DNA of 64,000 nucleotides from Candidatus Scatonaster coprocaballi (GTDB lineage: Bacteria; Bacillota; Clostridia; Saccharofermentanales; Saccharofermentanaceae): contig JAGHVD010000023.1 in assembly GCA_018064475.1 (NCBI GenBank), positions 1-64,000 of the forward strand, in the 5' to 3' direction. Positions 1-64,000 of this stretch are shown piece after piece. The translations under genes and the position numbers were made by a program. The notes under the pieces were generated by a model. The model was not told the origin of the DNA, searched no databases, and saw nothing but the letters and a program-made list of their open reading frames with translations. Within the stretch, counting starts at the first letter, position 1, and every line of letters begins with the position of its first letter.

Positions 1-1196
1 CTACCATACACATTGCACTTCGCTGTCGTGACAGAAATGACTGGTGAAGTTTCCGTAAGACCATACCCCATCAGAAACTCGAATCCCCAATTGTTAAAGT
101 CCTCGATATACTTCTTGTCGATGCCTGCACCGCCGATTACTACGAGGCGCAGATGTCCACCCAGTTTCTTGATAATGGATGAGAAGAATACTCTTCTCAG
201 ATCGATCTTGATTTTGCAGAGAAACTTCGAAATCGGGGTCATGATCTCAATCAGAGAACTTTTACCAGACTCCTCAATTCCTTTACGGATCTTTCCATGT
301 ATATTCTCGAAGAGTAGCGGCACAGAAATACAAGCTTCTACGTGCCACTCACTCATATTCTTTACGATATAACGCAATCCGTCAGACAGACAGAGACAGC
401 AACCGCGCGCCAGAATGAAGTAATCACAAGTATTCTCAAATGTATGGTGAAGCGGCAGGATCGAGAAGATTCGCTCACCCTCGTGCAAGGTCAAAGTACT
501 CGATATGCCATACACATTGGTCATGATGTTCTTGTGAGAAAGGAGAACGCCCTTACTCATAGCAGTCGTTCCGGAAGTAAACAGAATGATTCGAGAAGCG
601 TCCGGATCGATCTGCACCGTCTTCATGATACTCGAACCACGCTCGACAGATTTTCCGCCCTCTGAAATCCAATCCTGAATATCTACGAAACGTGCATCCT
701 CTTTCGGCCATTCTACATTTGCAGGGAGATACTCGGTGCACATGCACACGTACTTCTGCACGAACGTACCATTCTCTTCTGCATTGTTCGCAACATTCAG
801 AATCATCTCATGATGCTTCGGATGATAAAAAAGTACTTCCACCTTGCCGCGGATCAGAAGATTGACCAATTCCTGCTCAGGAAGAAGTCTGTCCAATGGT
901 AGGCCTACTGAATTCGAAGAGAGTGTGGCAGAATACGCGACGAGCCACTCGTATGCATTTTCACCCACTACACCAATATGTTTACCTGCAAATCCGTGAA
1001 GTGAGAGCGCTTCAGCCAGATTCTCAACATCCGTGGTAAAATCCATGAATGTCTTATGAATCTCCGCTTCATTTGGTTTGCGTCTGAAAATGAAAGCATC
1101 ACGAGTAGGAAACGACTCTCTGATTCCGAAAATCAGATCTCGCATCGTCTCATAACGAACACCTTCATGTAGTGGTTTACCAACTATGCTCGGCAT
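1..1196 (-). CDS. Long-chain acyl-CoA (or acyl-ACP) synthetase, AMP-binding family, C-terminus outside window
   Basis: Open frame reading leftward from an ATG at 1196 (GGAGG about 3 bases upstream) and running off the window with no stop, giving 398 codons. The adenylate-forming P-loop is visible as FTSGTTAMSKGVLLSHKN, and further on the family motif GYGLTETSPVIS, so this is an ANL-superfamily enzyme of the FadD15/long-chain acyl-CoA synthetase type. Family role: ATP-dependent activation of free fatty acids through an acyl-AMP, with transfer to CoA or to ACP. The C-terminal lid domain lies outside the window. The neighbours (PlsC, an acyl carrier protein, a lipid kinase and a MarR regulator) suggest a role in taking up or recycling fatty acids for phospholipids. 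The thiol acceptor (CoA or ACP) cannot be told from sequence. Confidence 0.88.
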   Translation of the reverse strand, partial: MPSIVGKPLHEGVRYETMRDLIFGIRESFPTRDAFIFRRKPNEAEIHKTFMDFTTDVENLAEALSLHGFAGKHIGVVGENAYEWLVAYSATLSSNSVGLPLDRLLPEQELVNLLIRGKVEVLFYHPKHHEMILNVANNAEENGTFVQKYVCMCTEYLPANVEWPKEDARFVDIQDWISEGGKSVERGSSIMKTVQIDPDASRIILFTSGTTAMSKGVLLSHKNIMTNVYGISSTLTLHEGERIFSILPLHHTFENTCDYFILARGCCLCLSDGLRYIVKNMSEWHVEACISVPLLFENIHGKIRKGIEESGKSSLIEIMTPISKFLCKIKIDLRRVFFSSIIKKLGGHLRLVVIGGAGIDKKYIEDFNNWGFEFLMGYGLTETSPVISVTTAKCNVYG

Positions 1197-1286
1197 ATTT
1201 CCTCCGCCATGGTCTTCTTCGTATGTTGCACACAAATACGCATCATACATATTTGTTAATGATACCACTTCATACGACCTTCGTCC

Positions 1287-1292
1287 ATTATA
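1287..1292 (-). promoter_or_regulatory. Predicted -10 element for the acyl-CoA synthetase gene
   Basis: Reverse complement reads TATAAT, about 90 bases upstream of the synthetase ATG. No convincing -35 at 17 bases. It is back to back with the plsC promoter at 1324-1352. Confidence 0.45.
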
Positions 1293-1323
1293 TAAGGTGC
1301 CTTTCGAAAAAGATTCTTAATAA

Positions 1324-1352
1324 TTGACAATTCCTGCTCAATGGTCTATGTT
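1324..1352 (+). promoter_or_regulatory. Predicted sigma-A promoter of plsC
   Basis: TTGACA at 1324-1329, 17-base spacer, TATGTT at 1347-1352, leaving a short leader with GAGGGGA before the plsC ATG at 1401. Confidence 0.5.
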
Positions 1353-1400
1353 TATTCTCTGTATAGAATATGATTTATGTGATATAGAGGGGAACATATC

Positions 1401-2138
1401 ATGTCAGAAAATCAAAATCAGTCTTCGTCGTCGAAGCATACAGCGGCCGAGCTGGATAAGAAGTATCCGACTCCCCGTGGCTTTACGGGTTTCTTCTGGT
1501 ACCATGTATCCATGGCGATTACGAAGATCTTGGTAAAACTACGCGCAGAGGGAAAGAAGAATATTCCTTCCGCCGCTCCATATATCGTCTGTGCCAATCA
1601 CCAGACCTACGCAGATGGCATGTGGATCATGAGTTTTCTTCCGAGAAAGCACAGAAAAGTATTCTGTTCTCTGGCCGCATCCGACCTGGAAACCAACTAT
1701 GGTGCACTGGGTCGCACCATGATGCACGTTGGTCGTGGTATTGCTGTCGATCGTTTCGGCAATCCTGTTCGTGGCCTGATCAAAGCAAAGAAGGAAGTCG
1801 AGAAAGGCAATATCGTCCTCGTTCATCCTGAAGGTACGCGTACTTCCGACGGTCACGTCGCTGAATTCAAAGACGGTGCAGCCTATCTTTCCGTCAAAGC
1901 AGATGTTCCGCTTCTTCCCATCTACATCGAAGGTGGTTATCAGGCTTGGTCCCGTCACATGAAGCGTCCGCAGACTTGGGACAAAGTGCACCACAGAAGA
2001 AAGAGAATCACGATCCATTACGGGGTTCCCTTCATGCCGGGTGATTACGATCACGATGCTCACAAGCTCTCCGCCGCAGTCTACGACTGGATGAAGGAGA
2101 TGGAGCGCAAAGACGTCAACTTACAGGAAGAGAAGTAA
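1401..2138 (+). CDS. plsC: 1-acyl-sn-glycerol-3-phosphate acyltransferase (PlsC family)
   Basis: A 245-residue protein with the two diagnostic acyltransferase blocks: NHQTYAD (the H-x4-D catalytic pair) near residue 65, and HPEGTRTSDG near residue 140 (the glycerophosphate-binding block). Family role: acylates lysophosphatidic acid at sn-2 to give phosphatidic acid at the inner membrane face. The N-terminal 20 residues are Ser/Gln/Lys rich and lack a clear membrane segment; a weakly hydrophobic stretch near residues 30-48 may attach it to the membrane. It converges with the lipid kinase gene (39 bases between stops) and diverges from the acyl-CoA synthetase gene. Start chosen at the ATG preceded by GAGGGGA. 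A lysophospholipid acyltransferase of other specificity is possible. Confidence 0.88.
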   Translation: MSENQNQSSSSKHTAAELDKKYPTPRGFTGFFWYHVSMAITKILVKLRAEGKKNIPSAAPYIVCANHQTYADGMWIMSFLPRKHRKVFCSLAASDLETNYGALGRTMMHVGRGIAVDRFGNPVRGLIKAKKEVEKGNIVLVHPEGTRTSDGHVAEFKDGAAYLSVKADVPLLPIYIEGGYQAWSRHMKRPQTWDKVHHRRKRITIHYGVPFMPGDYDHDAHKLSAAVYDWMKEMERKDVNLQEEK

Positions 2139-2177
2139 TATTCTCCCCATTCCTCGTCTGCATTCTTTTCTGGAATA

Positions 2178-3146
2178 TTATGAGAAAATCGCCATGCGAA
2201 TCGCATTCGGAATGACTTCGTATCTGATTTTGTGTCCGAAGAAATCTTCTCCGTCATAGTTTCCCTGCGCCTGAAGATTACTGTCTACAGACGAGAAAAT
2301 ACCACTAGTAGACTGGTAGCAAGTAAATGCTTTCTCACCGATATGTTTGCCCTTCTTATATTTTAGGAGTTTACTCATGGCACTGAATCGAGAAAGATGA
2401 TCCACAATGCAGACCTCAAGAAGGCCGTCGGACACGTCCGCGCCCGGAGCAGGACAGAATCCGCCTCCATAGTATCGCCCGTTACAAATACTGACTAACG
2501 AATACGACAATCCCTTCTTCTCTACCATCTCGCCATTGGCCAGTTCAATGGAATAGTCCATGGTGAAATGCCAACCGTTCAGAAGGCAGGAAATCGCTGC
2601 GATCATATACGCATTATTACGGAAAAAGAGGCTCTTGGGATGTTTGGCAACAAGTTGTTTTGCCTTGGCCTGAACCAGTGTATCCAATCCCAAAGAAGCG
2701 ATGTTCAGGCTATACCGACTCCACATAGGCAGATGATTGCCCATGACATCGTAACTATCGATTCGCAACAAGTCTACAGGGCGAATATTCGGTTCATCAA
2801 GTCTCTTCAGGATTGTCACCGGCTTCTTCATCAATTCCTTGGAATAGATCGTCTTTGCAAAATCGTTACCGGTTCCTATGGGGATAACGGCCATCGGAGA
2901 CTGGCGGAAAGCCAATGCATTGGCCACCTCATGAACGGTGCCATCTCCACCACAGGCGAAAATGATACACTCCGAACCATATTTCTCCGCATAATTCGTG
3001 GCAAGTTCACCTGCATGACCGGCATAATGCGTATATTCCACCGTGGTTTTATTGCGAACATCAACCGACAACTCCGAGAGTGCTTTCTCCAGAGTTTTCT
3101 TTCTTTTCTTATGGCAATTGGAATTGACGATGAAAATATACTGCAC
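2178..3146 (-). CDS. Diacylglycerol kinase / YegS-like lipid kinase
   Basis: 322 residues with the DAGK catalytic fold signature CGGDGTVHEV at residues 65-74 (nucleotide binding) and PIGTGNDFAKT at 89-99, followed by the C-terminal beta-sandwich domain typical of the DgkB/YegS family. Family role: ATP-dependent phosphorylation of diacylglycerol (or a related lipid alcohol) to recycle it to phosphatidic acid. It is the last gene of a marR-acp-kinase run, with 30 bases between the acp stop and its ATG, so it is probably co-transcribed. It ends 39 bases from the plsC stop. That places lipid kinase and acyltransferase activities, both handling phosphatidic acid, side by side. Confidence 0.85.
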   Translation of the reverse strand: MQYIFIVNSNCHKKRKKTLEKALSELSVDVRNKTTVEYTHYAGHAGELATNYAEKYGSECIIFACGGDGTVHEVANALAFRQSPMAVIPIGTGNDFAKTIYSKELMKKPVTILKRLDEPNIRPVDLLRIDSYDVMGNHLPMWSRYSLNIASLGLDTLVQAKAKQLVAKHPKSLFFRNNAYMIAAISCLLNGWHFTMDYSIELANGEMVEKKGLSYSLVSICNGRYYGGGFCPAPGADVSDGLLEVCIVDHLSRFSAMSKLLKYKKGKHIGEKAFTCYQSTSGIFSSVDSNLQAQGNYDGEDFFGHKIRYEVIPNAIRMAIFS

Positions 3147-3176
3147 GTCGTTCCCCTCATTCCACTTGTTCTCGGC

Positions 3177-3485
3177 TTACTGTTCGGCTTCGCAAATCAT
3201 GTCCACAACATCTTGGATCGTTCGAACTTTTTCAATCGCTTCATCGGAGATTCGTATCGCATACTGACTCTCCAGATCAACGACCAGTTCGTATAACTGC
3301 AAGGAATCCAATGGGAGATCTTCGAAGATCTCCGTCTCAGCTAAGAAACGTTCCGTTGGCATATTCAGTAATTCCGACAACATGCCTACGATCGTGGAGA
3401 ATACTTCCTCCTTACTTGCCGGTGCACATCCTTGGGTCTCCGACGAGTTGTGATCTACTTGTGATTTCTTCCTTGATGTGGCCAT
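3177..3485 (-). CDS. Acyl carrier protein with N-terminal extension
   Basis: A 102-residue protein whose last 75 residues are a clear acyl carrier domain. The phosphopantetheine site is in EDLPLDSLQLYELV (Ser about residue 61 of this start). The first 25 residues are a basic and polar extension not seen in the usual ~77-residue AcpP. I chose the ATG at 3485 because a GGAGG sits 7 bases before it; a GTG six bases earlier would leave almost no spacing. It starts 2 bases after the MarR stop, so translation is probably coupled. Known parallel: FabT-type MarR regulators work with acyl-ACP as co-repressor, and this gene order fits that, but it is inference here. Probably a dedicated ACP rather than the only housekeeping one. 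Confidence 0.8.
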   Translation of the reverse strand: MATSRKKSQVDHNSSETQGCAPASKEEVFSTIVGMLSELLNMPTERFLAETEIFEDLPLDSLQLYELVVDLESQYAIRISDEAIEKVRTIQDVVDMICEAEQ

Positions 3486-3487
3486 GG

Positions 3488-3985
3488 TCACACCTCCGTA
3501 TCGTCACGTACAATGCGCTTGTACTGTTCACCGTTGCTATATTTCTTATACTGTTCTTCGACATAACTGTCGATTCTTGACACCATGCCGGTCAGAAGTA
3601 CCTGTTCTTCCTCTGAAAGGGGATCCATAATGCGCTTCACCAGGACACGATGGAATTTGGAATGCATACGATATGCAAGTTTACCCTGTCGGGTCAAGGA
3701 AATACGAACGATTCGACGGTCTTTCGTATCACGTTGGCGCTCGACATACTTCTTCTTCACCAGTCGGTCAATGGCCACGGTCAGCGTACCCACCGTAATG
3801 CCGAGCATATTCGCCGTCTCGGTCATCGTGCGTGCTTCGTAAGGTCCGATTGCATTGATCGTGTGAAGTTCAGCAATAGAAAGATCAGAGAAATACCCTT
3901 TCGAAAGGGCCATACCTTCCGTCAGAAGTACGTTGTCGAAAATATGAAGCAGACTCTCCGCAAAATCCTGTTCGTTGGTTGCCAT
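3488..3985 (-). CDS. MarR-family regulator, possibly FabT-like
   Basis: 165 residues with a winged helix-turn-helix: the recognition part is TMTETANMLGITVGTLTVAIDRLVKK split over about residues 52-80, and the wing includes RQRDTKDRRIVRISLT. Family role: dimeric repressor of a nearby promoter, released by a small ligand. Preceded by AGGAGGAGA and a strong promoter at 4018-4046. It heads an operon with acyl carrier protein and lipid kinase genes, and an acyl-CoA synthetase and PlsC lie just beyond. That is the sort of context in which FabT controls fatty-acid genes, so a fatty-acid ligand is a reasonable guess. A generic MarR is the alternative. Confidence 0.82.
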   Translation of the reverse strand: MATNEQDFAESLLHIFDNVLLTEGMALSKGYFSDLSIAELHTINAIGPYEARTMTETANMLGITVGTLTVAIDRLVKKKYVERQRDTKDRRIVRISLTRQGKLAYRMHSKFHRVLVKRIMDPLSEEEQVLLTGMVSRIDSYVEEQYKKYSNGEQYKRIVRDDTEV

Positions 3986-4017
3986 CGTCTATCTCCTCCT
4001 GATCCATTCACAAGAAA

Positions 4018-4046
4018 ATCATACACGAAATTTGATGAATTGACAA
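4018..4046 (-). promoter_or_regulatory. Predicted sigma-A promoter of the marR-acp-lipid kinase operon
   Basis: On the minus strand TTGTCA (4041-4046), 17-base spacer, TATGAT (4018-4023), followed within 35 bases by the MarR ATG. The near-palindrome AATTTGATGAATT lies in the spacer/-35 area and could be a repressor site. Confidence 0.6.
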
Positions 4047-4059
4047 TAAAGTCCCGCCG

Positions 4060-4809
4060 TCATGAATCAGACCAACTTCGCACCGGGCAGTCTTCAATAG
4101 GTGTAGTATCCGGATAGTTTCCGGCATAGAGTCCTGTTCGTACGACCCGCGCATTCTCTGCAATTTCAGCATCCAAGCCACAGTACTGCTTCAGACTCTG
4201 GAGGATCAGGTCCGGTCTTGCATTATTAGCCGAACCGGCCAAAGTAATGATTTCGACGACATCCGCGTCCTCATCCTGTTCCGATTTGACCGCAAGCAAC
4301 AACGGTCGAATATCCGTATCCTTTGCTTTGCCCTTTGCCATCTTCGTCACGATCAGGGCGTCTTTCTCCATTGCTTTTAGCAAAGCCGGACGAATACCCT
4401 TCGCCTCGAATCGATAGGAAGCCGTGGTCACCAAAGACATAATGCTGTCCTTCGGTTCCGGAATCGACTTCGCACTTAAGATTCGAAGGCCCTCCGGCAA
4501 TGCTGCATTCATTTCTTTGGCAAAATCACCCGCATCGTAGGGACATTCCAACGATATATCGAGATAATCACATGTACTCTCAATCCCGACGCCGAGAGGC
4601 AGTGCAAAGACCATCATCGGGCGAGGGTTGTACCCCTGTGAATAAAGGATCGGTAATTCTGCCCGTCGAGCAGCACGCTCAAATACCGTCATGAGATCCA
4701 AGTGTCCGAGATACGTCGTCGCACCCTCTCTTGCAAAACGGCACCTCTGCACATAGGCAGTCTGATGCGCCTGAGTTGTCATTTTCTTCTCCAATTCACT
4801 TTGCAACAT
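4060..4809 (-). CDS. TIGR03936/DUF2344 family radical-SAM-linked protein
   Basis: 249 residues, beginning with the recognisable block YVQRCRFAREGATTYLGHLD and then SQGYNPRPMMVFALPLGVG, which mark the TIGR03936 (DUF2344) family. In Clostridia this protein is encoded directly after, or fused to, the TIGR03960 radical-SAM protein, as here: its start overlaps that stop by one base. The biochemical role is not established to my knowledge. The pair is commonly found beside rng, rplU, prp, rpmA and obgE; here that ribosomal block is about 10 kb away on the same strand, and no RNase G gene sits between. Co-transcribed with its partner. Confidence 0.85.
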   Translation of the reverse strand: MLQSELEKKMTTQAHQTAYVQRCRFAREGATTYLGHLDLMTVFERAARRAELPILYSQGYNPRPMMVFALPLGVGIESTCDYLDISLECPYDAGDFAKEMNAALPEGLRILSAKSIPEPKDSIMSLVTTASYRFEAKGIRPALLKAMEKDALIVTKMAKGKAKDTDIRPLLLAVKSEQDEDADVVEIITLAGSANNARPDLILQSLKQYCGLDAEIAENARVVRTGLYAGNYPDTTPIEDCPVRSWSDS

Positions 4810-6737
4810 CAGGACTCACCTCCTTCTTTCGCCATGGCATCGCGATTTGCGAAGCACTCCCCTACACCGAAGCAGGCCACACCGCAACCTGCACAATTCT
4901 CACGGCAGGATGCCGTGGTCTCTTCCTTATACGCGTGATGTCTTTCTGACAGTAAGAACTTCTTCGTGACCCCCACGCTGACGTGATCCCACGGAAGTGT
5001 CTCTTCTTCTGAGAAAGCTCTTGCAAAATCATCGACGGACAATCCATGCGAAGTCAGCACTTCCAGCCACTGATTGAACTTGAAGTGATCGTCCCACGCA
5101 TCGTAGAATAGTCCCTTCTGATATCCTTCCAGCAGTACCGGTGCTAATCTTCGATCACCTCTGGCCAGCACCACTTCCCACACAGACGAATCGAAATCAT
5201 GCCATGCGTAGTGAATATTGCGGCTACGGATGTGATCTTTCAGGAGTTTCTGTTTGCGGATCAGTTCCTCTTTCGAGTCCTGCTTCTCCCACTGGAACGG
5301 GGTAAATGGCTTCGGGATAAAGAGCGATGTGGATACAGTAATATCCAGTCTTCTCATTCTTTGACCGGTTTCACGTCCCACGTCAAAGTACAACTTCTCA
5401 ATACGTGAAGCAAGATCTGCGATCGCAATTACATCCTCATCTGTCTCGGTGGGAAGACCGAGCATGAAGTAGAGTTTCACCGTACTCCATCCACCTTGGA
5501 ATGCAAGGCGCAGCGACGAGAAAATATCTTCCTCACGGATATTCTTATTGATGACATCACGAAGTCGCTGGGTACCTGCTTCCGGTGCGAATGTCAGGCC
5601 TGATTTACGGGTACTCTGAACCTTCTCCATCAGATCCAGAGAAAAGGAATCCAATCGCAATGACGGCAGTGAGAGGCTGGTATGGTGACCTTCGAAAGTC
5701 TCCAGCAGATTCTCCGCCAGTTCCGGGAATTTCGTATAGTCACTGGTGGACAGGGAAAGCAATCCCATCTCATCGTAACCTGTGTTCTTCTCCAGCTGTC
5801 TTCCCTGCTCACAGAGTACATCCACGGACTTCTCTCGAACCGGTCGATAGACGAATCCCGCCTGACAGAAACGGCATCCACGGATACAACCACGGAACAC
5901 CTCAAGGTAGGTACGATCATGTACGACACGCATGTTGGACACCACTGGGTCAGTCGGATAAGTAACCTTGTCCAGATCTTTGATGATGCGCTTCTTGATC
6001 ATCGTCTTTACGTCCTCGTACTTCGGACGAAGATGGGCACCGATTTCATGATTATAGGAACACTCGTATAAAGACGGCACGTAAATGCCTTCAATCTCAT
6101 CACACGCCCGAAGGAGTTCCGCACGGGTCATCGGGTGATCCGTCTCTTTCGACAGCTTATACTCGCGGACCTTCTCACAGAACTCGAGGATCATCTCTTC
6201 GCCCTCGCCCATCATGACGATATCGAAGAAGTCCGCCATGGGTTCAATGTTATATGCGACCGGACCACCGCAGCAGATGATTGGGTCATTCTCTCCACGG
6301 TTTTTCGAATAGAAAGGAATACCGGACAGATCCAGCATCTGGAGCACATTGGTATAGCACATCTCATAGCCAAGCGTGAAACCGAGTACATCGAACTGAT
6401 CAAGTGGTGTCTTGGTTTCCAGTGAGTACAATTTCACATTCTTCTCACGCATCAGTGCATCCATATCCAGCCATGGTGAGAACGCACGTTCACAGGCAAT
6501 GTGTGGATCTTCATTCATCACATGATAGAGAATCTGCAGAGCCAGATTACTCATGCCGATCTCATATATATCCGGGAAGCAGAAAGCAAATCGGAGAAAT
6601 GACGTACGTCCGGTCTTCTCCAGTTCCTCCAGCATTTCTTCCTTCACAACAGCGTTAACTTCACCGCCCACATAACGAGCCGGGCTCTCCACCTTCATCA
6701 GATCCGCCCGCGACAGCGGCAATGGATTTTGTCTCAT
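4809..6737 (-). CDS. TIGR03960 family B12-binding-domain/radical SAM protein
   Basis: 642 residues. N-terminal residues about 45-190 resemble a cobalamin-binding-type Rossmann domain (FCFPDIYEIGMSNLALQIL, then FTLGYEMCYTN and GGPVAYNIEPM). The radical SAM core follows with its 4Fe-4S motif C284-x3-C288-x2-C291 in FRGCIRGCRFCQAG. The C-terminus has four more cysteines (CRENCAGCGVACFG). Family: uncharacterised, YgiQ-like, always with TIGR03936. No clear promoter was found in 6738-6800, although AAAGGAGAT precedes the ATG at a normal distance. The reaction is unknown; an RNA- or protein-modifying role is only a guess from frequent linkage to ribosomal genes. Confidence 0.87.
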   Translation of the reverse strand: MRQNPLPLSRADLMKVESPARYVGGEVNAVVKEEMLEELEKTGRTSFLRFAFCFPDIYEIGMSNLALQILYHVMNEDPHIACERAFSPWLDMDALMREKNVKLYSLETKTPLDQFDVLGFTLGYEMCYTNVLQMLDLSGIPFYSKNRGENDPIICCGGPVAYNIEPMADFFDIVMMGEGEEMILEFCEKVREYKLSKETDHPMTRAELLRACDEIEGIYVPSLYECSYNHEIGAHLRPKYEDVKTMIKKRIIKDLDKVTYPTDPVVSNMRVVHDRTYLEVFRGCIRGCRFCQAGFVYRPVREKSVDVLCEQGRQLEKNTGYDEMGLLSLSTSDYTKFPELAENLLETFEGHHTSLSLPSLRLDSFSLDLMEKVQSTRKSGLTFAPEAGTQRLRDVINKNIREEDIFSSLRLAFQGGWSTVKLYFMLGLPTETDEDVIAIADLASRIEKLYFDVGRETGQRMRRLDITVSTSLFIPKPFTPFQWEKQDSKEELIRKQKLLKDHIRSRNIHYAWHDFDSSVWEVVLARGDRRLAPVLLEGYQKGLFYDAWDDHFKFNQWLEVLTSHGLSVDDFARAFSEEETLPWDHVSVGVTKKFLLSERHHAYKEETTASCRENCAGCGVACFGVGECFANRDAMAKEGGES

Positions 6738-6903
6738 GATTGAATCGATCTCCTTTGAATGTGCTCGTTCTATTGTACGTCAAAGGAAGGAAAAAGGGTA
6801 CCTTCTCACGCTTCGATTTCAGCGCCGCCCCATTCAACCTTTATGACTCGAGTATCAAGTTCCGATTCTGGATTCACATCCACAATATATGGCACTAACA
6901 AAG

Positions 6904-6946
6904 AGGGACCGTCTCATCGTGATGTATCACATCTGAGACAGTCCCT
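6904..6946 (-). terminator. Hairpin terminator after pgi
   Basis: Nearly symmetrical inverted repeat: AGGGAC then GTCTCA on one arm, TGAGAC then GTCCCT on the other, with a single mismatch pair between them. It lies 43 bases past the pgi stop. On the minus strand a moderately T-rich stretch follows. The remaining ~165 bases up to 6737 hold no gene I can support. Confidence 0.6.
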
Positions 6947-6989
6947 AATTTGATTACCAATTAAGTGAATGTATGACGAAATGAAGAAA

Positions 6990-8336
6990 TCAGGAATTCT
7001 TCAGTCTCTTCTCCAGTGCTTTCTTCTCTGCTTCGTAACCCGGCTTACCAAGGAGTGCAAACATGTTCTTCTTGTAAGCTTCTACACCAGGCTGGTTGAA
7101 CGGGTTCACGGAGTTGAGGTAACCGGAAATACCGCAAGCCTTCTCGAAGAAGTAGATGAGCTGGCCGAGCCAATACTCGTTGAGTTCCGGTACGTGGATG
7201 ATGAGGTTCGGAACCTTACCGTCTACATGTGCAAGAACAGTACCCTGCATCGCCTTCTGGTTTACTTCGTTCATATCCATACCGGACAGGAAGTTCAGGC
7301 CATCGAGGTTCTCCGGATCGTTCGGGATCGTGAAGGAACGGCGAGCCTTGTCGATGACAACAACTGTCTCGAAGAGCATACGCTTACCATCCTGGATGTA
7401 CTGACCCATGGAGTGAAGGTCTGTGGTGTTATCTACGCCGGCCGGGAAAATACCTCTTCCATCCTTACCTTCGGACTCACCATAGAGCTGCTTCCACCAT
7501 TCTGTCATGTAGTGGAAAGAAGGCTCATAGTTGACCATTACTTCTGTGGTGTAACCACGGCGGAGCAAGCAGTTACGAGCGATTGCATACTTGTAGCACT
7601 CGTTCTCCATCTCAACCTTCTTGAAGTCACGGCTTGCATCTCTTGCACCCGTCATCAGTTGACGGATATCGATGCCTGCTACAGCGATCGGCAGAAGACC
7701 TACAGCTGTCAGTACGGAGAAACGACCGCCGACATCATCCGGAACAACGAATGTCTCGTAGCCTTCCTTAGTAGCTAAGCCCTTGAGTGCGCCCTTTGCC
7801 TTATCCGTTGTTGCGTAGATGCGCTTTCTAGCTTCTTCCTTACCGTACTTCTCTTCCATGTAAGCACGGATGATACGGAAAGCGATAGCCGGTTCTGTGG
7901 TTGTACCGGACTTTGAAATAATATTTACAGAGACACGCTTACCTTCGAGAAGGTCCATCAGATCAGCAAGGTAGGTAGCGCTGATGGAGTTACCGCAGAA
8001 GATCACCATCGGTGCTTTTCTGACTTTCTTCTGAGCGATGTTGGCAAAAGAATGGGACAGAAGTTCGATTGCAGCACGTGCACCAAGATAGGAACCACCG
8101 ATACCGATTACCAGCAATACATCAGAATCTTTACGGATCTGGGCGGCAGCCTTACGGATACGGATAAATTCATTCTTATCATACTTGCTCGGGAGTTCTA
8201 CCCAACCCAGAAAATCGTTTCCAGGACCATTCTTCTTGTGAAGCATGTTATGAGCGAGCTCAACCTGAGGCAGCATTCTCTCCATTTCACCTTCTGCCAG
8301 GAAAGGCATGACGTTCGTAGTGTCTAAACTAATCAT
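6990..8336 (-). CDS. pgi: Glucose-6-phosphate isomerase
   Basis: 448 residues from the ATG at 8336. Upstream in-frame ATGs exist, but GAGGAGA lies 8 bases before this one, and the protein starts in the family manner ([12 protein letters not shown]). Signatures: [13 protein letters not shown] (76-88), [14 protein letters not shown] (the phosphate-binding loop), and [20 protein letters not shown] (PGI signature), with the catalytic His/Lys region near [13 protein letters not shown] at the end. Role: interconverts glucose 6-phosphate and fructose 6-phosphate in the cytoplasm. That links glycolysis to the amino-sugar genes at 46-49 kb. The length matches the Firmicutes type. It has its own promoter and terminator. 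Confidence 0.97.
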
Positions 8337-8388
8337 AAAAAATCTCCTCAATCTTTTCATGAATTTGATGCCCCCTGGCACCGCAACT

Positions 8389-8394
8389 AGTATA
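8389..8394 (-). promoter_or_regulatory. Predicted extended -10 promoter of pgi
   Basis: Minus strand TGCTATACT: TATACT with the extended TGn. The -35 (ATTCAA-like, 16 bases away) is weak. Leader of about 50 bases. Confidence 0.45.
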
Positions 8395-8462
8395 GCACGA
8401 ATAAGTGATTTTGAATGAGCGAATTCCAGAAAATGCGTCAAATATGCCCATAAAAATGACAC

Positions 8463-8476
8463 AAAAAACGTTTTTT
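8463..8476. repeat. Perfect A/T palindrome between the DUF4364 gene and pgi
   Basis: AAAAAACGTTTTTT is a perfect 14-base palindrome 36 bases past the DUF4364 stop (8513). It could be a weak terminator end or a protein site; nothing decides. Confidence 0.4.
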
Positions 8477-8512
8477 CTCATTAATATCAAGATAAATTGA
8501 AGTCGAAACCGA

Positions 8513-9076
8513 TTAAGCCAAATCTGCTTTTTTCTCAGATATCAGGCGGATCAACTGGACATATGTCTCTGCGGTATCCTCTCTCCATCTCCGACATGTT
8601 CGCTCGGCTACCTCTTCAGAAGGCGCGTGCCAGACGAGTGAGAAAGTGGTCGCGCCACGCTCAATGAGGCAGAGCTTCACTTCCCATGTTCCCTCATCGT
8701 TCGGGTAATAATCGGCAAAAACACTCTCTGATTCGGAGGATTCGTGTCGCCAGGTCTTCGACGCAGAACTAAGATATGCACGAATGCCGGCCGGGACAGA
8801 CGGCAACAGACGTTGGAGGATCTCCGTGCCTGCTGGTGTAATATCGCATGACAGCAATGTTCTTCCAGAAGCATCTTTGCGCAGTTCGCTCTTGCGCTCA
8901 CCCTCGGTCATGAGTCCTTGATCCAGCAATTCCTGTTTCGCCTGAGAGAACAGGAAATAATCCATATAGAGCGATTCCACCGCACAATCCATCAGCTGAG
9001 AAGTCGGAATACCATTTACTTTCGACAAGATAAACAAAATAATGATCTTCGCATTCGGCATATCAGTATTGGCCAT
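8513..9076 (-). CDS. DUF4364 family protein (winged-helix-like)
   Basis: 187 residues matching the DUF4364 pattern of Clostridia: an N-terminal winged-helix-like region (NAKIIILFILSKVNGIPTSQ, then YFLFSQAKQELLDQGLMTEG and TPAGTEILQRLLPSVP) and a C-terminal alpha/beta part (WEVKLCLIERGATTFSLVW). The function is unknown. The fold suggests a DNA-binding or regulatory protein, but no target is evident. It has a strong promoter at 9110-9138 and AGGAGCG before the ATG. It is followed by pgi, which has its own promoter. Confidence 0.75.
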   Translation of the reverse strand: MANTDMPNAKIIILFILSKVNGIPTSQLMDCAVESLYMDYFLFSQAKQELLDQGLMTEGERKSELRKDASGRTLLSCDITPAGTEILQRLLPSVPAGIRAYLSSASKTWRHESSESESVFADYYPNDEGTWEVKLCLIERGATTFSLVWHAPSEEVAERTCRRWREDTAETYVQLIRLISEKKADLA

Positions 9077-9109
9077 CTGATTCGCTCCTTATAAAACATA
9101 GTTTCGATT

Positions 9110-9138
9110 ATTATACCTTCTTCAGGGTCATATCTCAA
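9110..9138 (-). promoter_or_regulatory. Predicted sigma-A promoter of the DUF4364 gene
   Basis: Minus strand TTGAGA (9133-9138), 17-base spacer, TATAAT (9110-9115). Confidence 0.65.
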
Positions 9139-9226
9139 TTGAAAGTTCGCAGTTATCATGTTTTAATATGACATGAATGTATCTCGTAATAGATGAATAC
9201 CATATTGTTTGAGGGAGAAAGTTCAG

Positions 9227-9799
9227 ATGAGAGACAAGGTTTTGTATGTACTCAAGTTGATCGGTGTTTACTTGGCCATCTTTGTTGTATGTTCGGCAGT
9301 TTTCGTTGCTTTATTTCACACACCTATCCTCAATGGCATCGAAGTACTCATGTATCGAGGGCTCTTTTTTATCGTATTTACAGGTATCCTCGCCGCGGTC
9401 TGCATGGGTGTACTCAGACATTTCTGGAAGAAGATCGATATCAAGGACATCGTCATGATGTTCGTGATCTACTGCTGTGTGAACACCGTCTTCTTCGTCC
9501 TGGTTCCGGTAACAGTTGAGCGTTCAGTATCCGTTTTTATGCTGAGTTATATGGAAGAGAATCGAGACCATTCTTTCTCAGAAGAAGAGATAAAAGAAGC
9601 CTTCACCGACAAATATGTAGACGAATACGGTGCATTCGAAAAACGTTTCAAGGAGCAGATCGAGACCGGAACGATCATCGATATTGGTGATGGTACGTAT
9701 CGCATCACTTCAACCGGAGAGACCACAGTAAAATTATTCCGATTCATTGCCAAGATGTTCGATACGGACGAAAGATTAGTATACCCAGATGAGGATTAA
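9227..9799 (+). CDS. Unknown membrane protein with cytoplasmic domain
   Basis: 190 residues from the ATG at 9227, which has GAGGGAG 9 bases before it; an upstream in-frame TTG lacks this. Three membrane segments are visible at about residues 7-28 (LKLIGVYLAIFVVCSAVFVALF), 43-62 (RGLFFIVFTGILAAVCMGVL) and 74-95 (DIVMMFVIYCCVNTVFFVLVPV). An acidic soluble tail follows (residues 105-190), including a possible winged-helix-like part (YRITSTGETTVKLFRFIAKM). The stop TAA is directly followed by the ATG of the glycosyltransferase-like gene, so the two are surely co-transcribed. I do not recognise the family. It may be an accessory subunit or regulator of the downstream membrane enzyme. Confidence 0.7.
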   Translation: MRDKVLYVLKLIGVYLAIFVVCSAVFVALFHTPILNGIEVLMYRGLFFIVFTGILAAVCMGVLRHFWKKIDIKDIVMMFVIYCCVNTVFFVLVPVTVERSVSVFMLSYMEENRDHSFSEEEIKEAFTDKYVDEYGAFEKRFKEQIETGTIIDIGDGTYRITSTGETTVKLFRFIAKMFDTDERLVYPDED

Positions 9800-11146
9800 A
9801 TGGACAGAAGCAGATTTCCTGATTTTTCAAACGAAAAACGATGTCAACAATACATTAAAGTAATCGTATGGTTTGCAGTTTTCCTACGATCCCTCTTTGC
9901 TTTGAAAGCTCACTTTTCAATCAACGCGCATGATGCCGGTATATTGGGTTTTTCTCCGTTCACGTTCAACGATACGGGACATCTTGCTTACATCGATCAT
10001 CTGATCAAATACAAGTCTTTCCCAGTCATTGATATCACTAATGTTCTGGGTGAACCAAGTCAATTCTACCACCCGCCTGTTTTTCATATGATTGCGGCGT
10101 TCTTGAAAGTCATTGTCAATTCTCTTGGGCTGTCTGATTTTGTCGCCTACGAAGTCATTCAGCAAGTCAACATGACCTTCTCCTGCGTAAGTCTTTTCGT
10201 GTGCGTGAAAATATTCGACGAATTAGAGTTGTCTGGAAAGGGCAAGCTCATCGCAACAATGCTGTGTGCATTTAACCCTGGATTTATCACCATCGGTACG
10301 GAGATGAATAATGATTGCTTAATGACGCTTTTTTGCCTGCTTTCCATCCTCTATACATTAAAATGGATGAAGCGACAAACATGGAAGAATATCATACTGA
10401 TCATGATTTTCCTTGTTCTGGGTATGTTAACGAAGACTTCCGCAGTATTAATTGCCCCAGCAATCGGAATGGCCTTCCTATATAAGTTGATCACAAGCAA
10501 AGATACACGCATCCACCTGATCAAGCAGTATGTCTTCTTTGCAACGACATCGATTCCGCTGGGTCTATCCTGGGTGTTGCGGAATTATATCCGTTTCTCT
10601 GTACCTTTTAACTATGTTCCAAGTCTTGAGAAGACTGATTTACAGTATGTTGGAAATGTATCCGCGCTGAAACGTCTTCTTCTACCGTCCATTGAACAGT
10701 TGACCAACAGTCATGTCGACTATTACCGTTATCCTTCCTCCAAGTTTTCCAACATATGGGGACAGATGTTTCAAACGATGAATTTTGACGAAGGTATCCT
10801 CTGGCATTCGAGCACTGCACTTTCGGTCCTCATGAATGTGTCCAGTATCATACTTTACATTGTCTTACTGGTGCTGTTTATCAAGTTCTTGATTCGCAAA
10901 TACGATACAGAGAAGCGTCTGGTATTAGGCTTTACATATTTTACTTTGATGATTATGTTCGTCGCATTCGCCTTCCAATATCCGTGGGTCTGCTCAATGA
11001 ATTTCAGATATATTGCGGTAACATGGGTCGCACTAGTTGCGGGCGGAATAAAATATGCAGAAGAAAAAACAATATCACTACGTACAGTTTCCGTCTGTTC
11101 CGTCGTGTATTCCTGTATCAGTGTCGCAGCATATATGTTTTTCTGA
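9800..11146 (+). CDS. GT-C fold membrane glycosyltransferase-like protein (PMT/ArnT-like)
   Basis: 448 residues, about 9-10 membrane segments. The first extracytoplasmic loop carries NDTGHLAYIDHLIKYKSFPV and FYHPPVFHMIAAF. Such acidic and HPP-type loop features are typical of GT39/PMT-like enzymes that use polyprenyl-phosphate sugar donors on the outer membrane face. Likely role: glycosylation of a cell-envelope polymer or lipid; donor and acceptor unknown. It begins with no gap after the 190-residue membrane protein. It ends 48 bases before the convergent HD gene, with a hairpin between. Confidence 0.72.
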   Translation: MDRSRFPDFSNEKRCQQYIKVIVWFAVFLRSLFALKAHFSINAHDAGILGFSPFTFNDTGHLAYIDHLIKYKSFPVIDITNVLGEPSQFYHPPVFHMIAAFLKVIVNSLGLSDFVAYEVIQQVNMTFSCVSLFVCVKIFDELELSGKGKLIATMLCAFNPGFITIGTEMNNDCLMTLFCLLSILYTLKWMKRQTWKNIILIMIFLVLGMLTKTSAVLIAPAIGMAFLYKLITSKDTRIHLIKQYVFFATTSIPLGLSWVLRNYIRFSVPFNYVPSLEKTDLQYVGNVSALKRLLLPSIEQLTNSHVDYYRYPSSKFSNIWGQMFQTMNFDEGILWHSSTALSVLMNVSSIILYIVLLVLFIKFLIRKYDTEKRLVLGFTYFTLMIMFVAFAFQYPWVCSMNFRYIAVTWVALVAGGIKYAEEKTISLRTVSVCSVVYSCISVAAYMFF

Positions 11147-11162
11147 TATCGATCAGGGAGAA

Positions 11163-11185
11163 GGGCCTGCGTTACACGCAGGCTC
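11163..11185. terminator. Bidirectional hairpin between convergent genes
   Basis: GCCTGCGT-TAC-ACGCAGGC (8-bp stem, 3-base loop), extended by two weaker pairs and followed by T-rich bases on the plus strand. Lies between the glycosyltransferase stop and the HD protein stop. Confidence 0.6.
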
Positions 11186-11194
11186 CTACTTTGC

Positions 11195-11812
11195 TTACTT
11201 CTCTTTCAGCCAGCCCAGCGCGACCGCACGGTCAAGATTCTTGCTGACCCACTCGTATACTTCCGGCATAAATTCCGAGATAATATGCATACGTTCTTCA
11301 ATCTGCGGGCGAACTGCTCCGCCATTACGCCAGGTATGTCCTTCCGTAAGCGTATTGTGAAGAAGTGGTTGCAGACGGTCTAGGCAGGATGCGTATTTTG
11401 CATCCACCGTCTCCATCGCATCGAATTCTTCCCACAGCGCGCGAAGTTCCGCACCTTGTTCCGCAGGTAGCTGCGCATAGAGTTTATCGGCCGCAGCCGC
11501 CTCACGCTCTGCTTTATCTTCGTTACCCTTCACATCGTATGCGAAAGTGTCTCCTGCATAGATTTCTATCAGATCATGTACGACGCACATCTTCATTGCA
11601 CGCTCAACATTCGGTTCTTCCACGCAGTATTCTTTTAGAAGCAGCGCCATGACAGCAATATGCCAGGAATGCTCCGCATCGTTCTCGTTACGGACACCGG
11701 AGATGAGAATCGTCCTTCTGTATACTTCGGTCATCCTATCGATCTCGGCCGTGAACTTCAGCTGTTGATCCAGCCTCAAATTGCCTGAACTTAAGAAATC
11801 TTCTATTCCCAT
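11195..11812 (-). CDS. HD-domain hydrolase, YfbR/5'-deoxynucleotidase-like
   Basis: 205 residues from the ATG at 11812. Metal-binding HD motif: His in ENDAEHSWH (about 48-51), His-Asp in VVHDLIEIYAGDT (79-80, with D88) and a distal Asp in ECLDRLQPLL-like context (CLDRLQPLLHN). Family role: phosphohydrolase on nucleotides, for example dNMP 5'-nucleotidase; the exact substrate is unknown. The frame is open further upstream, but a promoter at 11853-11881 would place the transcript start near 11846, supporting the ATG used here. GGAG lies 12 bases upstream, which is a little long. Single-gene unit, divergent from the lipoprotein gene. Confidence 0.82.
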   Translation of the reverse strand: MGIEDFLSSGNLRLDQQLKFTAEIDRMTEVYRRTILISGVRNENDAEHSWHIAVMALLLKEYCVEEPNVERAMKMCVVHDLIEIYAGDTFAYDVKGNEDKAEREAAAADKLYAQLPAEQGAELRALWEEFDAMETVDAKYASCLDRLQPLLHNTLTEGHTWRNGGAVRPQIEERMHIISEFMPEVYEWVSKNLDRAVALGWLKEK

Positions 11813-11852
11813 AACTGTCTTCTGCTCCGTCGTAAAAGATATAGTACATCTC

Positions 11853-11881
11853 ATTCTCATACGCTGAACCATTACTGTCAA
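11853..11881 (-). promoter_or_regulatory. Predicted sigma-A promoter of the HD hydrolase gene
   Basis: Minus strand TTGACA (11876-11881), 17 bases, GAGAAT (11853-11858). It decides the start codon of the HD gene. Confidence 0.55.
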
Positions 11882-11930
11882 TACATTTAAGTCTTCGTGA
11901 TGTTCATCTGATATGCGTATCATCCATTCA

Positions 11931-11976
11931 TTGACAGTAATCACCCAATCAAATACGATATCTATAACTGATTGGG
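11931..11976 (+). promoter_or_regulatory. Predicted lipoprotein-gene promoter with flanking inverted repeat
   Basis: TTGACA (11931-11936), 17 bases, TACGAT (11954-11959). An inverted repeat CCCAATCA (11944-11951) ... TGATTGGG (11969-11976) straddles the -10 and the expected transcript start, as an operator would. Confidence 0.5.
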
Positions 11977-12022
11977 AAAAACCAGTACGTTTCAAATATA
12001 ATCAAGCAAGGAGATTTTGAGT

Positions 12023-12493
12023 ATGAAGACAACCATGAAGAGAATCGCAGCCATCGTTCTGGTAAGTGTGACGGCACTTTCCATTGCAGCATGTGGAAAG
12101 AAGAATAAATCCATCTCTGCTGAGGATTTCAAGTCCAAGCTGGAGAAAGAAGGCTACACAGTAACCGATTACGGTGAAGACGAAGAGGTTACAGCCAAGC
12201 TCACGGCTGTCAACAAAGACCATTCTGTAAGCATCGTATATGGTAAGTTCGCCAACAAAGACTATGCCGAGACAAATTTCCAAGCGCAGAAGGATGCAAT
12301 CGATTCAGTCAAGAGTGAAGCGAAGGAACAGGGTTTCGACATTGCGATCTCCTCTTCTGAAGTAATCATGTCTGATGCCGAGCACTACTCCGCAACGATT
12401 CTGGCCGGTGATACGCTTGTTGTCATCACAGCTGAAGGTTCCGAGGATGCAGTAGCAAGCGCGAAGGATGCGAAGAAGGCACTCGGGCTCTGA
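12023..12493 (+). CDS. Small predicted lipoprotein
   Basis: 156 residues from the ATG at 12023 (AAGGAG 9 bases upstream; a TTG two codons earlier is less likely). Basic N-terminus, hydrophobic stretch and lipobox LSIAAC with Cys about residue 24, then a Lys-rich linker and a roughly 130-residue soluble domain with two similar halves (KSKLEKEGYTVTDYG; KSEAKEQGFDIAISSS). Exported and lipid-anchored on the outer face of the membrane. I do not recognise the domain; no ligand or partner is implied by the neighbours. The gene ends 36 bases before the GH43 gene, which has its own AGGAGGGG. Read-through is possible. Confidence 0.78.
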   Translation: MKTTMKRIAAIVLVSVTALSIAACGKKNKSISAEDFKSKLEKEGYTVTDYGEDEEVTAKLTAVNKDHSVSIVYGKFANKDYAETNFQAQKDAIDSVKSEAKEQGFDIAISSSEVIMSDAEHYSATILAGDTLVVITAEGSEDAVASAKDAKKALGL

Positions 12494-12529
12494 TTCACAC
12501 AGTTTACGTCAAGTAAAGGAGGGGACACC

Positions 12530-13942
12530 ATGAAGCGTCAAGTTTTTAATCCCTATCTTCCGAGTTACGAGTATATCCCAGACGGTGAACCGAGGGTATT
12601 CGGTGGAAGACTATATATCTACGGCAGTCACGACCGCTTCAATGGTGACGTCTACTGTCAGAATGACTATGTATGTTGGTCTGCACCGGAAGACGATCTA
12701 TCCGACTGGCGGTACGAGGGAGTCATTTTCAAGAAGACACAGGATCCTCGTAATGCAGATGGTTCACATGCGCTCTGGGCACCGGATGTCTGTGAAGGCC
12801 TAGATGGGAAATATTACCTCTACTATTGTCTGGATTTTCTGAAGGAGATTGGTGTAGCTGTTGCAGATCGTCCGGAAGGCCCATATGAATTCCTCGATTT
12901 CGTCCGCTGGCCGGATGGACGCATTCTGGGAACAGGCGACGATACGCGTCAATTCGACCCAGGTATTTTCATCGATGACGACGAACGGATCTACCTCTTC
13001 TCCGGAAATAGTCCACGCTATATAGACGATCCCAACCGCGACAAGAACAGTCAGAAGATGGAACTCGAGCGCGACATGATCACCATCAAATCCGCGCCGG
13101 TGGAGAATCTTCCCATCGTGACCGCGGCACCCGGAACCGAGTATGCGGAGCACCCTTTCTTCGAGGCCAGTTCCGTGCGGAAGATCAACGGCAAATACTA
13201 TTTCATCTATAGCTCCACTTGGATGCACGAGCTTTGCTGGGCTGTAGCCGAATCCCCGCTTGGGGACTATCACTTCGGCGGTGTACTGGTCAGCAACTCT
13301 GACATCGGTGCGAATGGCAACGAAGAAGCACTGAACTATCGTGGCAACACCCACGGCAGTGTGGCAAAGGTCAACGGCAAATGGTATGTATTCTATCACC
13401 GTCAGACCAATCGTCACTTCTTCTCACGCCAAGCCTGTGCAGAGGAGATCTACTTTGACGGGGAACGTTTCCATCAGGCTGAAGTCACTTCCTGTGGCAT
13501 GAATGGTGGTCCGCTTCTGGACCTGGGTACCTACGAAGCCCGTATCGCCTGTCATCTATATAGTAAGAACGGCACCACAGAGAGTCTCTCCGAACAGCAG
13601 GACGAGCATCATCCGGCCTTCACACAAGAAGGCGAAGATCGCGAATGTGATCCGAATCAGTACATCCAGAATATGCGTGATGGCGCGACGGCCGGATACC
13701 GCTACTTCCAGTTCAATCAGGCTACCCAAATCTCTGTCACTACGCGTGGCACCGGTGATGGTTTCATGGTCATTCGTGATGCGCGCATCGATGGAAACAT
13801 CGTAGGAAAGATCAAAGTTGAACCTTCCTCTTCTTGGGCCACATGGGCGGCTCCACTTCAGATCGAGCAAGGCAAGTATCCACTCTACTTCACCTACGAA
13901 GGAGATGGATATGTAGACTTCACAAGTTTCACACTCAGCTGA
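12530..13942 (+). CDS. Glycoside hydrolase family 43 (beta-xylosidase / arabinofuranosidase-like)
   Basis: 470 residues, no signal peptide, so probably cytoplasmic, acting on imported oligosaccharides. Five-bladed propeller family signs: catalytic base Asp18 in YEYIPDGEPRVF, WAPDV (83-87), pKa-tuning Asp143 in QFDPGIF, and proton donor Glu212 in PFFEASSVRKINGKYYF. Residues about 370-470 form a C-terminal beta-sandwich (CBM6-like: GYRYFQFNQATQISVTTRGT ... YVDFTSFTLS). Family role: exo-acting hydrolysis of xylan or arabinan side chains. Exact specificity cannot be read. AAGGAGGGG precedes the ATG; a strong hairpin follows 55 bases after the stop. No transporter or sugar regulator is directly adjacent. 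Confidence 0.85.
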   Translation: MKRQVFNPYLPSYEYIPDGEPRVFGGRLYIYGSHDRFNGDVYCQNDYVCWSAPEDDLSDWRYEGVIFKKTQDPRNADGSHALWAPDVCEGLDGKYYLYYCLDFLKEIGVAVADRPEGPYEFLDFVRWPDGRILGTGDDTRQFDPGIFIDDDERIYLFSGNSPRYIDDPNRDKNSQKMELERDMITIKSAPVENLPIVTAAPGTEYAEHPFFEASSVRKINGKYYFIYSSTWMHELCWAVAESPLGDYHFGGVLVSNSDIGANGNEEALNYRGNTHGSVAKVNGKWYVFYHRQTNRHFFSRQACAEEIYFDGERFHQAEVTSCGMNGGPLLDLGTYEARIACHLYSKNGTTESLSEQQDEHHPAFTQEGEDRECDPNQYIQNMRDGATAGYRYFQFNQATQISVTTRGTGDGFMVIRDARIDGNIVGKIKVEPSSSWATWAAPLQIEQGKYPLYFTYEGDGYVDFTSFTLS

Positions 13943-13996
13943 TTCTTCGCAAGCAGTCACCTTTCTCGTGAAAACTTATCAAAATGCATAAAGAAG

Positions 13997-14025
13997 CCCC
14001 CCCAAAGCTTCCGGCTTTGAGGGGG
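13997..14025. terminator. Strong hairpin terminator after GH43 and the short minus-strand ORF
   Basis: Arms CCCCC..CAAAGC / GCTTTG..GGGGG with a 5-base loop; one mismatch. T-rich bases follow on both strands (CTTTCGTCTTT on plus, CTTCTTTATG on minus), so it can serve both converging transcripts. Confidence 0.75.
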
Positions 14026-14058
14026 AATATCTTTCGTCTTTCGACGGTACAAACTCAA

Positions 14059-14145
14059 TTATGAAAGAGAAACTTTCGTGTTGTCACTCAAGCTCTTGGA
14101 GGATTCAGATGTTCCAGCAACTTGAGTGAAGATTTCCTGCTGCAT
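14059..14145 (-). CDS. 28-residue Ser/Thr-rich peptide ORF, unknown
   Basis: Short ORF with an unusually good ribosome-binding site (AAGGAGG at 14154-14160, 8 bases before the ATG at 14145). It encodes 28 residues beginning MQQEIFTQVAG and ending KVSLS, with 10 Ser/Thr, no Cys, no signal peptide and no membrane stretch. It ends 34 bases before a strong hairpin, so it has the form of a complete small gene. It lies 139 bases downstream of the ABC permease on the same strand and could share its transcript; no clear promoter is seen between. Function unknown. It could be a leader/precursor peptide or regulatory peptide, or a chance ORF. No peptide-modifying enzyme is nearby. Confidence 0.4.
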   Translation of the reverse strand: MQQEIFTQVAGTSESSKSLSDNTKVSLS

Positions 14146-14283
14146 TGGTCTGTCCTCCTTGTGTTTTTCTATGGCTTAATGATAAGAAAGAAAAGTGGAA
14201 TCAGTTTGGCACATTTGTGAACAATCGAAGAACACGCGTACTGGATTATTAACGAATGGTGAAGCAGGTAATCCCTATGTAAT

Positions 14284-15963
14284 CTATCGGTTCACCAAGA
14301 AGTGCGGCGTGAACAAAATAAAGAGTGATGCCAGTCCAATATTGATCACCCCACCAATGGCCAGCATCAGCGGCAAAATATGTAAGGTGACGCCAACCAC
14401 AGCGAAGACCACAGACGGAGCAAGGCCAAAATACAAGAAAAAGAGCTGAACAATCGTTTTTATGCTTGAACCCGTGTTTCCCGGGACAGAGATATTCAGG
14501 AACGTACCGATAGAAGTACTGAAGAAATCTAGGCTCAGGATAAAGAACAGCCAGCCAATCATTTGGAAGAATGAAGCCTGGGTAATGACTCCAGCTACGA
14601 TGATCGGAATCAGGATATCCATTCCCGTGACGCACATGCCGCCAAGGAGCGAACACCAGAGTTTCTCTATAGGTGAGGCAGGTACAAGCACAAAGAATTC
14701 TCTAGTAATATCTTCACGCAGCGGTGCGCCCAATGTTCGATAGAATACCATCACTGCAAGTGCACCCACAGGAATCAGAAAGAGATCCAGATCAGTCTGA
14801 AGTCTGTACTTCAGTAATGCTGAGATACCACCTGTCATAATCAGATAGACGATCATGGTCTTTGAGAATAACTTCAGGTAGGCCAGTCTGAATCGATTAT
14901 AGATTGGCTTGAAGAAGAATACCGTTGCGCCGTATCCGTAGTGATATCCATCACGTGCGACCTTCTCGCTTCGATTCTTCTCACGGATCATGACTCCACC
15001 GGAAGAGGCATTTCTCGCTTCTTCCATTAGTCTGCTCTTGTCCTCCGTTGCCACCAGTGCATCCTCATAGAAATCCGCCTTCATGCTCCATATGAAGAGT
15101 ACCAACAGTACAAAGGCAAATAGTGTCAGCACAAGGTAGAGAATAGACATACTGATCTCACCGATCTGGGCATAATGACAGACACCGCGCATCCATCCCC
15201 AGAAAGGCACAAAGTAGGTGTATTTGCTTGTAAAGAAAGCAAACAAAGCCGTAAATATATCCTTCCCACTCGCCACAGTATATACGGCAAAACCACCCAT
15301 CAATGCAGCAAAGAAGACAATCAGAACACTCGTTAAGGGAATCCGCTTTGTCATGCGTGAGGTGATCGTATAGAACGTCACCTGAATCAACGTTCCGAAA
15401 ATTAAGAAGAGACCATACACGACAATCAAGGATACTGCGCCCCATACGCTAAGCTTGAAATTAAGGACCAGGTTTGGGAGTTGAATCAGCATATAGATTG
15501 AGAAAAGGAATGACACGGCCAAGCTTCCGAGTAATCGGAAGAACATGACCGACTGTGGTTTCATCGGCGAGGCAAACATCATCGGGACATCCGCCGGCTG
15601 GAAGATCCTTCCTGCTTTGCTTGAACTACCTACACTAATCGCCAGTTGGATAAAGAACACAAGCGATACGACGAGATCGATGAGATCAACCTTACTCAAC
15701 CCGCGATCATGAAGTGCTTTCTTCAAGCCATTCTCTTTCAGGACCACTTCCGTCTCATCTTGTTCTTCACTTGAAATTTCAGAAACACCACTCGTCGGTG
15801 TTTCTGTCTCTTTCTTGCTCTCACTCGGTGTAGCGAACTTGATCACCAGACCGATACACAAGCCTACCACCAAGCAGACGACTACTATCGCCAACCATGT
15901 CTTCATCACACGCTTGATGGCGTTCACCAGGGAATGAGAGAAATAATAAAGATACAGTCTCAT
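14284..15963 (-). CDS. ABC exporter membrane subunit
   Basis: 559 residues with roughly 10-12 membrane segments: one near residues 23-44 (TWLAIVVVCLVVGLCIGLVI), then an acidic/Ser-rich loop, and multi-pass blocks at about 85-270 and 355-555. The pattern resembles the large 'putative ABC exporter' permeases of Firmicutes that pair with EcsA/CcmA-type ATPases. Its start overlaps the ATPase stop by four bases (ATGA), so the two form a complex. The substrate is unknown. The 28-codon ORF follows on the same strand. No regulator or sensor kinase is adjacent. Confidence 0.75.
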   Translation of the reverse strand: MRLYLYYFSHSLVNAIKRVMKTWLAIVVVCLVVGLCIGLVIKFATPSESKKETETPTSGVSEISSEEQDETEVVLKENGLKKALHDRGLSKVDLIDLVVSLVFFIQLAISVGSSSKAGRIFQPADVPMMFASPMKPQSVMFFRLLGSLAVSFLFSIYMLIQLPNLVLNFKLSVWGAVSLIVVYGLFLIFGTLIQVTFYTITSRMTKRIPLTSVLIVFFAALMGGFAVYTVASGKDIFTALFAFFTSKYTYFVPFWGWMRGVCHYAQIGEISMSILYLVLTLFAFVLLVLFIWSMKADFYEDALVATEDKSRLMEEARNASSGGVMIREKNRSEKVARDGYHYGYGATVFFFKPIYNRFRLAYLKLFSKTMIVYLIMTGGISALLKYRLQTDLDLFLIPVGALAVMVFYRTLGAPLREDITREFFVLVPASPIEKLWCSLLGGMCVTGMDILIPIIVAGVITQASFFQMIGWLFFILSLDFFSTSIGTFLNISVPGNTGSSIKTIVQLFFLYFGLAPSVVFAVVGVTLHILPLMLAIGGVINIGLASLFILFTPHFLVNR

Positions 15964-16727
15964 TCAGCCTTAGTCTCCTCTTTGGAATCCGTTTGCTCGT
16001 CCACTTCGGACGTACGAACAGAAGAAGCTTCAATTCCCTCTGTCACTTCAAAGAATAACTCCTCCAAGGTCTTTCCCTGGCCTTCGATCTCAGCTCTTGC
16101 TACATTAGCCTTCACTTGACCATTCTGCATAATGATCGTACGATCCCAGAGCATATCTACACTATCGATGATATGCGTACTGATCAGCATCGTCTTGCCG
16201 GCCTGACGCATCTCTTCAATGTAGTTCTTCAATTCTTTAATTGCATGTGGATCCAGTCCCAACATCGGTTCATCCAGAAGAAGAATATCCGGATTCGGAA
16301 GAAGACCAATGCACAGGTTCAATTTCTGCTGCATACCCTTGGACAGTTCATCGCCGAATTTCTTCTTCTTATCGGCCATTTCGAAACGTTCCAGAAGCAT
16401 ATCGATCCGTTCTTTGTAGTTTGTCAGTTTATACGCACGAGCGATAAACTCCATGTGCTCGATAACGGTCAGGGTTGGATACAAAGAAGGCAGTTCAGGA
16501 ATATAGCCTAGAATTCTTCTGGCTTCCGTCGTCTTATTCGGAATCCCATTTACTGTGATCTGTCCGCTATACTTCAGAAAACCAATGATAGACTTAATAA
16601 TGGTGCTCTTACCTGCCCCGTTCGGTCCAAGAAGAACGGTCAGACTTCCCGGCTCCAAACAGAATGACACGTCATCGCAGGCCTTATTTTTACCATATTT
16701 CTTTGTTACATGATTAACTTCCAGCAT
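15960..16727 (-). CDS. ABC transporter ATP-binding protein
   Basis: 255 residues with a full set of nucleotide-binding motifs: Walker A LLGPNGAGKST (32-42), signature ELSKGMQQKLNL, Walker B ILLLDEPMLGLDP, and the H-loop His in ISTHIID. It ends in a Ser/Glu-rich tail. CcmA/EcsA type, serving single large permeases. It energises the partner encoded at 14284-15963. AAGGAAG precedes the ATG. It lies 70 bases past obgE on the same strand, with no strong terminator seen between, so read-through from obgE is possible. Confidence 0.9.
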   Translation of the reverse strand: MLEVNHVTKKYGKNKACDDVSFCLEPGSLTVLLGPNGAGKSTIIKSIIGFLKYSGQITVNGIPNKTTEARRILGYIPELPSLYPTLTVIEHMEFIARAYKLTNYKERIDMLLERFEMADKKKKFGDELSKGMQQKLNLCIGLLPNPDILLLDEPMLGLDPHAIKELKNYIEEMRQAGKTMLISTHIIDSVDMLWDRTIIMQNGQVKANVARAEIEGQGKTLEELFFEVTEGIEASSVRTSEVDEQTDSKEETKAE

Positions 16728-16797
16728 GATGCGCTTCCTTCTCTTTCATTCGTAAAAAATCCAACAATTGGTTGTACTTACAATGTTTGTAACAGTG

Positions 16798-18066
16798 TTA
16801 CTCGACAAAATCAAACTCCAGATCGTAGATTCTGACCGGATCGCCTTCCCGGATACCCGCTTTCTCCAGTGCGTCGATCACACCACCCTTACGAAGGGTT
16901 CTCTGGAAATATGCAAGTGATTCCGGATCGTCGAAATTGGTCGATTCCAGAACCACACGGATCCAATCACCCAGGACACAGTAGACACCGTCCTGGATTT
17001 CGATCTTGAATTTCTCTTCCGGCTTGAATTCGTAGAGTTTCTCTTCTTTGGCTTCCTCCACCAGAATCGTCGGAGGGAGTGTAGCAACCATAGAGGCCAC
17101 GTGATTGACCAGTTCTTTCGTACCCTCCGCAATGGCTGCACTGGTCAGGAATATATCATACCCGCGCTTCTTCATCTCAGCTTCGAAAGCTTTGACCACA
17201 TCCGGATCTGCTTGATCGACCTTATTTCCGACCACGACCTGCGGACGCGTCTCCAGAAGCGGGTTGAATTGTCTTAACTCTTCATTGATCTGATCGAAAT
17301 CAGAGATTGGGTCACGGCCATCCTGTGCGGATACATCCACAACATGGATCAGCAGTCGTGTACGCTCAATATGACGAAGGAAATCATGACCCAAGCCATT
17401 TCCTTCATGCGCACCTTCAATCAGGCCTGGAATATCTGCGACGGCAAAAGACGTATCCCCTACACTCACGATACCGAGCATCGGCTCTAATGTGGTGAAA
17501 GGATAGTCAGCGATCTTCGGCTTGGCAGATGTAATGACAGAAAGGAGTGTGGACTTACCGGCATTCGGGAATCCAACCAGTCCAACATCTGCAATAAGCT
17601 TCAATTCAATCGAGACGTCACGTTCTTCACCGGGCACACCGGCTCTTGCAAACTTTGGTGCCTGACGGATCGCATTGGAGAAATGGATGTTTCCCTGACC
17701 GCCACGGCCACCCTTACAGATGATCTGTTCCTGTCCTTTTTCCGTAAAATCAGCAATGATCTCGCCGGTTTCAAGATCTTTCATCACGGTACCCACCGGG
17801 ACCCCGATGCGAAGATCCTCGCCGCCTTTGCCGTACATCTTACGGTTCATTCCTTTGCCGCCATCTTCGGCAACAAACTTATGCTTGAAGCGAAAGTTCG
17901 AAAGTGTAGTCAACTCGTCGGTGGCATAGAAAATCACGTCGCCGCCTTTGCCGCCGTCGCCGCCATCCGGTCCACCGTTCGTGATGTATTTCTCTGTGTG
18001 AAAAGAAACCATTCCGTTTCCGCCGTCACCTGCTTTGATATGAATCTTCGCGTGATCGATAAACAT
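16798..18066 (-). CDS. obgE: GTPase ObgE/CgtA
   Basis: 422 residues from the ATG at 18066, where the conserved Obg start MFIDHAKIHIKAGDGGNG begins; the frame is open upstream but that part is not Obg. Domains: glycine-rich Obg fold (1-158, with GGPDGGDGGKGGDV and CKGGRGGQGN), G domain with P-loop GFPNAGKST, DIPGLIEGAHEG and NKVDQAD, and a C-terminal OCT domain ending RIYDLEFDFVE. Role: essential GTPase in 50S ribosome assembly and stress control. It follows rpmA after two hairpins at 18093-18156, so its expression may be partly separated from the ribosomal genes. Confidence 0.97.
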   Translation of the reverse strand: MFIDHAKIHIKAGDGGNGMVSFHTEKYITNGGPDGGDGGKGGDVIFYATDELTTLSNFRFKHKFVAEDGGKGMNRKMYGKGGEDLRIGVPVGTVMKDLETGEIIADFTEKGQEQIICKGGRGGQGNIHFSNAIRQAPKFARAGVPGEERDVSIELKLIADVGLVGFPNAGKSTLLSVITSAKPKIADYPFTTLEPMLGIVSVGDTSFAVADIPGLIEGAHEGNGLGHDFLRHIERTRLLIHVVDVSAQDGRDPISDFDQINEELRQFNPLLETRPQVVVGNKVDQADPDVVKAFEAEMKKRGYDIFLTSAAIAEGTKELVNHVASMVATLPPTILVEEAKEEKLYEFKPEEKFKIEIQDGVYCVLGDWIRVVLESTNFDDPESLAYFQRTLRKGGVIDALEKAGIREGDPVRIYDLEFDFVE

Positions 18067-18092
18067 CCTTCTTCTTCCTTCCCTTCTGCTTC

Positions 18093-18113
18093 TTTGCGGC
18101 ACTTCGCCGCAAA
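18093..18113 (-). promoter_or_regulatory. Hairpin in the obgE leader
   Basis: TTTGCGGC-ACTTC-GCCGCAAA: 8-bp perfect stem directly downstream (minus strand) of the terminator at 18121-18156 and about 27 bases before the obgE ATG. Confidence 0.5.
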
Positions 18114-18120
18114 TGGAAAA

Positions 18121-18156
18121 GAAGGTCTGACAGGTTTTGTTCCGTGTCAGACCTTC
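18121..18156 (-). terminator. Terminator between rpmA and obgE
   Basis: 12-bp perfect stem GAAGGTCTGACA / TGTCAGACCTTC with a 12-base loop, followed on the minus strand by TTTTCC. It lies 52 bases past the rpmA stop. It probably gives partial termination, since no separate promoter for obgE is evident. Confidence 0.75.
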
Positions 18157-18207
18157 CTCATTTGTGATTACTTTCGAAAGAAAGCTCAACAGAACACCCG
18201 ATTCAGA

Positions 18208-18489
18208 TTACTCTGCCGGATATACGCTGACCTTCTTCTTGTCACGGCCCATACGCTCATACTTCACATTGCCGTCGATACGAGCATAAAGTGTATCGTC
18301 AGAACCAATGCCTACGTTAGCACCTGGGTGGATCTTCGTTCCGCGCTGTCTTACGAGGATGTTGCCGGCAATAACCTTCTGGCCGTCGCCCTTCTTGGCA
18401 CCAAGACGCTTGGACTCTGAATCACGACCGTTCTTGGTCGAACCCATACCCTTTTTATGAGCGAAGAGTTGTAAATTCATCTTCAACAT
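18208..18489 (-). CDS. rpmA: 50S ribosomal protein L27
   Basis: 93 residues from the ATG at 18489, chosen because GGAGG lies 8 bases before it; three earlier in-frame or near ATGs have poor spacing. The protein begins [20 protein letters not shown]. The LQLF-A junction is the Firmicutes L27 pre-sequence, known to be removed by the Prp protease so that the mature N-terminus AHKKG can reach the peptidyl-transferase centre. The L27 core ([34 protein letters not shown]) is complete. It lies directly behind prp in rplU-prp-rpmA. Confidence 0.97.
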
Positions 18490-18503
18490 GGTCATGTCCT
18501 CCA

Positions 18504-18866
18504 TTATCTCAATTCTTCTTGTGTGACTACCCGTAAAAAATCCAGACCGTAATTTTCGTTCACTGACTCCTCTGCATCCAGGATACCCCGGACGATTGTA
18601 CGAAGAATAATCTGAGCGACCATCTCGTCTGCTTTGGAGATTCCATCTGGAACCCAGAGTTCACAGAAATTGTCTTCTCCTTCTTCCACTATATAGAAGT
18701 CCTTCCAGCGGAGCTGTTCTTCCAGTGAATTGATCGCGGTCGTCATTAGCGTTGAGATCGATGCACAGATAATATCTTTGCCTTCTTCCTCATATCCCGC
18801 ATGGCCTTCTGCTGAAAGCCTCATCACTTGTCCGGCTGTATTTCTTGATATAGTGACCGAAATCAT
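18504..18866 (-). CDS. prp: Ribosomal-processing cysteine protease Prp
   Basis: 120 residues. The catalytic pair is visible as His22 in [13 protein letters not shown] and Cys34 in [10 protein letters not shown], matching the Prp (YsxB) family numbering. Known role: cuts the N-terminal extension from L27 in Firmicutes, an essential step. The partner L27 in this window does carry the extension, so enzyme and substrate are encoded side by side. Its TAA stop overlaps an ATG that precedes the true rpmA start by five codons. Part of rplU-prp-rpmA. Confidence 0.95.
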
Positions 18867-18896
18867 TTTACAGGCACACTTCCTTCTACGGTTCGA

Positions 18897-19205
18897 TCAA
18901 GCGTTGATCTCTGTGATGCGAACGCGTGTATAAGGCTGTCTGTGGCCATTTGTTCTTCTATAGCCCTTCTTTGCCTTCATCTTGAATACAACGATCTTCT
19001 TGTTCTTGCCCTGCTTAACGATCTCACCAGCAACTGTAGCCTTTACGTCTGCACCTGCCTTGATACCGTTATCATCAGCGACTGCGATAACCTGATCAAA
19101 TGTGATCTTGTCACCAGCTTCGCCTTCGAGCTTCTCTACGAAAATCTCGTCGCCGCAAGCAACCTTGTACTGCTTGCCGCCTGTCAGAATAACTGCATAC
19201 TGCAT
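18897..19205 (-). CDS. rplU: 50S ribosomal protein L21
   Basis: 102 residues: MQYAVILTGGKQYKV start, KKGYRRTNGHRQPYTRVRI end, both typical of L21. A structural protein of the large subunit. First gene of rplU-prp-rpmA(-obgE), with a strong promoter and a leader of about 120 bases able to form structure (see 19206-19331). AGGAGGG precedes the ATG. Confidence 0.97.
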   Translation of the reverse strand: MQYAVILTGGKQYKVACGDEIFVEKLEGEAGDKITFDQVIAVADDNGIKAGADVKATVAGEIVKQGKNKKIVVFKMKAKKGYRRTNGHRQPYTRVRITEINA

Positions 19206-19331
19206 AAAAACGTTTCCCTCCTGTTCATCCAGTCTCGCTGCTTCTTCCTAGGCACTGTGCTTGACGTCTCGGTCACGAAGTAGTGAAAAAACGGCACAGA
19301 TTTAGTAGCCCGGTACATGCGGTCACCGAGA
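19206..19331 (-). promoter_or_regulatory. Structured rplU mRNA leader (candidate L21 leader element)
   Basis: The leader contains two complementary pairs that cross: 19325-19331 with 19267-19273 (TCTCGGT/ACCGAGA), and 19294-19299 with 19255-19260 (CTGTGC/GCACAG). They can form a pseudoknot or be alternatives to each other. L21 leaders are known in Firmicutes as autoregulatory elements; I cannot confirm the match to that family without a covariance search. Confidence 0.5.
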
Positions 19332-19332
19332 T

Positions 19333-19361
19333 AGAATAGCACGAGTAACCTGTAACGTCAA
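19333..19361 (-). promoter_or_regulatory. Sigma-A promoter of rplU-prp-rpmA-obgE
   Basis: Minus strand TTGACG (19356-19361), 17 bases, TATTCT (19333-19338). It has the same form as the rpsF promoter at 33364-33392. Confidence 0.75.
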
Positions 19362-19403
19362 GCCTTTTTCCATGTAATTCTTATACGGATAAAGACGGTT
19401 GCA

Positions 19404-20411
19404 TCAGATGATTTTCTTCACCGAAGCACCGAAGTCGATCACGGCTTTGAGGCGGATTCTTCTGGGTTCTCCGTCATACTCTCCGCGCATACGTTCCAGA
19501 AGCATTTTTACCGCTGTCTGACCGACTTTTCGTATCGGCTGGATGCCGATGGTCAATGTCGGATTATAGACATGCGCAATGACCTGATTCTCGAAGCCTA
19601 CGAAGGAGATATCCTCTGGAATACGGACATGTTTCTCGTTCATATACATGACCGAACCGGCCGTCAGATCATTACCACTTGCGAATACCGCTGTCGGCGG
19701 ATTCGGGCGCTTCATGAATCGGGTCATCGCCAGATATCCACTCTCTTCGGAGACACTCTCCAGATGAATGAGTGACTCATCCACCGGAAGTTTGCGATCA
19801 CGAAGCGCTGCCTTATAACCCTTCACACGGTCATCCGTGGTATTGAAGCCTTCCTGCCCGCCAATGAAACCGATACGAGCATGGCCATTATCGATCAGAT
19901 GCTTCGTGATGCGATAGGCAATATCCTCATTGTCGATGGTCACCGAATCACACGCAACATCCGGCTTCTCAATATCTACGAACACAATTGGCACGTTCGC
20001 CTTGGCCGCACGGTCAATGTCTTCCTGGGATACATTGATCGGCTGCATAATGATTCCGTCGATCTGTTTATTAATGAGAAAATTGATCTTATCGGAAGCG
20101 CCGGTGGGATTGGTCGGCGAATAATCACAGATGATCGTACTGTATCCCGCCGCATATAATTCCTGATCGATATAAGAAAGGATCGAAACACCATAATAAT
20201 CTGCAAGGCTTGGGATCAGAACTCCGACCGACATGGTCTTACGGGTCTTCATGCCTCTTGCAAAAGTATTGACCTGATAATTCAATGTCTCAATCGCATA
20301 CTCGATCTGCTGTCGGTTCTCCTCCAGCACATTGCCGCCATTGATAAACTTGGACACTGTCGAGATCGACACGCCAGCCATTTTTGCCACATCTTTAATC
20401 GTTGATGCCAT
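19404..20411 (-). CDS. LacI-family transcriptional regulator
   Basis: 335 residues: N-terminal LacI helix-turn-helix (STIKDVAKMAGVSISTVSKF, residues 2-22, with hinge helix FARGMKTRKTMSVGVLIP) and a periplasmic-binding-protein-like effector domain (GIIMQPINVS, GFIGGQEGFNTTDDRVKGY, AVFASGNDLTAGSVMYM). Role: ligand-responsive repressor or activator of sugar or nucleotide genes. Its targets are not adjacent; the GH43 gene at 12.5 kb is the nearest carbohydrate gene. It starts 22 bases after the upstream membrane-protein stop on the same strand, so it may be co-transcribed with murC and that gene. Confidence 0.92.
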   Translation of the reverse strand: MASTIKDVAKMAGVSISTVSKFINGGNVLEENRQQIEYAIETLNYQVNTFARGMKTRKTMSVGVLIPSLADYYGVSILSYIDQELYAAGYSTIICDYSPTNPTGASDKINFLINKQIDGIIMQPINVSQEDIDRAAKANVPIVFVDIEKPDVACDSVTIDNEDIAYRITKHLIDNGHARIGFIGGQEGFNTTDDRVKGYKAALRDRKLPVDESLIHLESVSEESGYLAMTRFMKRPNPPTAVFASGNDLTAGSVMYMNEKHVRIPEDISFVGFENQVIAHVYNPTLTIGIQPIRKVGQTAVKMLLERMRGEYDGEPRRIRLKAVIDFGASVKKII

Positions 20412-20433
20412 AAAGCGCCCCCCTTCTCACGGG

Positions 20434-21969
20434 TCAGAACATCATCCAATACAGACAAGCGTACAGAATCACCGAGAAGAGCTCGCCCATTCCTCCTTTT
20501 CGAATCACGCGACGCAAGTAGGAGGCACCAATCAGTGCAAGCAGAAGCAGGATGGTTCGTAACGCATAAACTTCTTTTCCTATTATAACCGAGAAAACGA
20601 AAACAATCACCATTGGAACGAAACGTATCGCGGAAAACATGATCGAATCCATCACACTCTGTTTCGTTCCTTGATTCTTGCCATAGTATTCGTCTGTCAA
20701 CTGAAGCATGGTCGTTGCAATGAAGACCATCACAGAAAGGAGAATGCCGACAAGAAGGAGAAGGTTCAGTCGTAAGAATCCATTTCCTTTCCAGAATAAC
20801 TTGAGTACAAATATATCCAGGATCAGAAGGCTGGTAAAGGCCAGATGGATCTGCCACATCGAGCGGTTCTTCCGCACTTTCTGATCCTTGATCCTACGCA
20901 AGAAACGAAGGAGATAGAAGGCCGAGGAAAGAAGCGAGAAACAGATCCATACCAGGAATACCGTATGGAATGCCGCTTCACCCTTCGCAACGAAGATGCA
21001 AGCCACTATCCCCGCGGCGATTCCGATCACCCCTTGTAGTGCCATCAGATGATTCAGCGCACTCTGATATTTCTCCGAAAGTGGACGTCCCTTCGGCTTC
21101 CCCTTGGTCGGTCGAGCATATGTATCTTCACTTCCCGTACCCATATCGTTGGATTGATTCGATACCGAAAGTTTCTTATTCTGGGGCAAAGTCGCCGCAT
21201 AGAGAAAGAAAGCAACGACCGTCAAGGTCGTACACACCGTCTTCAGCACCCAGTATCCAAGCGGCGCGCGTGACACACCATCTTTCTCTAACACATAGTT
21301 ATGGAAATAGTTGGCAAGATAGGTCTGCATAACTGGGCTATTCAGAAGGCGTTCTTGTGACACAACTGAATTCGACCAGTGATTCATGCGAGCATAGTAC
21401 TGGCGGGCATCCGAAGATAAGTATAGCTCCGGTGCCGACTCGTCTGCCTGTGTGCCGCTCGTATACTTCGTATCTTCGCCGGAAAGGCGTTCATAAAGCG
21501 TGTCCGAAATAGCCGTCTGTGCCGAGAAAATCGCGACGCGGCAAGCCGGTCTTTCGGCACCGAATTCATTCAGTTCCGATTGCTTGGAAACCTTTGGAGA
21601 CAGTAGTACCAGGTCAGAGACACGGTTATCTTCCGATGCGATCTGAAGTCCTTCTACTGCGTAGTCCCCTTCACATAGCACAACAACTGACGTGGCATCA
21701 TGTCGTTCCAACGCCTGATCTACTTGCTGACTCATCTCCTCGATATCAAGGTCGTTCTCGATTACAAATACGGCTTCTATGTCTTCACTGGAACAGAGGA
21801 GACGGAAGTCCGTCTGTGGAAACATTCTCTCATCGGACACGAAGAATACTGCCACCCGCCCCGAATCACCATCACCACTTCTCGAAATCAGAAGATCTAG
21901 GGAGACAGTAAGCAAGACAACGGCCATTATCGCCAACGCAATCAGTCGAAGTGTTCTGGTCCTTCTCAT
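20434..21969 (-). CDS. Unknown multi-pass membrane protein coupled to murC
   Basis: 511 residues. One membrane segment at 8-28, then an extracytoplasmic domain (about 30-235), then eight further membrane segments (about 239-261, 307-328, 333-356, 371-393, 399-421, 442-464, 468-486, 496-511). The external domain has an alternating strand/helix look (VAVFFVS, IEAVFVIEN, TSVVVLCEGDYAVEGLQIA, SDLVLLSPK, CRVAIFSAQ) like an alpha/beta-hydrolase fold in which the usual nucleophile motif is replaced by CEGDYAVEG, so it is probably not a normal esterase. Its ATG directly follows the murC TAA. A role in envelope or peptidoglycan work is suggested only by that coupling. Confidence 0.72.
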   Translation of the reverse strand: MRRTRTLRLIALAIMAVVLLTVSLDLLISRSGDGDSGRVAVFFVSDERMFPQTDFRLLCSSEDIEAVFVIENDLDIEEMSQQVDQALERHDATSVVVLCEGDYAVEGLQIASEDNRVSDLVLLSPKVSKQSELNEFGAERPACRVAIFSAQTAISDTLYERLSGEDTKYTSGTQADESAPELYLSSDARQYYARMNHWSNSVVSQERLLNSPVMQTYLANYFHNYVLEKDGVSRAPLGYWVLKTVCTTLTVVAFFLYAATLPQNKKLSVSNQSNDMGTGSEDTYARPTKGKPKGRPLSEKYQSALNHLMALQGVIGIAAGIVACIFVAKGEAAFHTVFLVWICFSLLSSAFYLLRFLRRIKDQKVRKNRSMWQIHLAFTSLLILDIFVLKLFWKGNGFLRLNLLLLVGILLSVMVFIATTMLQLTDEYYGKNQGTKQSVMDSIMFSAIRFVPMVIVFVFSVIIGKEVYALRTILLLLALIGASYLRRVIRKGGMGELFSVILYACLYWMMF

Positions 21970-23421
21970 TTAGTTCTCCATTTTCGCCAAGCGATCGCCC
22001 AGACTACGAATATCCTCCGGTCCGAGAATCAGGATCATGTCATCCGGATTCACGCAGGAAGAAAGGCGATCCACGATTGCATCCTTGGACTCGAAGAATT
22101 CCGCGTGACCACCGCGACGGTTGATCTCTTCCGCAATATCGCGTGAAGAAATATCTCCCGGATTAATCTCACGGTCAGAGAAGATCTCATCGAAGAATAC
22201 ATGCTCACAAGGAAGCAGTGACGTAACATAGTCTTCAAACAAGACTTTCGTACGGCTATAAGTCAGCGGTTGGAAAACCACCCAAGTCTTTCCATGCGGA
22301 ACATGTGAAGCGGCATCCAGTGTTGCTCTGGCAGCACTTGGATGGTGCGCATAATCTGCAACGATCTTCGCGCCCTTGAACGTACCCTTAATGGTGAATC
22401 GTCCTTCTGCGCCTGTAAATCCGGCAAGGGCCTTCGTCGCTGCTTCTCCCGTACCGCCGGTAAGCGAAGCACATGCAATCGCTGTAAGTGTGTTGTATAC
22501 GTTATGCATGCCTGGGATAGACAACTGAATGTGCGTATATTGTTCGCCCTGATAGAGAACGTCGAAGCGAGCACATCCGTCTACAAACTCGATATTCGTC
22601 GCACAGAAATCCGGTTCACGTCCAAAGAAATCGACACCTTCACCGACAAGACCCGTTGTCAGAATATTCGGGGTACCAAGTCCTAACTTCTCACGATAAG
22701 ACGGCATTCTCTTCACAGCCTCTTGGACATTTCGGTCACCGGCCGGAATAACCAACGTACCATCTGCGGATAGTTTCTCCGTAAACTGTGCAAACACATC
22801 AATGACCTCATCAATGCTGCTATAGCAATCTACGTGATCGTAATCGATATTTGTGATGGCAGCTACCGTGGAATAGAATTCAAGGAATGAGCGGTGATAC
22901 TCACAAGCTTCCGATACCAGCAACTGATCTTTCGAACCGAGCAGAACCGTACCATGGAATGCTTCAAGTTCAGCACCGAGATGAACGGTCGGATTCACAC
23001 CGCTTTCCATCAGGATCAAAGATACCATCGAAGTGGTGGTCGTTTTGCCATGGGTACCGGAAATATTAATTACATTCTGGAAATTCTTGGTGATGAGACC
23101 GAGGAATACAGAACGTTCCATCACCGTTATGCCATTCTCCTTCGCATAAGCAAGTTCCGGATTTCCGGGGAGGATCGCTGCGGTGTGCACCACGATATCC
23201 GGCGCAAATTCCTTAAGATTCTCCGCGCTATGTGCACCGTAAACATGGATACCAATGGTCTCCAATTCCGCAGTACGTGCAGACGGATGCATATCCGAGC
23301 CCGCAACGATCAAGCCGTAGTTTTGCGCAATACGCGCCAGTCCACTCATGCTGATACCGCCGATTCCTACAAAAAACACTCTCTTGCCGGAAGGCAAGTC
23401 TCTCATTCCTTCAGTTGACAT
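21970..23421 (-). CDS. murC: UDP-N-acetylmuramate--L-alanine ligase
   Basis: 483 residues. UDP-binding N-terminal domain ([20 protein letters not shown]), ATP-binding P-loop [14 protein letters not shown], central-domain motifs [13 protein letters not shown] and [10 protein letters not shown], and ATP/amino-acid C-terminal domain ([38 protein letters not shown]). Role: adds L-alanine to UDP-MurNAc in the cytoplasm, the first step of the peptidoglycan peptide. Starts at ATG 23421 with GGAG 8 bases before. It is first in murC-(unknown membrane protein)-lacI and divergent from spoVG. Confidence 0.97.
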
Positions 23422-23475
23422 AATTTATTCTCCAAAGAATTATCTTTCTAACACAAATCAATATCGTGCTTCACT

Positions 23476-23481
23476 ATTATA
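23476..23481 (-). promoter_or_regulatory. Predicted -10 of murC
   Basis: Minus strand TATAAT about 55 bases before the murC ATG; only a weak -35 (TTCATC, 18 bases). Confidence 0.45.
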
Positions 23482-23521
23482 CCCTTTTTGCCATGAAAAG
23501 ATGAATATCCATACAAAATAT

Positions 23522-23529
23522 GATATGCT
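23522..23529 (+). promoter_or_regulatory. Predicted extended -10 of spoVG
   Basis: TGATATGCT: TATGCT (23524-23529) with TGn; no good -35. A sigma-H type promoter, as used by spoVG in Bacillus, was not recognisable. Confidence 0.35.
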
Positions 23530-23566
23530 AATAAAAATATATGGTATGGGTTATAGGGAGGGCATT

Positions 23567-23884
23567 ATGGAAGTCACAGACATCACGATACGCAAACTAT
23601 CTCTGGAAAACAAGATGAAAGCCATCGTTTCCATCACCTTCGACAACGAATTTGTTGTCCACGATGTCAAAGTGATCGACGGCAACAATGGACTATTCAT
23701 TGCCATGCCTTCGCGTCGCACACCGGAAGGCGAGTTCAAAGATATCGTCCACCCGGTAAATGCCGAATTCCGTAACAAATTGTCCGCTGCAGTACTGGCT
23801 AAGTACAAGTCAACCATCGAGTCCCTATCCGAACAGGTTGCCGATATTCCACCGGTTCCGCCCTACACCGAATTGGGCGAATAA
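23567..23884 (+). CDS. spoVG: SpoVG family RNA/DNA-binding regulator
   Basis: 105 residues from the ATG at 23567, preceded by GGGAGG; the frame is open upstream but only this start gives the family N-terminus [12 protein letters not shown]. The conserved core [27 protein letters not shown] is present (split here as [17 protein letters not shown] then [14 protein letters not shown]), along with the C-terminal helix region EFRNKL. Known role: small regulator affecting septation, sporulation or virulence genes and binding nucleic acid; widespread in Firmicutes, also in non-sporulating ones. Followed after 24 bases by a lipoprotein gene on the same strand. Confidence 0.95.
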
Positions 23885-23908
23885 TTCTTCTCGACGAAAG
23901 GATTCATT

Positions 23909-25564
23909 ATGAAGAAACAAATAGCTGCCTTGCTTACATTTGCGATGGTGCTTACTTTGGCGAGTTGTTCAAAAAACGACAAGAAGACCAAATCACCGAG
24001 ATTCTCCTTAGCAAACTTGGAAATCACAGAGACCACACCTGAGACCTCTGAGTCCTCTGAGACGACAATAGAAACCACTACAGAACCAACCTCCGAGACT
24101 TCTGAGACAGCGGTTACTACCATAGATCCGACCGTTGGTTCTTTTACCATTGATCATTCACTAGAGAAACTGGATATGGAGAATACACCCTTCTCCACTT
24201 GCTATGGTTATTGCAAGCAATTGGAAGACTTCGAGTTAATGTTCTTCGTACAGGAATATGGCGACTTGTACTTTGCAAAGTCCGAAGAATTTCCTGAGCT
24301 TGATTTGTCTGTGTTTGAAATCTACGATTCCATCTTCACCCCGCTAGACGAAGCGTACGAGCGGGAATTTAACAGATTTATAGAGGATCTCCACTCGACA
24401 GGAGACGCAGATCCTTCTATCTGTACAAGTGAAATCGAGGTATATCGTGCGGACTCTCAGATCTATTCTTTCGTCATCGATGAGTATATTACCGGAAAAG
24501 ATTATAATCCGGAGAACCACTACGGATACTATGCCTACAATCTGCGCTCTTCGGATGGCTCTCTCATCGAATTAAGTGATGTCATTATTGATACAGAAGC
24601 TTTCTGCACATTTTTATCAGTGTATCTGGCATACACCCCGCAGAATCCAGTCTTTGGCAAAACAGAAGACATTAACATCGATGAGTTGACCGAAGAGATT
24701 CGAAGCGGCAAAGCTTTGTTTGCTCTCTCGTATGACAGCATCTATTTCTTCCAGGGATCGCGATTCTTCAAAGTACCGGTCTACCCACTTACATTTTCCG
24801 AATGCATCGACATGACTTACTTCGGTTCCACACCGGAATATTATGCATTGAAGTTCGACTACACAGGCGCACTTGATTGGGATATCGACAACGATGGAAT
24901 AATGGACAGTTTATGCCTCTCATATGTGCCAAGCAGTGATGAAGGTTATGAGGGAACCTTCGAAAAGATTCTACTCTATCTAAATGGCACTGAATTAACG
25001 ATTACTCCTAATGATTTGGATCCTTATGTCTTTGATGCCAGTGCCTATCTGATTCAGGCCGATGACGGTCTCTACCTCCTCATCAGCAACATCGGTATGG
25101 ATTCTTATACTACCGACTACATATACCGAATCGAAAACAATCAGGTAACATATGTAACCGAAGTAAACGCGTCAATCGACAAGATCATCTACGATCCTGA
25201 ATATATCGAGTGCCGTGATTACTATGATCTGATTGGTTCTACATCTCTTCATTACTATTTCACCATGCTCGGAACCCAAGGCAAACCCGCCCTGATTGAT
25301 AATTTCTTCTACTCCTACGGTTATTTGGCCGCAACCAGTAAGGATCTTCAAGCAGACAAAGTCGATGCAGAAACCGGTGAATCTATTGGTCTGGCCACGA
25401 TTCCGGCCAACACGCCGATTGAGACGGTTTTCTACGACAGCGATGCGGACGTCATTTACTTCCAGACACTTCACGAGAACAGCAGTGAGAATGAATTCTT
25501 TGTGATTCCCAATGACCATGACATGATCGTTGAGAACTTCAAGGGCATGGTCTTCGCAGGCTGA
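23909..25564 (+). CDS. Large predicted lipoprotein, unknown
   Basis: 551 residues. Signal with lipobox LASC (Cys about residue 20), then a Lys-rich turn and a Thr/Glu/Ser-rich linker (about 38-72) that would hold the domain away from the membrane through the wall. The remaining ~480 residues are acidic and aromatic-rich, with DWDIDNDGIMDSLCL near residue 327, a calcium-binding-loop-like DxDxDG sequence as found in VCBS/FG-GAP-like proteins. Two roughly similar beta-rich halves seem likely. I do not recognise the family; surface-exposed sensing or polymer binding would fit but is a guess. It follows spoVG closely and is followed by two hairpins. Confidence 0.75.
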   Translation: MKKQIAALLTFAMVLTLASCSKNDKKTKSPRFSLANLEITETTPETSESSETTIETTTEPTSETSETAVTTIDPTVGSFTIDHSLEKLDMENTPFSTCYGYCKQLEDFELMFFVQEYGDLYFAKSEEFPELDLSVFEIYDSIFTPLDEAYEREFNRFIEDLHSTGDADPSICTSEIEVYRADSQIYSFVIDEYITGKDYNPENHYGYYAYNLRSSDGSLIELSDVIIDTEAFCTFLSVYLAYTPQNPVFGKTEDINIDELTEEIRSGKALFALSYDSIYFFQGSRFFKVPVYPLTFSECIDMTYFGSTPEYYALKFDYTGALDWDIDNDGIMDSLCLSYVPSSDEGYEGTFEKILLYLNGTELTITPNDLDPYVFDASAYLIQADDGLYLLISNIGMDSYTTDYIYRIENNQVTYVTEVNASIDKIIYDPEYIECRDYYDLIGSTSLHYYFTMLGTQGKPALIDNFFYSYGYLAATSKDLQADKVDAETGESIGLATIPANTPIETVFYDSDADVIYFQTLHENSSENEFFVIPNDHDMIVENFKGMVFAG

Positions 25565-25592
25565 TCGAGCACGTACTTTTCGCAAGAAATAC

Positions 25593-25627
25593 AACCGTCG
25601 AAATGATTTCACGACATTTCGGCGGTT
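25593..25627 (+). terminator. Hairpin terminator after the large lipoprotein gene
   Basis: AACCGTCGAAATG / CATTTCGGCGGTT, 13 pairs including one G-T, followed by TTATTC on the plus strand; 28 bases past the stop. Confidence 0.65.
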
Positions 25628-25644
25628 TATTCATATGTTGGATA

Positions 25645-25682
25645 GAAGAACCGCCAGCCGATTAATCGACTGGCGGTTCTTC
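25645..25682. terminator. Long hairpin between convergent lipoprotein gene and ftsH
   Basis: Perfect 13-bp stem GAAGAACCGCCAG / CTGGCGGTTCTTC, with a loop that itself contains the palindrome CGATTAATCG. 38 bases past the ftsH stop on the other strand. No long T-run on either side. Confidence 0.55.
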
Positions 25683-25720
25683 GTGATTGATTCATGTGTG
25701 GGTTTGTGAAGTGAAGTGGA

Positions 25721-27733
25721 TTACTCTTCCTTCTTCTCGTCAGACTTTACGACAGCATCCATGACTTCTTCAATCTCGGATTTTTTCTCTTCAACTGCTT
25801 CCGTCTCCACCTTTACTTCTTCCTCAACAGATGCTTCTTCAGCTTCGTTCTTCGTTTCTGTAGTAGGTGTCTCAGTTTCCACACTGACACCATTGTTTAC
25901 ATACAAACTCTCGAACTCCGGTCCTTCAATCTTCTCTTTCTCAAGAAGTCGATGGGCCACACCGTTCAGGATATCCATGCGGGTGTTCAAGATCTCCAGT
26001 ACATCGTCGTAAGCCTTGGCGATAATTTTGCTGATCTCTGCGTCAATCAAAGCTGCGGACTGTTCGCTATACATACGAGTATGTCCATAACTCTTTCCAA
26101 TGAAGACTTCATCGTCATCATCGAAGATTACGTTCGGGAACTGTTCGCTCATACCATAACGGGTAATCATCTCTCGGGCCACAGAATTGCAGTGCTGCAA
26201 GTCAGAGGAAGCACCTGTGCTGATCTCACCCAGAATGATCTGTTCTGCAGCACGACCGCCCAAAGAGATCATGATGCTATCGATCAACTGCTTCTTCGTG
26301 GTGTAGTAGATATCCTCATCCGGTTTGTGAGCGGTATAACCACCTGCGCCACCGGCTGGAATAATCGATACACGTTCCACATGCTCTGTCTCAGACACTG
26401 TACGAAGCACGATTGCATGTCCGGCTTCGTGGAATGCGGTCAGGCGCTTCTCCTTGTCGGTAATCACACGGCTCTTCTTCTCCGGACCGACCATAACCTT
26501 GAAGATTGCTTCCGAAACATCTGCTTTCGTAATCTTCTTCGCATTTCTTCTAGCTGCAAGCAGCGCCGCCTCATTCAGAAGGTTTGCCAGATCTGCGCCG
26601 GTATAACCAGGAGTGATCTTCGCCACTTCCTTCAGGTCTACATCATCATCAAGTGGCTTATCCTTCGCATGAACGGCCAGGATCTCCGCACGTCCCTTAA
26701 TATCCGGGCGAGCAACTGCTACGCGACGGTCGAAACGACCTGGACGGAGCAAAGCTGGGTCAAGGATATCCACACGGTTGGTTGCCGCAATAACGATTAC
26801 GCCTTCGTTCGGGCCAAAACCGTCCATCTCAACGAGCAACTGGTTCAATGTCTGCTCACGTTCATCGTGTCCACCGCCCATACCGGCACCACGGTGACGA
26901 CCAACAGCATCGATTTCATCGATAAATACGATACAAGGTGAATTCTTCTTCGCGCTGTCGAAGAGGTCACGCACACGGCTTGCACCTACACCGACAAACA
27001 TCTCTACGAAGTCAGAACCGGAGATGGAGAAGAACGGAACACCCGCTTCACCCGCAACTGCCTTCGCAAGCAATGTCTTACCGGTACCCGGTGCACCATG
27101 AAGGAGAATACCCTTCGGGATCTTCGCACCAAGAGACGAATACTTCTTCGGGTTTTTCAAGAAATCTACGACTTCTGTCAACTCTTCCTTCTCTTCGTCT
27201 GCGCCGGCTACATCGCCGAATGTAACCTTATTCTTGGATGGGTCATGAAGCTTTGCCTTACTACGGCCGAAGTTCATGGCGCTCTTTCCTTCACTCTGGT
27301 TTCTACTGAAACTGATCCAGACAAAGAAAACCATGGCTGCAATCATCAGTACGATCATTACGCCCGACATGATCGAACCCACGTCGATCGGCTCTTTGTA
27401 CTCGAATGATTCAATCGCACCTTTGTTCTGTGCCTCAATCAATATTGTCAATACATGGTCTTCAGAATCGTATGGAATGTGATTGCTCACTTCATATTTC
27501 TTTCCATCTTCTGGATCCGTATATTTAAACTTCAGGGTATTGCCCGAAAGTACAACATCTTCCTTCGAAATGGTTGAATCCTCGATCAGATTCAAAGCTT
27601 CAGACAATGACTTATCCTTCTCCGAACCACTATTCAGGAAGAAATAGCAAGCAATGATCAGGATCACCACCAGAACCAGATAGAACGGCAATCCCGAGAA
27701 AGACTTCTTCGGTTTCTTGTCAGTTTGACTCAT
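25721..27733 (-). CDS. ftsH: ATP-dependent zinc metalloprotease FtsH
   Basis: 670 residues. Two membrane segments (about 16-33 and 120-142) flank a short external domain; then the AAA module with Walker A GAPGTGKT (213-220), Walker [16 protein letters not shown] region and arginine fingers ([13 protein letters not shown]); and the M41 protease with HEAGH (435-439) and a distal Asp ligand region ([21 protein letters not shown]). The last ~55 residues are a very acidic Glu/Val tail, longer than usual. Role: degrades unfolded membrane and regulatory proteins. Start ATG overlaps the hpt stop by four bases, with GGAGGTGA just upstream inside hpt. Last gene of the rpsF-to-ftsH run. Confidence 0.97.
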
Positions 27734-28266
27734 TGGTCACCTCCTATTAATTCAAGAACACAGACATCTGGAAGATGTCTGTACTTTCCTGCATAGTCCA
27801 GCCCATATCCGACGATAAACTCGTCCGGAACCTCAAGGCCGATATAATCCGCGGTATAATCCACTTTGCGACGGGAAGGCTTATCAAATGCCGCACACAC
27901 TTTGATGCTCTTCGGGTTACGAGCAAGGAGCACTCTGGTCAGGCTCTGCATCGTAATGCCGGAGTCAATAATGTCTTCTACGATCAAGACGTTCTTGCCC
28001 GAAATATCGTGATCAAGGTCTTTACGAATGCGAACATTGCCGGAAGACTCGGTTCCGTTGCAATAACTGGAAACCTGCATGAAGTCCAGTATTACAGGGC
28101 AATCGATCTTTCGAATCAGGTCTGCCAAGAATACGGCCGCACCCTTGAGGATGCCGATCACGACGATTTCTTCGCCCTGATAGTCCGCAGTGATCTGCTT
28201 ACCGAGTCGTTCTACAAAAGATGCAATCTCATCTCTTGAAACAAGGACTTTGTCAATCTTCTCCAT
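27730..28266 (-). CDS. hpt: Hypoxanthine phosphoribosyltransferase
   Basis: 178 residues from the ATG at 28266 (GGGGAGAGG just upstream; the frame is open further but this gives the family length and start [14 protein letters not shown]). PRPP-binding motif [17 protein letters not shown] is clear, with [15 protein letters not shown] earlier and [21 protein letters not shown], a purine-specificity region. Role: purine salvage, turning hypoxanthine/guanine plus PRPP into IMP/GMP. The tilS-hpt-ftsH order is the classic Firmicutes arrangement. Confidence 0.95.
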
Positions 28267-28285
28267 GTTTTCCTCTCCCCGTTCA

Positions 28286-29764
28286 TCAAGTAATGTCTTC
28301 ATCCGTGCCGAGTATTCCTTCCGATAAGGAGAGTTCATACCAGCACTCCTCCTGGGACTCGCACTTGTTTCGCGAGTGCTCATCGGTGTAACCGACTGCA
28401 TGAGCAAATCCAGGAATCCAGAGGACTTCATTTCCTACTGCCACCAGAAGTATTCGATCCCGTAATCTTGCCGGAATATGAAGTTCGCTCATATACCGTC
28501 TCAATTCCTTACTGCAGGAAGAACCTGCCCGTCTGAATCGATCTCCTTCTCTTCGGGTGCGTAGGACCGCCCCTTCCAGACATAATTGTGGAAAAAACCA
28601 CGTTGAACCATTATAAACCACGTGGCAATCTTTCTCAATGGAACGAAGTCGGATTTGCAGAAATCTTTGAGAAAAATTAACAGTTTCGCCGATTGGAAGC
28701 GTCGCAAGTTCAATTATCCGTGTTTGCTCCGATTCTGGGACCAGCCAGCCACATGTCGGTTGGAAGCCACAGGCGTTCACGTCGAAAGCCTCCTCACTCG
28801 TGCTAAATGAGAATTGTCCCTGTTCTCGTCTTGCAATTCTCCCGCCGGGCAGGCATAGATACCCTTCTCGTGTTTCTTCCTGAACAAGGGCAAGGATCTG
28901 CCCCCAATGCGTCGACGTGATATCCACCACATCACCGAAAGTCCGAACGGCCAGCAATCGCAAGCATCTACGAAGCATCGGTCGCGGAATATCCTTCAAT
29001 TTCAGTACCGAAACCTCTCCTGCTTCATTGACGATATCGGCTAACTGGCTCTCGGCTAGTGTATCCAAATACTGATTCTCTTCTTCAATTCGAGACGCCA
29101 ACTGTGTCAGCGCACTGATTGGATCACGATCCGTTCCATTCTGAATCGATGGAAAAAGCACCTGCCTCCAGTAGTTGCGGTCATACGTTGCGTCCTCGTT
29201 CGTACGATCCTGGCAGTAGGGAATGTTATGTCTTTCACAGAACGCGAGGATCTCTGCTTTGTGAAGGCCGAGAAACGGACGAATGATCGCGCCGTTTTGT
29301 CGTTGCATCCCCACTAGGCCTTCCATTCCGCAGCCTCGGAAGATATGCATCGCCACGCTCTCCGCCTGATCTTCCATGTGATGGGCCACCGCGATTCGGT
29401 CACCCTCCTGGCAGAGCGAAGCGAAGAACGCATATCTTGCTTCACGTCCCGCACTTTCCAAGCTCTTTTTCTCCTTCTTAGCAAGTTCCGGCACATCCAC
29501 ATGCGTACAGGTGTAAGCGATTTCCAATTTCTCACAGAAGTCACGTACGGTTTTCTCGTCTTGATTAGCTTCTGCGCGGATTCCGTGGTGGACATGGGCT
29601 GCCAGAAGTTCCGTATCTGGATACTCTTTACGAACAATTTCGTGTAAAACAAATAGAAGCGCCATAGAATCGGCGCCTCCAGAGCAACCGACCACGACAC
29701 GCGCGGCCGGAAGCAACTCGTATTGGGCAATATCTTGCTTAACTTTGCAAATCAGATCGTCCAC
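28286..29764 (-). CDS. tilS: tRNA(Ile)-lysidine synthetase
   Basis: 492 residues starting at GTG 29764, immediately after the TAA of the dnaB C-terminal frame; GAAGAG lies about 9 bases before. N-terminal PP-loop ATPase motif SGGADS (28-33), then HHGIRAEANQDE and HHMEDQAESVAMHIFRG, and C-terminal TilS domains (RREGDRFRRAGSSCSKELRRYM). Role: converts cytidine 34 of the CAU-anticodon tRNA-Ile to lysidine so that AUA is read as isoleucine; essential. Sits between dnaB and hpt. Confidence 0.95.
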   Translation of the reverse strand: MDDLICKVKQDIAQYELLPAARVVVGCSGGADSMALLFVLHEIVRKEYPDTELLAAHVHHGIRAEANQDEKTVRDFCEKLEIAYTCTHVDVPELAKKEKKSLESAGREARYAFFASLCQEGDRIAVAHHMEDQAESVAMHIFRGCGMEGLVGMQRQNGAIIRPFLGLHKAEILAFCERHNIPYCQDRTNEDATYDRNYWRQVLFPSIQNGTDRDPISALTQLASRIEEENQYLDTLAESQLADIVNEAGEVSVLKLKDIPRPMLRRCLRLLAVRTFGDVVDITSTHWGQILALVQEETREGYLCLPGGRIARREQGQFSFSTSEEAFDVNACGFQPTCGWLVPESEQTRIIELATLPIGETVNFSQRFLQIRLRSIEKDCHVVYNGSTWFFPQLCLEGAVLRTRREGDRFRRAGSSCSKELRRYMSELHIPARLRDRILLVAVGNEVLWIPGFAHAVGYTDEHSRNKCESQEECWYELSLSEGILGTDEDIT

Positions 29765-30298
29765 TTAGAAATTCTCTTCTCCGAAAGCATCACCTGGGTC
29801 GTGATAGGTATCTTCATCCATTCCTTCTGCCTCCCACGGCATAGCATCCAGCGATTCAAACTCCATACCATTTCCGCGGAAAAGCGCCGGATCATCTTGA
29901 GGAATCGGTGCATCCTGTTCAGATGGCATCGGTACAGCAGCAACCGGTGGTTCATTAGCCGGAGTACTCGGTAGATCCGGTGCAGCAGGTGCAGGAGCAG
30001 GATTCTCGGGAATCGCATAGGATGGTTCAGCGAAAAGATTATCTGGAATATCTATGCCCTGCGAAGCAAACTCCGGCGGTGCATCCAGATCCGAAGGTCC
30101 CTGTGGACGATCCGGGTCATTGTGCTCACTTTCGAAGAATACAGTACGGGAACCATTCCAAGAAAGGTAGATCGTTCTTGTCGGACCTTGACGGTTCTTC
30201 GCCACGATGATCTCCGCCTTCTCGATCTTCTCCTCATCTACCGGAACCGGCTTCTTACTCTCGCTATCCTCTTCAGTCGTCAGTTACGCCTTATTCTT
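29765..30298 (-). pseudogene. dnaB: DnaB C-terminal segment, in frame after two TAA codons
   Basis: This stretch continues the dnaB frame after the TAA at 30299-30301; four codons later a second in-frame TAA occurs (30284-30286). After that the frame is open to 29765. It encodes the conserved DnaB end EKAEIIVAKNRQGPTRTIYLSWNG, split here as EKAEIIVAKNRQGPTRT and IYLSWNG, which holds the Lys/Arg residues that act in trans as the arginine finger. A Pro/Ala-rich and then acidic tail of about 110 residues follows, unusual for DnaB. There is no ATG; a GTG at 30205 has GGCGGAG 6 bases before it and could start a 146-residue peptide. Either a broken gene, a sequence error, or a segment made by read-through or separate initiation. 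Confidence 0.7.
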
Positions 30299-31513
30299 TT
30301 AGTAATCCGGTCGATGGACGAACATAACAATATCGGCATCCTGCTCGATTGCACCGGAGTCACGGAGGTCAGAAAGGATCGGTCGGTGCGTATCACGTTT
30401 CTCCGATTCACGCGACAACTGAGAAAGTGCAATAATCGGAACTTTCAATTCTTTGGCCATCAACTTCAAAGAACGGGAGATCTCGGAGATTTCCTGTTGA
30501 CGGCTCGGATTTGGGCGAACTGCACTCATGAGCTGGAGGTAGTCGATACAGATCAGCCCCAGCTTACGTCCAAGTTTATTCTGTAGTTCACGGCAACGAG
30601 TCAGCATCTCTGCCGGGCTGGTTCCGGAGTGTTCGTCAATGAACAGTGGCGCTTTGCCGAGGAAGGGCAAAGAGCCGTTGATTCGACCAAGTTCATCGTG
30701 AGACAGGTTCTTACCGGATTGCAACGATGATGTAGAAATATCGCACCGTGACGAAAGAATACGGTTCGCAATCTCCTCGCCGCTCATTTCCAAACTGAAG
30801 AATGCAACCGGCAGACCACTCTTGATTGCAACATTTGCGGCGATATTAATGACAAATGCTGATTTACCCATGGAAGGACGTGCAGCAATGATCGTAAGCG
30901 TACCCGGACGGAAACCATTCGTTACCCAGTCAAGCAGAGAGAAATGGCTCATGACCGCCTTCTCTTTCTGCGGAGTAATGAGGTTTTTCACCGTCTGTTC
31001 CAACACCTGTTTCAACGGCGTGAACGTCTCATCGTCTACACCGTGATCTCTCAACTCGGCCAGACGGGCAATTGCAAGTTCAATCAGATTGTGCGGATCG
31101 GTATCGCCCTCGTAGGACATCTGGACGATCTCGTTGATCGACGTGATCAACTTACGATTCATGGATTTCTGGCGGACGATTCGAATATAATCCGTATAGT
31201 TGGAGATCAATGCATGGGCATCCACGATCTCGCTAAGATAAGCCATACCACCGGCTTTCTCCAGATCGCCGTGCTTCTTCAGCGCTTCACCGACCGTGAT
31301 CATGTCGACGTTCTTACTCTCTGCATAGAGATCCTTCATCACCTGGAAGATCAGTTTATGTGCCGGAGAGTAGAAATCATCCGCTTCCAAGACGACCGCA
31401 CTGCCGCCCAAAGCTTCTTTGGAATCCATGCAACACGAAAGCACAGCTACCTCCGCATCGTTATTCTGCGGCGGAACTCGATTCTTTAATAGATTCTCAT
31501 CTGACTGTGCCAT
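30299..31513 (-). CDS. dnaB: Replicative DNA helicase DnaB, interrupted near the C-terminus
   Basis: 404 residues to the first TAA. DnaB N-terminal helical domain (1-110), linker helix, and RecA-like helicase core: Walker A ARPSMGKSA (211-219), Walker B ICIDYLQLM (321-329), H3 IALSQLSRESEKR and H4 SDLRDSGAIEQDADIVMF. Role: hexameric helicase at the replication fork. It stops at HRPDY, where homologues continue (usually with another Tyr) for about 40 more residues containing the arginine finger. Without that segment the ring ATPase should not work, so either the two frames are joined in some way or this copy is dead. It starts with GAGGGGG before the ATG and follows rplI in the usual order. 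Confidence 0.9.
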   Translation of the reverse strand: MAQSDENLLKNRVPPQNNDAEVAVLSCCMDSKEALGGSAVVLEADDFYSPAHKLIFQVMKDLYAESKNVDMITVGEALKKHGDLEKAGGMAYLSEIVDAHALISNYTDYIRIVRQKSMNRKLITSINEIVQMSYEGDTDPHNLIELAIARLAELRDHGVDDETFTPLKQVLEQTVKNLITPQKEKAVMSHFSLLDWVTNGFRPGTLTIIAARPSMGKSAFVINIAANVAIKSGLPVAFFSLEMSGEEIANRILSSRCDISTSSLQSGKNLSHDELGRINGSLPFLGKAPLFIDEHSGTSPAEMLTRCRELQNKLGRKLGLICIDYLQLMSAVRPNPSRQQEISEISRSLKLMAKELKVPIIALSQLSRESEKRDTHRPILSDLRDSGAIEQDADIVMFVHRPDY

Positions 31514-31579
31514 GCTTACCCCCTCATTTCCGAATCTTCTTATTCGGAAAAATCACCCGAAGCGAACTTCTTGTTCGTC

Positions 31580-32029
31580 TTATGCTTCTTCTGCAACGAC
31601 CTCAACGTTCACTTTCACGCTTACCTTCGTATGAAGCTTTGCGGTTACCTCGTAGGTACCGACCGACTTAATGGGGTTCTTGATCACAATATTCTTCTTA
31701 TCTACCTGGAAGCCAGCCTTCTTAATGGCTTCAGAAACATCCATCGCGGTCACTGCGCCGTAGAGTCTTCCACCTTCACCTGTCTTCACAGATAACTTCA
31801 CGGTCTTGCCATCAAGGAGCTTACCGTTGGCTCTGGCCTCTTCCAGTTCACGGCGCGCATGCTCAGCTTCCGCGCCCTTCTTCAGCTTATTCTCATTCAT
31901 GTTATTGGCGGTTGCCTCACATGCTAATTTCTTCTTCAGGAGAAAGTTTCTTGCGTATCCATCCTGTACTTCGACGATATCATCTTTCTTTCCAAGGCCC
32001 TTCACATCTGCTAATAAGATACACTTCAT
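31580..32029 (-). CDS. rplI: 50S ribosomal protein L9
   Basis: 149 residues from the ATG at 32029 (GGAGG 9 bases upstream). N-terminal L9 domain [21 protein letters not shown], conserved [13 protein letters not shown], long connecting helix ([22 protein letters not shown]) and C-terminal domain ([20 protein letters not shown]). Binds 23S rRNA at the L1 stalk base. Fits the rpsF-ssb-rpsR-rplI-dnaB order. Confidence 0.96.
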
Positions 32030-32119
32030 ATTCTTCTTCCTCCAATAGAAATTGAGCACCCGTATTCGCATACGGATGCTCAATATTATAAACTCTATTA
32101 GAGATTATCGCAAATACAA

Positions 32120-32401
32120 TCAGTCTGCTACGAACGGCAGCAGTGCAACATGTCTTGCACGCTTGATTGCGATCGTCAGCTCTCTCTGATGCTTCGCGCA
32201 TGTACCTGTCATACGCTTCGGCAGGATCTTGCCACGCTCAGATACGAACTTGCGAAGACGAGCAGCATCCTTGTAATCGATTGCCTCGATCTTATCTGCG
32301 CAGAAAGCACAAACCTTTCTTCTGGAACGTCTCTGCTTCATGCCGCCACGCTCACCGCCGAAATCACGGCCAGCAGCCTTAGGTGCTCTATTTTCAGCCA
32401 T
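32120..32401 (-). CDS. rpsR: 30S ribosomal protein S18
   Basis: 93 residues; conserved core [17 protein letters not shown], then [15 protein letters not shown] and [20 protein letters not shown], ending ALLPFV. The cysteines (CAFC plus a later Cys) indicate a zinc-binding form. Partners with S6 on the platform of the 30S subunit; S6 is encoded two genes upstream in the same run. AAAGGAGA precedes the ATG. Confidence 0.96.
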
Positions 32402-32447
32402 TGTTGTAGTCTCCTTTCAAAGAAGTCATGGATTTTCGAAAAATCCA

Positions 32448-32942
32448 TTAGAAATTAAAAGTACTGTTTACGTCGAAAGGAAGGTTCGTCGTATCATCCG
32501 AATCAATGGATGCTTCGAAGCCTGGATCGATCTGCTGAGCCGGAGGCGGAGTCTGTGTTACCACAGAAGCCGTAGATGGCGCCTGCTGAACCGGAGCACT
32601 GTAAGAAGCACCGTTGCCGGCTTCACTTCTTGTGTCGACGAATTCGATCTCGTCTACCACTACTTCCGTCACATAACGCTTCTGTCCGTTCTGATCGTCA
32701 TAACTTCTGGACTGTAAAGATCCAACTACTGCAATACGGGAACCCTTGTGGAAATAGTTTCCGAGAAGGGTGGCCTGCTGACGCCATGCTACGCAGTTGA
32801 TAAAATCAGACTGACGCTCACCATTCTGGCTCTTGAAACGTCTGTCGCATGCAATCGTGAAAGAACATACCGGAATACTGCTTCCTGTCTGCTTCACTTC
32901 AGGATCTTTGGTCAATCTACCCATTAGAATAACTTTGTTCAT
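32448..32942 (-). CDS. ssb: Single-stranded DNA-binding protein
   Basis: 164 residues. OB-fold (1-105): MNKVILMGRLTKDPEVKQTG, SFTIACDRRF, DFINCVAWRQQATLLGNYF, GSLQSRSYDDQNGQKRYVTEV. The disordered Ser/Gln/Pro linker is followed by a C-terminal region DDTTNLPFDVNSTFNF. The usual SSB tip is DDDLPF at the extreme end; here a related acidic-LPF segment is followed by nine more residues, so the partner-binding tip is not terminal. Coats ssDNA in replication and repair. Lies between rpsF and rpsR as in most Firmicutes. Confidence 0.95.
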   Translation of the reverse strand: MNKVILMGRLTKDPEVKQTGSSIPVCSFTIACDRRFKSQNGERQSDFINCVAWRQQATLLGNYFHKGSRIAVVGSLQSRSYDDQNGQKRYVTEVVVDEIEFVDTRSEAGNGASYSAPVQQAPSTASVVTQTPPPAQQIDPGFEASIDSDDTTNLPFDVNSTFNF

Positions 32943-32965
32943 ACTCGTAACTTCCTTTACGTTTA

Positions 32966-33253
32966 TTACTCCTCAGTACGGATAACGAGGAAACGCAGTA
33001 CACCTTCTGTGATCTTCAGCACACGCTCGATCTCCTTCGGGAAATCAGCATCAGATGTGAAGTTGAACAGAAGATAGAATCCGTCTTTCTGATCCTCGAT
33101 CTCGTAAGCGAGACGCTTCATGCCCTGAGACTCCATCGAATCGATTGTTGCACCAGACTCGAGCTTAGCCTTGATTGCCTCTGTGGTAGAAGTAATACCT
33201 TCATCACCGAGTACAGGACTCAGAACGACCATTAATTCATACTTGTTCGCCAT
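32966..33253 (-). CDS. rpsF: 30S ribosomal protein S6
   Basis: 95 residues, MANKYELMVVLSPVLGDEG start and core GMKRLAYEIEDQKDGFYLLFNF; normal S6 length. First gene of the long rpsF-ssb-rpsR-rplI-dnaB-tilS-hpt-ftsH run. AGGAGGAGGTG before the ATG; strong promoter at 33364-33392 and a leader that may bind the S6:S18 pair. Confidence 0.96.
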   Translation of the reverse strand: MANKYELMVVLSPVLGDEGITSTTEAIKAKLESGATIDSMESQGMKRLAYEIEDQKDGFYLLFNFTSDADFPKEIERVLKITEGVLRFLVIRTEE

Positions 33254-33276
33254 GATTTTTCACCTCCTCCTGGACT

Positions 33277-33320
33277 AGAACGGCCCTCATACCTTCATCG
33301 ATGAGAGCGAGGATAATTCT
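33277..33320 (-). promoter_or_regulatory. Candidate S6:S18 leader hairpin in rpsF mRNA
   Basis: On the minus strand: AGAA (33317-33320), unpaired stretch, CTCTCAT (33301-33307) pairing with ATGAGGG (33284-33290), then CCG (33281-33283) and TTCT (33277-33280) pairing with the AGAA. A stem with an asymmetric bulge holding CCG below a hairpin is the known form of the S6:S18-binding leader. The short outer stem keeps confidence moderate. Confidence 0.45.
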
Positions 33321-33363
33321 TTACATATTTACTATGTATTCTGCATCCTTCGCAGCAGGAGAT

Positions 33364-33392
33364 AGAATATCACAAGATGGAAAGACGGTCAA
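33364..33392 (-). promoter_or_regulatory. Sigma-A promoter of the rpsF operon
   Basis: Minus strand TTGACC (33387-33392), 17 bases, TATTCT (33364-33369). The rest of 33393-33591 holds only small hairpins (for example GGCAC-TTC-GTGCC near 33413) and a possible extended -10 for the plus-strand gene (TGGTATCAT, ending at 33551). Confidence 0.72.
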
Positions 33393-33591
33393 GCCTTATT
33401 TCCTAAGTTCTCGGCACTTCGTGCCACTGCGTCTGTCTTCCATCCGAGGGCAGTAACGGAAGACAATCTCATTATAGACAATTCGGCATCGTGAATCTAT
33501 ATGATATATCAGTAGTACTGAACTTTTTTCATTCTGATTCTGTGGTATCATGTTGTCATCAGCATTTCTAAATATGGAAGGAGAGTTTTCC

Positions 33592-34173
33592 ATGAAGAAG
33601 TTTGAAATTAGTGCAGTATTGAACGAAGCATGCAAGCAGGGTCTTCACTGTCGGATGTTCCTGAAGGCAGACCCGAACTGTTACAGTTGTTTTCCCGTAC
33701 GAACCGGCGAAGACCTATTCATATATATGGAAGAACAGGATTTCCGTCTGGACGGATATGTCATCCGACGTGTGAAGGATATCGTGGAGATCTCCTCTAA
33801 AGTCGATCTGACCGATGAGATCCTAAAGAGCGAAGGCTTGATCAACGAAGTCAAAGACGTCGACATTGACGTATCCACCTGGGAAGGCATCCTATCTTAT
33901 CTTTCTTCCCACAAGCTCAACGCCATCTTCGAGTCCGAGAGCCGGGACAGCGGCATGATGGACTACGCCATCGGACGCATCGAGAAGAAAGATGACCGTT
34001 ATCTCTATGTCCGTGCTTTCGACGCGGACGGCAACTGGGAAGAGAAGCCGACCCGTATCGCCTTCTCTGAATTAAGTTCCATCTCTTGGGGTACCCGGTA
34101 TGTAGATATTTTCTCCAAGTATCTGCCACCATGTCCCATCGAGCACGACATCTCACTTCTTTCGAAGAACTAA
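33592..34173 (+). CDS. Conserved-looking hypothetical protein
   Basis: 193 residues from the ATG at 33592, with AAGGAG at the right distance; an earlier in-frame start lacks one. Soluble, acidic, no signal or membrane segment. It seems to have two related halves, each ending in a beta-strand-rich part (DLFIYMEEQDFRLDGYVIRRVKD and, later, YLYVRAFDADGNWEEKPTRI). That could be a repeated small beta-barrel such as an Sm-like fold, but this is only a reading of the pattern. Three Cys near the N-terminus are spaced irregularly. It is followed after 11 bases by the TSCPD gene, so the two are co-transcribed. Function unknown. Confidence 0.72.
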   Translation: MKKFEISAVLNEACKQGLHCRMFLKADPNCYSCFPVRTGEDLFIYMEEQDFRLDGYVIRRVKDIVEISSKVDLTDEILKSEGLINEVKDVDIDVSTWEGILSYLSSHKLNAIFESESRDSGMMDYAIGRIEKKDDRYLYVRAFDADGNWEEKPTRIAFSELSSISWGTRYVDIFSKYLPPCPIEHDISLLSKN

Positions 34174-34184
34174 GGAGTTTACTT

Positions 34185-34445
34185 ATGCATTATACATATC
34201 GAACACGCGGCACTTGCTCCAGCAAGATCGATTTTGAGATCAACAACGGCATCATCACGGATGTTGTTTTTACAGGTGGATGTAATGGCAACCACAAGGC
34301 CATCGGAAAACTGGTCGATGGCTGGAAAGCGGAAGATATCGCCGCCAAGCTCTCCGGTAATACTTGTGGGTTCAAGGACACTTCCTGTGCAGATCAGCTG
34401 GCTCGCGCCGTCATGGAAGCGCAAGTTGCCGAGAAGGACGCTTAA
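34185..34445 (+). CDS. TSCPD-domain protein (TIGR03905 type)
   Basis: 86 residues from the ATG at 34185 (AAGGAG 7 bases upstream). Four cysteines with the family spacing: RGTCSSKI, TGGCNGNHKAIG, GNTCGFKDTSCADQLA. The last is the TSCPD/TSCAD motif also found at the end of class II ribonucleotide reductases. Stand-alone members of this size are common in Clostridia and Bacteroidetes; they probably bind metal, and the role is not established. The stop overlaps the convergent deacetylase stop by four bases. Confidence 0.82.
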   Translation: MHYTYRTRGTCSSKIDFEINNGIITDVVFTGGCNGNHKAIGKLVDGWKAEDIAAKLSGNTCGFKDTSCADQLARAVMEAQVAEKDA

Positions 34446-36313
34446 TTTCCGCCACGCATGGAGAAGTAGGCCTTGCCCTTCTCCATTTCAATCTGCTTAT
34501 ACTCTGCAAGTTCGCTAATCGTCACAAGCGTATAACCCTCTTCTTCCAGGGCCGGCACGATGACCTCTACCGCGTCTGCCGTGGTTTCATATAGGTCGTG
34601 CATCAGGACAATATCACCGTCTTTGGCATAGTTGAGTACTTCGTTGATGACATGCTGACTGTCTTTATATTTCCAGTCGTTCGTATCGATGGACCAGAGG
34701 ATCATGGGCATACCCACATTCGCAGACACCGTGCTGTTATAAGAACCTCCACAAGGACGCATAACGGTCGGACGGATCCCGGTCAGTTCATAGACCGCAT
34801 CTGCACACTGGTTGATAGCGGAACTTACCCCTTCTCCGTTCAGTCTCGTTAGGGTCTGGTGGCTCCATGTATGGTCACCCACCTCGCATCCCAAATTGAC
34901 CTCACGGATGATACACTCGGAATAATTATGAATACGGTTTCCGACCACGAAGAAAGTTGCATGCGCACCATATGGTTCCAATGCATCGAGGATCCGCATG
35001 GTGACAGGCGTATATGGTCCATCGTCAAAAGTCAACGCAATGACCTTCTCTGGGATCTTCGGTGTAACCTTCGAATCGATCCCATACTCCGCCATCTTCT
35101 CATCGAAGGCCGGATCTTTCAGAATCTCAGCCAAAACACGTTCACGGGTAATACCATGAGACATACCGATCAGATAGGACTCGATCTCACGTTCTTCCGG
35201 CACGCGTTCGTAGAACACTTCATACACTTTCTGTAGGAACGCTTCATCCGATTCAATCAGCGCCTGACATTCCGTCGAAGTCAGCATTTCTACGACAACC
35301 GTGCGAAGTTGTCCTGGGTCGTCCGAGAGTTGCTGAACGTATCCGTTCAATTCTTCTCCCGTCGGTTTCTGTCCGGCAAAAGCACCGTAGAGGCGGTTCA
35401 TGAGGCCGGTCATCTCGTAGTTGGCGTCGCGTGGTTCCGTAAGTTTCACTTCACCTGGCACCAAGCCCAACTCTTCCACATGATGAATATACGCATAGGT
35501 CTCACAGATCATGGCCAGGACATAACTGTCGGACATGCCGTTTCCCAGGGCATCCTGGCAGACCTGCATCTGGTCCGCAGAAATTTCCTGTCCGGTCAAT
35601 ACGCGATACAGTAATGTCAGTTGTGCTTCATCGAGGATCACATCGCCTTTATCTTGCGCTTCCGCACGTTGTTTCACTGCTTCGGCCACGACCGGAGCGA
35701 TACCCTCGCCATTCACAAAACGAGTACACCATTCATTGCACTCCTCTGCCGTCGCCGGATGATCGTTGATAACCTCTGTCAGAAGATCGTACACATACAT
35801 CGTCACCTGCGGATCTTGGTCACGCATTTCCAGTTTATCCAGTCCATAGGGAGACATCTGATATCGATAACACACGTCGAAGAATGCATCCGTCTTACTA
35901 AGATCTGAGATGACTCTCCGAATCGAAACTCCTCGGTTCAAATAGGTCTGATAGGTATCCTTCTGAGATTCCGGCAACGGCTGATCTGTCATCACCATGC
36001 TGACAGCATCCAGAAGTTTCGTAAGGTTCACTTCTTCGTCCGTACCAAGTACCTTCTGCACCTCGGCATCAACCATACCCGAAGGCGTGACTTGTCCATC
36101 CTTCAAATCACGATACCACCCTTGGAATTCTTCCAGTGTCGCTTCTCGTCCATAGAGTGTCGTATACACACGTTCAATATACTCGGATATCAGATTGGGT
36201 TCCTCCACCCGGGAAGAAGGAAGCACACAGGTTGCAAGAAGAACTGCCCCAATGACAAGAACAGCAATGATTCGAGCCGCAATTCTTCCCGGTCGAATTG
36301 TCTTCTCACGCAT
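34442..36313 (-). CDS. Polysaccharide deacetylase (NodB) with DUF4214-like repeats
   Basis: 623 residues. N-terminal membrane anchor (about 11-31, ARIIAVLVIGAVLLATCVLP); not a canonical lipobox. Residues about 40-410 contain several helical repeats of DUF4214 type (YIERVYTTLYGREATLEEFQGWY at 45-67; FLQKVYEVFYERVPEEREIESY at 359-380; weaker copies near 170, 230 and 305). The C-terminal NodB domain has the metal/catalytic motifs TFDDGP (428-433) and HTWSH (481-485), plus RPCGGSYN and DIVLMHD. Role: extracellular removal of N-acetyl groups from peptidoglycan or another wall glycan. The repeats may position it on a polymer. Preceded by GGGGAGG and a good extended -10. Confidence 0.9.
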   Translation of the reverse strand: MREKTIRPGRIAARIIAVLVIGAVLLATCVLPSSRVEEPNLISEYIERVYTTLYGREATLEEFQGWYRDLKDGQVTPSGMVDAEVQKVLGTDEEVNLTKLLDAVSMVMTDQPLPESQKDTYQTYLNRGVSIRRVISDLSKTDAFFDVCYRYQMSPYGLDKLEMRDQDPQVTMYVYDLLTEVINDHPATAEECNEWCTRFVNGEGIAPVVAEAVKQRAEAQDKGDVILDEAQLTLLYRVLTGQEISADQMQVCQDALGNGMSDSYVLAMICETYAYIHHVEELGLVPGEVKLTEPRDANYEMTGLMNRLYGAFAGQKPTGEELNGYVQQLSDDPGQLRTVVVEMLTSTECQALIESDEAFLQKVYEVFYERVPEEREIESYLIGMSHGITRERVLAEILKDPAFDEKMAEYGIDSKVTPKIPEKVIALTFDDGPYTPVTMRILDALEPYGAHATFFVVGNRIHNYSECIIREVNLGCEVGDHTWSHQTLTRLNGEGVSSAINQCADAVYELTGIRPTVMRPCGGSYNSTVSANVGMPMILWSIDTNDWKYKDSQHVINEVLNYAKDGDIVLMHDLYETTADAVEVIVPALEEEGYTLVTISELAEYKQIEMEKGKAYFSMRGGN

Positions 36314-36346
36314 GGTGCCACCTCCCCTATTTTCTAGTCTATGTCC

Positions 36347-36352
36347 ATTATA
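36347..36352 (-). promoter_or_regulatory. Extended -10 promoter of the deacetylase gene
   Basis: Minus strand TGCTATAAT: TATAAT (36347-36352) with TGn; the -35 is poor. About 34 bases before the ATG. Confidence 0.55.
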
Positions 36353-36493
36353 GCATCGAATTCTTACCGCAATATAACAGTACCTGTTCGGTATGATTGC
36401 GAAATATTGTTATAGTTTTGAGAAAAATTCTGGTTTGTACTCCCCGCCCAAACGTAATATAGTGATAACAGATTAGGTATGGGTAAATGGAAA

Positions 36494-36537
36494 AGAGAAG
36501 AGAGGGTGGTTTATGTGTTTCCCACCCTCTCTTTTCT
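36494..36537 (-). terminator. Terminator after the alaS-HIT operon
   Basis: 16-position stem (one G-T pair): 36494-36509 with 36522-36537, core GAGAGGGTGG/CCACCCTCTC. Followed on the minus strand by CTTTTCCATTTA. It lies 58 bases past the HIT gene stop. Confidence 0.75.
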
Positions 36538-36594
36538 ATTTACTTCAAAGTATCGATTGATTTGCTTCTCTTCACGTTCTCGTGAAAGAAATGA

Positions 36595-36936
36595 TTAGAT
36601 CATCTTCTCGGAAAGCTTCACACCGCCCAATATATGGAAGTGAACATGCTTCACTGTCTGTCCGCCGAATTCGCGGCAGTTGTTGATGATGCGGAATCCC
36701 TCGTCGATGCCCGTTGCCTTTACAACTTCCGGTACTGCATCAAGCACGTCTCCCAGCGCAGCCTTGCCTTCTTCAGAAGAAGACATATCAAGAATATCGT
36801 CGAAGTGCTTCTTCGGCACGATCAGCACGTGAACCGGTGTAGCAGGATTGATATCCTTGAAGCACAATACCTTGTCATTCTCATATACTTTGGTAGACGG
36901 GATCTTGCCGTCAACAATATCACAGAATAAGCACAT
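36595..36936 (-). CDS. HIT-family nucleotide hydrolase (HinT-like)
   Basis: 113 residues. CxxC start (MCLFCDIVDGKIPSTKVYEND) and catalytic histidine triad QTVKHVHFHILGG near the C-terminus, as in HinT/HIT purine phosphoramidases. Cytoplasmic; family role is cleavage of AMP-lysine-type phosphoramidates and adenylates. It directly follows alaS (21 bases). HinT-type enzymes are known to act on adenylated by-products of aminoacyl-tRNA synthetases, so the pairing makes sense, but the link here is inference. Confidence 0.93.
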   Translation of the reverse strand: MCLFCDIVDGKIPSTKVYENDKVLCFKDINPATPVHVLIVPKKHFDDILDMSSSEEGKAALGDVLDAVPEVVKATGIDEGFRIINNCREFGGQTVKHVHFHILGGVKLSEKMI

Positions 36937-36957
36937 ATTATCTCCTCCTTCTACGAA

Positions 36958-39648
36958 TCAGAGCATCTTCTCTAATTCAGTCTTGACTGCAGCCAATGCA
37001 TCGTCGATGCCGGCCGGATTCTTACCACCGGCCTGAGCCATGTTCGGACGTCCGCCGCCGCCACCACCTACGATCGGTGCGATAGACTTAATGAGGTTAC
37101 CTGCATGTGCGCCGGCCTTCACTGCGCTATCCGAAGCCATGATGACAATGTTCACTTTACCATCGATGGATGAGAGCAGTGCAACCACACCATCCTGGAT
37201 CTTATCCTTCATGGAGTCGCCCAGGTCACGAAGTGCACCCATCTCCACATTATCCACACGAGCTGCCAAGAGCTTGATGCCCTTCACTTCCTGCGTCTGG
37301 CTGGTCAAATCACCCAGCGCATCCTTGGCCGCCTGAGACTTCAAAGACTCGATCTCGGCATTGGCCGCTTTCAAGCTGCTCTGCAGATGTGCAATCTTCG
37401 AAACGATTTCAGAATTGCTGGACTTCAACATCTTCGCAATCTCCGCAACCATATCTTCCATTTCCTTGTAGTAGTTCATGACACCTTCACCGGTCAGCGC
37501 TTCAATACGACGGATACCTGCCGCAACACCAGATTCAGAAAGGATCTTGATGCGGGAGATCTGTGCGGTATTGCTAACATGTGTACCACCGCAAAGCTCA
37601 ACGGAGAAAGCTTTCTTGAAGTCTTCCTTGTTGTCGCCGCTGGTACCCTTGCCCATGCTGACTACACGAACAACATCTTTGTATTTCTCGCCGAACAGTG
37701 CCATTGCACCGGTCTCGGCAACATCCTTCAGGTTCATCTCATCGGTGTGAACAACAAGGCCGGCTTCGATCTGTGCATTGACGATGCGCTCCACTTCAGC
37801 GATCTGTTCAGCCGTCATGGCCTGATCGTGAGAGAAGTCGAAACGCAGACGATCCGGTGTAACCAGAGAACCCTTCTGCTCAACGTGATCACCCAGAACG
37901 GTCTTCAGTGCTTTCTGAAGAAGATGTGTCGCAGAGTGATTCTTGCAGGTATTCTGTCGATTTGCAGTATCCACAGCGAGGTTGGCATCTTCGTTCACAC
38001 GGATGGTACCTCTGGAGCAATAACCGGTATGGCCGATTCTTGTCTCAGAAAGGTGGACTGCCTCCGTCACGATAAATTCACCTTCAGCGGTGACGATGAT
38101 ACCCTTATCGCCGACCTGACCACCCATGGTGCCATACATGCAGGATACGTTGGTAATGATGGTTCCGTTCTCGCCTTCGCGAAGTGCTTCGGTAAGTTTC
38201 TTCTCATCCGCAATGGCCAGGATGCGACCACGGCAGGACAACTCATCGTAGCCCACGAACTTTGTCACGATACTATCGTCCAATTCGGCAAAAACACCTT
38301 CCGAGGAGCCAAGCTTGGCAGAGAAGTTCTGATTGTCACGAGCCTTCTGCTTCTGCTCTTCCATTGCGACCTTGAAGCCTTCTTCATCAACGGCCAATCC
38401 CTCTTCTTCTGCAAGTTCAACCGTAAGTTCGATTGGGAAACCGAATGTATCGTAAAGATAGAATGCATCCTTACCTTCAATGCTCTTCTTTCCGGAAGAA
38501 GCCGCACCATCCAAGATCTTCTTGAATTCCTTCATACCATTCTCGAGTGTGCTCTCGAAACGGTCGATCTCCTTGGTCAACTCATTCAAGATGAACGCTC
38601 TGCTCTTGATCAGAAGCGGATAGCTGTTGCAGTAGATCTCATCAATGTAGATCGTAGCGATCTTCAGGATATCGTCTTTCTTCATGTTGAGTGCACGAGC
38701 GTGACGTACCGCACGACGGATCAGTCGACGAAGTACATAGCCAGCGCCTGCATTAGCCGGAACCAACTTCGCTGCATCACCGATCAACATGACGGATGTA
38801 CGGGTGTGGTCAGCAAGAATACGCATGGAACGGGTCATCTTCTCGTCCTCGTTATACTTCTGGCCGGAGACCTTCTCGATATATGCAATGACCGGTGCAA
38901 ACAGATCGATCTGGTAGACATCCTTGGAACCATTCAGGAAAGCGAGAATACGCTCAAGACCCCAACCGGTATCTACGTTCTTCTGCTTCAATGGTGTCAG
39001 TGAACCATCCTTATGCTTCTCATACTGCATGAATACGTCGTTACCAAGTTCGGTATACTTGCCGCAGCTGCAGCCAGGACCGCAATCCGGGCCACAATCC
39101 GGCTTGTCTGCGATATAGAACATCTCACTGTCCGGACCACATGGGCCATACTCCAGACCCCACCAGTTGTCCTCGGCTGGAAGATAGTAAATATTCTCTT
39201 TCTTGAAACCGGAAGCGATACGATATTCGGCGCCTTCTTCATCACGAGGTGCATTCTCGTCACCGGCAAAAACAGTTGCAGCGAGGTGATCGGCATCGAA
39301 TCCGAAGACCTGTGTCAGAAGATCGAAGCTCCACTGGCAACGCTCTTTCTTGAAGTAATCACCGAGGCTCCAGGAACCCATCATCTCGAAGAAGGTAACG
39401 TGGCTCTTATCACCAACGGAATCAATATCATTGGTACGAACACAACCCTGAACATTGCAAAGACGTGTGCCCAGAGGATGCTTCTGGCCAAGAAGATAAG
39501 GCATCAGTGGCTGCATGCCGGCCACGTTAAAAAGTACGCCGGTCGATCCGTCAGACACCAGTGATACGGCGCCGACATCTACATGACCACGATCGATATA
39601 GAACTGCTTCCATGTATTTCTCAATTCATCTGAGGTAAACTGTCTCAT
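36958..39648 (-). CDS. alaS: Alanyl-tRNA synthetase
   Basis: 896 residues from the ATG at 39648 (AAGGAG 8 bases before; conserved start MRQFTSDELRNTWKQFY). Class II catalytic domain (residues 1-240), tRNA-recognition domain (NAGAGYVLRRLIRRAVRHA), editing domain with HSATHLLQKAL and the CGGTHV zinc-site part, and C-Ala domain ending GGGGGGRPNMAQAGGKNPAG. A Cys-rich insertion PDCGPDCGPGCSCGKY in the catalytic domain is seen in some clostridial AlaRS and may bind zinc. Role: charges tRNA-Ala. Followed by the HIT gene. A strong terminator lies only about 50 bases upstream of the start. Confidence 0.97.
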   Translation of the reverse strand: MRQFTSDELRNTWKQFYIDRGHVDVGAVSLVSDGSTGVLFNVAGMQPLMPYLLGQKHPLGTRLCNVQGCVRTNDIDSVGDKSHVTFFEMMGSWSLGDYFKKERCQWSFDLLTQVFGFDADHLAATVFAGDENAPRDEEGAEYRIASGFKKENIYYLPAEDNWWGLEYGPCGPDSEMFYIADKPDCGPDCGPGCSCGKYTELGNDVFMQYEKHKDGSLTPLKQKNVDTGWGLERILAFLNGSKDVYQIDLFAPVIAYIEKVSGQKYNEDEKMTRSMRILADHTRTSVMLIGDAAKLVPANAGAGYVLRRLIRRAVRHARALNMKKDDILKIATIYIDEIYCNSYPLLIKSRAFILNELTKEIDRFESTLENGMKEFKKILDGAASSGKKSIEGKDAFYLYDTFGFPIELTVELAEEEGLAVDEEGFKVAMEEQKQKARDNQNFSAKLGSSEGVFAELDDSIVTKFVGYDELSCRGRILAIADEKKLTEALREGENGTIITNVSCMYGTMGGQVGDKGIIVTAEGEFIVTEAVHLSETRIGHTGYCSRGTIRVNEDANLAVDTANRQNTCKNHSATHLLQKALKTVLGDHVEQKGSLVTPDRLRFDFSHDQAMTAEQIAEVERIVNAQIEAGLVVHTDEMNLKDVAETGAMALFGEKYKDVVRVVSMGKGTSGDNKEDFKKAFSVELCGGTHVSNTAQISRIKILSESGVAAGIRRIEALTGEGVMNYYKEMEDMVAEIAKMLKSSNSEIVSKIAHLQSSLKAANAEIESLKSQAAKDALGDLTSQTQEVKGIKLLAARVDNVEMGALRDLGDSMKDKIQDGVVALLSSIDGKVNIVIMASDSAVKAGAHAGNLIKSIAPIVGGGGGGRPNMAQAGGKNPAGIDDALAAVKTELEKML

Positions 39649-39697
39649 TCTCAAGTCTCCTTCTTCCCACAAGGCCTGTATTTCCGATTTACAGAAA

Positions 39698-39729
39698 ACA
39701 AGGCACGCCTTCGATTTCGCGTGCCTTGT
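39698..39729 (-). terminator. Terminator/attenuator just upstream of alaS
   Basis: 11-bp perfect stem ACAAGGCACGC / GCGTGCCTTGT with a 10-base loop, followed on the minus strand by TTTTCTG. It may end the WYL gene transcript or act as an attenuator of alaS, because a second GCCTTGT copy lies at 39669-39675. Confidence 0.72.
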
Positions 39730-39753
39730 AATTTTACATGATTTCCATAAGAA

Positions 39754-39769
39754 AATCTATATATAGATT
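39754..39769. repeat. Perfect 16-base palindrome upstream of alaS
   Basis: AATCTATATATAGATT, between the WYL gene stop (39808) and the alaS terminator. It could be an operator; no clear promoter overlaps it. Confidence 0.4.
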
Positions 39770-39807
39770 GACGAATGTAAGGTCGATTCTTGATGCTTTC
39801 CTCTTCC

Positions 39808-40806
39808 TTACGCTTCCAATGCTTTGCGTAGATGTTCGTGGTACTGTTTACGAATCTTCTGAGGACCTTCGATCGTGAACTCACCCGCATACTGGCTCAC
39901 CCAACTAAAGAAGGTAGGGCTGACATGAATATTCACATTCGCGATGAGAAAATCCGGATCTTTCGAGTCACGCATCACATTTACCGACTGGTCGAACTTA
40001 TCGAAGAACTGATTCAGTAGTTTCTTATGGAAGCGAAGCTGAACCGTCTCCTCTTTGTCCGAACCATACATACTGAATGTACTGTCAATATACTTGGCAA
40101 CGTTGAAGCCCTCCGGTGGACTGATCAGTTCTTTGTCATCAGCCACCTGCACATTCTTCATGCGGTCCACACGGAAGTGGTAGAGTTTCGTCTCTTCACC
40201 CTGCGCACTTTGTTCCGGTCTTGTCCCGACACAGTAGTAGAACCCGTTATCCCACACAAGTGTGTAGGGATGAAGAATATACTTCATTCCGCCACGCTTC
40301 GGCACAGCCCCTGCGCCCAGCACATACTCGTAGTACTGGAAGGTCACCGGATGTTTCTCATTGATTGCAGTACGAATGGCAGAAGTTGAATAAAGCACAT
40401 CGTTATTCTTGGACGAATGGCGGCCAAGATAGTGGATCTGGGCATTCAGTTCCTGGGCCTTATAGAAAGATGTAAGATCCTTCAGTTTATGGATCAGATT
40501 GGACTTCTTCTTCTCCGTCATGAAACTTGCAGACTCCACCGCATCGATGAGGATCATGATTTCTTCCAACTCGAAATCGCGATGTTCCACGTAGTAACGA
40601 GGCGGTTTGCCCGCATTCTCCACGTTGATCATATCACGCAGGATCTCGATGTCTCGAGACAGCGCCTTACGCTCTACCGGATACCCCATTTTCTCCAGTC
40701 TGCCTTCGAGTTCAACGCGTGTCAGGCCATGTTTCTCGTCCGTTTCTTTCAGAAGGATCCCCGCCAATTGGAGTAATCTCTGTTTACCATTCTCTGTATT
40801 CGCCAT
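39808..40806 (-). CDS. WYL-domain transcriptional regulator
   Basis: 332 residues: N-terminal winged helix (KQRLLQLAGILLKETDEKHG, then TRVELEGRLEKMGYPVERKALSRDIEIL), central WYL domain (VTFQYYEYVLGAGAVPKRGGMKYILHPYTLVWDNGFYYCVGT) and a WCX-type C-terminal domain (VQLRFHKKLLNQFFDKFDQ). Family role: ligand- or nucleic-acid-sensing regulators. No obvious target; it is divergent from the DUF1015 operon, whose promoter carries a palindrome. GGAAGGAG precedes the ATG. Confidence 0.88.
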   Translation of the reverse strand: MANTENGKQRLLQLAGILLKETDEKHGLTRVELEGRLEKMGYPVERKALSRDIEILRDMINVENAGKPPRYYVEHRDFELEEIMILIDAVESASFMTEKKKSNLIHKLKDLTSFYKAQELNAQIHYLGRHSSKNNDVLYSTSAIRTAINEKHPVTFQYYEYVLGAGAVPKRGGMKYILHPYTLVWDNGFYYCVGTRPEQSAQGEETKLYHFRVDRMKNVQVADDKELISPPEGFNVAKYIDSTFSMYGSDKEETVQLRFHKKLLNQFFDKFDQSVNVMRDSKDPDFLIANVNIHVSPTFFSWVSQYAGEFTIEGPQKIRKQYHEHLRKALEA

Positions 40807-40994
40807 TACGCAACTCCTTCCCGTTTACAAACATTTGCACCCATTTTTTCCATATACCAATAATGGTACTTCTTATGTTTCTCATTATGCCATATTCAAT
40901 TGTTAAACACCAGAAAAATGTGCCTGCTCTTGTGCTCAATATCCGCATTTGACCGATTTCATCACCTAAACTGTCACATAGATGGGGATTTATT

Positions 40995-41023
40995 TTGTCA
41001 TGCGCGCGTACGCGTGATATAAT
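40995..41023 (+). promoter_or_regulatory. Strong promoter of the DUF1015 operon with operator-like palindrome
   Basis: TTGTCA (40995-41000), 17 bases, TATAAT (41018-41023). The spacer contains the perfect palindrome CGCGTACGCG (41005-41014), well placed to block RNA polymerase if bound. Confidence 0.72.
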
Positions 41024-41066
41024 AGTTGGGCATTTTTACAAAATTATCTAACATGGGAGGATCACC

Positions 41067-42368
41067 ATGAATTCTATTTATGCTGATATTGCCGTAGCGG
41101 CACCGAAGATCCTGCTTCCGAAGCAGGGTACTGATTTGAGTAAATGGGCTGTTATTGCCTGTGACCAGTTCACTTCTGAACCGAAGTACTGGGAAGATGT
41201 TGAGAACACCGTTGGTGAAGCGCCGTCTACGCTTCGCATGTTCTTGCCGGAAGTATATCTGGAGAAAGAATCCGCAGCGCAGATCGATGCTCGTCTTTCT
41301 TCCATCTCTTCCTCCATCACCCGATACATTGACGAAGGCATACTGACCGAGTTGGATCCAGGCTTCATTCTGCTGGACCGCAAGACCAAGATCAATGATT
41401 CTCGCAAAGGTCTGATGCTGGCACTGGATCTGGAACAGTACGATTTCACACCAGGTAACAAGAGTCGCATCCGTGCGACAGAAGGAACGGTACTCTCCCG
41501 TATTCCACCTCGCGTTCGCATTCGTGAGCGTGCACCGATCGAGATGCCACACATCATGGTCCTGATCGACGACCCGAAGCGCACTGTCATTGAGCCTGCC
41601 TTCGCTGCACTTTCCGAAGATAAGGCAAACCTCGTTTACGATACCGCCCTCATGATGGAAGGCGGCCACATCAAGGGCTATTACACACCGGCTACTTCCT
41701 CTGTTGCGTCTTCCATTATTGACGCGTTGCGCAATATTCTCGCAGTTTCTGAAGATGGTTTCCTCTTCGCAGTCGGCGACGGCAACCATTCTCTGGCAAC
41801 AGCCAAGAAGCATTGGGAGAACATCCGTGAGAAGCTTTCTGACGAAGAGAAAGAATCTCATCCGGCTCGATATTGCTTGGTTGAGATCGTCAACATTCAC
41901 GATGAGGGACTTCAGTTCGAGCCGATCCACCGTGTAACCTTCGGTCTTACCAAGGAAACACTTCTTGCGAAGGCTTCGGCATATTTCGCAGACTGTGATC
42001 TCAAGACCGCCGAGGCAGGTGCTTTTGCCAAGGAAGGTAAGCAGGACGGTTCTCAGACGATTCTCGTCACGGACGGTAAGGAAGATTTCACCTTGGTGAT
42101 CGGTCGTCCTTCCCATACATTGGCTGTTGGTTCTCTCCAAGGTTTCCTCGATTCCATCGAGTCCGAGAGCATTCATACCGACTATATCCACGGCGAAGAT
42201 TCTGTCCGCTCCCTCGCAGCCACAGACAAACTCGGTTTCCTCCTGCCGGATGTTTCGAAGAATTCCTTCTTTGAGACCATCAGCAAAGAAGGCGTATTCC
42301 CGAGAAAGACTTTCTCGATGGGTGAAGCCGTCGAGAAGCGTTACTACTTAGAAGCCAAGAAGATCTAA
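41067..42368 (+). CDS. DUF1015 family protein
   Basis: 433 residues. Recognised by the overall pattern: KWAVIACDQFTSEPKYWEDV near the start, RATEGTVLSRIPPRVRIRE, and FLFAVGDGNHSLATAKKHWEN with HPARYCLVEIVNIHDEGL. The GDGNHSLATA motif resembles the ParB/sulfiredoxin-like nucleotide-handling motif (DGHHR) known in this superfamily, so an ATP- or ADP-using activity is plausible but unproven. Soluble, cytoplasmic. GGGAGGA before the ATG. It begins a three-gene run with the FAD oxidoreductase (24 bases downstream) and the DUF2298 protein. Confidence 0.87.
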   Translation: MNSIYADIAVAAPKILLPKQGTDLSKWAVIACDQFTSEPKYWEDVENTVGEAPSTLRMFLPEVYLEKESAAQIDARLSSISSSITRYIDEGILTELDPGFILLDRKTKINDSRKGLMLALDLEQYDFTPGNKSRIRATEGTVLSRIPPRVRIRERAPIEMPHIMVLIDDPKRTVIEPAFAALSEDKANLVYDTALMMEGGHIKGYYTPATSSVASSIIDALRNILAVSEDGFLFAVGDGNHSLATAKKHWENIREKLSDEEKESHPARYCLVEIVNIHDEGLQFEPIHRVTFGLTKETLLAKASAYFADCDLKTAEAGAFAKEGKQDGSQTILVTDGKEDFTLVIGRPSHTLAVGSLQGFLDSIESESIHTDYIHGEDSVRSLAATDKLGFLLPDVSKNSFFETISKEGVFPRKTFSMGEAVEKRYYLEAKKI

Positions 42369-42392
42369 TGTTGAAGGAGACACTCAGAAGAG

Positions 42393-43457
42393 ATGAGTAA
42401 ACAACCCTCCATCTGTGTAATCGGTGCCGGACTTTCCGGACTGGTCTGTGCCTATAAGTTAGCACAGGCCGGCTTTCGCGTACAGGTCGTGGAACAGCAG
42501 TCCACGCCTGGCGGTATGCTGGCCTGCTCACGACTAGGTTCTGAATACATCGAACTACTTCCGCACCACATCCGCAAATCCGACCGTGCCCTTCTCTCCC
42601 TCTTCAAAGACCTCGGTCTTTCAGACGAGTTGCAGTGGTACGATTCTCTGTGGTATGGTCGGGCCGGTCGTAAGAAGCTTGGCTATCCGAACAACGGTTT
42701 CCACTCGCTTCTATCGGCACTGGTCCAGGAAATCACAGACCACGAGGGCATCATTCAATACGGTTATACCGTCACAGAAATCGCCAAGAGTGAAGATCCG
42801 ACACGTCCGAAATATCGTGTTCGCTGTATTCTTTCTGACTCATCCTCAATTATCTTAGAGTGTGATACCATTCTGTACACCGGTTCCTGTCGAAATCTCG
42901 TACATATCACCCATGCGTTAGATATGCCGACGGATTTCCGCGACTCCCTGATGGACGTTACCTATCAGGCCAACATGTGTCTCATGCTTCTTCTCAAGGC
43001 ACCTTTTACCGAGTGTTATTCGCGTCAGAATCCTCAAGATGAGCCTTTCCAACGCATCATTCAGCACACGTCCATGGTCGGCGAGCGTCGTTATGGCGGA
43101 CATGTACTCTACCTTTCCGGAAGTTTTCTGACTTCCTCACCGCTCTGGACAGCCACCGATGCTGAAGTATTCAAGACATTCTTCAAGCGTCTGCAGTATA
43201 TGAATCCAAGCGTAACAAGAAGCGCTGTCCGCACGTGGCGTCTGACACGCACTCGTTATTCCAAGCCGATCAATCGTCCACTTGATGAATTCATACAACC
43301 CATCGACGGGCTGTATGTATGTAGTCTTGCCATGTCTCCGGCACCTACCGAAGATGCCAAATATCGGATGGACGCTTGCGTGTCGCAGGCCAATGCCACC
43401 GTAGCTAAGATTAAGGAGGATTTCTCTCGTGAAAAAGAACTCGACGTCCAACCGTAA
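42393..43457 (+). CDS. FAD-dependent amine-oxidase/UDP-galactopyranose-mutase-like flavoprotein
   Basis: 354 residues. N-terminal Rossmann motif ICVIGAGLSGLVCAYKLAQAG (GxGxxG at 11-16), then VVEQQSTPGGMLACSRLG. The C-terminal FAD-binding part is LDEFIQPIDGLYVCSLAMS. It belongs to the broad NAD(P)-binding-8/FAD-dependent oxidoreductase group that includes protoporphyrinogen oxidase, phytoene desaturase and UDP-galactopyranose mutase; substrate unknown. The downstream DUF2298 gene starts inside it (29-base overlap), a strong sign of shared expression. A sugar- or lipid-linked glycan step would fit the neighbour. Confidence 0.8.
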   Translation: MSKQPSICVIGAGLSGLVCAYKLAQAGFRVQVVEQQSTPGGMLACSRLGSEYIELLPHHIRKSDRALLSLFKDLGLSDELQWYDSLWYGRAGRKKLGYPNNGFHSLLSALVQEITDHEGIIQYGYTVTEIAKSEDPTRPKYRVRCILSDSSSIILECDTILYTGSCRNLVHITHALDMPTDFRDSLMDVTYQANMCLMLLLKAPFTECYSRQNPQDEPFQRIIQHTSMVGERRYGGHVLYLSGSFLTSSPLWTATDAEVFKTFFKRLQYMNPSVTRSAVRTWRLTRTRYSKPINRPLDEFIQPIDGLYVCSLAMSPAPTEDAKYRMDACVSQANATVAKIKEDFSREKELDVQP

Positions 43458-46452
43458 TCGTTCCGGTTCATCTCGTGTTGCCAATACATCTCGTTCGCAC
43501 GCATCTGCAAAAACGTTCTCGTTAGACCAGATCGATGTTCGAGCGGTCTCCATCCGTTTTGCACTACTACTGCTTCCGGCGCTGGTCGCACTCGTTGCTT
43601 CCACCTTCCTCAAGCAGGACAAAGCGGATTTCTTCAGTTGGTGGGTGATGTTCTACCTTTATGGTTTAGCTGCCTTCCCACTGGTTGCTTATTTTTTCCG
43701 TGGTTTCGTCTCGGCCGGTTACGGTTTCTCCCGTTCACTCGGTATTCTATTAACGACCGGTCCGGTATGGCTGATCTCCTATTTAGGGATATGGAAATCC
43801 TTCAACCGCCCGATGACACTTGTGATGTTCATTCTCCTTCCAATTGTCTGCTGGGGAATTCCAAAGACCCGCCATGCAGCCCTGACCGCGTTATCTGACA
43901 TGTCCAATGTCTACCACATCGTCTTCGAGGAAGCAATCTTCATCGTCATCATGGCGTTCTTCTGTTTCTGTAAGGGTATGTATCCAATGATCAATGGTGA
44001 AGAGAAATTCATGAACTATGCCTTCATGAACTCCATGGTTCGTTACGACGGTCTACCGGCCAAGGATCCATGGCTCGCCGGCCACTCCATCAACTACTAC
44101 TACTTTGGCCAGTATGTCTTCTCCTACCTGACCAAGATGATCGGCACCTCACCTGCGATTGCGTATAACCTCTCGATGTGTGCCGCCATCGCGCTGCCTT
44201 TTGCTTCGGCTTTCTCGCTCGGTCAGTTATTTATCGATGCAGTTCGTCAGAAGCGAGACTGCCAAGTCTCCAAGTGGTACCTACCTTTTGCAGGTCTTCT
44301 TTCCGGTGCATGTGTCATCCTCTTCGGTAACTCTCACTCCTTCTTCTACGATGAGCAGAGTTTCGGTAACGGTATGCTTACCTGGGGACTTTGGAAGAAA
44401 CTCGGCATTAACGTCGGAAATATTGGTAATTTCTTCTATCCGAATTCAACCCGATTTATCGGTCATAACCCTGATTTGAAAGCATTGGGCGAGGCCGCCG
44501 TCGGCGACTATACTATTCACGAGTTCCCGTTCTATTCTTATCTCATCGGTGACCTTCACGCCCACGTCGTCAGCATGACCATCGTGTTACTCATTATTGC
44601 GTTCATCTTTGTAGCGGTCTATCGCGCCGAATTCCCGAAGAAGCAATCACTCGAGATGCATCGTTTCAAGAACTTCTCCACTCATGTTGTGGAAGAGATG
44701 AACTACATTTTCCGTCCGGAATTCTTCATCTGTGCATTCTTACTCGGTTTGACACAGATGTGCAACTACTGGGATTTCCTGATCTACTTCGTCTTCTGCG
44801 CCATGGGTATTCTCATCTATCAGACCAGACGTTCCACTTACATGATGACATTCAGTAGTTTCCTGGTATTCATTTTCGAGCTGGGTGGCATTCTGGGTGT
44901 ATATCTGAAGACAAGTAGCAATGTTTTTGCCCACCTGTGTTTACAGATTCTCGTCTTTGTATTGGCTTACGTGCTGACGACATTCTTCCCGTCTGCTTTG
45001 TCAAGGACCGGTCTTACGATGTCCATGCTATTCTGTGTCGCAAGCACCGTTGCGCTCTCTTTCAATTACCACTTTGAAATGATTTCGAATTTTATCGCGC
45101 TGACCGACCGACACTCCTCGCTCTTCCAGTTTTTGATCGTATGGTGCATCCACATTCTGATTCCACTTGCTTTGATCGTTCTGGTCGTCGCGACGCGCCG
45201 CCGCGGATTAAGCCGTGAACTGGCCACCGTCCTTCCGGCGTCCCTGCCACTAGTCAAGCCACAACCTAAGTCTCAACCCAAGACTCCATCCGAGTCTCAG
45301 ACTAAACCGACGCCAGCGTTTGAGCAACCCTCACTCGAGATTCAGAAGCTCGAAGAAGAGGTTGATAGTATGGACGACGATGACGCAGAGGGCATAGATC
45401 CTGACTTGGATGACGGAAATGATTCTCCAGTCGTCAAGCTTGTCAATGTTTCTGAACAAGATAGCATCAAAGAGAAGCCACGTCTTCTGGTCATGCTGAC
45501 CTTATTCTTCCCGATGATGGATTATCTCTTTGCGAAACTTGGCGATACCATGCTCTGCAAATTCTTCAGGAAAAGATCCATTATCGATATCTTCATGGTC
45601 GGTATGTCTTTCGTAGGATTCATGCTCCTTCTGGCGCCGGAGATCATGTATGTCCGTGATATCTATGGTGATGACAACCAGCGTTCAAATACCATGTTTA
45701 AGTTCACGTTTGCCGGCTTCATCATCTTGTCGCTTGTAGTGGCCTACACTGTCTTCCGTTTTATGGCTCATATGACGAAGAACGGCAATCTGTCCTACTG
45801 GGGCTTAACCGTCTCCATCGTAATGTTGATTCTCATTATCACCATCCCAGGACACTATACTCTCCGTTCTCTTGATCAGCGTTCCGGAGAGATCAAGTCC
45901 GAGAACTATAGAGGGCTTGATGGTACCGCATACTTACCTGAATGTGTTCCAAGTAGTTACTCGTTCTATTCTGTCGACAAGCAAAAAGCCGGTGCAATGG
46001 TACCTTATGAAGAAGCAATCGATTGGTTCAATGAGAATGTCGAGGGTTCTGTGAACATCTGTGAAGCATACGGCAACAGTTATACTGAACGTTGCATCGT
46101 CTCTGCCTATACCGGTCTTCCGACGGTTGTCGGCTGGCAGACACACGAATGGCTCTGGCACTTCCAAGGCTGGATCAATCCAGAAAACAACAAATTCGAG
46201 AGTGACCCAAAGAAAGATGTCTGGTCATTGTATCTTTCCCCACGTCACACCGATGTCTCCACTATTTACACAAGTACCAATCTCGCAGAGGTCTCTTCCT
46301 TACTTTCGAAGTATGACATCACCTATGTCGTATGTGGACCAATGGAACTCGACGAATTCGGTCTCATCTACTATCCATGTATTGAGACCATCGGTCAACT
46401 GGTCTTCACTTCCAGTGATGGCAGTCTGAACGTTTACAAAGTCCAGAACTGA
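43429..46452 (+). CDS. DUF2298 (YYY-type) giant membrane protein, GT-C-like
   Basis: 1007 residues starting at GTG 43429, with AAGGAGG 9 bases before, inside the end of the previous gene. Many membrane segments (about 16). Family motifs: WLAGHSINYYYFGQYVFSYL (216-234; the YYY motif), HEFPFYSYLIGDLHAHV (364-380) and NTMFKFTFAGF (754-764). Residues about 590-690 are a Pro/Lys/Gln-rich then strongly acidic cytoplasmic-type insertion that separates two membrane blocks. The C-terminal ~130 residues are an external domain (CEAYGNSYTERCIVSAYTGL). Family (TIGR03662/DUF2298): distant relatives of GT-C glycosyltransferases, role not proven. A long hairpin follows the stop. Confidence 0.88.
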   Translation: MKKNSTSNRNRSGSSRVANTSRSHASAKTFSLDQIDVRAVSIRFALLLLPALVALVASTFLKQDKADFFSWWVMFYLYGLAAFPLVAYFFRGFVSAGYGFSRSLGILLTTGPVWLISYLGIWKSFNRPMTLVMFILLPIVCWGIPKTRHAALTALSDMSNVYHIVFEEAIFIVIMAFFCFCKGMYPMINGEEKFMNYAFMNSMVRYDGLPAKDPWLAGHSINYYYFGQYVFSYLTKMIGTSPAIAYNLSMCAAIALPFASAFSLGQLFIDAVRQKRDCQVSKWYLPFAGLLSGACVILFGNSHSFFYDEQSFGNGMLTWGLWKKLGINVGNIGNFFYPNSTRFIGHNPDLKALGEAAVGDYTIHEFPFYSYLIGDLHAHVVSMTIVLLIIAFIFVAVYRAEFPKKQSLEMHRFKNFSTHVVEEMNYIFRPEFFICAFLLGLTQMCNYWDFLIYFVFCAMGILIYQTRRSTYMMTFSSFLVFIFELGGILGVYLKTSSNVFAHLCLQILVFVLAYVLTTFFPSALSRTGLTMSMLFCVASTVALSFNYHFEMISNFIALTDRHSSLFQFLIVWCIHILIPLALIVLVVATRRRGLSRELATVLPASLPLVKPQPKSQPKTPSESQTKPTPAFEQPSLEIQKLEEEVDSMDDDDAEGIDPDLDDGNDSPVVKLVNVSEQDSIKEKPRLLVMLTLFFPMMDYLFAKLGDTMLCKFFRKRSIIDIFMVGMSFVGFMLLLAPEIMYVRDIYGDDNQRSNTMFKFTFAGFIILSLVVAYTVFRFMAHMTKNGNLSYWGLTVSIVMLILIITIPGHYTLRSLDQRSGEIKSENYRGLDGTAYLPECVPSSYSFYSVDKQKAGAMVPYEEAIDWFNENVEGSVNICEAYGNSYTERCIVSAYTGLPTVVGWQTHEWLWHFQGWINPENNKFESDPKKDVWSLYLSPRHTDVSTIYTSTNLAEVSSLLSKYDITYVVCGPMELDEFGLIYYPCIETIGQLVFTSSDGSLNVYKVQN

Positions 46453-46476
46453 TTCGAAGACTCAACTTTAGCGCAC

Positions 46477-46530
46477 AAAGAAATACCGTTCACCCACTTT
46501 ATTCTCATGTGGTGTGAACGGTATTTCTTT
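46477..46530. terminator. Long bidirectional terminator between DUF2298 gene and nagB
   Basis: Perfect 17-bp stem 46477-46493 / 46514-46530 (core AAATACCGTTCAC), extended by CCAC/GTGG with one bulged base. T-rich arm ends on both strands; between convergent genes. Confidence 0.8.
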
Positions 46531-46589
46531 AACTAAATCAAGTTTAACATTCGAAACAAGGAAACAGTTTACCTGCCCTTGTTTGATGC

Positions 46590-47321
46590 TTACTGGATGT
46601 AACCGATCTCCTGAGCGAGTTTCTTCTCGATGACAACTGTTGCATCACGGTGCATTCTCATGAATGTTGCCGGGCACATTGGATCGATCTTATCGTCCAT
46701 AAGAAGTTTCTTCGCAGCATCCTGCTTGTTGCCGTTGATGATCATCAGAAGTGCCTTGGCACGCATGATGTTACCCATACCCATCGTTACTGCATAACGC
46801 GGAACTTCGTCACGGGATGTGAAGAAACGTGTATTGGCATCGATGGTAGACTCATCAAGTACTTCCTTGTGTGCGCCATCGTAGAGTACGTGCTGTGGCT
46901 CGTTGAAACCAAGGTGACCATCCGGACCTACACCCAGAACCTGGATCTCAATATCAGCCTTGTCCAGAACTTCATTGAACTCCTTGAGGTTTGCATCTAC
47001 ATCACCGATACCCTTGGCCACATATGTGTTAGCCTTATCGATATTGATGTGATCGAAAAGATTGCTATCCATGAAATAGCGGTAGCTCTGATTGTGTGTC
47101 GGCTCAAGACCTACATACTCATCAAGGTTTACGGTGTGGATCTTCGAGAAGTCCAGACCCTCTTCCTTGCAACGACGGGACAGTTCCTGATACATGCCAA
47201 CCGGGCTGCTGCCTGTTGCCAATCCCAATGTGCAAGTCGGATTCTCACGGACGATCTTCTCCATGATATCTGCCGCTTTCTTGCTGGCTTCCTGATAATT
47301 CTCTGCAATAATGACTTTCAT
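46590..47321 (-). CDS. nagB: Glucosamine-6-phosphate deaminase
   Basis: 243 residues from the ATG at 47321 (AAGGAGG 6 bases upstream). Family motifs: LGLATGSSPVGMYQEL, TVNLDEYVGLEPTHNQSYRYFM (catalytic Asp/Glu region), GVGPDGHLGFNEP and the late TMGMGNIMRAKALLMIINGN. Role: converts glucosamine 6-phosphate to fructose 6-phosphate and ammonia, opposite in direction to GlmS. Third gene of glmM-LbH-nagB, so synthesis and breakdown enzymes of amino sugars are in one operon. Confidence 0.96.
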   Translation of the reverse strand: MKVIIAENYQEASKKAADIMEKIVRENPTCTLGLATGSSPVGMYQELSRRCKEEGLDFSKIHTVNLDEYVGLEPTHNQSYRYFMDSNLFDHINIDKANTYVAKGIGDVDANLKEFNEVLDKADIEIQVLGVGPDGHLGFNEPQHVLYDGAHKEVLDESTIDANTRFFTSRDEVPRYAVTMGMGNIMRAKALLMIINGNKQDAAKKLLMDDKIDPMCPATFMRMHRDATVVIEKKLAQEIGYIQ

Positions 47322-47350
47322 AAATACCTCCTTGTTGGACATGAAATCAT

Positions 47351-48019
47351 TTATTTCTTCTTGATAACGATATTGCCTTGATCTTTATAAATGCTGTTCG
47401 CAGGAATCACGCCACGTACGCAGGATGTCGGATAGACATTACTGTCTCTTCCGATTACCGTACCTGGATTGAGAACACTGTTACAACCAACTTCTACGCG
47501 GTCACCGAGCATTGCACCGACCTTCTTACGTCCGGTCTCGATCTGTTCGTCACCGTTCTTAATGACAACAGGGAGTTTATCGCTCTTCACGTTACTGGTG
47601 ATAGAACCTGCTCCCATGTGGGACTTATAACCCAGAATGGAGTCGCCTACGTAATTATAGTGAGGAACCTGTACGTTGTTAAAGAGTACCACGTTCTTCA
47701 ATTCTGTGGAATTACCCACGACACAATTCTCGCCGACCAATGCGCTACCGCGAACGAAAGCACACTGACGAACCTCTGTATTGTGACCGATGATGCAAGG
47801 GCCACCGATATAAGCTGTGGCAAATACCTTTGCATCTTTGGCGATCCATACATCTTCAGATGGATGATCGAATTCATCTTCCGGGAGGGACTTACCAATT
47901 TCAAGAATCAGATCAGAAATACCGGCAAGCGCTTCCCATGGATATGTAAATTTCCCAAGATACTCCGCAACCTGCGGATAAGTCTGTGTCAAATCATAAA
48001 GGTCATTAATTGTATACAT
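47351..48019 (-). CDS. Left-handed beta-helix nucleotidyl/acyltransferase-like protein (GlmU C-terminal type)
   Basis: 222 residues. After an N-terminal helical part (1-50), hexapeptide repeats form a left-handed beta-helix: VWIAKDAKVFATAYIGGPCIIGHNTEVRQCAFVRGSALVG in runs, and VGAMLGDRVEVGCNSVLNPGTVIGRDSNVYP. It resembles the acetyltransferase half of GlmU and related sugar-nucleotide enzymes but has no pyrophosphorylase domain. Between glmM and nagB, with a 2-base gap after glmM and GAGGTG as ribosome site. A glucosamine-1-phosphate acetyltransferase role in the UDP-GlcNAc pathway would fit; not certain. Confidence 0.82.
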   Translation of the reverse strand: MYTINDLYDLTQTYPQVAEYLGKFTYPWEALAGISDLILEIGKSLPEDEFDHPSEDVWIAKDAKVFATAYIGGPCIIGHNTEVRQCAFVRGSALVGENCVVGNSTELKNVVLFNNVQVPHYNYVGDSILGYKSHMGAGSITSNVKSDKLPVVIKNGDEQIETGRKKVGAMLGDRVEVGCNSVLNPGTVIGRDSNVYPTSCVRGVIPANSIYKDQGNIVIKKK

Positions 48020-48021
48020 GA

Positions 48022-49398
48022 TTACTTTTTCACCTCAACCAAGTGACCACTCTTATCCATTGCATCGATAATTGCATTCACCTGTTTCTCACACTCTTCA
48101 ATTGAACCAGCCTCTGACATTACGCGGAGCAACGGTTCTGTACCGCTCTTACGGAGAAGAACACGTCCATTGTCGCCAAGTTCCTTGGTGCAAGCCTCAA
48201 CCTGAGCCTGTACAGCCGGATCGTTCAGTGTTCCGTCTTTATCGTCAACAATAACATTCTTCAGTACCTGCGGATACTTGGTCATACCAGATGCCAGTAC
48301 AGAAAGTGGGAGGTTGGTCGCAAGGACAACTTCCATCAGCATAACTGCAGTGATCAGACCATCACCGGTGTGTGCAAACTTACGGAAAATAACATGTCCA
48401 GACTGTTCACCGCCAATCATGTGACCATTCTCTTTCATGTTCTCATATACGAAACGGTCACCGACTGCCGTCTTCTCGTAGTTAATGCCAGCCTCATCCA
48501 GAGCCTTATAAAGGCCGAAGTTGGACATGACGGTCGTTACTACTGTATTATTGTTCAACTGATCTTTGGACTTCCAATACTTTGCGCAGATGTACATGAT
48601 CATGTCACCGTCGATTACGTTACCCAGTTCATCGACAGCCAAACAACGGTCTGCATCACCGTCAAATGCAAAGCCCAAGTCAAGTTTATTCTCTACTACG
48701 AATTTCTGAAGTCCCTCAATATGAGTGGAGCCACAACCGGTGTTGATATTTACACCATCCGGTGCATCGTTGATGACATAAGTCTTCGCACCAAGTGCAT
48801 CAAATACGGAACGACCGATCATCCAAGAACTGCCGTTTGCACAGTCCAGACCAATCTTATGTTTCTCATAGGATTTCGTGGCCAAGCCAATAATGTAGCC
48901 AATGTAACGGTTTCTTCCAGAGTAGTAATCAATGGTCTTACCGATCTTATCTTCACATGCGAAAGGAATCTCTTCCATCTCTCCGTCGATATACTTCTCA
49001 ATCTCGTCCTGAAGTGCATCATCCATCTTCTCGCCGACTTCATTCATCAGCTTGATACCGTTATCGTAATAGGGGTTGTGGCTTGCAGAGATCATTACAC
49101 CACAATCGAAATCCTCTGTACGTGTGATGTAGCTCACACAAGGAGTGGTTGTAACATGCAGTAAGTACGCATCTGCACCAGAAGCTGCAATACCGGAAGC
49201 CAGTGCATTCTCAAACATATAAGAAGAACGGCGCGTGTCTTTACCGATTACAATTTTTGCTGCGGTCTTACCGCCTTCTTCGAGATGCTTCTTGGAATAA
49301 TACCAGCCGAGAAAACGACCTGTCTTAAAAGCGTGTTCTGCAGTCAGGACTACGCCGGCCTTACCACGGAAACCATCCGTGCCAAAATACTTGCCCAT
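48022..49398 (-). CDS. glmM: Phosphoglucosamine mutase
   Basis: 458 residues: MGKYFGTDGFRGKAG start, phosphoserine loop GVMISASHNPYYDNGIKL, Mg-binding FAFDGDADRCLAVDE, sugar-binding GGEQSGHVIFRKFAHTGDGLITA and phosphate-binding RKSGTEPLLRVMSE. Role: glucosamine 6-phosphate to glucosamine 1-phosphate, toward UDP-GlcNAc for the cell wall. Heads the glmM-LbH-nagB operon; GGGGAGA before the ATG. Not preceded by cdaA/cdaR, which often accompany glmM in Firmicutes. Confidence 0.97.
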   Translation of the reverse strand: MGKYFGTDGFRGKAGVVLTAEHAFKTGRFLGWYYSKKHLEEGGKTAAKIVIGKDTRRSSYMFENALASGIAASGADAYLLHVTTTPCVSYITRTEDFDCGVMISASHNPYYDNGIKLMNEVGEKMDDALQDEIEKYIDGEMEEIPFACEDKIGKTIDYYSGRNRYIGYIIGLATKSYEKHKIGLDCANGSSWMIGRSVFDALGAKTYVINDAPDGVNINTGCGSTHIEGLQKFVVENKLDLGFAFDGDADRCLAVDELGNVIDGDMIMYICAKYWKSKDQLNNNTVVTTVMSNFGLYKALDEAGINYEKTAVGDRFVYENMKENGHMIGGEQSGHVIFRKFAHTGDGLITAVMLMEVVLATNLPLSVLASGMTKYPQVLKNVIVDDKDGTLNDPAVQAQVEACTKELGDNGRVLLRKSGTEPLLRVMSEAGSIEECEKQVNAIIDAMDKSGHLVEVKK

Positions 49399-49439
49399 AA
49401 AAAAATCTCCCCATGGTTCAGTTTCACTTTTATGCGTAA

Positions 49440-49468
49440 ATTTTACACTTTGTGCTACATGATGAAAA
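49440..49468 (-). promoter_or_regulatory. Predicted promoter of glmM-LbH-nagB
   Basis: Minus strand TTTTCA (49463-49468), 17 bases, TAAAAT (49440-49445). Confidence 0.5.
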
Positions 49469-49557
49469 TACTATTTCTTGCTTTTTTCTTTGCGATTTTG
49501 TATTTTCTTGCAGGTGCACTAGCAAATTGCCTAAACCTGAAGTGATTTTCATTTGTT

Positions 49558-50058
49558 TTAATGTGCAATACGAGGCGTCGTAGGACGATGATGTGTTACA
49601 CCGCAGTTTACTTTGACACCACGTTGCAGGTCGCGTTCATATGCTTTGATCTCTTTTCCACAAGAACACTTGCACAACCACTGAAGGTTTTTTCCACTCT
49701 TAATGCCGGTCATCTTGACGGCCGTCAGTTCGCCGAATACCTGTCCGGTGATGTCCGCCATTGCCGTCGCACACTGACGCGATTCGCCGGAGAAATCCTC
49801 TTCCTTGAGCACACGTCTGGTCACGTCACGATATGGACATTTCTCATCGAAGCAGTTGCTGATTTCCGTATGCAACAAACGATGTGAAGTAATCTTGATT
49901 GTATTTCCGCAGTCGCAACGGCAGATCCAGATGACCTTGCCATTGAAACGTTCTGCAGTCTCTTCGATCGCCACCAAGTGGCCAAATCTTTCGTCTTTGA
50001 TATCTTTAACTTTACGTCCGCGGCTCTCCGCTTTTTTTGTTTTGACATTTGAGGGCAT
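49558..50058 (-). CDS. Small Cys-rich protein with two CxCG modules
   Basis: 166 residues from the ATG at 50058; the frame is open to a possible start at 50115, but that lies close to the likely transcript start. Basic N-terminus (VKTKKAESRGRKVKD), then two copies of one pattern: FGHLVAIEETAERFNGKVIWICRCDCG (25-51) and FGELTAVKMTGIKSGKNLQWLCKCSCG (108-134), each with a CxCxC(G) knuckle and later single Cys (CPYRD, NCGVTHH). These modules are common in phage/AP2-associated DNA-binding proteins and probably bind zinc. No recombinase or phage gene is near. Function unknown; could be a remnant of mobile DNA. Confidence 0.68.
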   Translation of the reverse strand: MPSNVKTKKAESRGRKVKDIKDERFGHLVAIEETAERFNGKVIWICRCDCGNTIKITSHRLLHTEISNCFDEKCPYRDVTRRVLKEEDFSGESRQCATAMADITGQVFGELTAVKMTGIKSGKNLQWLCKCSCGKEIKAYERDLQRGVKVNCGVTHHRPTTPRIAH

Positions 50059-50160
50059 GCGTATATTTGCCTTCCTTGTGGTAATATTCGGGCATAAAAG
50101 TCCGTAGGAATACATTTATTCTACCAAAATAATCGTCAACCTCAAGATAAAGATTCTTGA

Positions 50161-52122
50161 TTATTCGAGTTCGAAAGCGCCGGTATAGAGTTGGTAATAT
50201 TTACCCTTTTCAGCAATGAGAGAATCGTGGTCACCACGTTCGATAATGTGGCCGTTCTCCAATACCATAATTGCCTGGCTGTTCTTAACGGTAGAGAGTC
50301 TGTGCGCAATTACAAACACAGTACGTCCCTCCATCAGAGCATCCATACCACGCTGTACGATAGACTCCGTACGGGTATCGATGGAACTTGTCGCCTCATC
50401 AAGGATCATGACCGGTGGATCTGCAACCGCGGCACGGGCAATCGCAATCAACTGGCGCTGGCCCTGAGACAGTTCTGAACCGTTTGCGGTCAACTCTGTG
50501 TCGTAGCCATTCGGCAACTTGCTGATAAAGTCGTGTGCATTGGCAAGCTTTGCAGCTGCAATACACTCTTCATCGGTTGCACCGAGATTACCGTAGCGGA
50601 TATTTTCCATAACCGAACCTGTAAAGAGGTTGGTATCCTGAAGAACAATACCTAATGAGTGACGCAGATCAGCTTTCTTGATCTTATTGATGTTGATATC
50701 GTCGTAACGGATCTTGCCATCTGCAATATCGTAGAAGCGGTTGATCAGATTGGTGATGGTGGTCTTTCCGGCACCGGTTGCACCAACGAAAGCGATCTTC
50801 TGACCAGGCTTCGCATAGAGGGAGATATCGTAGAGTACCTGTTTCTCACCATCGTAGCTAAAGTCTACTTCAGCCATACGTACGTCTCCACACACTTCCT
50901 TGTATGTAAGTGTTCCATCTCCGTGCGGATGCTTCCACGCCCATACGTAAGAAGTCTTCCCATCCGACATCTTTCCGCCGTGTGCACGTTTGAAAGAGAT
51001 TGCCTCTTCATCCGGCACCTCGATCAACTGACCACCTTCTGCGCGGCAGTAAACCAGTGTGACATAACCATTATCATCTTCCGGCTTCTCATCCATGAGC
51101 TTGAAGATACGGCCTGCACCAGCCATCGCCATAATGATGGCATTCATCTGCTGGGACACCTGGGAAACAGGCATAACAAATGCTTTGGTCAGTTGCAGGA
51201 AGGATGCGATCGCACCGATCGTGATGGCATTGACGCCACACTCAATGGCCAAGAAACCACCTACAAATGCAACCAATACATAGAGAACATTACCGATGTT
51301 GCCCATGATCGGCATCAGAATATTCGCGAAAATATTCGCTGATGTCGCATTTGCGCAGAGTTCTTCATTCTTCTTGTCGAATGTATCTTTGGCACGCGAC
51401 TCGTATGTAAATACTTTAACGACTTTCTGTCCATCGACCATCTCTTCGATGTAGCCGTTTACATCACCAAGTGAAGCCTGCTGCTTCACGAAGTACTTCG
51501 CACTCTTGCCGCCGATCGTACCCATTACAGCAATCATGCTCACCGTACCGATCAGTACAAGAATCGTCAGTTGCCAACTGGTGACGATCATACCGACTAG
51601 TGTTGCAACAATGGAAATAGCAGAAGAAACCATGGACGGGATACTCTGTGAGATCATCTGACGGAGCGTATCGACATCGTTGGTGTAGTGGCTCATGATA
51701 TCGCCATGCGCATGTGTGTCGAAGTAGGAGATTGGCAATGTCTGCATGTGTTTGAACATATCATCACGAACATTTTGCAGTACATTATTGGAGATGATCA
51801 CCATAATCTGTCCTTGGAGCAGGTTCGCCAGAACGCCGCAGAAGAACAGACAAGCAACCATTCGGATCCAGGACAAAAGTCCTGAGAAATCCTTGTCGCC
51901 GGAAACCAGAAGCGGTTCGATATAGTCGTCGATCAGGTTACGGATAAACATATTACCCAGCACAGAGGTTACAGATGCGACCACGATGCAGATAAATACG
52001 AGGCCCAGCATTGCCTTATTCTTACCGGTCAGGTATGAGAGCAGTCTTTTAATCAAATCTTTGGAAATCGGGCTTTTCTTTAAGTCCTCCCGATTCATCG
52101 GACGTCCTCCTCTTGGTGGCAT
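50161..52122 (-). CDS. ABC exporter half-transporter, fused membrane and ATPase domains
   Basis: 653 residues starting at ATG 52122, which overlaps the previous stop (TAATG), with GGGAGG upstream. Six-helix exporter membrane domain (about 35-330) and ATPase: Walker A GATGAGKTTITNLI, signature LSQGQRQLIAIARA, Walker B VMILDEATSSID, H-loop VIAHRLST. Between them is an insertion of about 50 residues (EEAISFKRAHGGKMSDGKTS then YVWAWKHPHGDGTL), larger than in most relatives. It forms a heterodimer with the upstream gene product; such pairs under MarR control usually export drugs or peptides. Substrate unknown. Confidence 0.93.
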   Translation of the reverse strand: MPPRGGRPMNREDLKKSPISKDLIKRLLSYLTGKNKAMLGLVFICIVVASVTSVLGNMFIRNLIDDYIEPLLVSGDKDFSGLLSWIRMVACLFFCGVLANLLQGQIMVIISNNVLQNVRDDMFKHMQTLPISYFDTHAHGDIMSHYTNDVDTLRQMISQSIPSMVSSAISIVATLVGMIVTSWQLTILVLIGTVSMIAVMGTIGGKSAKYFVKQQASLGDVNGYIEEMVDGQKVVKVFTYESRAKDTFDKKNEELCANATSANIFANILMPIMGNIGNVLYVLVAFVGGFLAIECGVNAITIGAIASFLQLTKAFVMPVSQVSQQMNAIIMAMAGAGRIFKLMDEKPEDDNGYVTLVYCRAEGGQLIEVPDEEAISFKRAHGGKMSDGKTSYVWAWKHPHGDGTLTYKEVCGDVRMAEVDFSYDGEKQVLYDISLYAKPGQKIAFVGATGAGKTTITNLINRFYDIADGKIRYDDININKIKKADLRHSLGIVLQDTNLFTGSVMENIRYGNLGATDEECIAAAKLANAHDFISKLPNGYDTELTANGSELSQGQRQLIAIARAAVADPPVMILDEATSSIDTRTESIVQRGMDALMEGRTVFVIAHRLSTVKNSQAIMVLENGHIIERGDHDSLIAEKGKYYQLYTGAFELE

Positions 52123-53849
52123 TACTGATCGCCTCCCTTCTTCTGTGATTCATATACTTCTCGATAGATTGCGTTGTCGCGGAGAAGTTCCTCGTGGGTA
52201 CCTACGGCATTGATCTCACCGTTATCAATTACGATGATCTTGTCTGCATGTTCAACAGAAGATACACGCTGCGCAATGATCAATTTCGTCGTACCAGGAA
52301 TATACTCGGCAAAGCCCTTCTGGATCATCGCATCGGTAGCGGTATCTACTGCACTGGTCGAGTCATCCAGAATAAGGATCTTCGGGTTCTTCAGCAATGC
52401 ACGTGCAATACAGAGTCGCTGTTTCTGTCCACCGGATACATTGGCACCGCCTTGTTCAATGTACGTATCGTATCCATCTGGGAAAGCACTGATAAAGCTG
52501 TCGGCCTGTGCAATCTCGCACACATGCTTCATCTCTTCATCTGTTGCATCGGGCTTACCCCAACGCAGGTTCTCCTTGATTGTACCGGAGAAGAGAACGT
52601 TCTTCTGGAGTACCATCGCAACGGTGTCACGCAGTGTACCCAGATCGTAATCACGAACATCGACGCCACCGACCTTTACCTGGCCGTCCGTTACGTCGTA
52701 TAGACGTGGAATCAACTGAACGAAAGAAGACTTACCGGAACCGGTACCACCAATGATACCAACGGTCTCACCCGATTCAATATGAAGGTTGAAATCAGAC
52801 AGGCAGCTCTTCTCTTTTTTCTTCGAGTAGCTGAAGTACACATGATCAAAATCAATCGAACCATCTGCGACTTCCGTAACCGGAGAACTCGGGTTCGTGA
52901 TATCAGGCTCTTCCGTCAGAAGTTCAGAAATACGCTCTGCAGAAGTCTTGGAAATAACAATCATAACAATGATCATGGATACCATCATGAGGCTGCTCAG
53001 GATCTGCATGATATAAGAGAACATACTGGTCAGCTCACCGGTCGTCATTTCACCATTCACGATCAGACGTGCGCCGATCCAGGAGACCAGAAGCATCGCT
53101 GAATATACACAGGTCATCATAATCGGCGAGTTGAAGTTGATGGCGCGCTCGGCCTTCACTGCATCGTTACGAATATCACCGGATACAGAACTGAACTTAT
53201 CGATCTCATGGTCTTCTCTTACGAAAGACTTCACAACACGAATACCACGTACATTCTCCTGAACAACATTGTTCATCAAGTCGAATCGCTTGAACATACG
53301 AACGAAGATCGGGTGTGCATAACGGAAGATGATGACCAGGAAGAGCATCAGGATCGGTGCAATGATCAACAGAATCAAAGCAATCTTCTTATTAATAAAG
53401 AAACACATGATCATTGCGAAGATCAACATGAACGGTGCACGAACCGCAATACGAATGACCATCTGGTAAGCATTCTGAACGTTCGTGACGTCAGTCGTCA
53501 GTCGGGTAATGATACTGGATGTCTTGAATTTATCAATATTGGAGAAGGAGAATCTTTGCAGGTTATGGAACATATCCTGACGCAGATTCTTCGCAAAACC
53601 GGAGCAAGCTTTCGCCGCTTCTCGACCGGAGAGAGCACCAAAAGCCATGGAAGCGAACATACACACCAGAAGCAGGATACCCATCTTCCATACATAATTC
53701 ATGTTGGACTGGTCGATACCTTTATCGATCAGCTTCGACATCAGAAATGGCATCAATACTTCCATAACCACCTCACAGGCAACCAGGATCGGCGCCAGAA
53801 GTGATGGTTTCTTGTACTCACGTACAGATTTCAATAACCGTCTAATCAT
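52122..53849 (-). CDS. ABC exporter half-transporter, partner subunit
   Basis: 575 residues. Exporter membrane domain (about 15-310) and ATPase with Walker A GGTGSGKSSFVQLI, signature NVSGGQKQRLCIARA, Walker B ILILDDSTSAVD. The residue after the Walker B Asp is Asp rather than the catalytic Glu (DDST), so this is the degenerate-site subunit of a heterodimeric exporter, while the downstream partner keeps DEATS. Starts within the MarR stop (ATGA). BmrC/D- or LmrC/D-like organisation. Confidence 0.93.
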   Translation of the reverse strand: MIRRLLKSVREYKKPSLLAPILVACEVVMEVLMPFLMSKLIDKGIDQSNMNYVWKMGILLLVCMFASMAFGALSGREAAKACSGFAKNLRQDMFHNLQRFSFSNIDKFKTSSIITRLTTDVTNVQNAYQMVIRIAVRAPFMLIFAMIMCFFINKKIALILLIIAPILMLFLVIIFRYAHPIFVRMFKRFDLMNNVVQENVRGIRVVKSFVREDHEIDKFSSVSGDIRNDAVKAERAINFNSPIMMTCVYSAMLLVSWIGARLIVNGEMTTGELTSMFSYIMQILSSLMMVSMIIVMIVISKTSAERISELLTEEPDITNPSSPVTEVADGSIDFDHVYFSYSKKKEKSCLSDFNLHIESGETVGIIGGTGSGKSSFVQLIPRLYDVTDGQVKVGGVDVRDYDLGTLRDTVAMVLQKNVLFSGTIKENLRWGKPDATDEEMKHVCEIAQADSFISAFPDGYDTYIEQGGANVSGGQKQRLCIARALLKNPKILILDDSTSAVDTATDAMIQKGFAEYIPGTTKLIIAQRVSSVEHADKIIVIDNGEINAVGTHEELLRDNAIYREVYESQKKGGDQ

Positions 53850-54334
53850 TCTTCAACATTCCTTCTCATTTTTTCTGTCAGTTCAATATAAGTACGAATC
53901 TCTTCGTCTGAGAAACCGTTTACCAGTTTCTTCTCTACCTTGTCGATCGTGGAGTCAACAAGATTCTTCGTCTGTAATGCCCGTTCGGTTACTGTGATCC
54001 GCTTCAGCCTCGCATCATGTTGCTCGCTCTCACGCAGAATCAGATTCCGCTGTTCCAGGAGTTTCAGGATTTCCGTCGCCGTGCTTCGCTGTACGTGAAA
54101 GGCCTGCTCAATATCTCTTTGATAGACCACGTTCCCCAGTTCTCGCTGCTCATAGAGGAAACCCATCACGTGTGCCTGTACCGAAGTCAGCCGCGTCTCG
54201 CCCACAGAGGAGAACGCTCGATCAAGTTCATCATCGATGGCACTTCGGATTGATTTGGACAAGTGACGGGCATAAGGACTAATTCGTAAATCCCGCTCGT
54301 CGCACTCTTCAAAATCTCTCTTCTCACAAGACAT
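53846..54334 (-). CDS. MarR-family regulator of the ABC exporter
   Basis: 162 residues from the ATG at 54334 (AGGTGAT about 8 bases upstream). Winged helix: VVYQRDIEQAFHVQRSTATEILKLLEQRNLILRE as recognition region (about 75-108), wing with SEQHDARLKRITVTERA. Followed with overlapping codons by two exporter genes, the common arrangement in which the regulator represses its own operon until the exporter substrate appears. The promoter and two inverted repeats lie at 54353-54437. Confidence 0.88.
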   Translation of the reverse strand: MSCEKRDFEECDERDLRISPYARHLSKSIRSAIDDELDRAFSSVGETRLTSVQAHVMGFLYEQRELGNVVYQRDIEQAFHVQRSTATEILKLLEQRNLILRESEQHDARLKRITVTERALQTKNLVDSTIDKVEKKLVNGFSDEEIRTYIELTEKMRRNVEE

Positions 54335-54352
54335 AGTATACATCACCTGGCA

Positions 54353-54366
54353 TCCCAACATTGGGA
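54353..54366. promoter_or_regulatory. Inverted repeat before marR (candidate operator)
   Basis: TCCCAA-CA-TTGGGA: 6-bp arms, 2-base centre, in the marR leader about 20 bases before the ATG. Confidence 0.4.
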
Positions 54367-54393
54367 CAAAACAAACGAATTTTGCCTATTAAT

Positions 54394-54437
54394 TGTTAGG
54401 GCGCTAACATTCTATCGATTTTGTCACGTGAAGTCAA
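54394..54437 (-). promoter_or_regulatory. Promoter and operator of the marR-ABC exporter operon
   Basis: Minus strand TTGACT (54432-54437), 17 bases, TAGAAT (54409-54414), directly followed by the dyad TGTTAG-GCGC-type repeat at 54394-54409 (arms TGTTAG/CTAACA, 4-base centre). The dyad covers the expected transcript start, as in autorepressed MarR operons. Confidence 0.65.
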
Positions 54438-54465
54438 CCACCTTTTTATATGGTAAAATCACGAT

Positions 54466-55635
54466 ATGACAACGCTACTTCTGATGATAATTTATCTTGC
54501 CTTCATAAGTCTCGGCTTACCGGATTCACTGATCGGAGCCGGCTGGCCCGTTATGCATCAGGCCTTGTCCGTTCCCGTATCCTACATGGGGATCCTCACC
54601 ATGACGATCTCCTTCTGCACCATCGTCTCAAGCTTATGTTCCGCCCGACTGACTCACAAACTGGGTACACGCAACATCACCACGATCAGTGTCTTCTTGA
54701 CTGCCGCTGCACTTCTTGGATTCTCCTACTCGACGCACTTCTGGATGCTGATGCTCCTTGCCATACCCTATGGTCTTGGCGCCGGTTCCATTGATGCCGC
54801 ACTGAATAACTTTGTCGCACTCCATTACTCTTCCCGTCACATGAGCTGGCTTCACTGTTTCTGGGGAGTCGGAACGATCATCAGTCCATTCGCGATGCGT
54901 TACGCACTTTCTTCCTCCACTTGGAATGTAGGATTCCGGATCGCGGCCGTCATCCAGTTTGGTATCGCACTAATTCTACTCGCAACCCGATCACTCTGGC
55001 GAGCCAAGGCCGACCAAGCCGAGAAAAGCTCCGCGCCAATCAGTCTGAAGCAAGCCATAAAGATCAAGGGGGTCCCCACGCTTCTCATCGGATTCTTCGC
55101 ATACTGCGCCGCCGAGGCCACGACCATGGGATGGGCCAGTACCTATCTGGTCCGACACAAAGATGTAACGCCAGAAAGCGCCGCCGGTCTCGCCTCTCTT
55201 TTCTTCATTGGCATGACCGTTGGACGTTTCTTATCTGGATTCATTATGAATAGACTGGGGGATCGAAGAATGATCCTTACAGGAACCGGGATCCTCTCCT
55301 TCGGTATCCTGCTTCTGATTCTGCCCGGTACTCCTTCTATTGTTTCTTACATCGGTTTCATCACCATCGGACTTGGCTGTGCACCGATCTATCCCTGCAT
55401 CATCCACGCCACACCGCAGAACTTCGGTGCGAAGAACTCCGGTGCCATCATCGGCATTCAGATGGCGAGCGCCTATGTCGGCTCGACCTTCATGCCACCG
55501 CTGTTCGGTGTACTGGGAAGCCACCTCGGTTTTGGGATCATGCCGTTCTACCTTTTACTTTTTACCACGCTCATGCTCGTCATGATCGAGAGTACCTTCC
55601 GTCGTACCCAAGACCACAACACTTCGCAGGATTAA
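54466..55635 (+). CDS. Major facilitator superfamily transporter
   Basis: 389 residues, 12 membrane segments in two six-helix halves with a short central loop near residues 185-205. It resembles the FucP/FHS-like sugar or metabolite permease branch (FISLGLPDSLIGAGWPVMH at the start; GMTVGRFLSGFIMNRLGDRRMIL as the conserved motif-A-like loop of the second half). Substrate unknown. No Shine-Dalgarno sequence precedes the ATG, and a -10-like TAAAAT lies only 7 bases upstream, so it may be translated from a leaderless mRNA. The stop overlaps the convergent ABC permease stop by four bases. Confidence 0.87.
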   Translation: MTTLLLMIIYLAFISLGLPDSLIGAGWPVMHQALSVPVSYMGILTMTISFCTIVSSLCSARLTHKLGTRNITTISVFLTAAALLGFSYSTHFWMLMLLAIPYGLGAGSIDAALNNFVALHYSSRHMSWLHCFWGVGTIISPFAMRYALSSSTWNVGFRIAAVIQFGIALILLATRSLWRAKADQAEKSSAPISLKQAIKIKGVPTLLIGFFAYCAAEATTMGWASTYLVRHKDVTPESAAGLASLFFIGMTVGRFLSGFIMNRLGDRRMILTGTGILSFGILLLILPGTPSIVSYIGFITIGLGCAPIYPCIIHATPQNFGAKNSGAIIGIQMASAYVGSTFMPPLFGVLGSHLGFGIMPFYLLLFTTLMLVMIESTFRRTQDHNTSQD

Positions 55636-56468
55636 GATCCGGTAAAATCATACTTCTTCACGCCCAGCATCCAGAACTTATAGCTGAGGTAGAAGAACAG
55701 TAGCCCCAGGGCCGGTGCACACCATGTGAGGACCGGAATGTTGTCAGATTCAAGGATCGCCAGGCTCGGATAGTACGCGACAAACGCAATCGGAATCACG
55801 AATGTAAACAGGATCCGGAACACGCCATGGAAGATGTTGGAAGGATATTTTGCAAAATCCTTGAAGCGGAACATGATGACCATGACGTAACCGGAACCGA
55901 TGATCCAGAAGCAGGTCGCAGCTGCGGCATTCATGATGGCAATCATGAAGAGGGATGCCGTCAGGAGGAACAGCACCAACTTCACAATTACCCAAGGGGT
56001 CACCGGAATGCCGATATTGACCCACGCATAGACCAGGGTACCGATACCAAACGCTAACTGGCCCAGGCCCTTCACGTCGAAGACTTCCGACATGAAGTAG
56101 AAGAACACGTTGATCGGACGGAAGCAGTACTTGATGAAGTCGCCGCTCTGTACCTGGAAACGCAGGTTCCAGTTGTTATCGAAGAAGCACTGCACCGGCG
56201 TCAGTGCAATCAGGGAGAATCCATAAAGGAACAGCATATGGTGATAATCCCATCCATTGATGCTGGGGAAGTTCTTGAAGAGGATCAAGAACGTCACGAA
56301 TCCCGATAGGTTCGTCATAATCATACCGATGGTCGAGATTACAAAATCCGCTCGGTAGCTCATCTTACTTTTCAAGTCCTGCACAAGGATCTTCCGATAG
56401 ATACTTGCGTAGAACCGCAGCCCTCTTCTCGGGCGCTTGCTCTCATTTATCGTTGTACATTCACTCAT
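55632..56468 (-). CDS. ABC-2 type permease, DUF990-like (second membrane subunit)
   Basis: 278 residues, six membrane segments. Start MSECTTINESKRPRRGLRFY, then YRADFVISTIGMIMTNLSGFVTFLILF and a repeated aromatic-rich helix pattern. Resembles the COG3694 permease that occurs in a set with a COG4587 permease and a COG4586 ATPase; all three are here in one minus-strand run. Substrate of this exporter class is not established. 69 bases after the previous gene. Confidence 0.82.
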   Translation of the reverse strand: MSECTTINESKRPRRGLRFYASIYRKILVQDLKSKMSYRADFVISTIGMIMTNLSGFVTFLILFKNFPSINGWDYHHMLFLYGFSLIALTPVQCFFDNNWNLRFQVQSGDFIKYCFRPINVFFYFMSEVFDVKGLGQLAFGIGTLVYAWVNIGIPVTPWVIVKLVLFLLTASLFMIAIMNAAAATCFWIIGSGYVMVIMFRFKDFAKYPSNIFHGVFRILFTFVIPIAFVAYYPSLAILESDNIPVLTWCAPALGLLFFYLSYKFWMLGVKKYDFTGS

Positions 56469-56537
56469 GTTGTCACTCTCTTTCTCAAGTCGACGCTCGT
56501 ATGGAAGTGTTTTTCCACGGGAAAAGCACCCACACCA

Positions 56538-57347
56538 TCAGCCACCGTTCACCGTGATCTTCCGAACCGCATGTTTCCAGAAGAGCGTGCCGCAGATGGT
56601 CAGAATCACGATCCAGGCTAACTGAAGTCCATACATCGGCAGTACCCCCTTGATCGTATCCGTGCCGTCCTTCTGAAGAAGGATCGTCAACGGGATATCA
56701 TATACGGCGCGGAAGGGTAAGTAATCCACGATTTTGCGCATAGCTTCCGGAAAGAACGCCAACGGGATGGAAGCGCCCGAAAGTAGCAGTACGACGGTCT
56801 CTTTAACAATGTTAATTCCCCAAGTTGACTCCGTGTAGAGACAGATGGTGGCCACGATCATCTCCATGTTGAAGTTCACGATCAGCGCGAAGATAGTCGC
56901 TACGATAAAATATAGAAGATTGACACCCATATTGATCGCACCATGGGTCACGATCATGACCACAATAAATGTCGGGATGAATGTCAGGACAAATTGAATC
57001 ACATGGCCTCCGCTATAAGACCAGAACGTATACTCACGGAATTTCATCGGTTTCAGTAGGTCGAGGATGATCTTACCGGACTGGATCGAACGGCTCATGT
57101 CCCAGACCACAAACATCTCGAGGAAATTGAAGAGCGCCGTGGCCAGGATCAAGTAGATCATGGTATCGGTAAATGTCATGCCGTTGACCACGTCTGTTCC
57201 CGCTGAATCATAGATGGCTTTCCAGAGGAAATACACCAACACAAGATAGATCAGGTTGGCAAAGAGTGTGACCGCTGTGCTGAGACGGTACTGGAGCGAC
57301 TCCATAATTCCCGCACGCGTCAACGCAAGATGTCGTCTCATATTCAT
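56538..57347 (-). CDS. ABC-2 type permease (first membrane subunit)
   Basis: 269 residues, six membrane segments, beginning MNMRRHLALTRAGIMESLQY. COG4587-like permease, partner of the DUF990-like subunit. The ATG overlaps the ATPase stop (TCATGA), and AAGGAGG lies 9 bases before it within the ATPase gene, so expression is coupled. Confidence 0.82.
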   Translation of the reverse strand: MNMRRHLALTRAGIMESLQYRLSTAVTLFANLIYLVLVYFLWKAIYDSAGTDVVNGMTFTDTMIYLILATALFNFLEMFVVWDMSRSIQSGKIILDLLKPMKFREYTFWSYSGGHVIQFVLTFIPTFIVVMIVTHGAINMGVNLLYFIVATIFALIVNFNMEMIVATICLYTESTWGINIVKETVVLLLSGASIPLAFFPEAMRKIVDYLPFRAVYDIPLTILLQKDGTDTIKGVLPMYGLQLAWIVILTICGTLFWKHAVRKITVNGG

Positions 57348-58285
57348 GAACGGTTGCCTCCTTCATAGATCTTCTTGATGACCTCTTCTGTTGAGATCTC
57401 CTGAAGCTGGATGTCCTTGATCTTCTGCTCTTTCTGCTTCTTCATGATGACATCCATGACATCCTCGCGGCTTTCGTCGATCAGACGCTCTTCCCAAGTG
57501 TCATCTGCCAGACGCATACGCAGAGTACGATAGGAACCGAAGTAAGACTTCAGGTGTTCGATATCGTTGTCGTAGATCTTCTTTCCTTCGTCGATGATCA
57601 CGATTCGCTTACAGAGTGCATCAACATCGCCCATATCATGCGTGGTCAGAATTACAGTTGTGTTCTTCTGCTCATTCAATCCCGCGATCAGCGAACGGAT
57701 CTTATCCTTCATGGAGACATCCAACCCAATGGTCGGCTCGTCGAGGAATACGATCGGTGGATTGTGAAGGAACGCCGCGAGAATATCGCTCAACGTTCTC
57801 TGGCCCAGAGACATCTGACGTACCGGTTTGTGAAGGATCGGCTCGATATCTACGAGCGAACGGTACAGTTCCAACATCTCTTCATAATCTTTCTGCGGCA
57901 CCATGTAGATATCCCGCAGAAGTTTGAAGGATTCAATCAGTGGCAAAGACCACCACAGCTGACTTCTCTGGCCGAACACGACACCAATATGTTCTGAATT
58001 TTTCTTTCTTTCCTTGTACGGCACCAACCCGTTGACCAGGATCTCACCGGAAGTCGGCTCGAGGACACCCGTCATCATCTTGATGGTCGTAGATTTTCCT
58101 GCGCCATTCGGTCCAAGATAACCAATGATCTCGCCACGAGCAATCTCTAAGGATACATCCTTCACGGCCTCAATCGTCTTATAATCACGGGAAAACAGGT
58201 CGCGAATACTTCCCTTCAGACCTTCATGTCGGTTCAGGATCTTAAACTCCTTGCAGACATTCTTCATCACAATTGCGTTTTCCAT
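57344..58285 (-). CDS. ABC transporter ATP-binding protein (COG4586 type)
   Basis: 313 residues from the ATG at 58285 (GAGGG 8 bases before; an earlier in-frame Met has none). Walker A YLGPNGAGKSTTIKM, signature MSLGQRTLSDILAAF, Walker B IVFLDEPTIGLD, H-loop TTHDMGD. Longer than normal ATPases owing to a C-terminal extension (YFGSYRTLRMRLADDTWEER and on), typical of COG4586. Energises the two permeases downstream. An AraC regulator is divergently encoded about 200 bases away and may control it. Confidence 0.9.
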   Translation of the reverse strand: MENAIVMKNVCKEFKILNRHEGLKGSIRDLFSRDYKTIEAVKDVSLEIARGEIIGYLGPNGAGKSTTIKMMTGVLEPTSGEILVNGLVPYKERKKNSEHIGVVFGQRSQLWWSLPLIESFKLLRDIYMVPQKDYEEMLELYRSLVDIEPILHKPVRQMSLGQRTLSDILAAFLHNPPIVFLDEPTIGLDVSMKDKIRSLIAGLNEQKNTTVILTTHDMGDVDALCKRIVIIDEGKKIYDNDIEHLKSYFGSYRTLRMRLADDTWEERLIDESREDVMDVIMKKQKEQKIKDIQLQEISTEEVIKKIYEGGNRS

Positions 58286-58415
58286 TGTTACTACCCTCTT
58301 TCTCAACTTCTGTTGAATGTGCGTCTTCGCACTTCTTTCTCACACTTGATTTCCCTACTTATTGCAAGTATATTGTAGACGTAAGTGCTTTTCCACATGA
58401 AATATAGGCCAATTT

Positions 58416-58458
58416 TATAACTATCTTCTCACCAGTTACAATATAGTTATAGTATAAT
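58416..58458 (+). promoter_or_regulatory. AraC-gene promoter with 9-bp inverted repeat
   Basis: TATAACTAT (58416-58424) and ATAGTTATA (58443-58451), 18 bases between, immediately upstream of TATAAT (58453-58458). No good -35, as expected for an activator-dependent promoter. Lies in the intergenic region shared with the ABC operon. Confidence 0.5.
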
Positions 58459-58488
58459 GGAATATATTTGAAGTATAGAGGTACCGAC

Positions 58489-59418
58489 ATGAATCGAGAT
58501 GTAATGGGGCTGATCATCAAGCGTGATGACGGCTCGGAAATCGTCAATTACGATAACCCGCAATTTCCTTCTTATGTATACGAAGGTTGGGTCAAGCCCA
58601 ATGTCACTTGGGAACGTGTCCCCCATTTCCATGAGGATGTAGAGATCTGCACCGTGATTGCCGGCAAGATGGCTTACTCAGTGAACGGCAACACGGTCAT
58701 GCTCCATGAGGGAGACACGATCTTCATTAATGCCAATCAGATTCACTACAGCATGTGCATCGATAATCAAGGCGCGCGATACATCATCTTCATCGCCCAC
58801 CCAAACATTCTGAATGCATCAGTGGCCGTAGAGATGTCCGCCATCCGTCCAATCACAGACAACAAGGAACTTCCTTACATTCGTTTTCAAGACATCGACG
58901 AGACAACAGAACGGTTATATGCGCTCATGCTTACCCTGCCGCCCATCCGTCAGAACGCTTTTGAAATGACCAAGCAATTCTTCCAGATCTGGGATTTGAT
59001 CTTACAACGTTCGAGAGTCATCGGTTCTTTCCATTCGGAAGAAACACTGGACGCAAGGATGCACACCTTCAAGAATATGATGCATTTCGTCGCAGACAAC
59101 TACCAACGCGCCATCACCCTAGAGGAGATCGCAGGAGCAGTCAACATCAGCAAATCGCTCTGCAACCAGCTTTTCAAGCGGTATGTCAACGAATCTCCAA
59201 TTAACTACCTGATGCATCTTCGTGCAAGAAAAGTGGCGGAGTATCTGCGTTCGTCTTCTCTCAGCATGACCGAGATCGCTTCGCTGACCGGTTTCTCCGG
59301 TGTCAGCTACATGAGTGAGACCTTCCGCAAATTCTTCAACATGACCCCCCGTGACTATCGCAAACAAAATGGTAATGCTAACCCTGAGGCAGAGATTGAT
59401 TTCAACAAGAAGGAATAG
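58489..59418 (+). CDS. AraC-family transcriptional regulator
   Basis: 309 residues from the ATG at 58489 (AGAGG 8 bases upstream; a TTG seven codons earlier is less likely). N-terminal cupin domain (VPHFHEDVEICTVIAGKMAY, then VMLHEGDTIFINANQIHY) and C-terminal double helix-turn-helix (ITLEEIAGAVNISKSLCNQLFKRY; MTEIASLTGFSGVSYMSETFRKFFNMTPRDYR). Probably senses a sugar or similar small molecule. Divergent from the DUF990-type ABC operon. Confidence 0.9.
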   Translation: MNRDVMGLIIKRDDGSEIVNYDNPQFPSYVYEGWVKPNVTWERVPHFHEDVEICTVIAGKMAYSVNGNTVMLHEGDTIFINANQIHYSMCIDNQGARYIIFIAHPNILNASVAVEMSAIRPITDNKELPYIRFQDIDETTERLYALMLTLPPIRQNAFEMTKQFFQIWDLILQRSRVIGSFHSEETLDARMHTFKNMMHFVADNYQRAITLEEIAGAVNISKSLCNQLFKRYVNESPINYLMHLRARKVAEYLRSSSLSMTEIASLTGFSGVSYMSETFRKFFNMTPRDYRKQNGNANPEAEIDFNKKE

Positions 59419-59511
59419 ATCGCCGTATTTCTTCAAACAGGAACGTGTATCCTTCGTAAAGTGACTTATAATTGAGATAATATTTATTAGCAACCATTAG
59501 GGGGCGCAAAC

Positions 59512-60753
59512 ATGGCAACATTATGCAAAAACTGTGCAACACCACTTCTCTTCGACCCGACCAAGCAGAAAGTCGTCTGCCCGGCCTGCGGCAGCGCTTG
59601 GCTTGCGGAAGAAGTAGAATCTACAGAGAAATCTTTCCGCGAGGATCTTCAGGCCGTCGATGCCTCAGAAGTCTACGGTATCGACGAGGAATCGAAGAAT
59701 GAATTCTTCAATTGTTATGTGTATACCTGTGGCTCTTGTGGCGGTGAGATCTCTATCAATGGCACCGAGGCATCAACCAAGTGCATCTACTGCGGCAGTA
59801 GTAGCGTAGTCTTCAGTCGTATTTCTAAGGAAAAAGCACCTGAATTCATCATTCCGTTTCAGATCAGCCGTGAGCAGGCACTAGACCTTATTAAGAAAGA
59901 ATTTGAGCGTGCACCGTTCGTGCCAAAGGAAGTCAAGAGTTTCTCCGAGGTGGATATCCGTGGTATCTACGTTCCCTACTGGCTAGCCAACGCGTATCAT
60001 GTAGAATCAGACGTTTTTGCAAGTGAAGTCAGCACTGGCAAGACAACGGTTACCAAATACTGGGCGCGTGCGGGGCAGATGTCCATCACCAATCTTCTGG
60101 TAGATGGATCTCAGATGCTCTCCGATGAAAGTTCCCAACGTCTTGAGCCCTTTGATTTTTCCGCGGTGAAGGAATTCGATGAGGATTATCTTCTCGGTTT
60201 CTATTCCAATGTTTCGGATATCTCTAATGCCGACCTGGAGACAGCAGTACGGACACGTGCACGAGAGTCCTTCCGTGAGCAGACCGCAAAGAAAATTCGT
60301 GGTAATTCGAAGCGTGTGACGACTGAACGTTCGTCAACGGTGGTGGATCGAGATGTTCGCTATATCATGCTGCCTGTCTGGTTCGTGTGTTATGAATTTC
60401 AAGGCAAGCACAACACGATTATGGTAAATGGTCAAACCGGTAAGGTGGTCTGCGGTATCCCATGGAACCAGAAGAAGTTTGCAACACTCGTCATTGCACT
60501 CTCCGTCATTCTCACCGCCCTACTATTTTTCGTCATTAAAGATTGTCTTTTTTCTTCACTTCTACATACCTACGGAAGAGGAGCTTATCGTAGCAGTCAA
60601 AATGGGAACTCCGGAGGCATCATTTCCTCTGTGATGGTCACCGGTCTCGTGATATTCGTGCTTGGCATTTCTTTCTACAAGAAGGTCAAGAAGCAGCTTC
60701 AGCTTTCTCAGTCCAAATCAATCTTTAACTTCGTAAAGAAGAGACAGGGGTGA
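59512..60753 (+). CDS. Membrane protein with two zinc ribbons
   Basis: 413 residues. First zinc ribbon C5-x2-C8 ... C23-x2-C26 (LCKNCATPLLFDPTKQKVVCPACGS), second C73-x2-C76 ... C91-x2-C94 (YTCGSCGGEISINGTEASTKCIYCGS). Then a beta-rich domain (about 105-320: FIIPFQISREQALDLIKKEF, VDIRGIYVPYWLANAYH, YIMLPVWFVCYEFQGKHNTI) and two C-terminal membrane segments (about 322-344 and 370-392). This is the 'TFIIB-type zinc ribbon-containing protein' pattern of Clostridia; function unknown. Four-base overlap with the next gene. GGGGG before the ATG. Confidence 0.78.
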   Translation: MATLCKNCATPLLFDPTKQKVVCPACGSAWLAEEVESTEKSFREDLQAVDASEVYGIDEESKNEFFNCYVYTCGSCGGEISINGTEASTKCIYCGSSSVVFSRISKEKAPEFIIPFQISREQALDLIKKEFERAPFVPKEVKSFSEVDIRGIYVPYWLANAYHVESDVFASEVSTGKTTVTKYWARAGQMSITNLLVDGSQMLSDESSQRLEPFDFSAVKEFDEDYLLGFYSNVSDISNADLETAVRTRARESFREQTAKKIRGNSKRVTTERSSTVVDRDVRYIMLPVWFVCYEFQGKHNTIMVNGQTGKVVCGIPWNQKKFATLVIALSVILTALLFFVIKDCLFSSLLHTYGRGAYRSSQNGNSGGIISSVMVTGLVIFVLGISFYKKVKKQLQLSQSKSIFNFVKKRQG

Positions 60754-61484
60754 CCGCTATGAATACGTTTATTGTTTTGTTAGCACTCATCATGGCGGGA
60801 TTGATTGGTTCAGGATTAGCCTTTCTCATCTGTGCCTTCATCCTGAATAAGTCGAACAGCAAAGGTGACAGTCGCTCCAAATATGAGGATTTCAGTTCAC
60901 CCATCTCATACTATCAGAGCGAGGATAACTTGAAGCACAATACTCAGGCGTTCATCCATCTAACTGAATTGAACATCGAAGTGATGTGCCGTAGCAATGA
61001 GTATCGTTCACATCTAAAGAAGAGTCTTCCGTTTGCTTCGAAAGATCCTGTCTCCCGATACATACCGAATAGTAATGAAGATGCGACTTCTGATCATTCT
61101 CGTGATCCCGTAATCTTTGCCGCCGATTCCATCAATTCCTTCGGAACGAAGAAACTTTATCATGTCAATGGCTTTGAGACGACAGTTGCTGCCAGTCCCG
61201 TCGGCACATTCCGAACACTCTCCGGTGAGAATGTAACCTCAACTGCGTATAATACCACCCAAGTCGGTCTTGGCACCACTGAAGCGCCAAGTTCAGAGCC
61301 TGTCCTCTCCGACTGGGCCCAAGCAAGAGCCCAAGCGCAGGCACAAGCCCAAGCATCAGCAGCCCAGATCAATGCCGCATCGGTGGATGAAATCGGTGAT
61401 GAGATCGACGCTTTCTTCGACACGCACGAAGAATCATCTTCTCCATTTTCGTCGTCTAAATCTGGCGACCAGAGATGGCACTGA
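60750..61484 (+). CDS. Single-pass membrane protein with Ala-Gln repeat, unknown
   Basis: 244 residues. One membrane segment (about 8-30, IVLLALIMAGLIGSGLAFLIC) followed by a soluble, Ser/Thr-rich part with low complexity. Residues about 191-205 are a short AQ repeat (ARAQAQAQAQASAAQ) and the end is acidic/Ser-rich. Overlaps the zinc-ribbon gene by four bases (ATGA) and ends just before a strong terminator, so the two form a bicistronic unit and probably a complex. I do not recognise a family. Confidence 0.7.
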   Translation: MTAMNTFIVLLALIMAGLIGSGLAFLICAFILNKSNSKGDSRSKYEDFSSPISYYQSEDNLKHNTQAFIHLTELNIEVMCRSNEYRSHLKKSLPFASKDPVSRYIPNSNEDATSDHSRDPVIFAADSINSFGTKKLYHVNGFETTVAASPVGTFRTLSGENVTSTAYNTTQVGLGTTEAPSSEPVLSDWAQARAQAQAQAQASAAQINAASVDEIGDEIDAFFDTHEESSSPFSSSKSGDQRWH

Positions 61485-61494
61485 ATACAAAAAA

Positions 61495-61540
61495 CCTGCA
61501 AGATGAGATGTGAAGCGCACACACATTTTGCAGGCTTTTT
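61495..61540 (+). terminator. Intrinsic terminator after the zinc-ribbon operon
   Basis: CCTGCAA (61495-61501) pairs with TTGCAGG (61528-61534), preceded by an A-run and followed by CTTTTT. Confidence 0.8.
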
Positions 61541-61559
61541 CGATTACTCTATTAAGCGA

Positions 61560-63212
61560 TCAATAGTCTTTCTGATAGTTCGGATTCGGTGAGCCGTCTG
61601 GCATAAATTCGTTCTTGACATTATACTGCCAAGCCTCTTCCTGCGTGACTTCTTCGCCGGTTTCAAAGTCCATCAACTTCGTAACCAGATCATCGAAATC
61701 TTCATCCTTCAAGAAGTTACCTTGGAGCGTATAGGTCACTTTATAGTACATGAGGGGCGCGCCGCTATACATGTACGCCGATTCAACATAGTCGTCAAAC
61801 ATCTCTTTACGTTTCTCTGCATCCAAGTTTCTCACAAACTCATCTGGATCAGAGATATGTTCAACCGAGGTATCTCTTGCGGCTTCCACCATCATTTTCG
61901 ATTTAATGCATGCAGCGCCGCTTTCTGGCGTAAATGTTCTTTGCACACTATAGTAGATTGTAACCTGATCACCTTCCTGATGGAGTGAGACCAGTCTGCC
62001 AATCGGTTCGACATAGTACTGATACTGCGAATCGTTGAGCATCTCCTCATCCGAGGCCCAGAACTCACTCGCATCCATTTTCAAATAAGTCGGTACCAGT
62101 TTGTCCAATTTCAGGATATTCTCTGTATTGTCGTATTCGAAACGGAAGTTTGTCTTCTCACTCAGACGCTTATATTCAAATTGATCTTTCTGTAAATAAC
62201 ACGTTACCACAGCATTCAGTTTTCTCTCTAGACTTACGCTGTCGTCATCCGCAATCAGATAGGAGACAGGCTCGACCGTTGCACCGCTTTCCATAGAAGC
62301 AGCGGACTGTTCTCCTCCATTTCCAGTGGATTCAGAGCTCTGATTCTCTTTGCTCTCCAGCTGCTGTTCCTCATTCAAGGTCGTAATTTCTACGTTCTTC
62401 TCCTCTTTCTTGTCATGGATAATCTTCGTGGTGATCACACCTGCCGTGCCTACGGCTACTACTGCGGCTGCAGCGATAATTGCTTTCTTACTGATCATTT
62501 TCATTCCTTCCTTGCCGGCAGTCTTGGCCATTCCCTTTGCGGCCTGCTTGAATGCCAAATCTGATTTAGGTGAAGGAATTTGTTTGATGAATGCCGATGG
62601 CATCGGCGGGATAGTTGGTATTTCGGCCATTGCCTGCTTCTGAAGCAGAAGACTTAGGAACGGTACAGCCGCATAAATCTTGTCATTCTTTTTCTCATAC
62701 ATTTCGACTCCTTCCTTGATTTTCCTACGGGAAGTATTGAGTCGAGATTTGATCGTACCCTCCGGAACGCCCATGGCTTTCGCGATATCGCTGATGCTCA
62801 TCTCATCAAAGTAGAACATGATCACCGTCAGATACTGCTCTTGTGTCAGACTCTTCCGAACGATATCCATGACGATCTTTCGTTTCTCCTCGTCAATGGC
62901 ATACTCATCCGGAAGGAAGTTCTCATCCACAGGTTCTGAAAATTCGCCCATTTCCTCGTCTTCCATCCGCTCATCTAGCGAGACTGTACGACGAAGTTTG
63001 AGCACGTCCAGACACTTATGTGCCGCCACGGTCCGAAGCCAGGAAGAAGCCTTGGCTTCATCTTCAAAGTCATTCAGTTTCTCGAAGGCCGTGATGAACA
63101 CATTCTGTGTAATATCTTCCGCATCATCCTTGTTCTTCATGAAAGACAGGCATGTCCAATATACCGCACGGTAATTGTCCTTATAGAGCTTTTCCCAATC
63201 AAATTCTCTCAT
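61560..63212 (-). CDS. ECF-type sigma factor fused to a transmembrane and extracytoplasmic domain
   Basis: 550 residues. Sigma region 2 (about 11-76: YRAVYWTCLSFMKNKDDAED, then SWLRTVAAHKCLDVLKLRR), acidic linker, sigma region 4 (about 115-165: SLTQEQYLTVIMFYFDEMSI then IAKAMGVPEGTIKSRLN). After a linker comes one membrane segment (244-263: AIIAAAAVVAVGTAGVITTK), then a Ser/Glu-rich spacer and about 240 residues of external domain. A single chain therefore holds promoter-recognition parts inside and a possible sensor outside, a job normally shared with a separate anti-sigma factor. No separate anti-sigma gene is adjacent. An ECF-like promoter lies upstream. Confidence 0.88.
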   Translation of the reverse strand: MREFDWEKLYKDNYRAVYWTCLSFMKNKDDAEDITQNVFITAFEKLNDFEDEAKASSWLRTVAAHKCLDVLKLRRTVSLDERMEDEEMGEFSEPVDENFLPDEYAIDEEKRKIVMDIVRKSLTQEQYLTVIMFYFDEMSISDIAKAMGVPEGTIKSRLNTSRRKIKEGVEMYEKKNDKIYAAVPFLSLLLQKQAMAEIPTIPPMPSAFIKQIPSPKSDLAFKQAAKGMAKTAGKEGMKMISKKAIIAAAAVVAVGTAGVITTKIIHDKKEEKNVEITTLNEEQQLESKENQSSESTGNGGEQSAASMESGATVEPVSYLIADDDSVSLERKLNAVVTCYLQKDQFEYKRLSEKTNFRFEYDNTENILKLDKLVPTYLKMDASEFWASDEEMLNDSQYQYYVEPIGRLVSLHQEGDQVTIYYSVQRTFTPESGAACIKSKMMVEAARDTSVEHISDPDEFVRNLDAEKRKEMFDDYVESAYMYSGAPLMYYKVTYTLQGNFLKDEDFDDLVTKLMDFETGEEVTQEEAWQYNVKNEFMPDGSPNPNYQKDY

Positions 63213-63256
63213 TACTTACCTCTCATTTGTACTTAGGTTTTCCTTCACCTGTTCAT

Positions 63257-63285
63257 ATAACGAATCAGGTATGCGGAAGGTTCAC
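63257..63285 (-). promoter_or_regulatory. Candidate autoregulatory ECF promoter
   Basis: Minus strand GTGAACCTT (63277-63285) and TCGTTAT (63257-63263): GAAC-type -35 and CGT-type -10, with 17 bases between AAC and CGT, 45 bases before the sigma factor ATG. Confidence 0.5.
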
Positions 63286-63302
63286 GATTTTTAGAAAAAA
63301 GT

Positions 63303-63318
63303 TGCAAAAATTTTTGCA
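63303..63318 (-). terminator. A/T palindrome and T-run after mntP
   Basis: Perfect 16-base palindrome TGCAAAAATTTTTGCA, followed on the minus strand by ACTTTTTTC; 25 bases past the mntP stop. The pairing is AT-rich, so it is a weak terminator at best. Confidence 0.45.
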
Positions 63319-63343
63319 CGAAGTTTCTGATCAAGAAAAAACC

Positions 63344-63931
63344 TCAGAAGAAGACGCCTTTGACGAAGATCTCGATGCCGATACCTATGAGGATCAAACC
63401 GCCGAGAATATTGGCTTTGCCGGAAAGTTTCGTGCCAACTTTCTTACCAATCTTCAGGCCCACCATGCAGATGATGAATGTGACCACCGCAATCAGCAGT
63501 GCACAGACGACGGCCATCAGCACGCCGTAGTCAGCAATCGTAAAACCAACCGAAAGCGCGTCGATGGAAGTCGCCACACCTTGCACCATCAGCGCCCCCA
63601 GGCTCAAAGACTTGACCTCTTCCTCCTCTTCCTCGCCCCGGATGCCCTCGAGGAGCATTTTCCCGCCGATCAGAAGAAGCAGGAGTAAAGCGATCCACGG
63701 GATCATCTTCTCAAATGCACTGAAATACTGCGCAATCGTATGAATGCAGATCCAGCCGATCATTGGCATGGCTGCCTGAAATACGGCAAAAGTACCCGCA
63801 ATCAGCGTCATGCGACTGATCTTCATCTTGGTATCATGAAGTCCGTTGGCCAGTGACACGGAAAATGCATCCATCGCTAGGCCCACGCCCAACAGGATGC
63901 TGTTTAAGAAGAACGATAGACTAAAATTCAT
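63344..63931 (-). CDS. mntP: Manganese efflux pump MntP
   Basis: 195 residues, six membrane segments in two related halves, each with the conserved acidic motif: LAMDAFSVSLANGL (residues 18-31) and TSIDALSVGFTIADYG (about 121-136), as in MntP (DUF204). Between them is a cytoplasmic Glu-rich loop (GEEEEEEVKSL). Role: exports Mn2+ (and related divalent ions) to prevent overload. The usual Mn-sensing riboswitch is not visible in the 69 bases before it that remain in the window; an upstream reading frame ends 10 bases before its ATG, so it may belong to an operon. Confidence 0.93.
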   Translation of the reverse strand: MNFSLSFFLNSILLGVGLAMDAFSVSLANGLHDTKMKISRMTLIAGTFAVFQAAMPMIGWICIHTIAQYFSAFEKMIPWIALLLLLLIGGKMLLEGIRGEEEEEEVKSLSLGALMVQGVATSIDALSVGFTIADYGVLMAVVCALLIAVVTFIICMVGLKIGKKVGTKLSGKANILGGLILIGIGIEIFVKGVFF

Positions 63932-63940
63932 AGTTCTCTA

Positions 63941-64000
63941 CTATTCTTTCGTTTCACCAAAATCAGCATTCGTAATCGAAGCAACTTCTGATCTTACTAT
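63941..64000 (-). CDS. Possible C-terminal end of a gene cut by the window edge
   Basis: A minus-strand frame enters from the edge and ends at TAG (63941-63943), giving 19 residues ending NADFGETKE, 9 bases before the mntP ATG. Too short to identify. It would explain the weak ribosome site of mntP by translational coupling, but could be chance. Confidence 0.3.
   Translation of the reverse strand: MVRSEVASITNADFGETKE

Follow-up and report, generated by a model that had tools for sequence, protein, structure and literature searches.

The closest described system for the gene analysed here is the replicative helicase DnaB (TIGR00665; PF00772 and PF03796), of which 2r6a is a solved example. According to excerpts of a study of RadA/Sms, a DnaB-type helicase of recombination, the KNRFG motif of that protein carries a piston lysine and a finger arginine, and the equivalent K and R act as piston and arginine finger of the neighbouring protomer in modelling on DnaB (PMC5512693). 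For DnaB of H. pylori, the excerpted text places the R-finger, residues 445N to 451G, between adjacent monomers (PMC6318325). Genes for DnaB that are broken at the sequence level are represented by the intein-interrupted examples of mycobacteria. Several of the literature matches listed concern DnaB inteins, and no stop-interrupted dnaB is described in the titles and abstract openings of these matches.

The window, by which we mean the whole 64,000-nucleotide stretch of DNA that was analysed, contains a dnaB that resembles the described helicase in its two domains, its invariant Walker-type positions and its AKNRQG piston and finger segment, and also in its site between rplI and tilS, hpt and ftsH. 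It differs by two TAA codons in frame, by a longer linker of acidic character and by a tail of about 120 residues at the C-terminus; linker and tail alike are found throughout the genus. Unlike the intein-interrupted genes, it has no insert of intein size compared with relatives, no second gene possessing its own clear start and no split relative in the genus. The features of the locus are as follows.

31513 to 29765, minus strand: the dnaB read-through frame, from translation.
30302..31513, minus strand: upstream part of dnaB, 404 codons, with the N-terminal domain and most of the RecA-like C-terminal domain (Pfam PF00772 and PF03796).
30299..30301, minus strand: first in-frame TAA, residue 405, where relatives have an invariant Tyr (translation and alignment of relatives).
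30284..30286, minus strand: second in-frame TAA, residue 410, in the variable acidic linker (translation and relatives).
29768..30283, minus strand: downstream part of dnaB, with the rest of the linker, the strand pair carrying AKNRQGPTRT (piston Lys, finger Arg) and the C-terminal tail.
30281..30283, minus strand: CTG directly 3' of the second TAA, with UAAGG 5 bases ahead; start-like, and as a start it would retain the whole strand pair.
30203..30205, minus strand: GTG, codon 437, inside predicted strand 431–440; the separate start proposed in the first-pass annotation.
29765..29767, minus strand: TAA that ends the dnaB frame, adjoined by the GTG start of tilS at 29764.

Minus-strand translation gives an upstream product of 404 residues that ends in HRPDY and is followed by the TAA at 30301–30299. 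Four sense codons (AAG AAT AAG GCG) separate this stop from the second one at 30286–30284, so that both TAA codons lie within 18 bases, and beyond them 172 codons are open up to the TAA at 29765–29767. The part downstream of the stops encodes EKAEIIVAKNRQGPTRT. Translation and profile matches thereby confirm the first-pass annotation in its description of two in-frame stops followed by 172 open codons with the conserved K/R segment. Comparison of these 172 codons with relatives revealed no frameshift. At the other end of the frame, the GTG of tilS directly follows the TAA of dnaB (29764–29767). The identical TAA-GTG junction occurs in L011, L016, L017, L019, L020 and L022, and this arrangement suggests a possible translational coupling of dnaB and tilS.

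Profile searches assign the frame to DnaB. With TAA read as Tyr, the read-through frame matches TIGR00665 over its full length at 461.3 bits, above the cut-off of 385.25, and it shares 75% identity with the nearest-relative DnaB (L005) over residues 2–575 of 581. A DnaB is expected to occupy a single uninterrupted reading frame, and in this assembly the frame contains the two TAA codons. The DnaB_C profile is covered from position 2 to 253 of 255 by the read-through frame, and the match spanning both stops, at 309 bits, is above chance. The 404-residue product covers profile positions 2–216 of 255. The 172-residue downstream part by itself covers positions 222–253 with 22.2 bits, and the curated cut-off of 27 is not reached by so short a piece. 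The piston lysine K439 and the finger arginine R441, both invariant in alignment A1 of relatives, are in frame but downstream of the stops, as the first-pass annotation held in describing a 404-residue product devoid of the Lys and Arg of this segment. They align with K418 and R420 of chain 2r6a, where the corresponding segment is matched by the downstream AKNRQG.

A structure was predicted for the read-through form with 44 relatives (mean pLDDT 76.8, pTM 0.57). In this model the stops, at residues 405 and 410, fall inside helix 402–412, ahead of a low-confidence linker at 411–430, and the predicted strands 431–440, 447–453 and 458–460 all come after them. Most residues from about 464 onward, and most of the C-terminal tail, have low confidence. 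Judged by this model, the 404-residue product would be without several strands of the core as well as the arginine finger.

The first-pass annotation had proposed alignment of the same locus in close relatives. With the intact L005 DnaB as the query, 22 of the 23 genus genomes gave a match, the exception being G014, which is 80% complete. None of the 21 other genomes with a match has a stop inside it, and only the window genome does, with its two TAA codons. Among these 21, the proteins of G010 and G016 are identical, and the gene of G004 leaves its contig after the finger segment. In none of them is dnaB split. The class-wide search produced a match in 387 of 391 genomes; no stop was seen among the best-scoring matches listed, which do not include the window genome itself (G000). 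The position of the first stop is a Tyr in all 29 relatives listed (21 from the genus and 8 others) and in all 44 other rows of alignment A1, which come from 44 of 80 loci. The linker with the second stop varies within the genus in both length and sequence. A longer, acidic linker ahead of the finger segment and a C-terminal tail rich in Pro, Ala and acidic residues are traits of DnaB throughout the genus (29768–30298; L004 to L024). The tail, noted earlier as unusual, is indeed so for a DnaB but not for this genus, where it is found generally. The DnaB open frames of the 21 other genomes measure 532–658 residues, whereas the class-wide matches listed are mostly of about 440–470 residues.

Constraint is retained on both sides of the stops. 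Against L004, the finger strand pair has a dN of 0.03 with a dS of 1.7, the head of the gene a dN of 0.125 with a dS of 2.3, and the tail a dN of 0.38 with a dS past estimation; synonymous sites are thus near saturation, so that a recent relaxation would be invisible to dN/dS here. Amino acid changes private to the window lineage relate to those of its nearest relative L004 as 18:9 in the head, 2:0 in the finger segment, 6:4 in the tail and 0:4 in the linker, and the head distance is larger for the window lineage in 18 of 19 comparisons. The same count of private changes against L005 gives 7:3 for rplI and 25:12 for tilS. Because the roughly two-fold excess is common to rplI and tilS, dnaB is not specially relaxed, and the excess looks like a trait of the lineage, not of dnaB. 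The genome of this lineage is among the smallest of those compared in the genus. Signs of a pseudogene, namely decay or relaxed constraint after the break, were not found, and a very recent break would leave none. The lack of decay and the kept constraint mean that the break is very recent, harmless or not real.

The assembly comprises 2.23 Mb in 105 contigs and is 94.31% complete, so about 6% of the genome is missing. A search with PF03796 over the whole assembly returned two places, the window dnaB with its two internal TAA codons and a second locus on C71. The latter is a separate and uninterrupted gene which its zinc motif and KNRFG identify as RadA, and this identification rules it out as a spare replicative DnaB. 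No spare DnaB was thus found in the 94%-complete assembly, and no dnaB copies were present in viral contigs. The window gene is the only DnaB found, as the first-pass annotation had argued in calling it the housekeeping copy. The lack of a second copy in this search speaks against its alternative of a pseudogene accompanied by a spare copy; it had named a complete second dnaB together with decay of the tail frame in relatives as the pattern of a pseudogene, and neither was found, the frames of relatives being open. In G023, which belongs to another genus of the family, two DnaB-like genes occur, on contigs C12 and C23.

The quality of the assembly was examined by looking for comparable breaks elsewhere. 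No stops were found inside the 59 ABC and 11 DEAD domain matches of the genome. Interrupted genes were sought in the window and 20 further stretches, together 457,503 bases or about 20% of the genome. A strict scan, which is blind to broken genes with a chance start codon near the break, yielded 110 coding ORF ends, of which 21 had a coding-like follower, and dnaB alone lacked a start codon within 90 bases. Of candidates listed by coding score, seven were inspected and judged by eye to be shadow frames or separate neighbouring genes. A second interrupted gene of this kind was therefore not found in the 457.5 kb. That the case is isolated speaks against a generally poor assembly, and it is the main point against a simple reading of random error. 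Import from elsewhere in the genome was also considered, but no other match to the 273 bases around the stops covers the stops themselves, and no source for a chimera emerged. A search for a template-switch source gave short imperfect repeats only, among them an 11-base inverted pair (matching at 10 of 11) that touches the first stop. Around the second stop, a test for compensating frameshifts did not clearly favour the neighbouring frames. The two close loci that carry names belong to uncultured Clostridiales assemblies, RUG251, a rumen assembly, and RGIG7838, by its title from water buffalo reticulum. These relatives suggest that the window, too, is metagenome-derived.

In view of the above, the two TAA codons are probably an artefact of local consensus or strain mixing in an ordinary single-copy dnaB of what is probably a metagenome-derived assembly. 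We give this reading a probability of roughly two in three. In bacteria that have been studied dnaB is essential, a second copy was not found, the relatives examined are intact, both sides of the break are constrained, and no clear enabling element was detected; together these points make an artefact the best explanation. The proximity of two stops within 18 bases suggests one local fault and not two independent base errors. The fault would be one of the consensus over about 20 bases, arising for example from low coverage or from a read path that is stray or mixes strains. The cell itself would then carry an open frame and make an ordinary DnaB whose linker and tail are those usual in the genus, and we infer that raw reads would show sense codons. 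Of the four options offered by the first-pass annotation, sequencing or assembly error appears to fit best. Several points weigh against an artefact: a pair of TAA codons so close together is not like scattered base errors; the assembly does not look generally error-rich; no chimera source was found in this genome; and the head of the gene has somewhat more changes than that of the nearest relative, though rplI and tilS behave likewise.

The second-ranked reading is that the sampled strain lost the gene recently, and we consider it unlikely. Here the stops would be a real nonsense variant of that strain or of part of the population, whose cells would be dying, rely on an intact copy located in the 6% of the genome that is missing, or be rescued from elsewhere. 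An undecayed tail and the absence of relaxation specific to dnaB fit a very recent event, and the missing portion leaves room for a copy. The essential nature of dnaB argues against such a loss, as does the finding of one match apiece in the 22 genus genomes that have any; moreover, the two stops would require two events or one complex event.

A split helicase, in which translation stops at the TAA codons and restarts at CTG 30283 or GTG 30205 to give a 404-residue body and a docking tail peptide that completes the ATP site of a neighbour, is doubtful. The break lies at the start of the core-domain loop 411–430, which is long and variable, with low model confidence, and hence a suitable site, and the UAAGG 5 bases ahead of the CTG is a weak hint at most. 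Yet CTG is a poor start codon, and the start signal is weak because, of the 315 internal CTG codons in 21 window frames, 9 likewise have a Shine-Dalgarno-like match of at least 5 bases ahead of them. At least two core β strands would need to come from a separate tail, and none of the 21 other genus genomes has a split gene. The GTG start originally put forward would cut predicted strand 431–440, and its GGAG occurs, at the same spacing ahead of the codon-437 position, in five of the 21 intact relatives (L017, L018, L020, L023, L024). In all five it is simply coding sequence, and in two of them, L017 and L018, that position is likewise a GTG. That the arginine finger and core strands are naturally provided in trans by a free tail peptide, re-initiated right after the double TAA, seems very improbable to us.

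Read-through, with a share of ribosomes decoding both TAA codons as amino acids to produce full-length DnaB, is the least plausible of these mechanisms. It would account for a downstream frame that is kept and constrained, but two TAA codons so near each other would multiply the loss. No supporting element turned up for this earlier suggestion: none of the 39 tRNAs found has the ochre-reading TTA anticodon, in a set that is incomplete and has none labelled Ile or Asn; folding of the RNA around the stops resembles that of shuffled sequence (z −0.09, with 88 of 200 shuffles folding equally well or better); and the window contains no Rfam matches or tRNAs. Programmed bypassing was considered as well, and no structure for it was found. 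Reassignment of TAA can be rejected, as the codon is in normal use as the main terminator, ending 23 of the 42 window frames chosen, with both pieces of dnaB among them, and, as the commonest terminator, 181 of the 352 coding-like frames found in the 457.5 kb.

As it stands, the locus calls for caution, being an isolated pair of stops in one draft genome that is absent from the relatives examined, before a mechanism is proposed. Should both stops prove real and fixed, this organism's only replicative helicase would work in two pieces or through the reading of two ochre codons, which would be remarkable.
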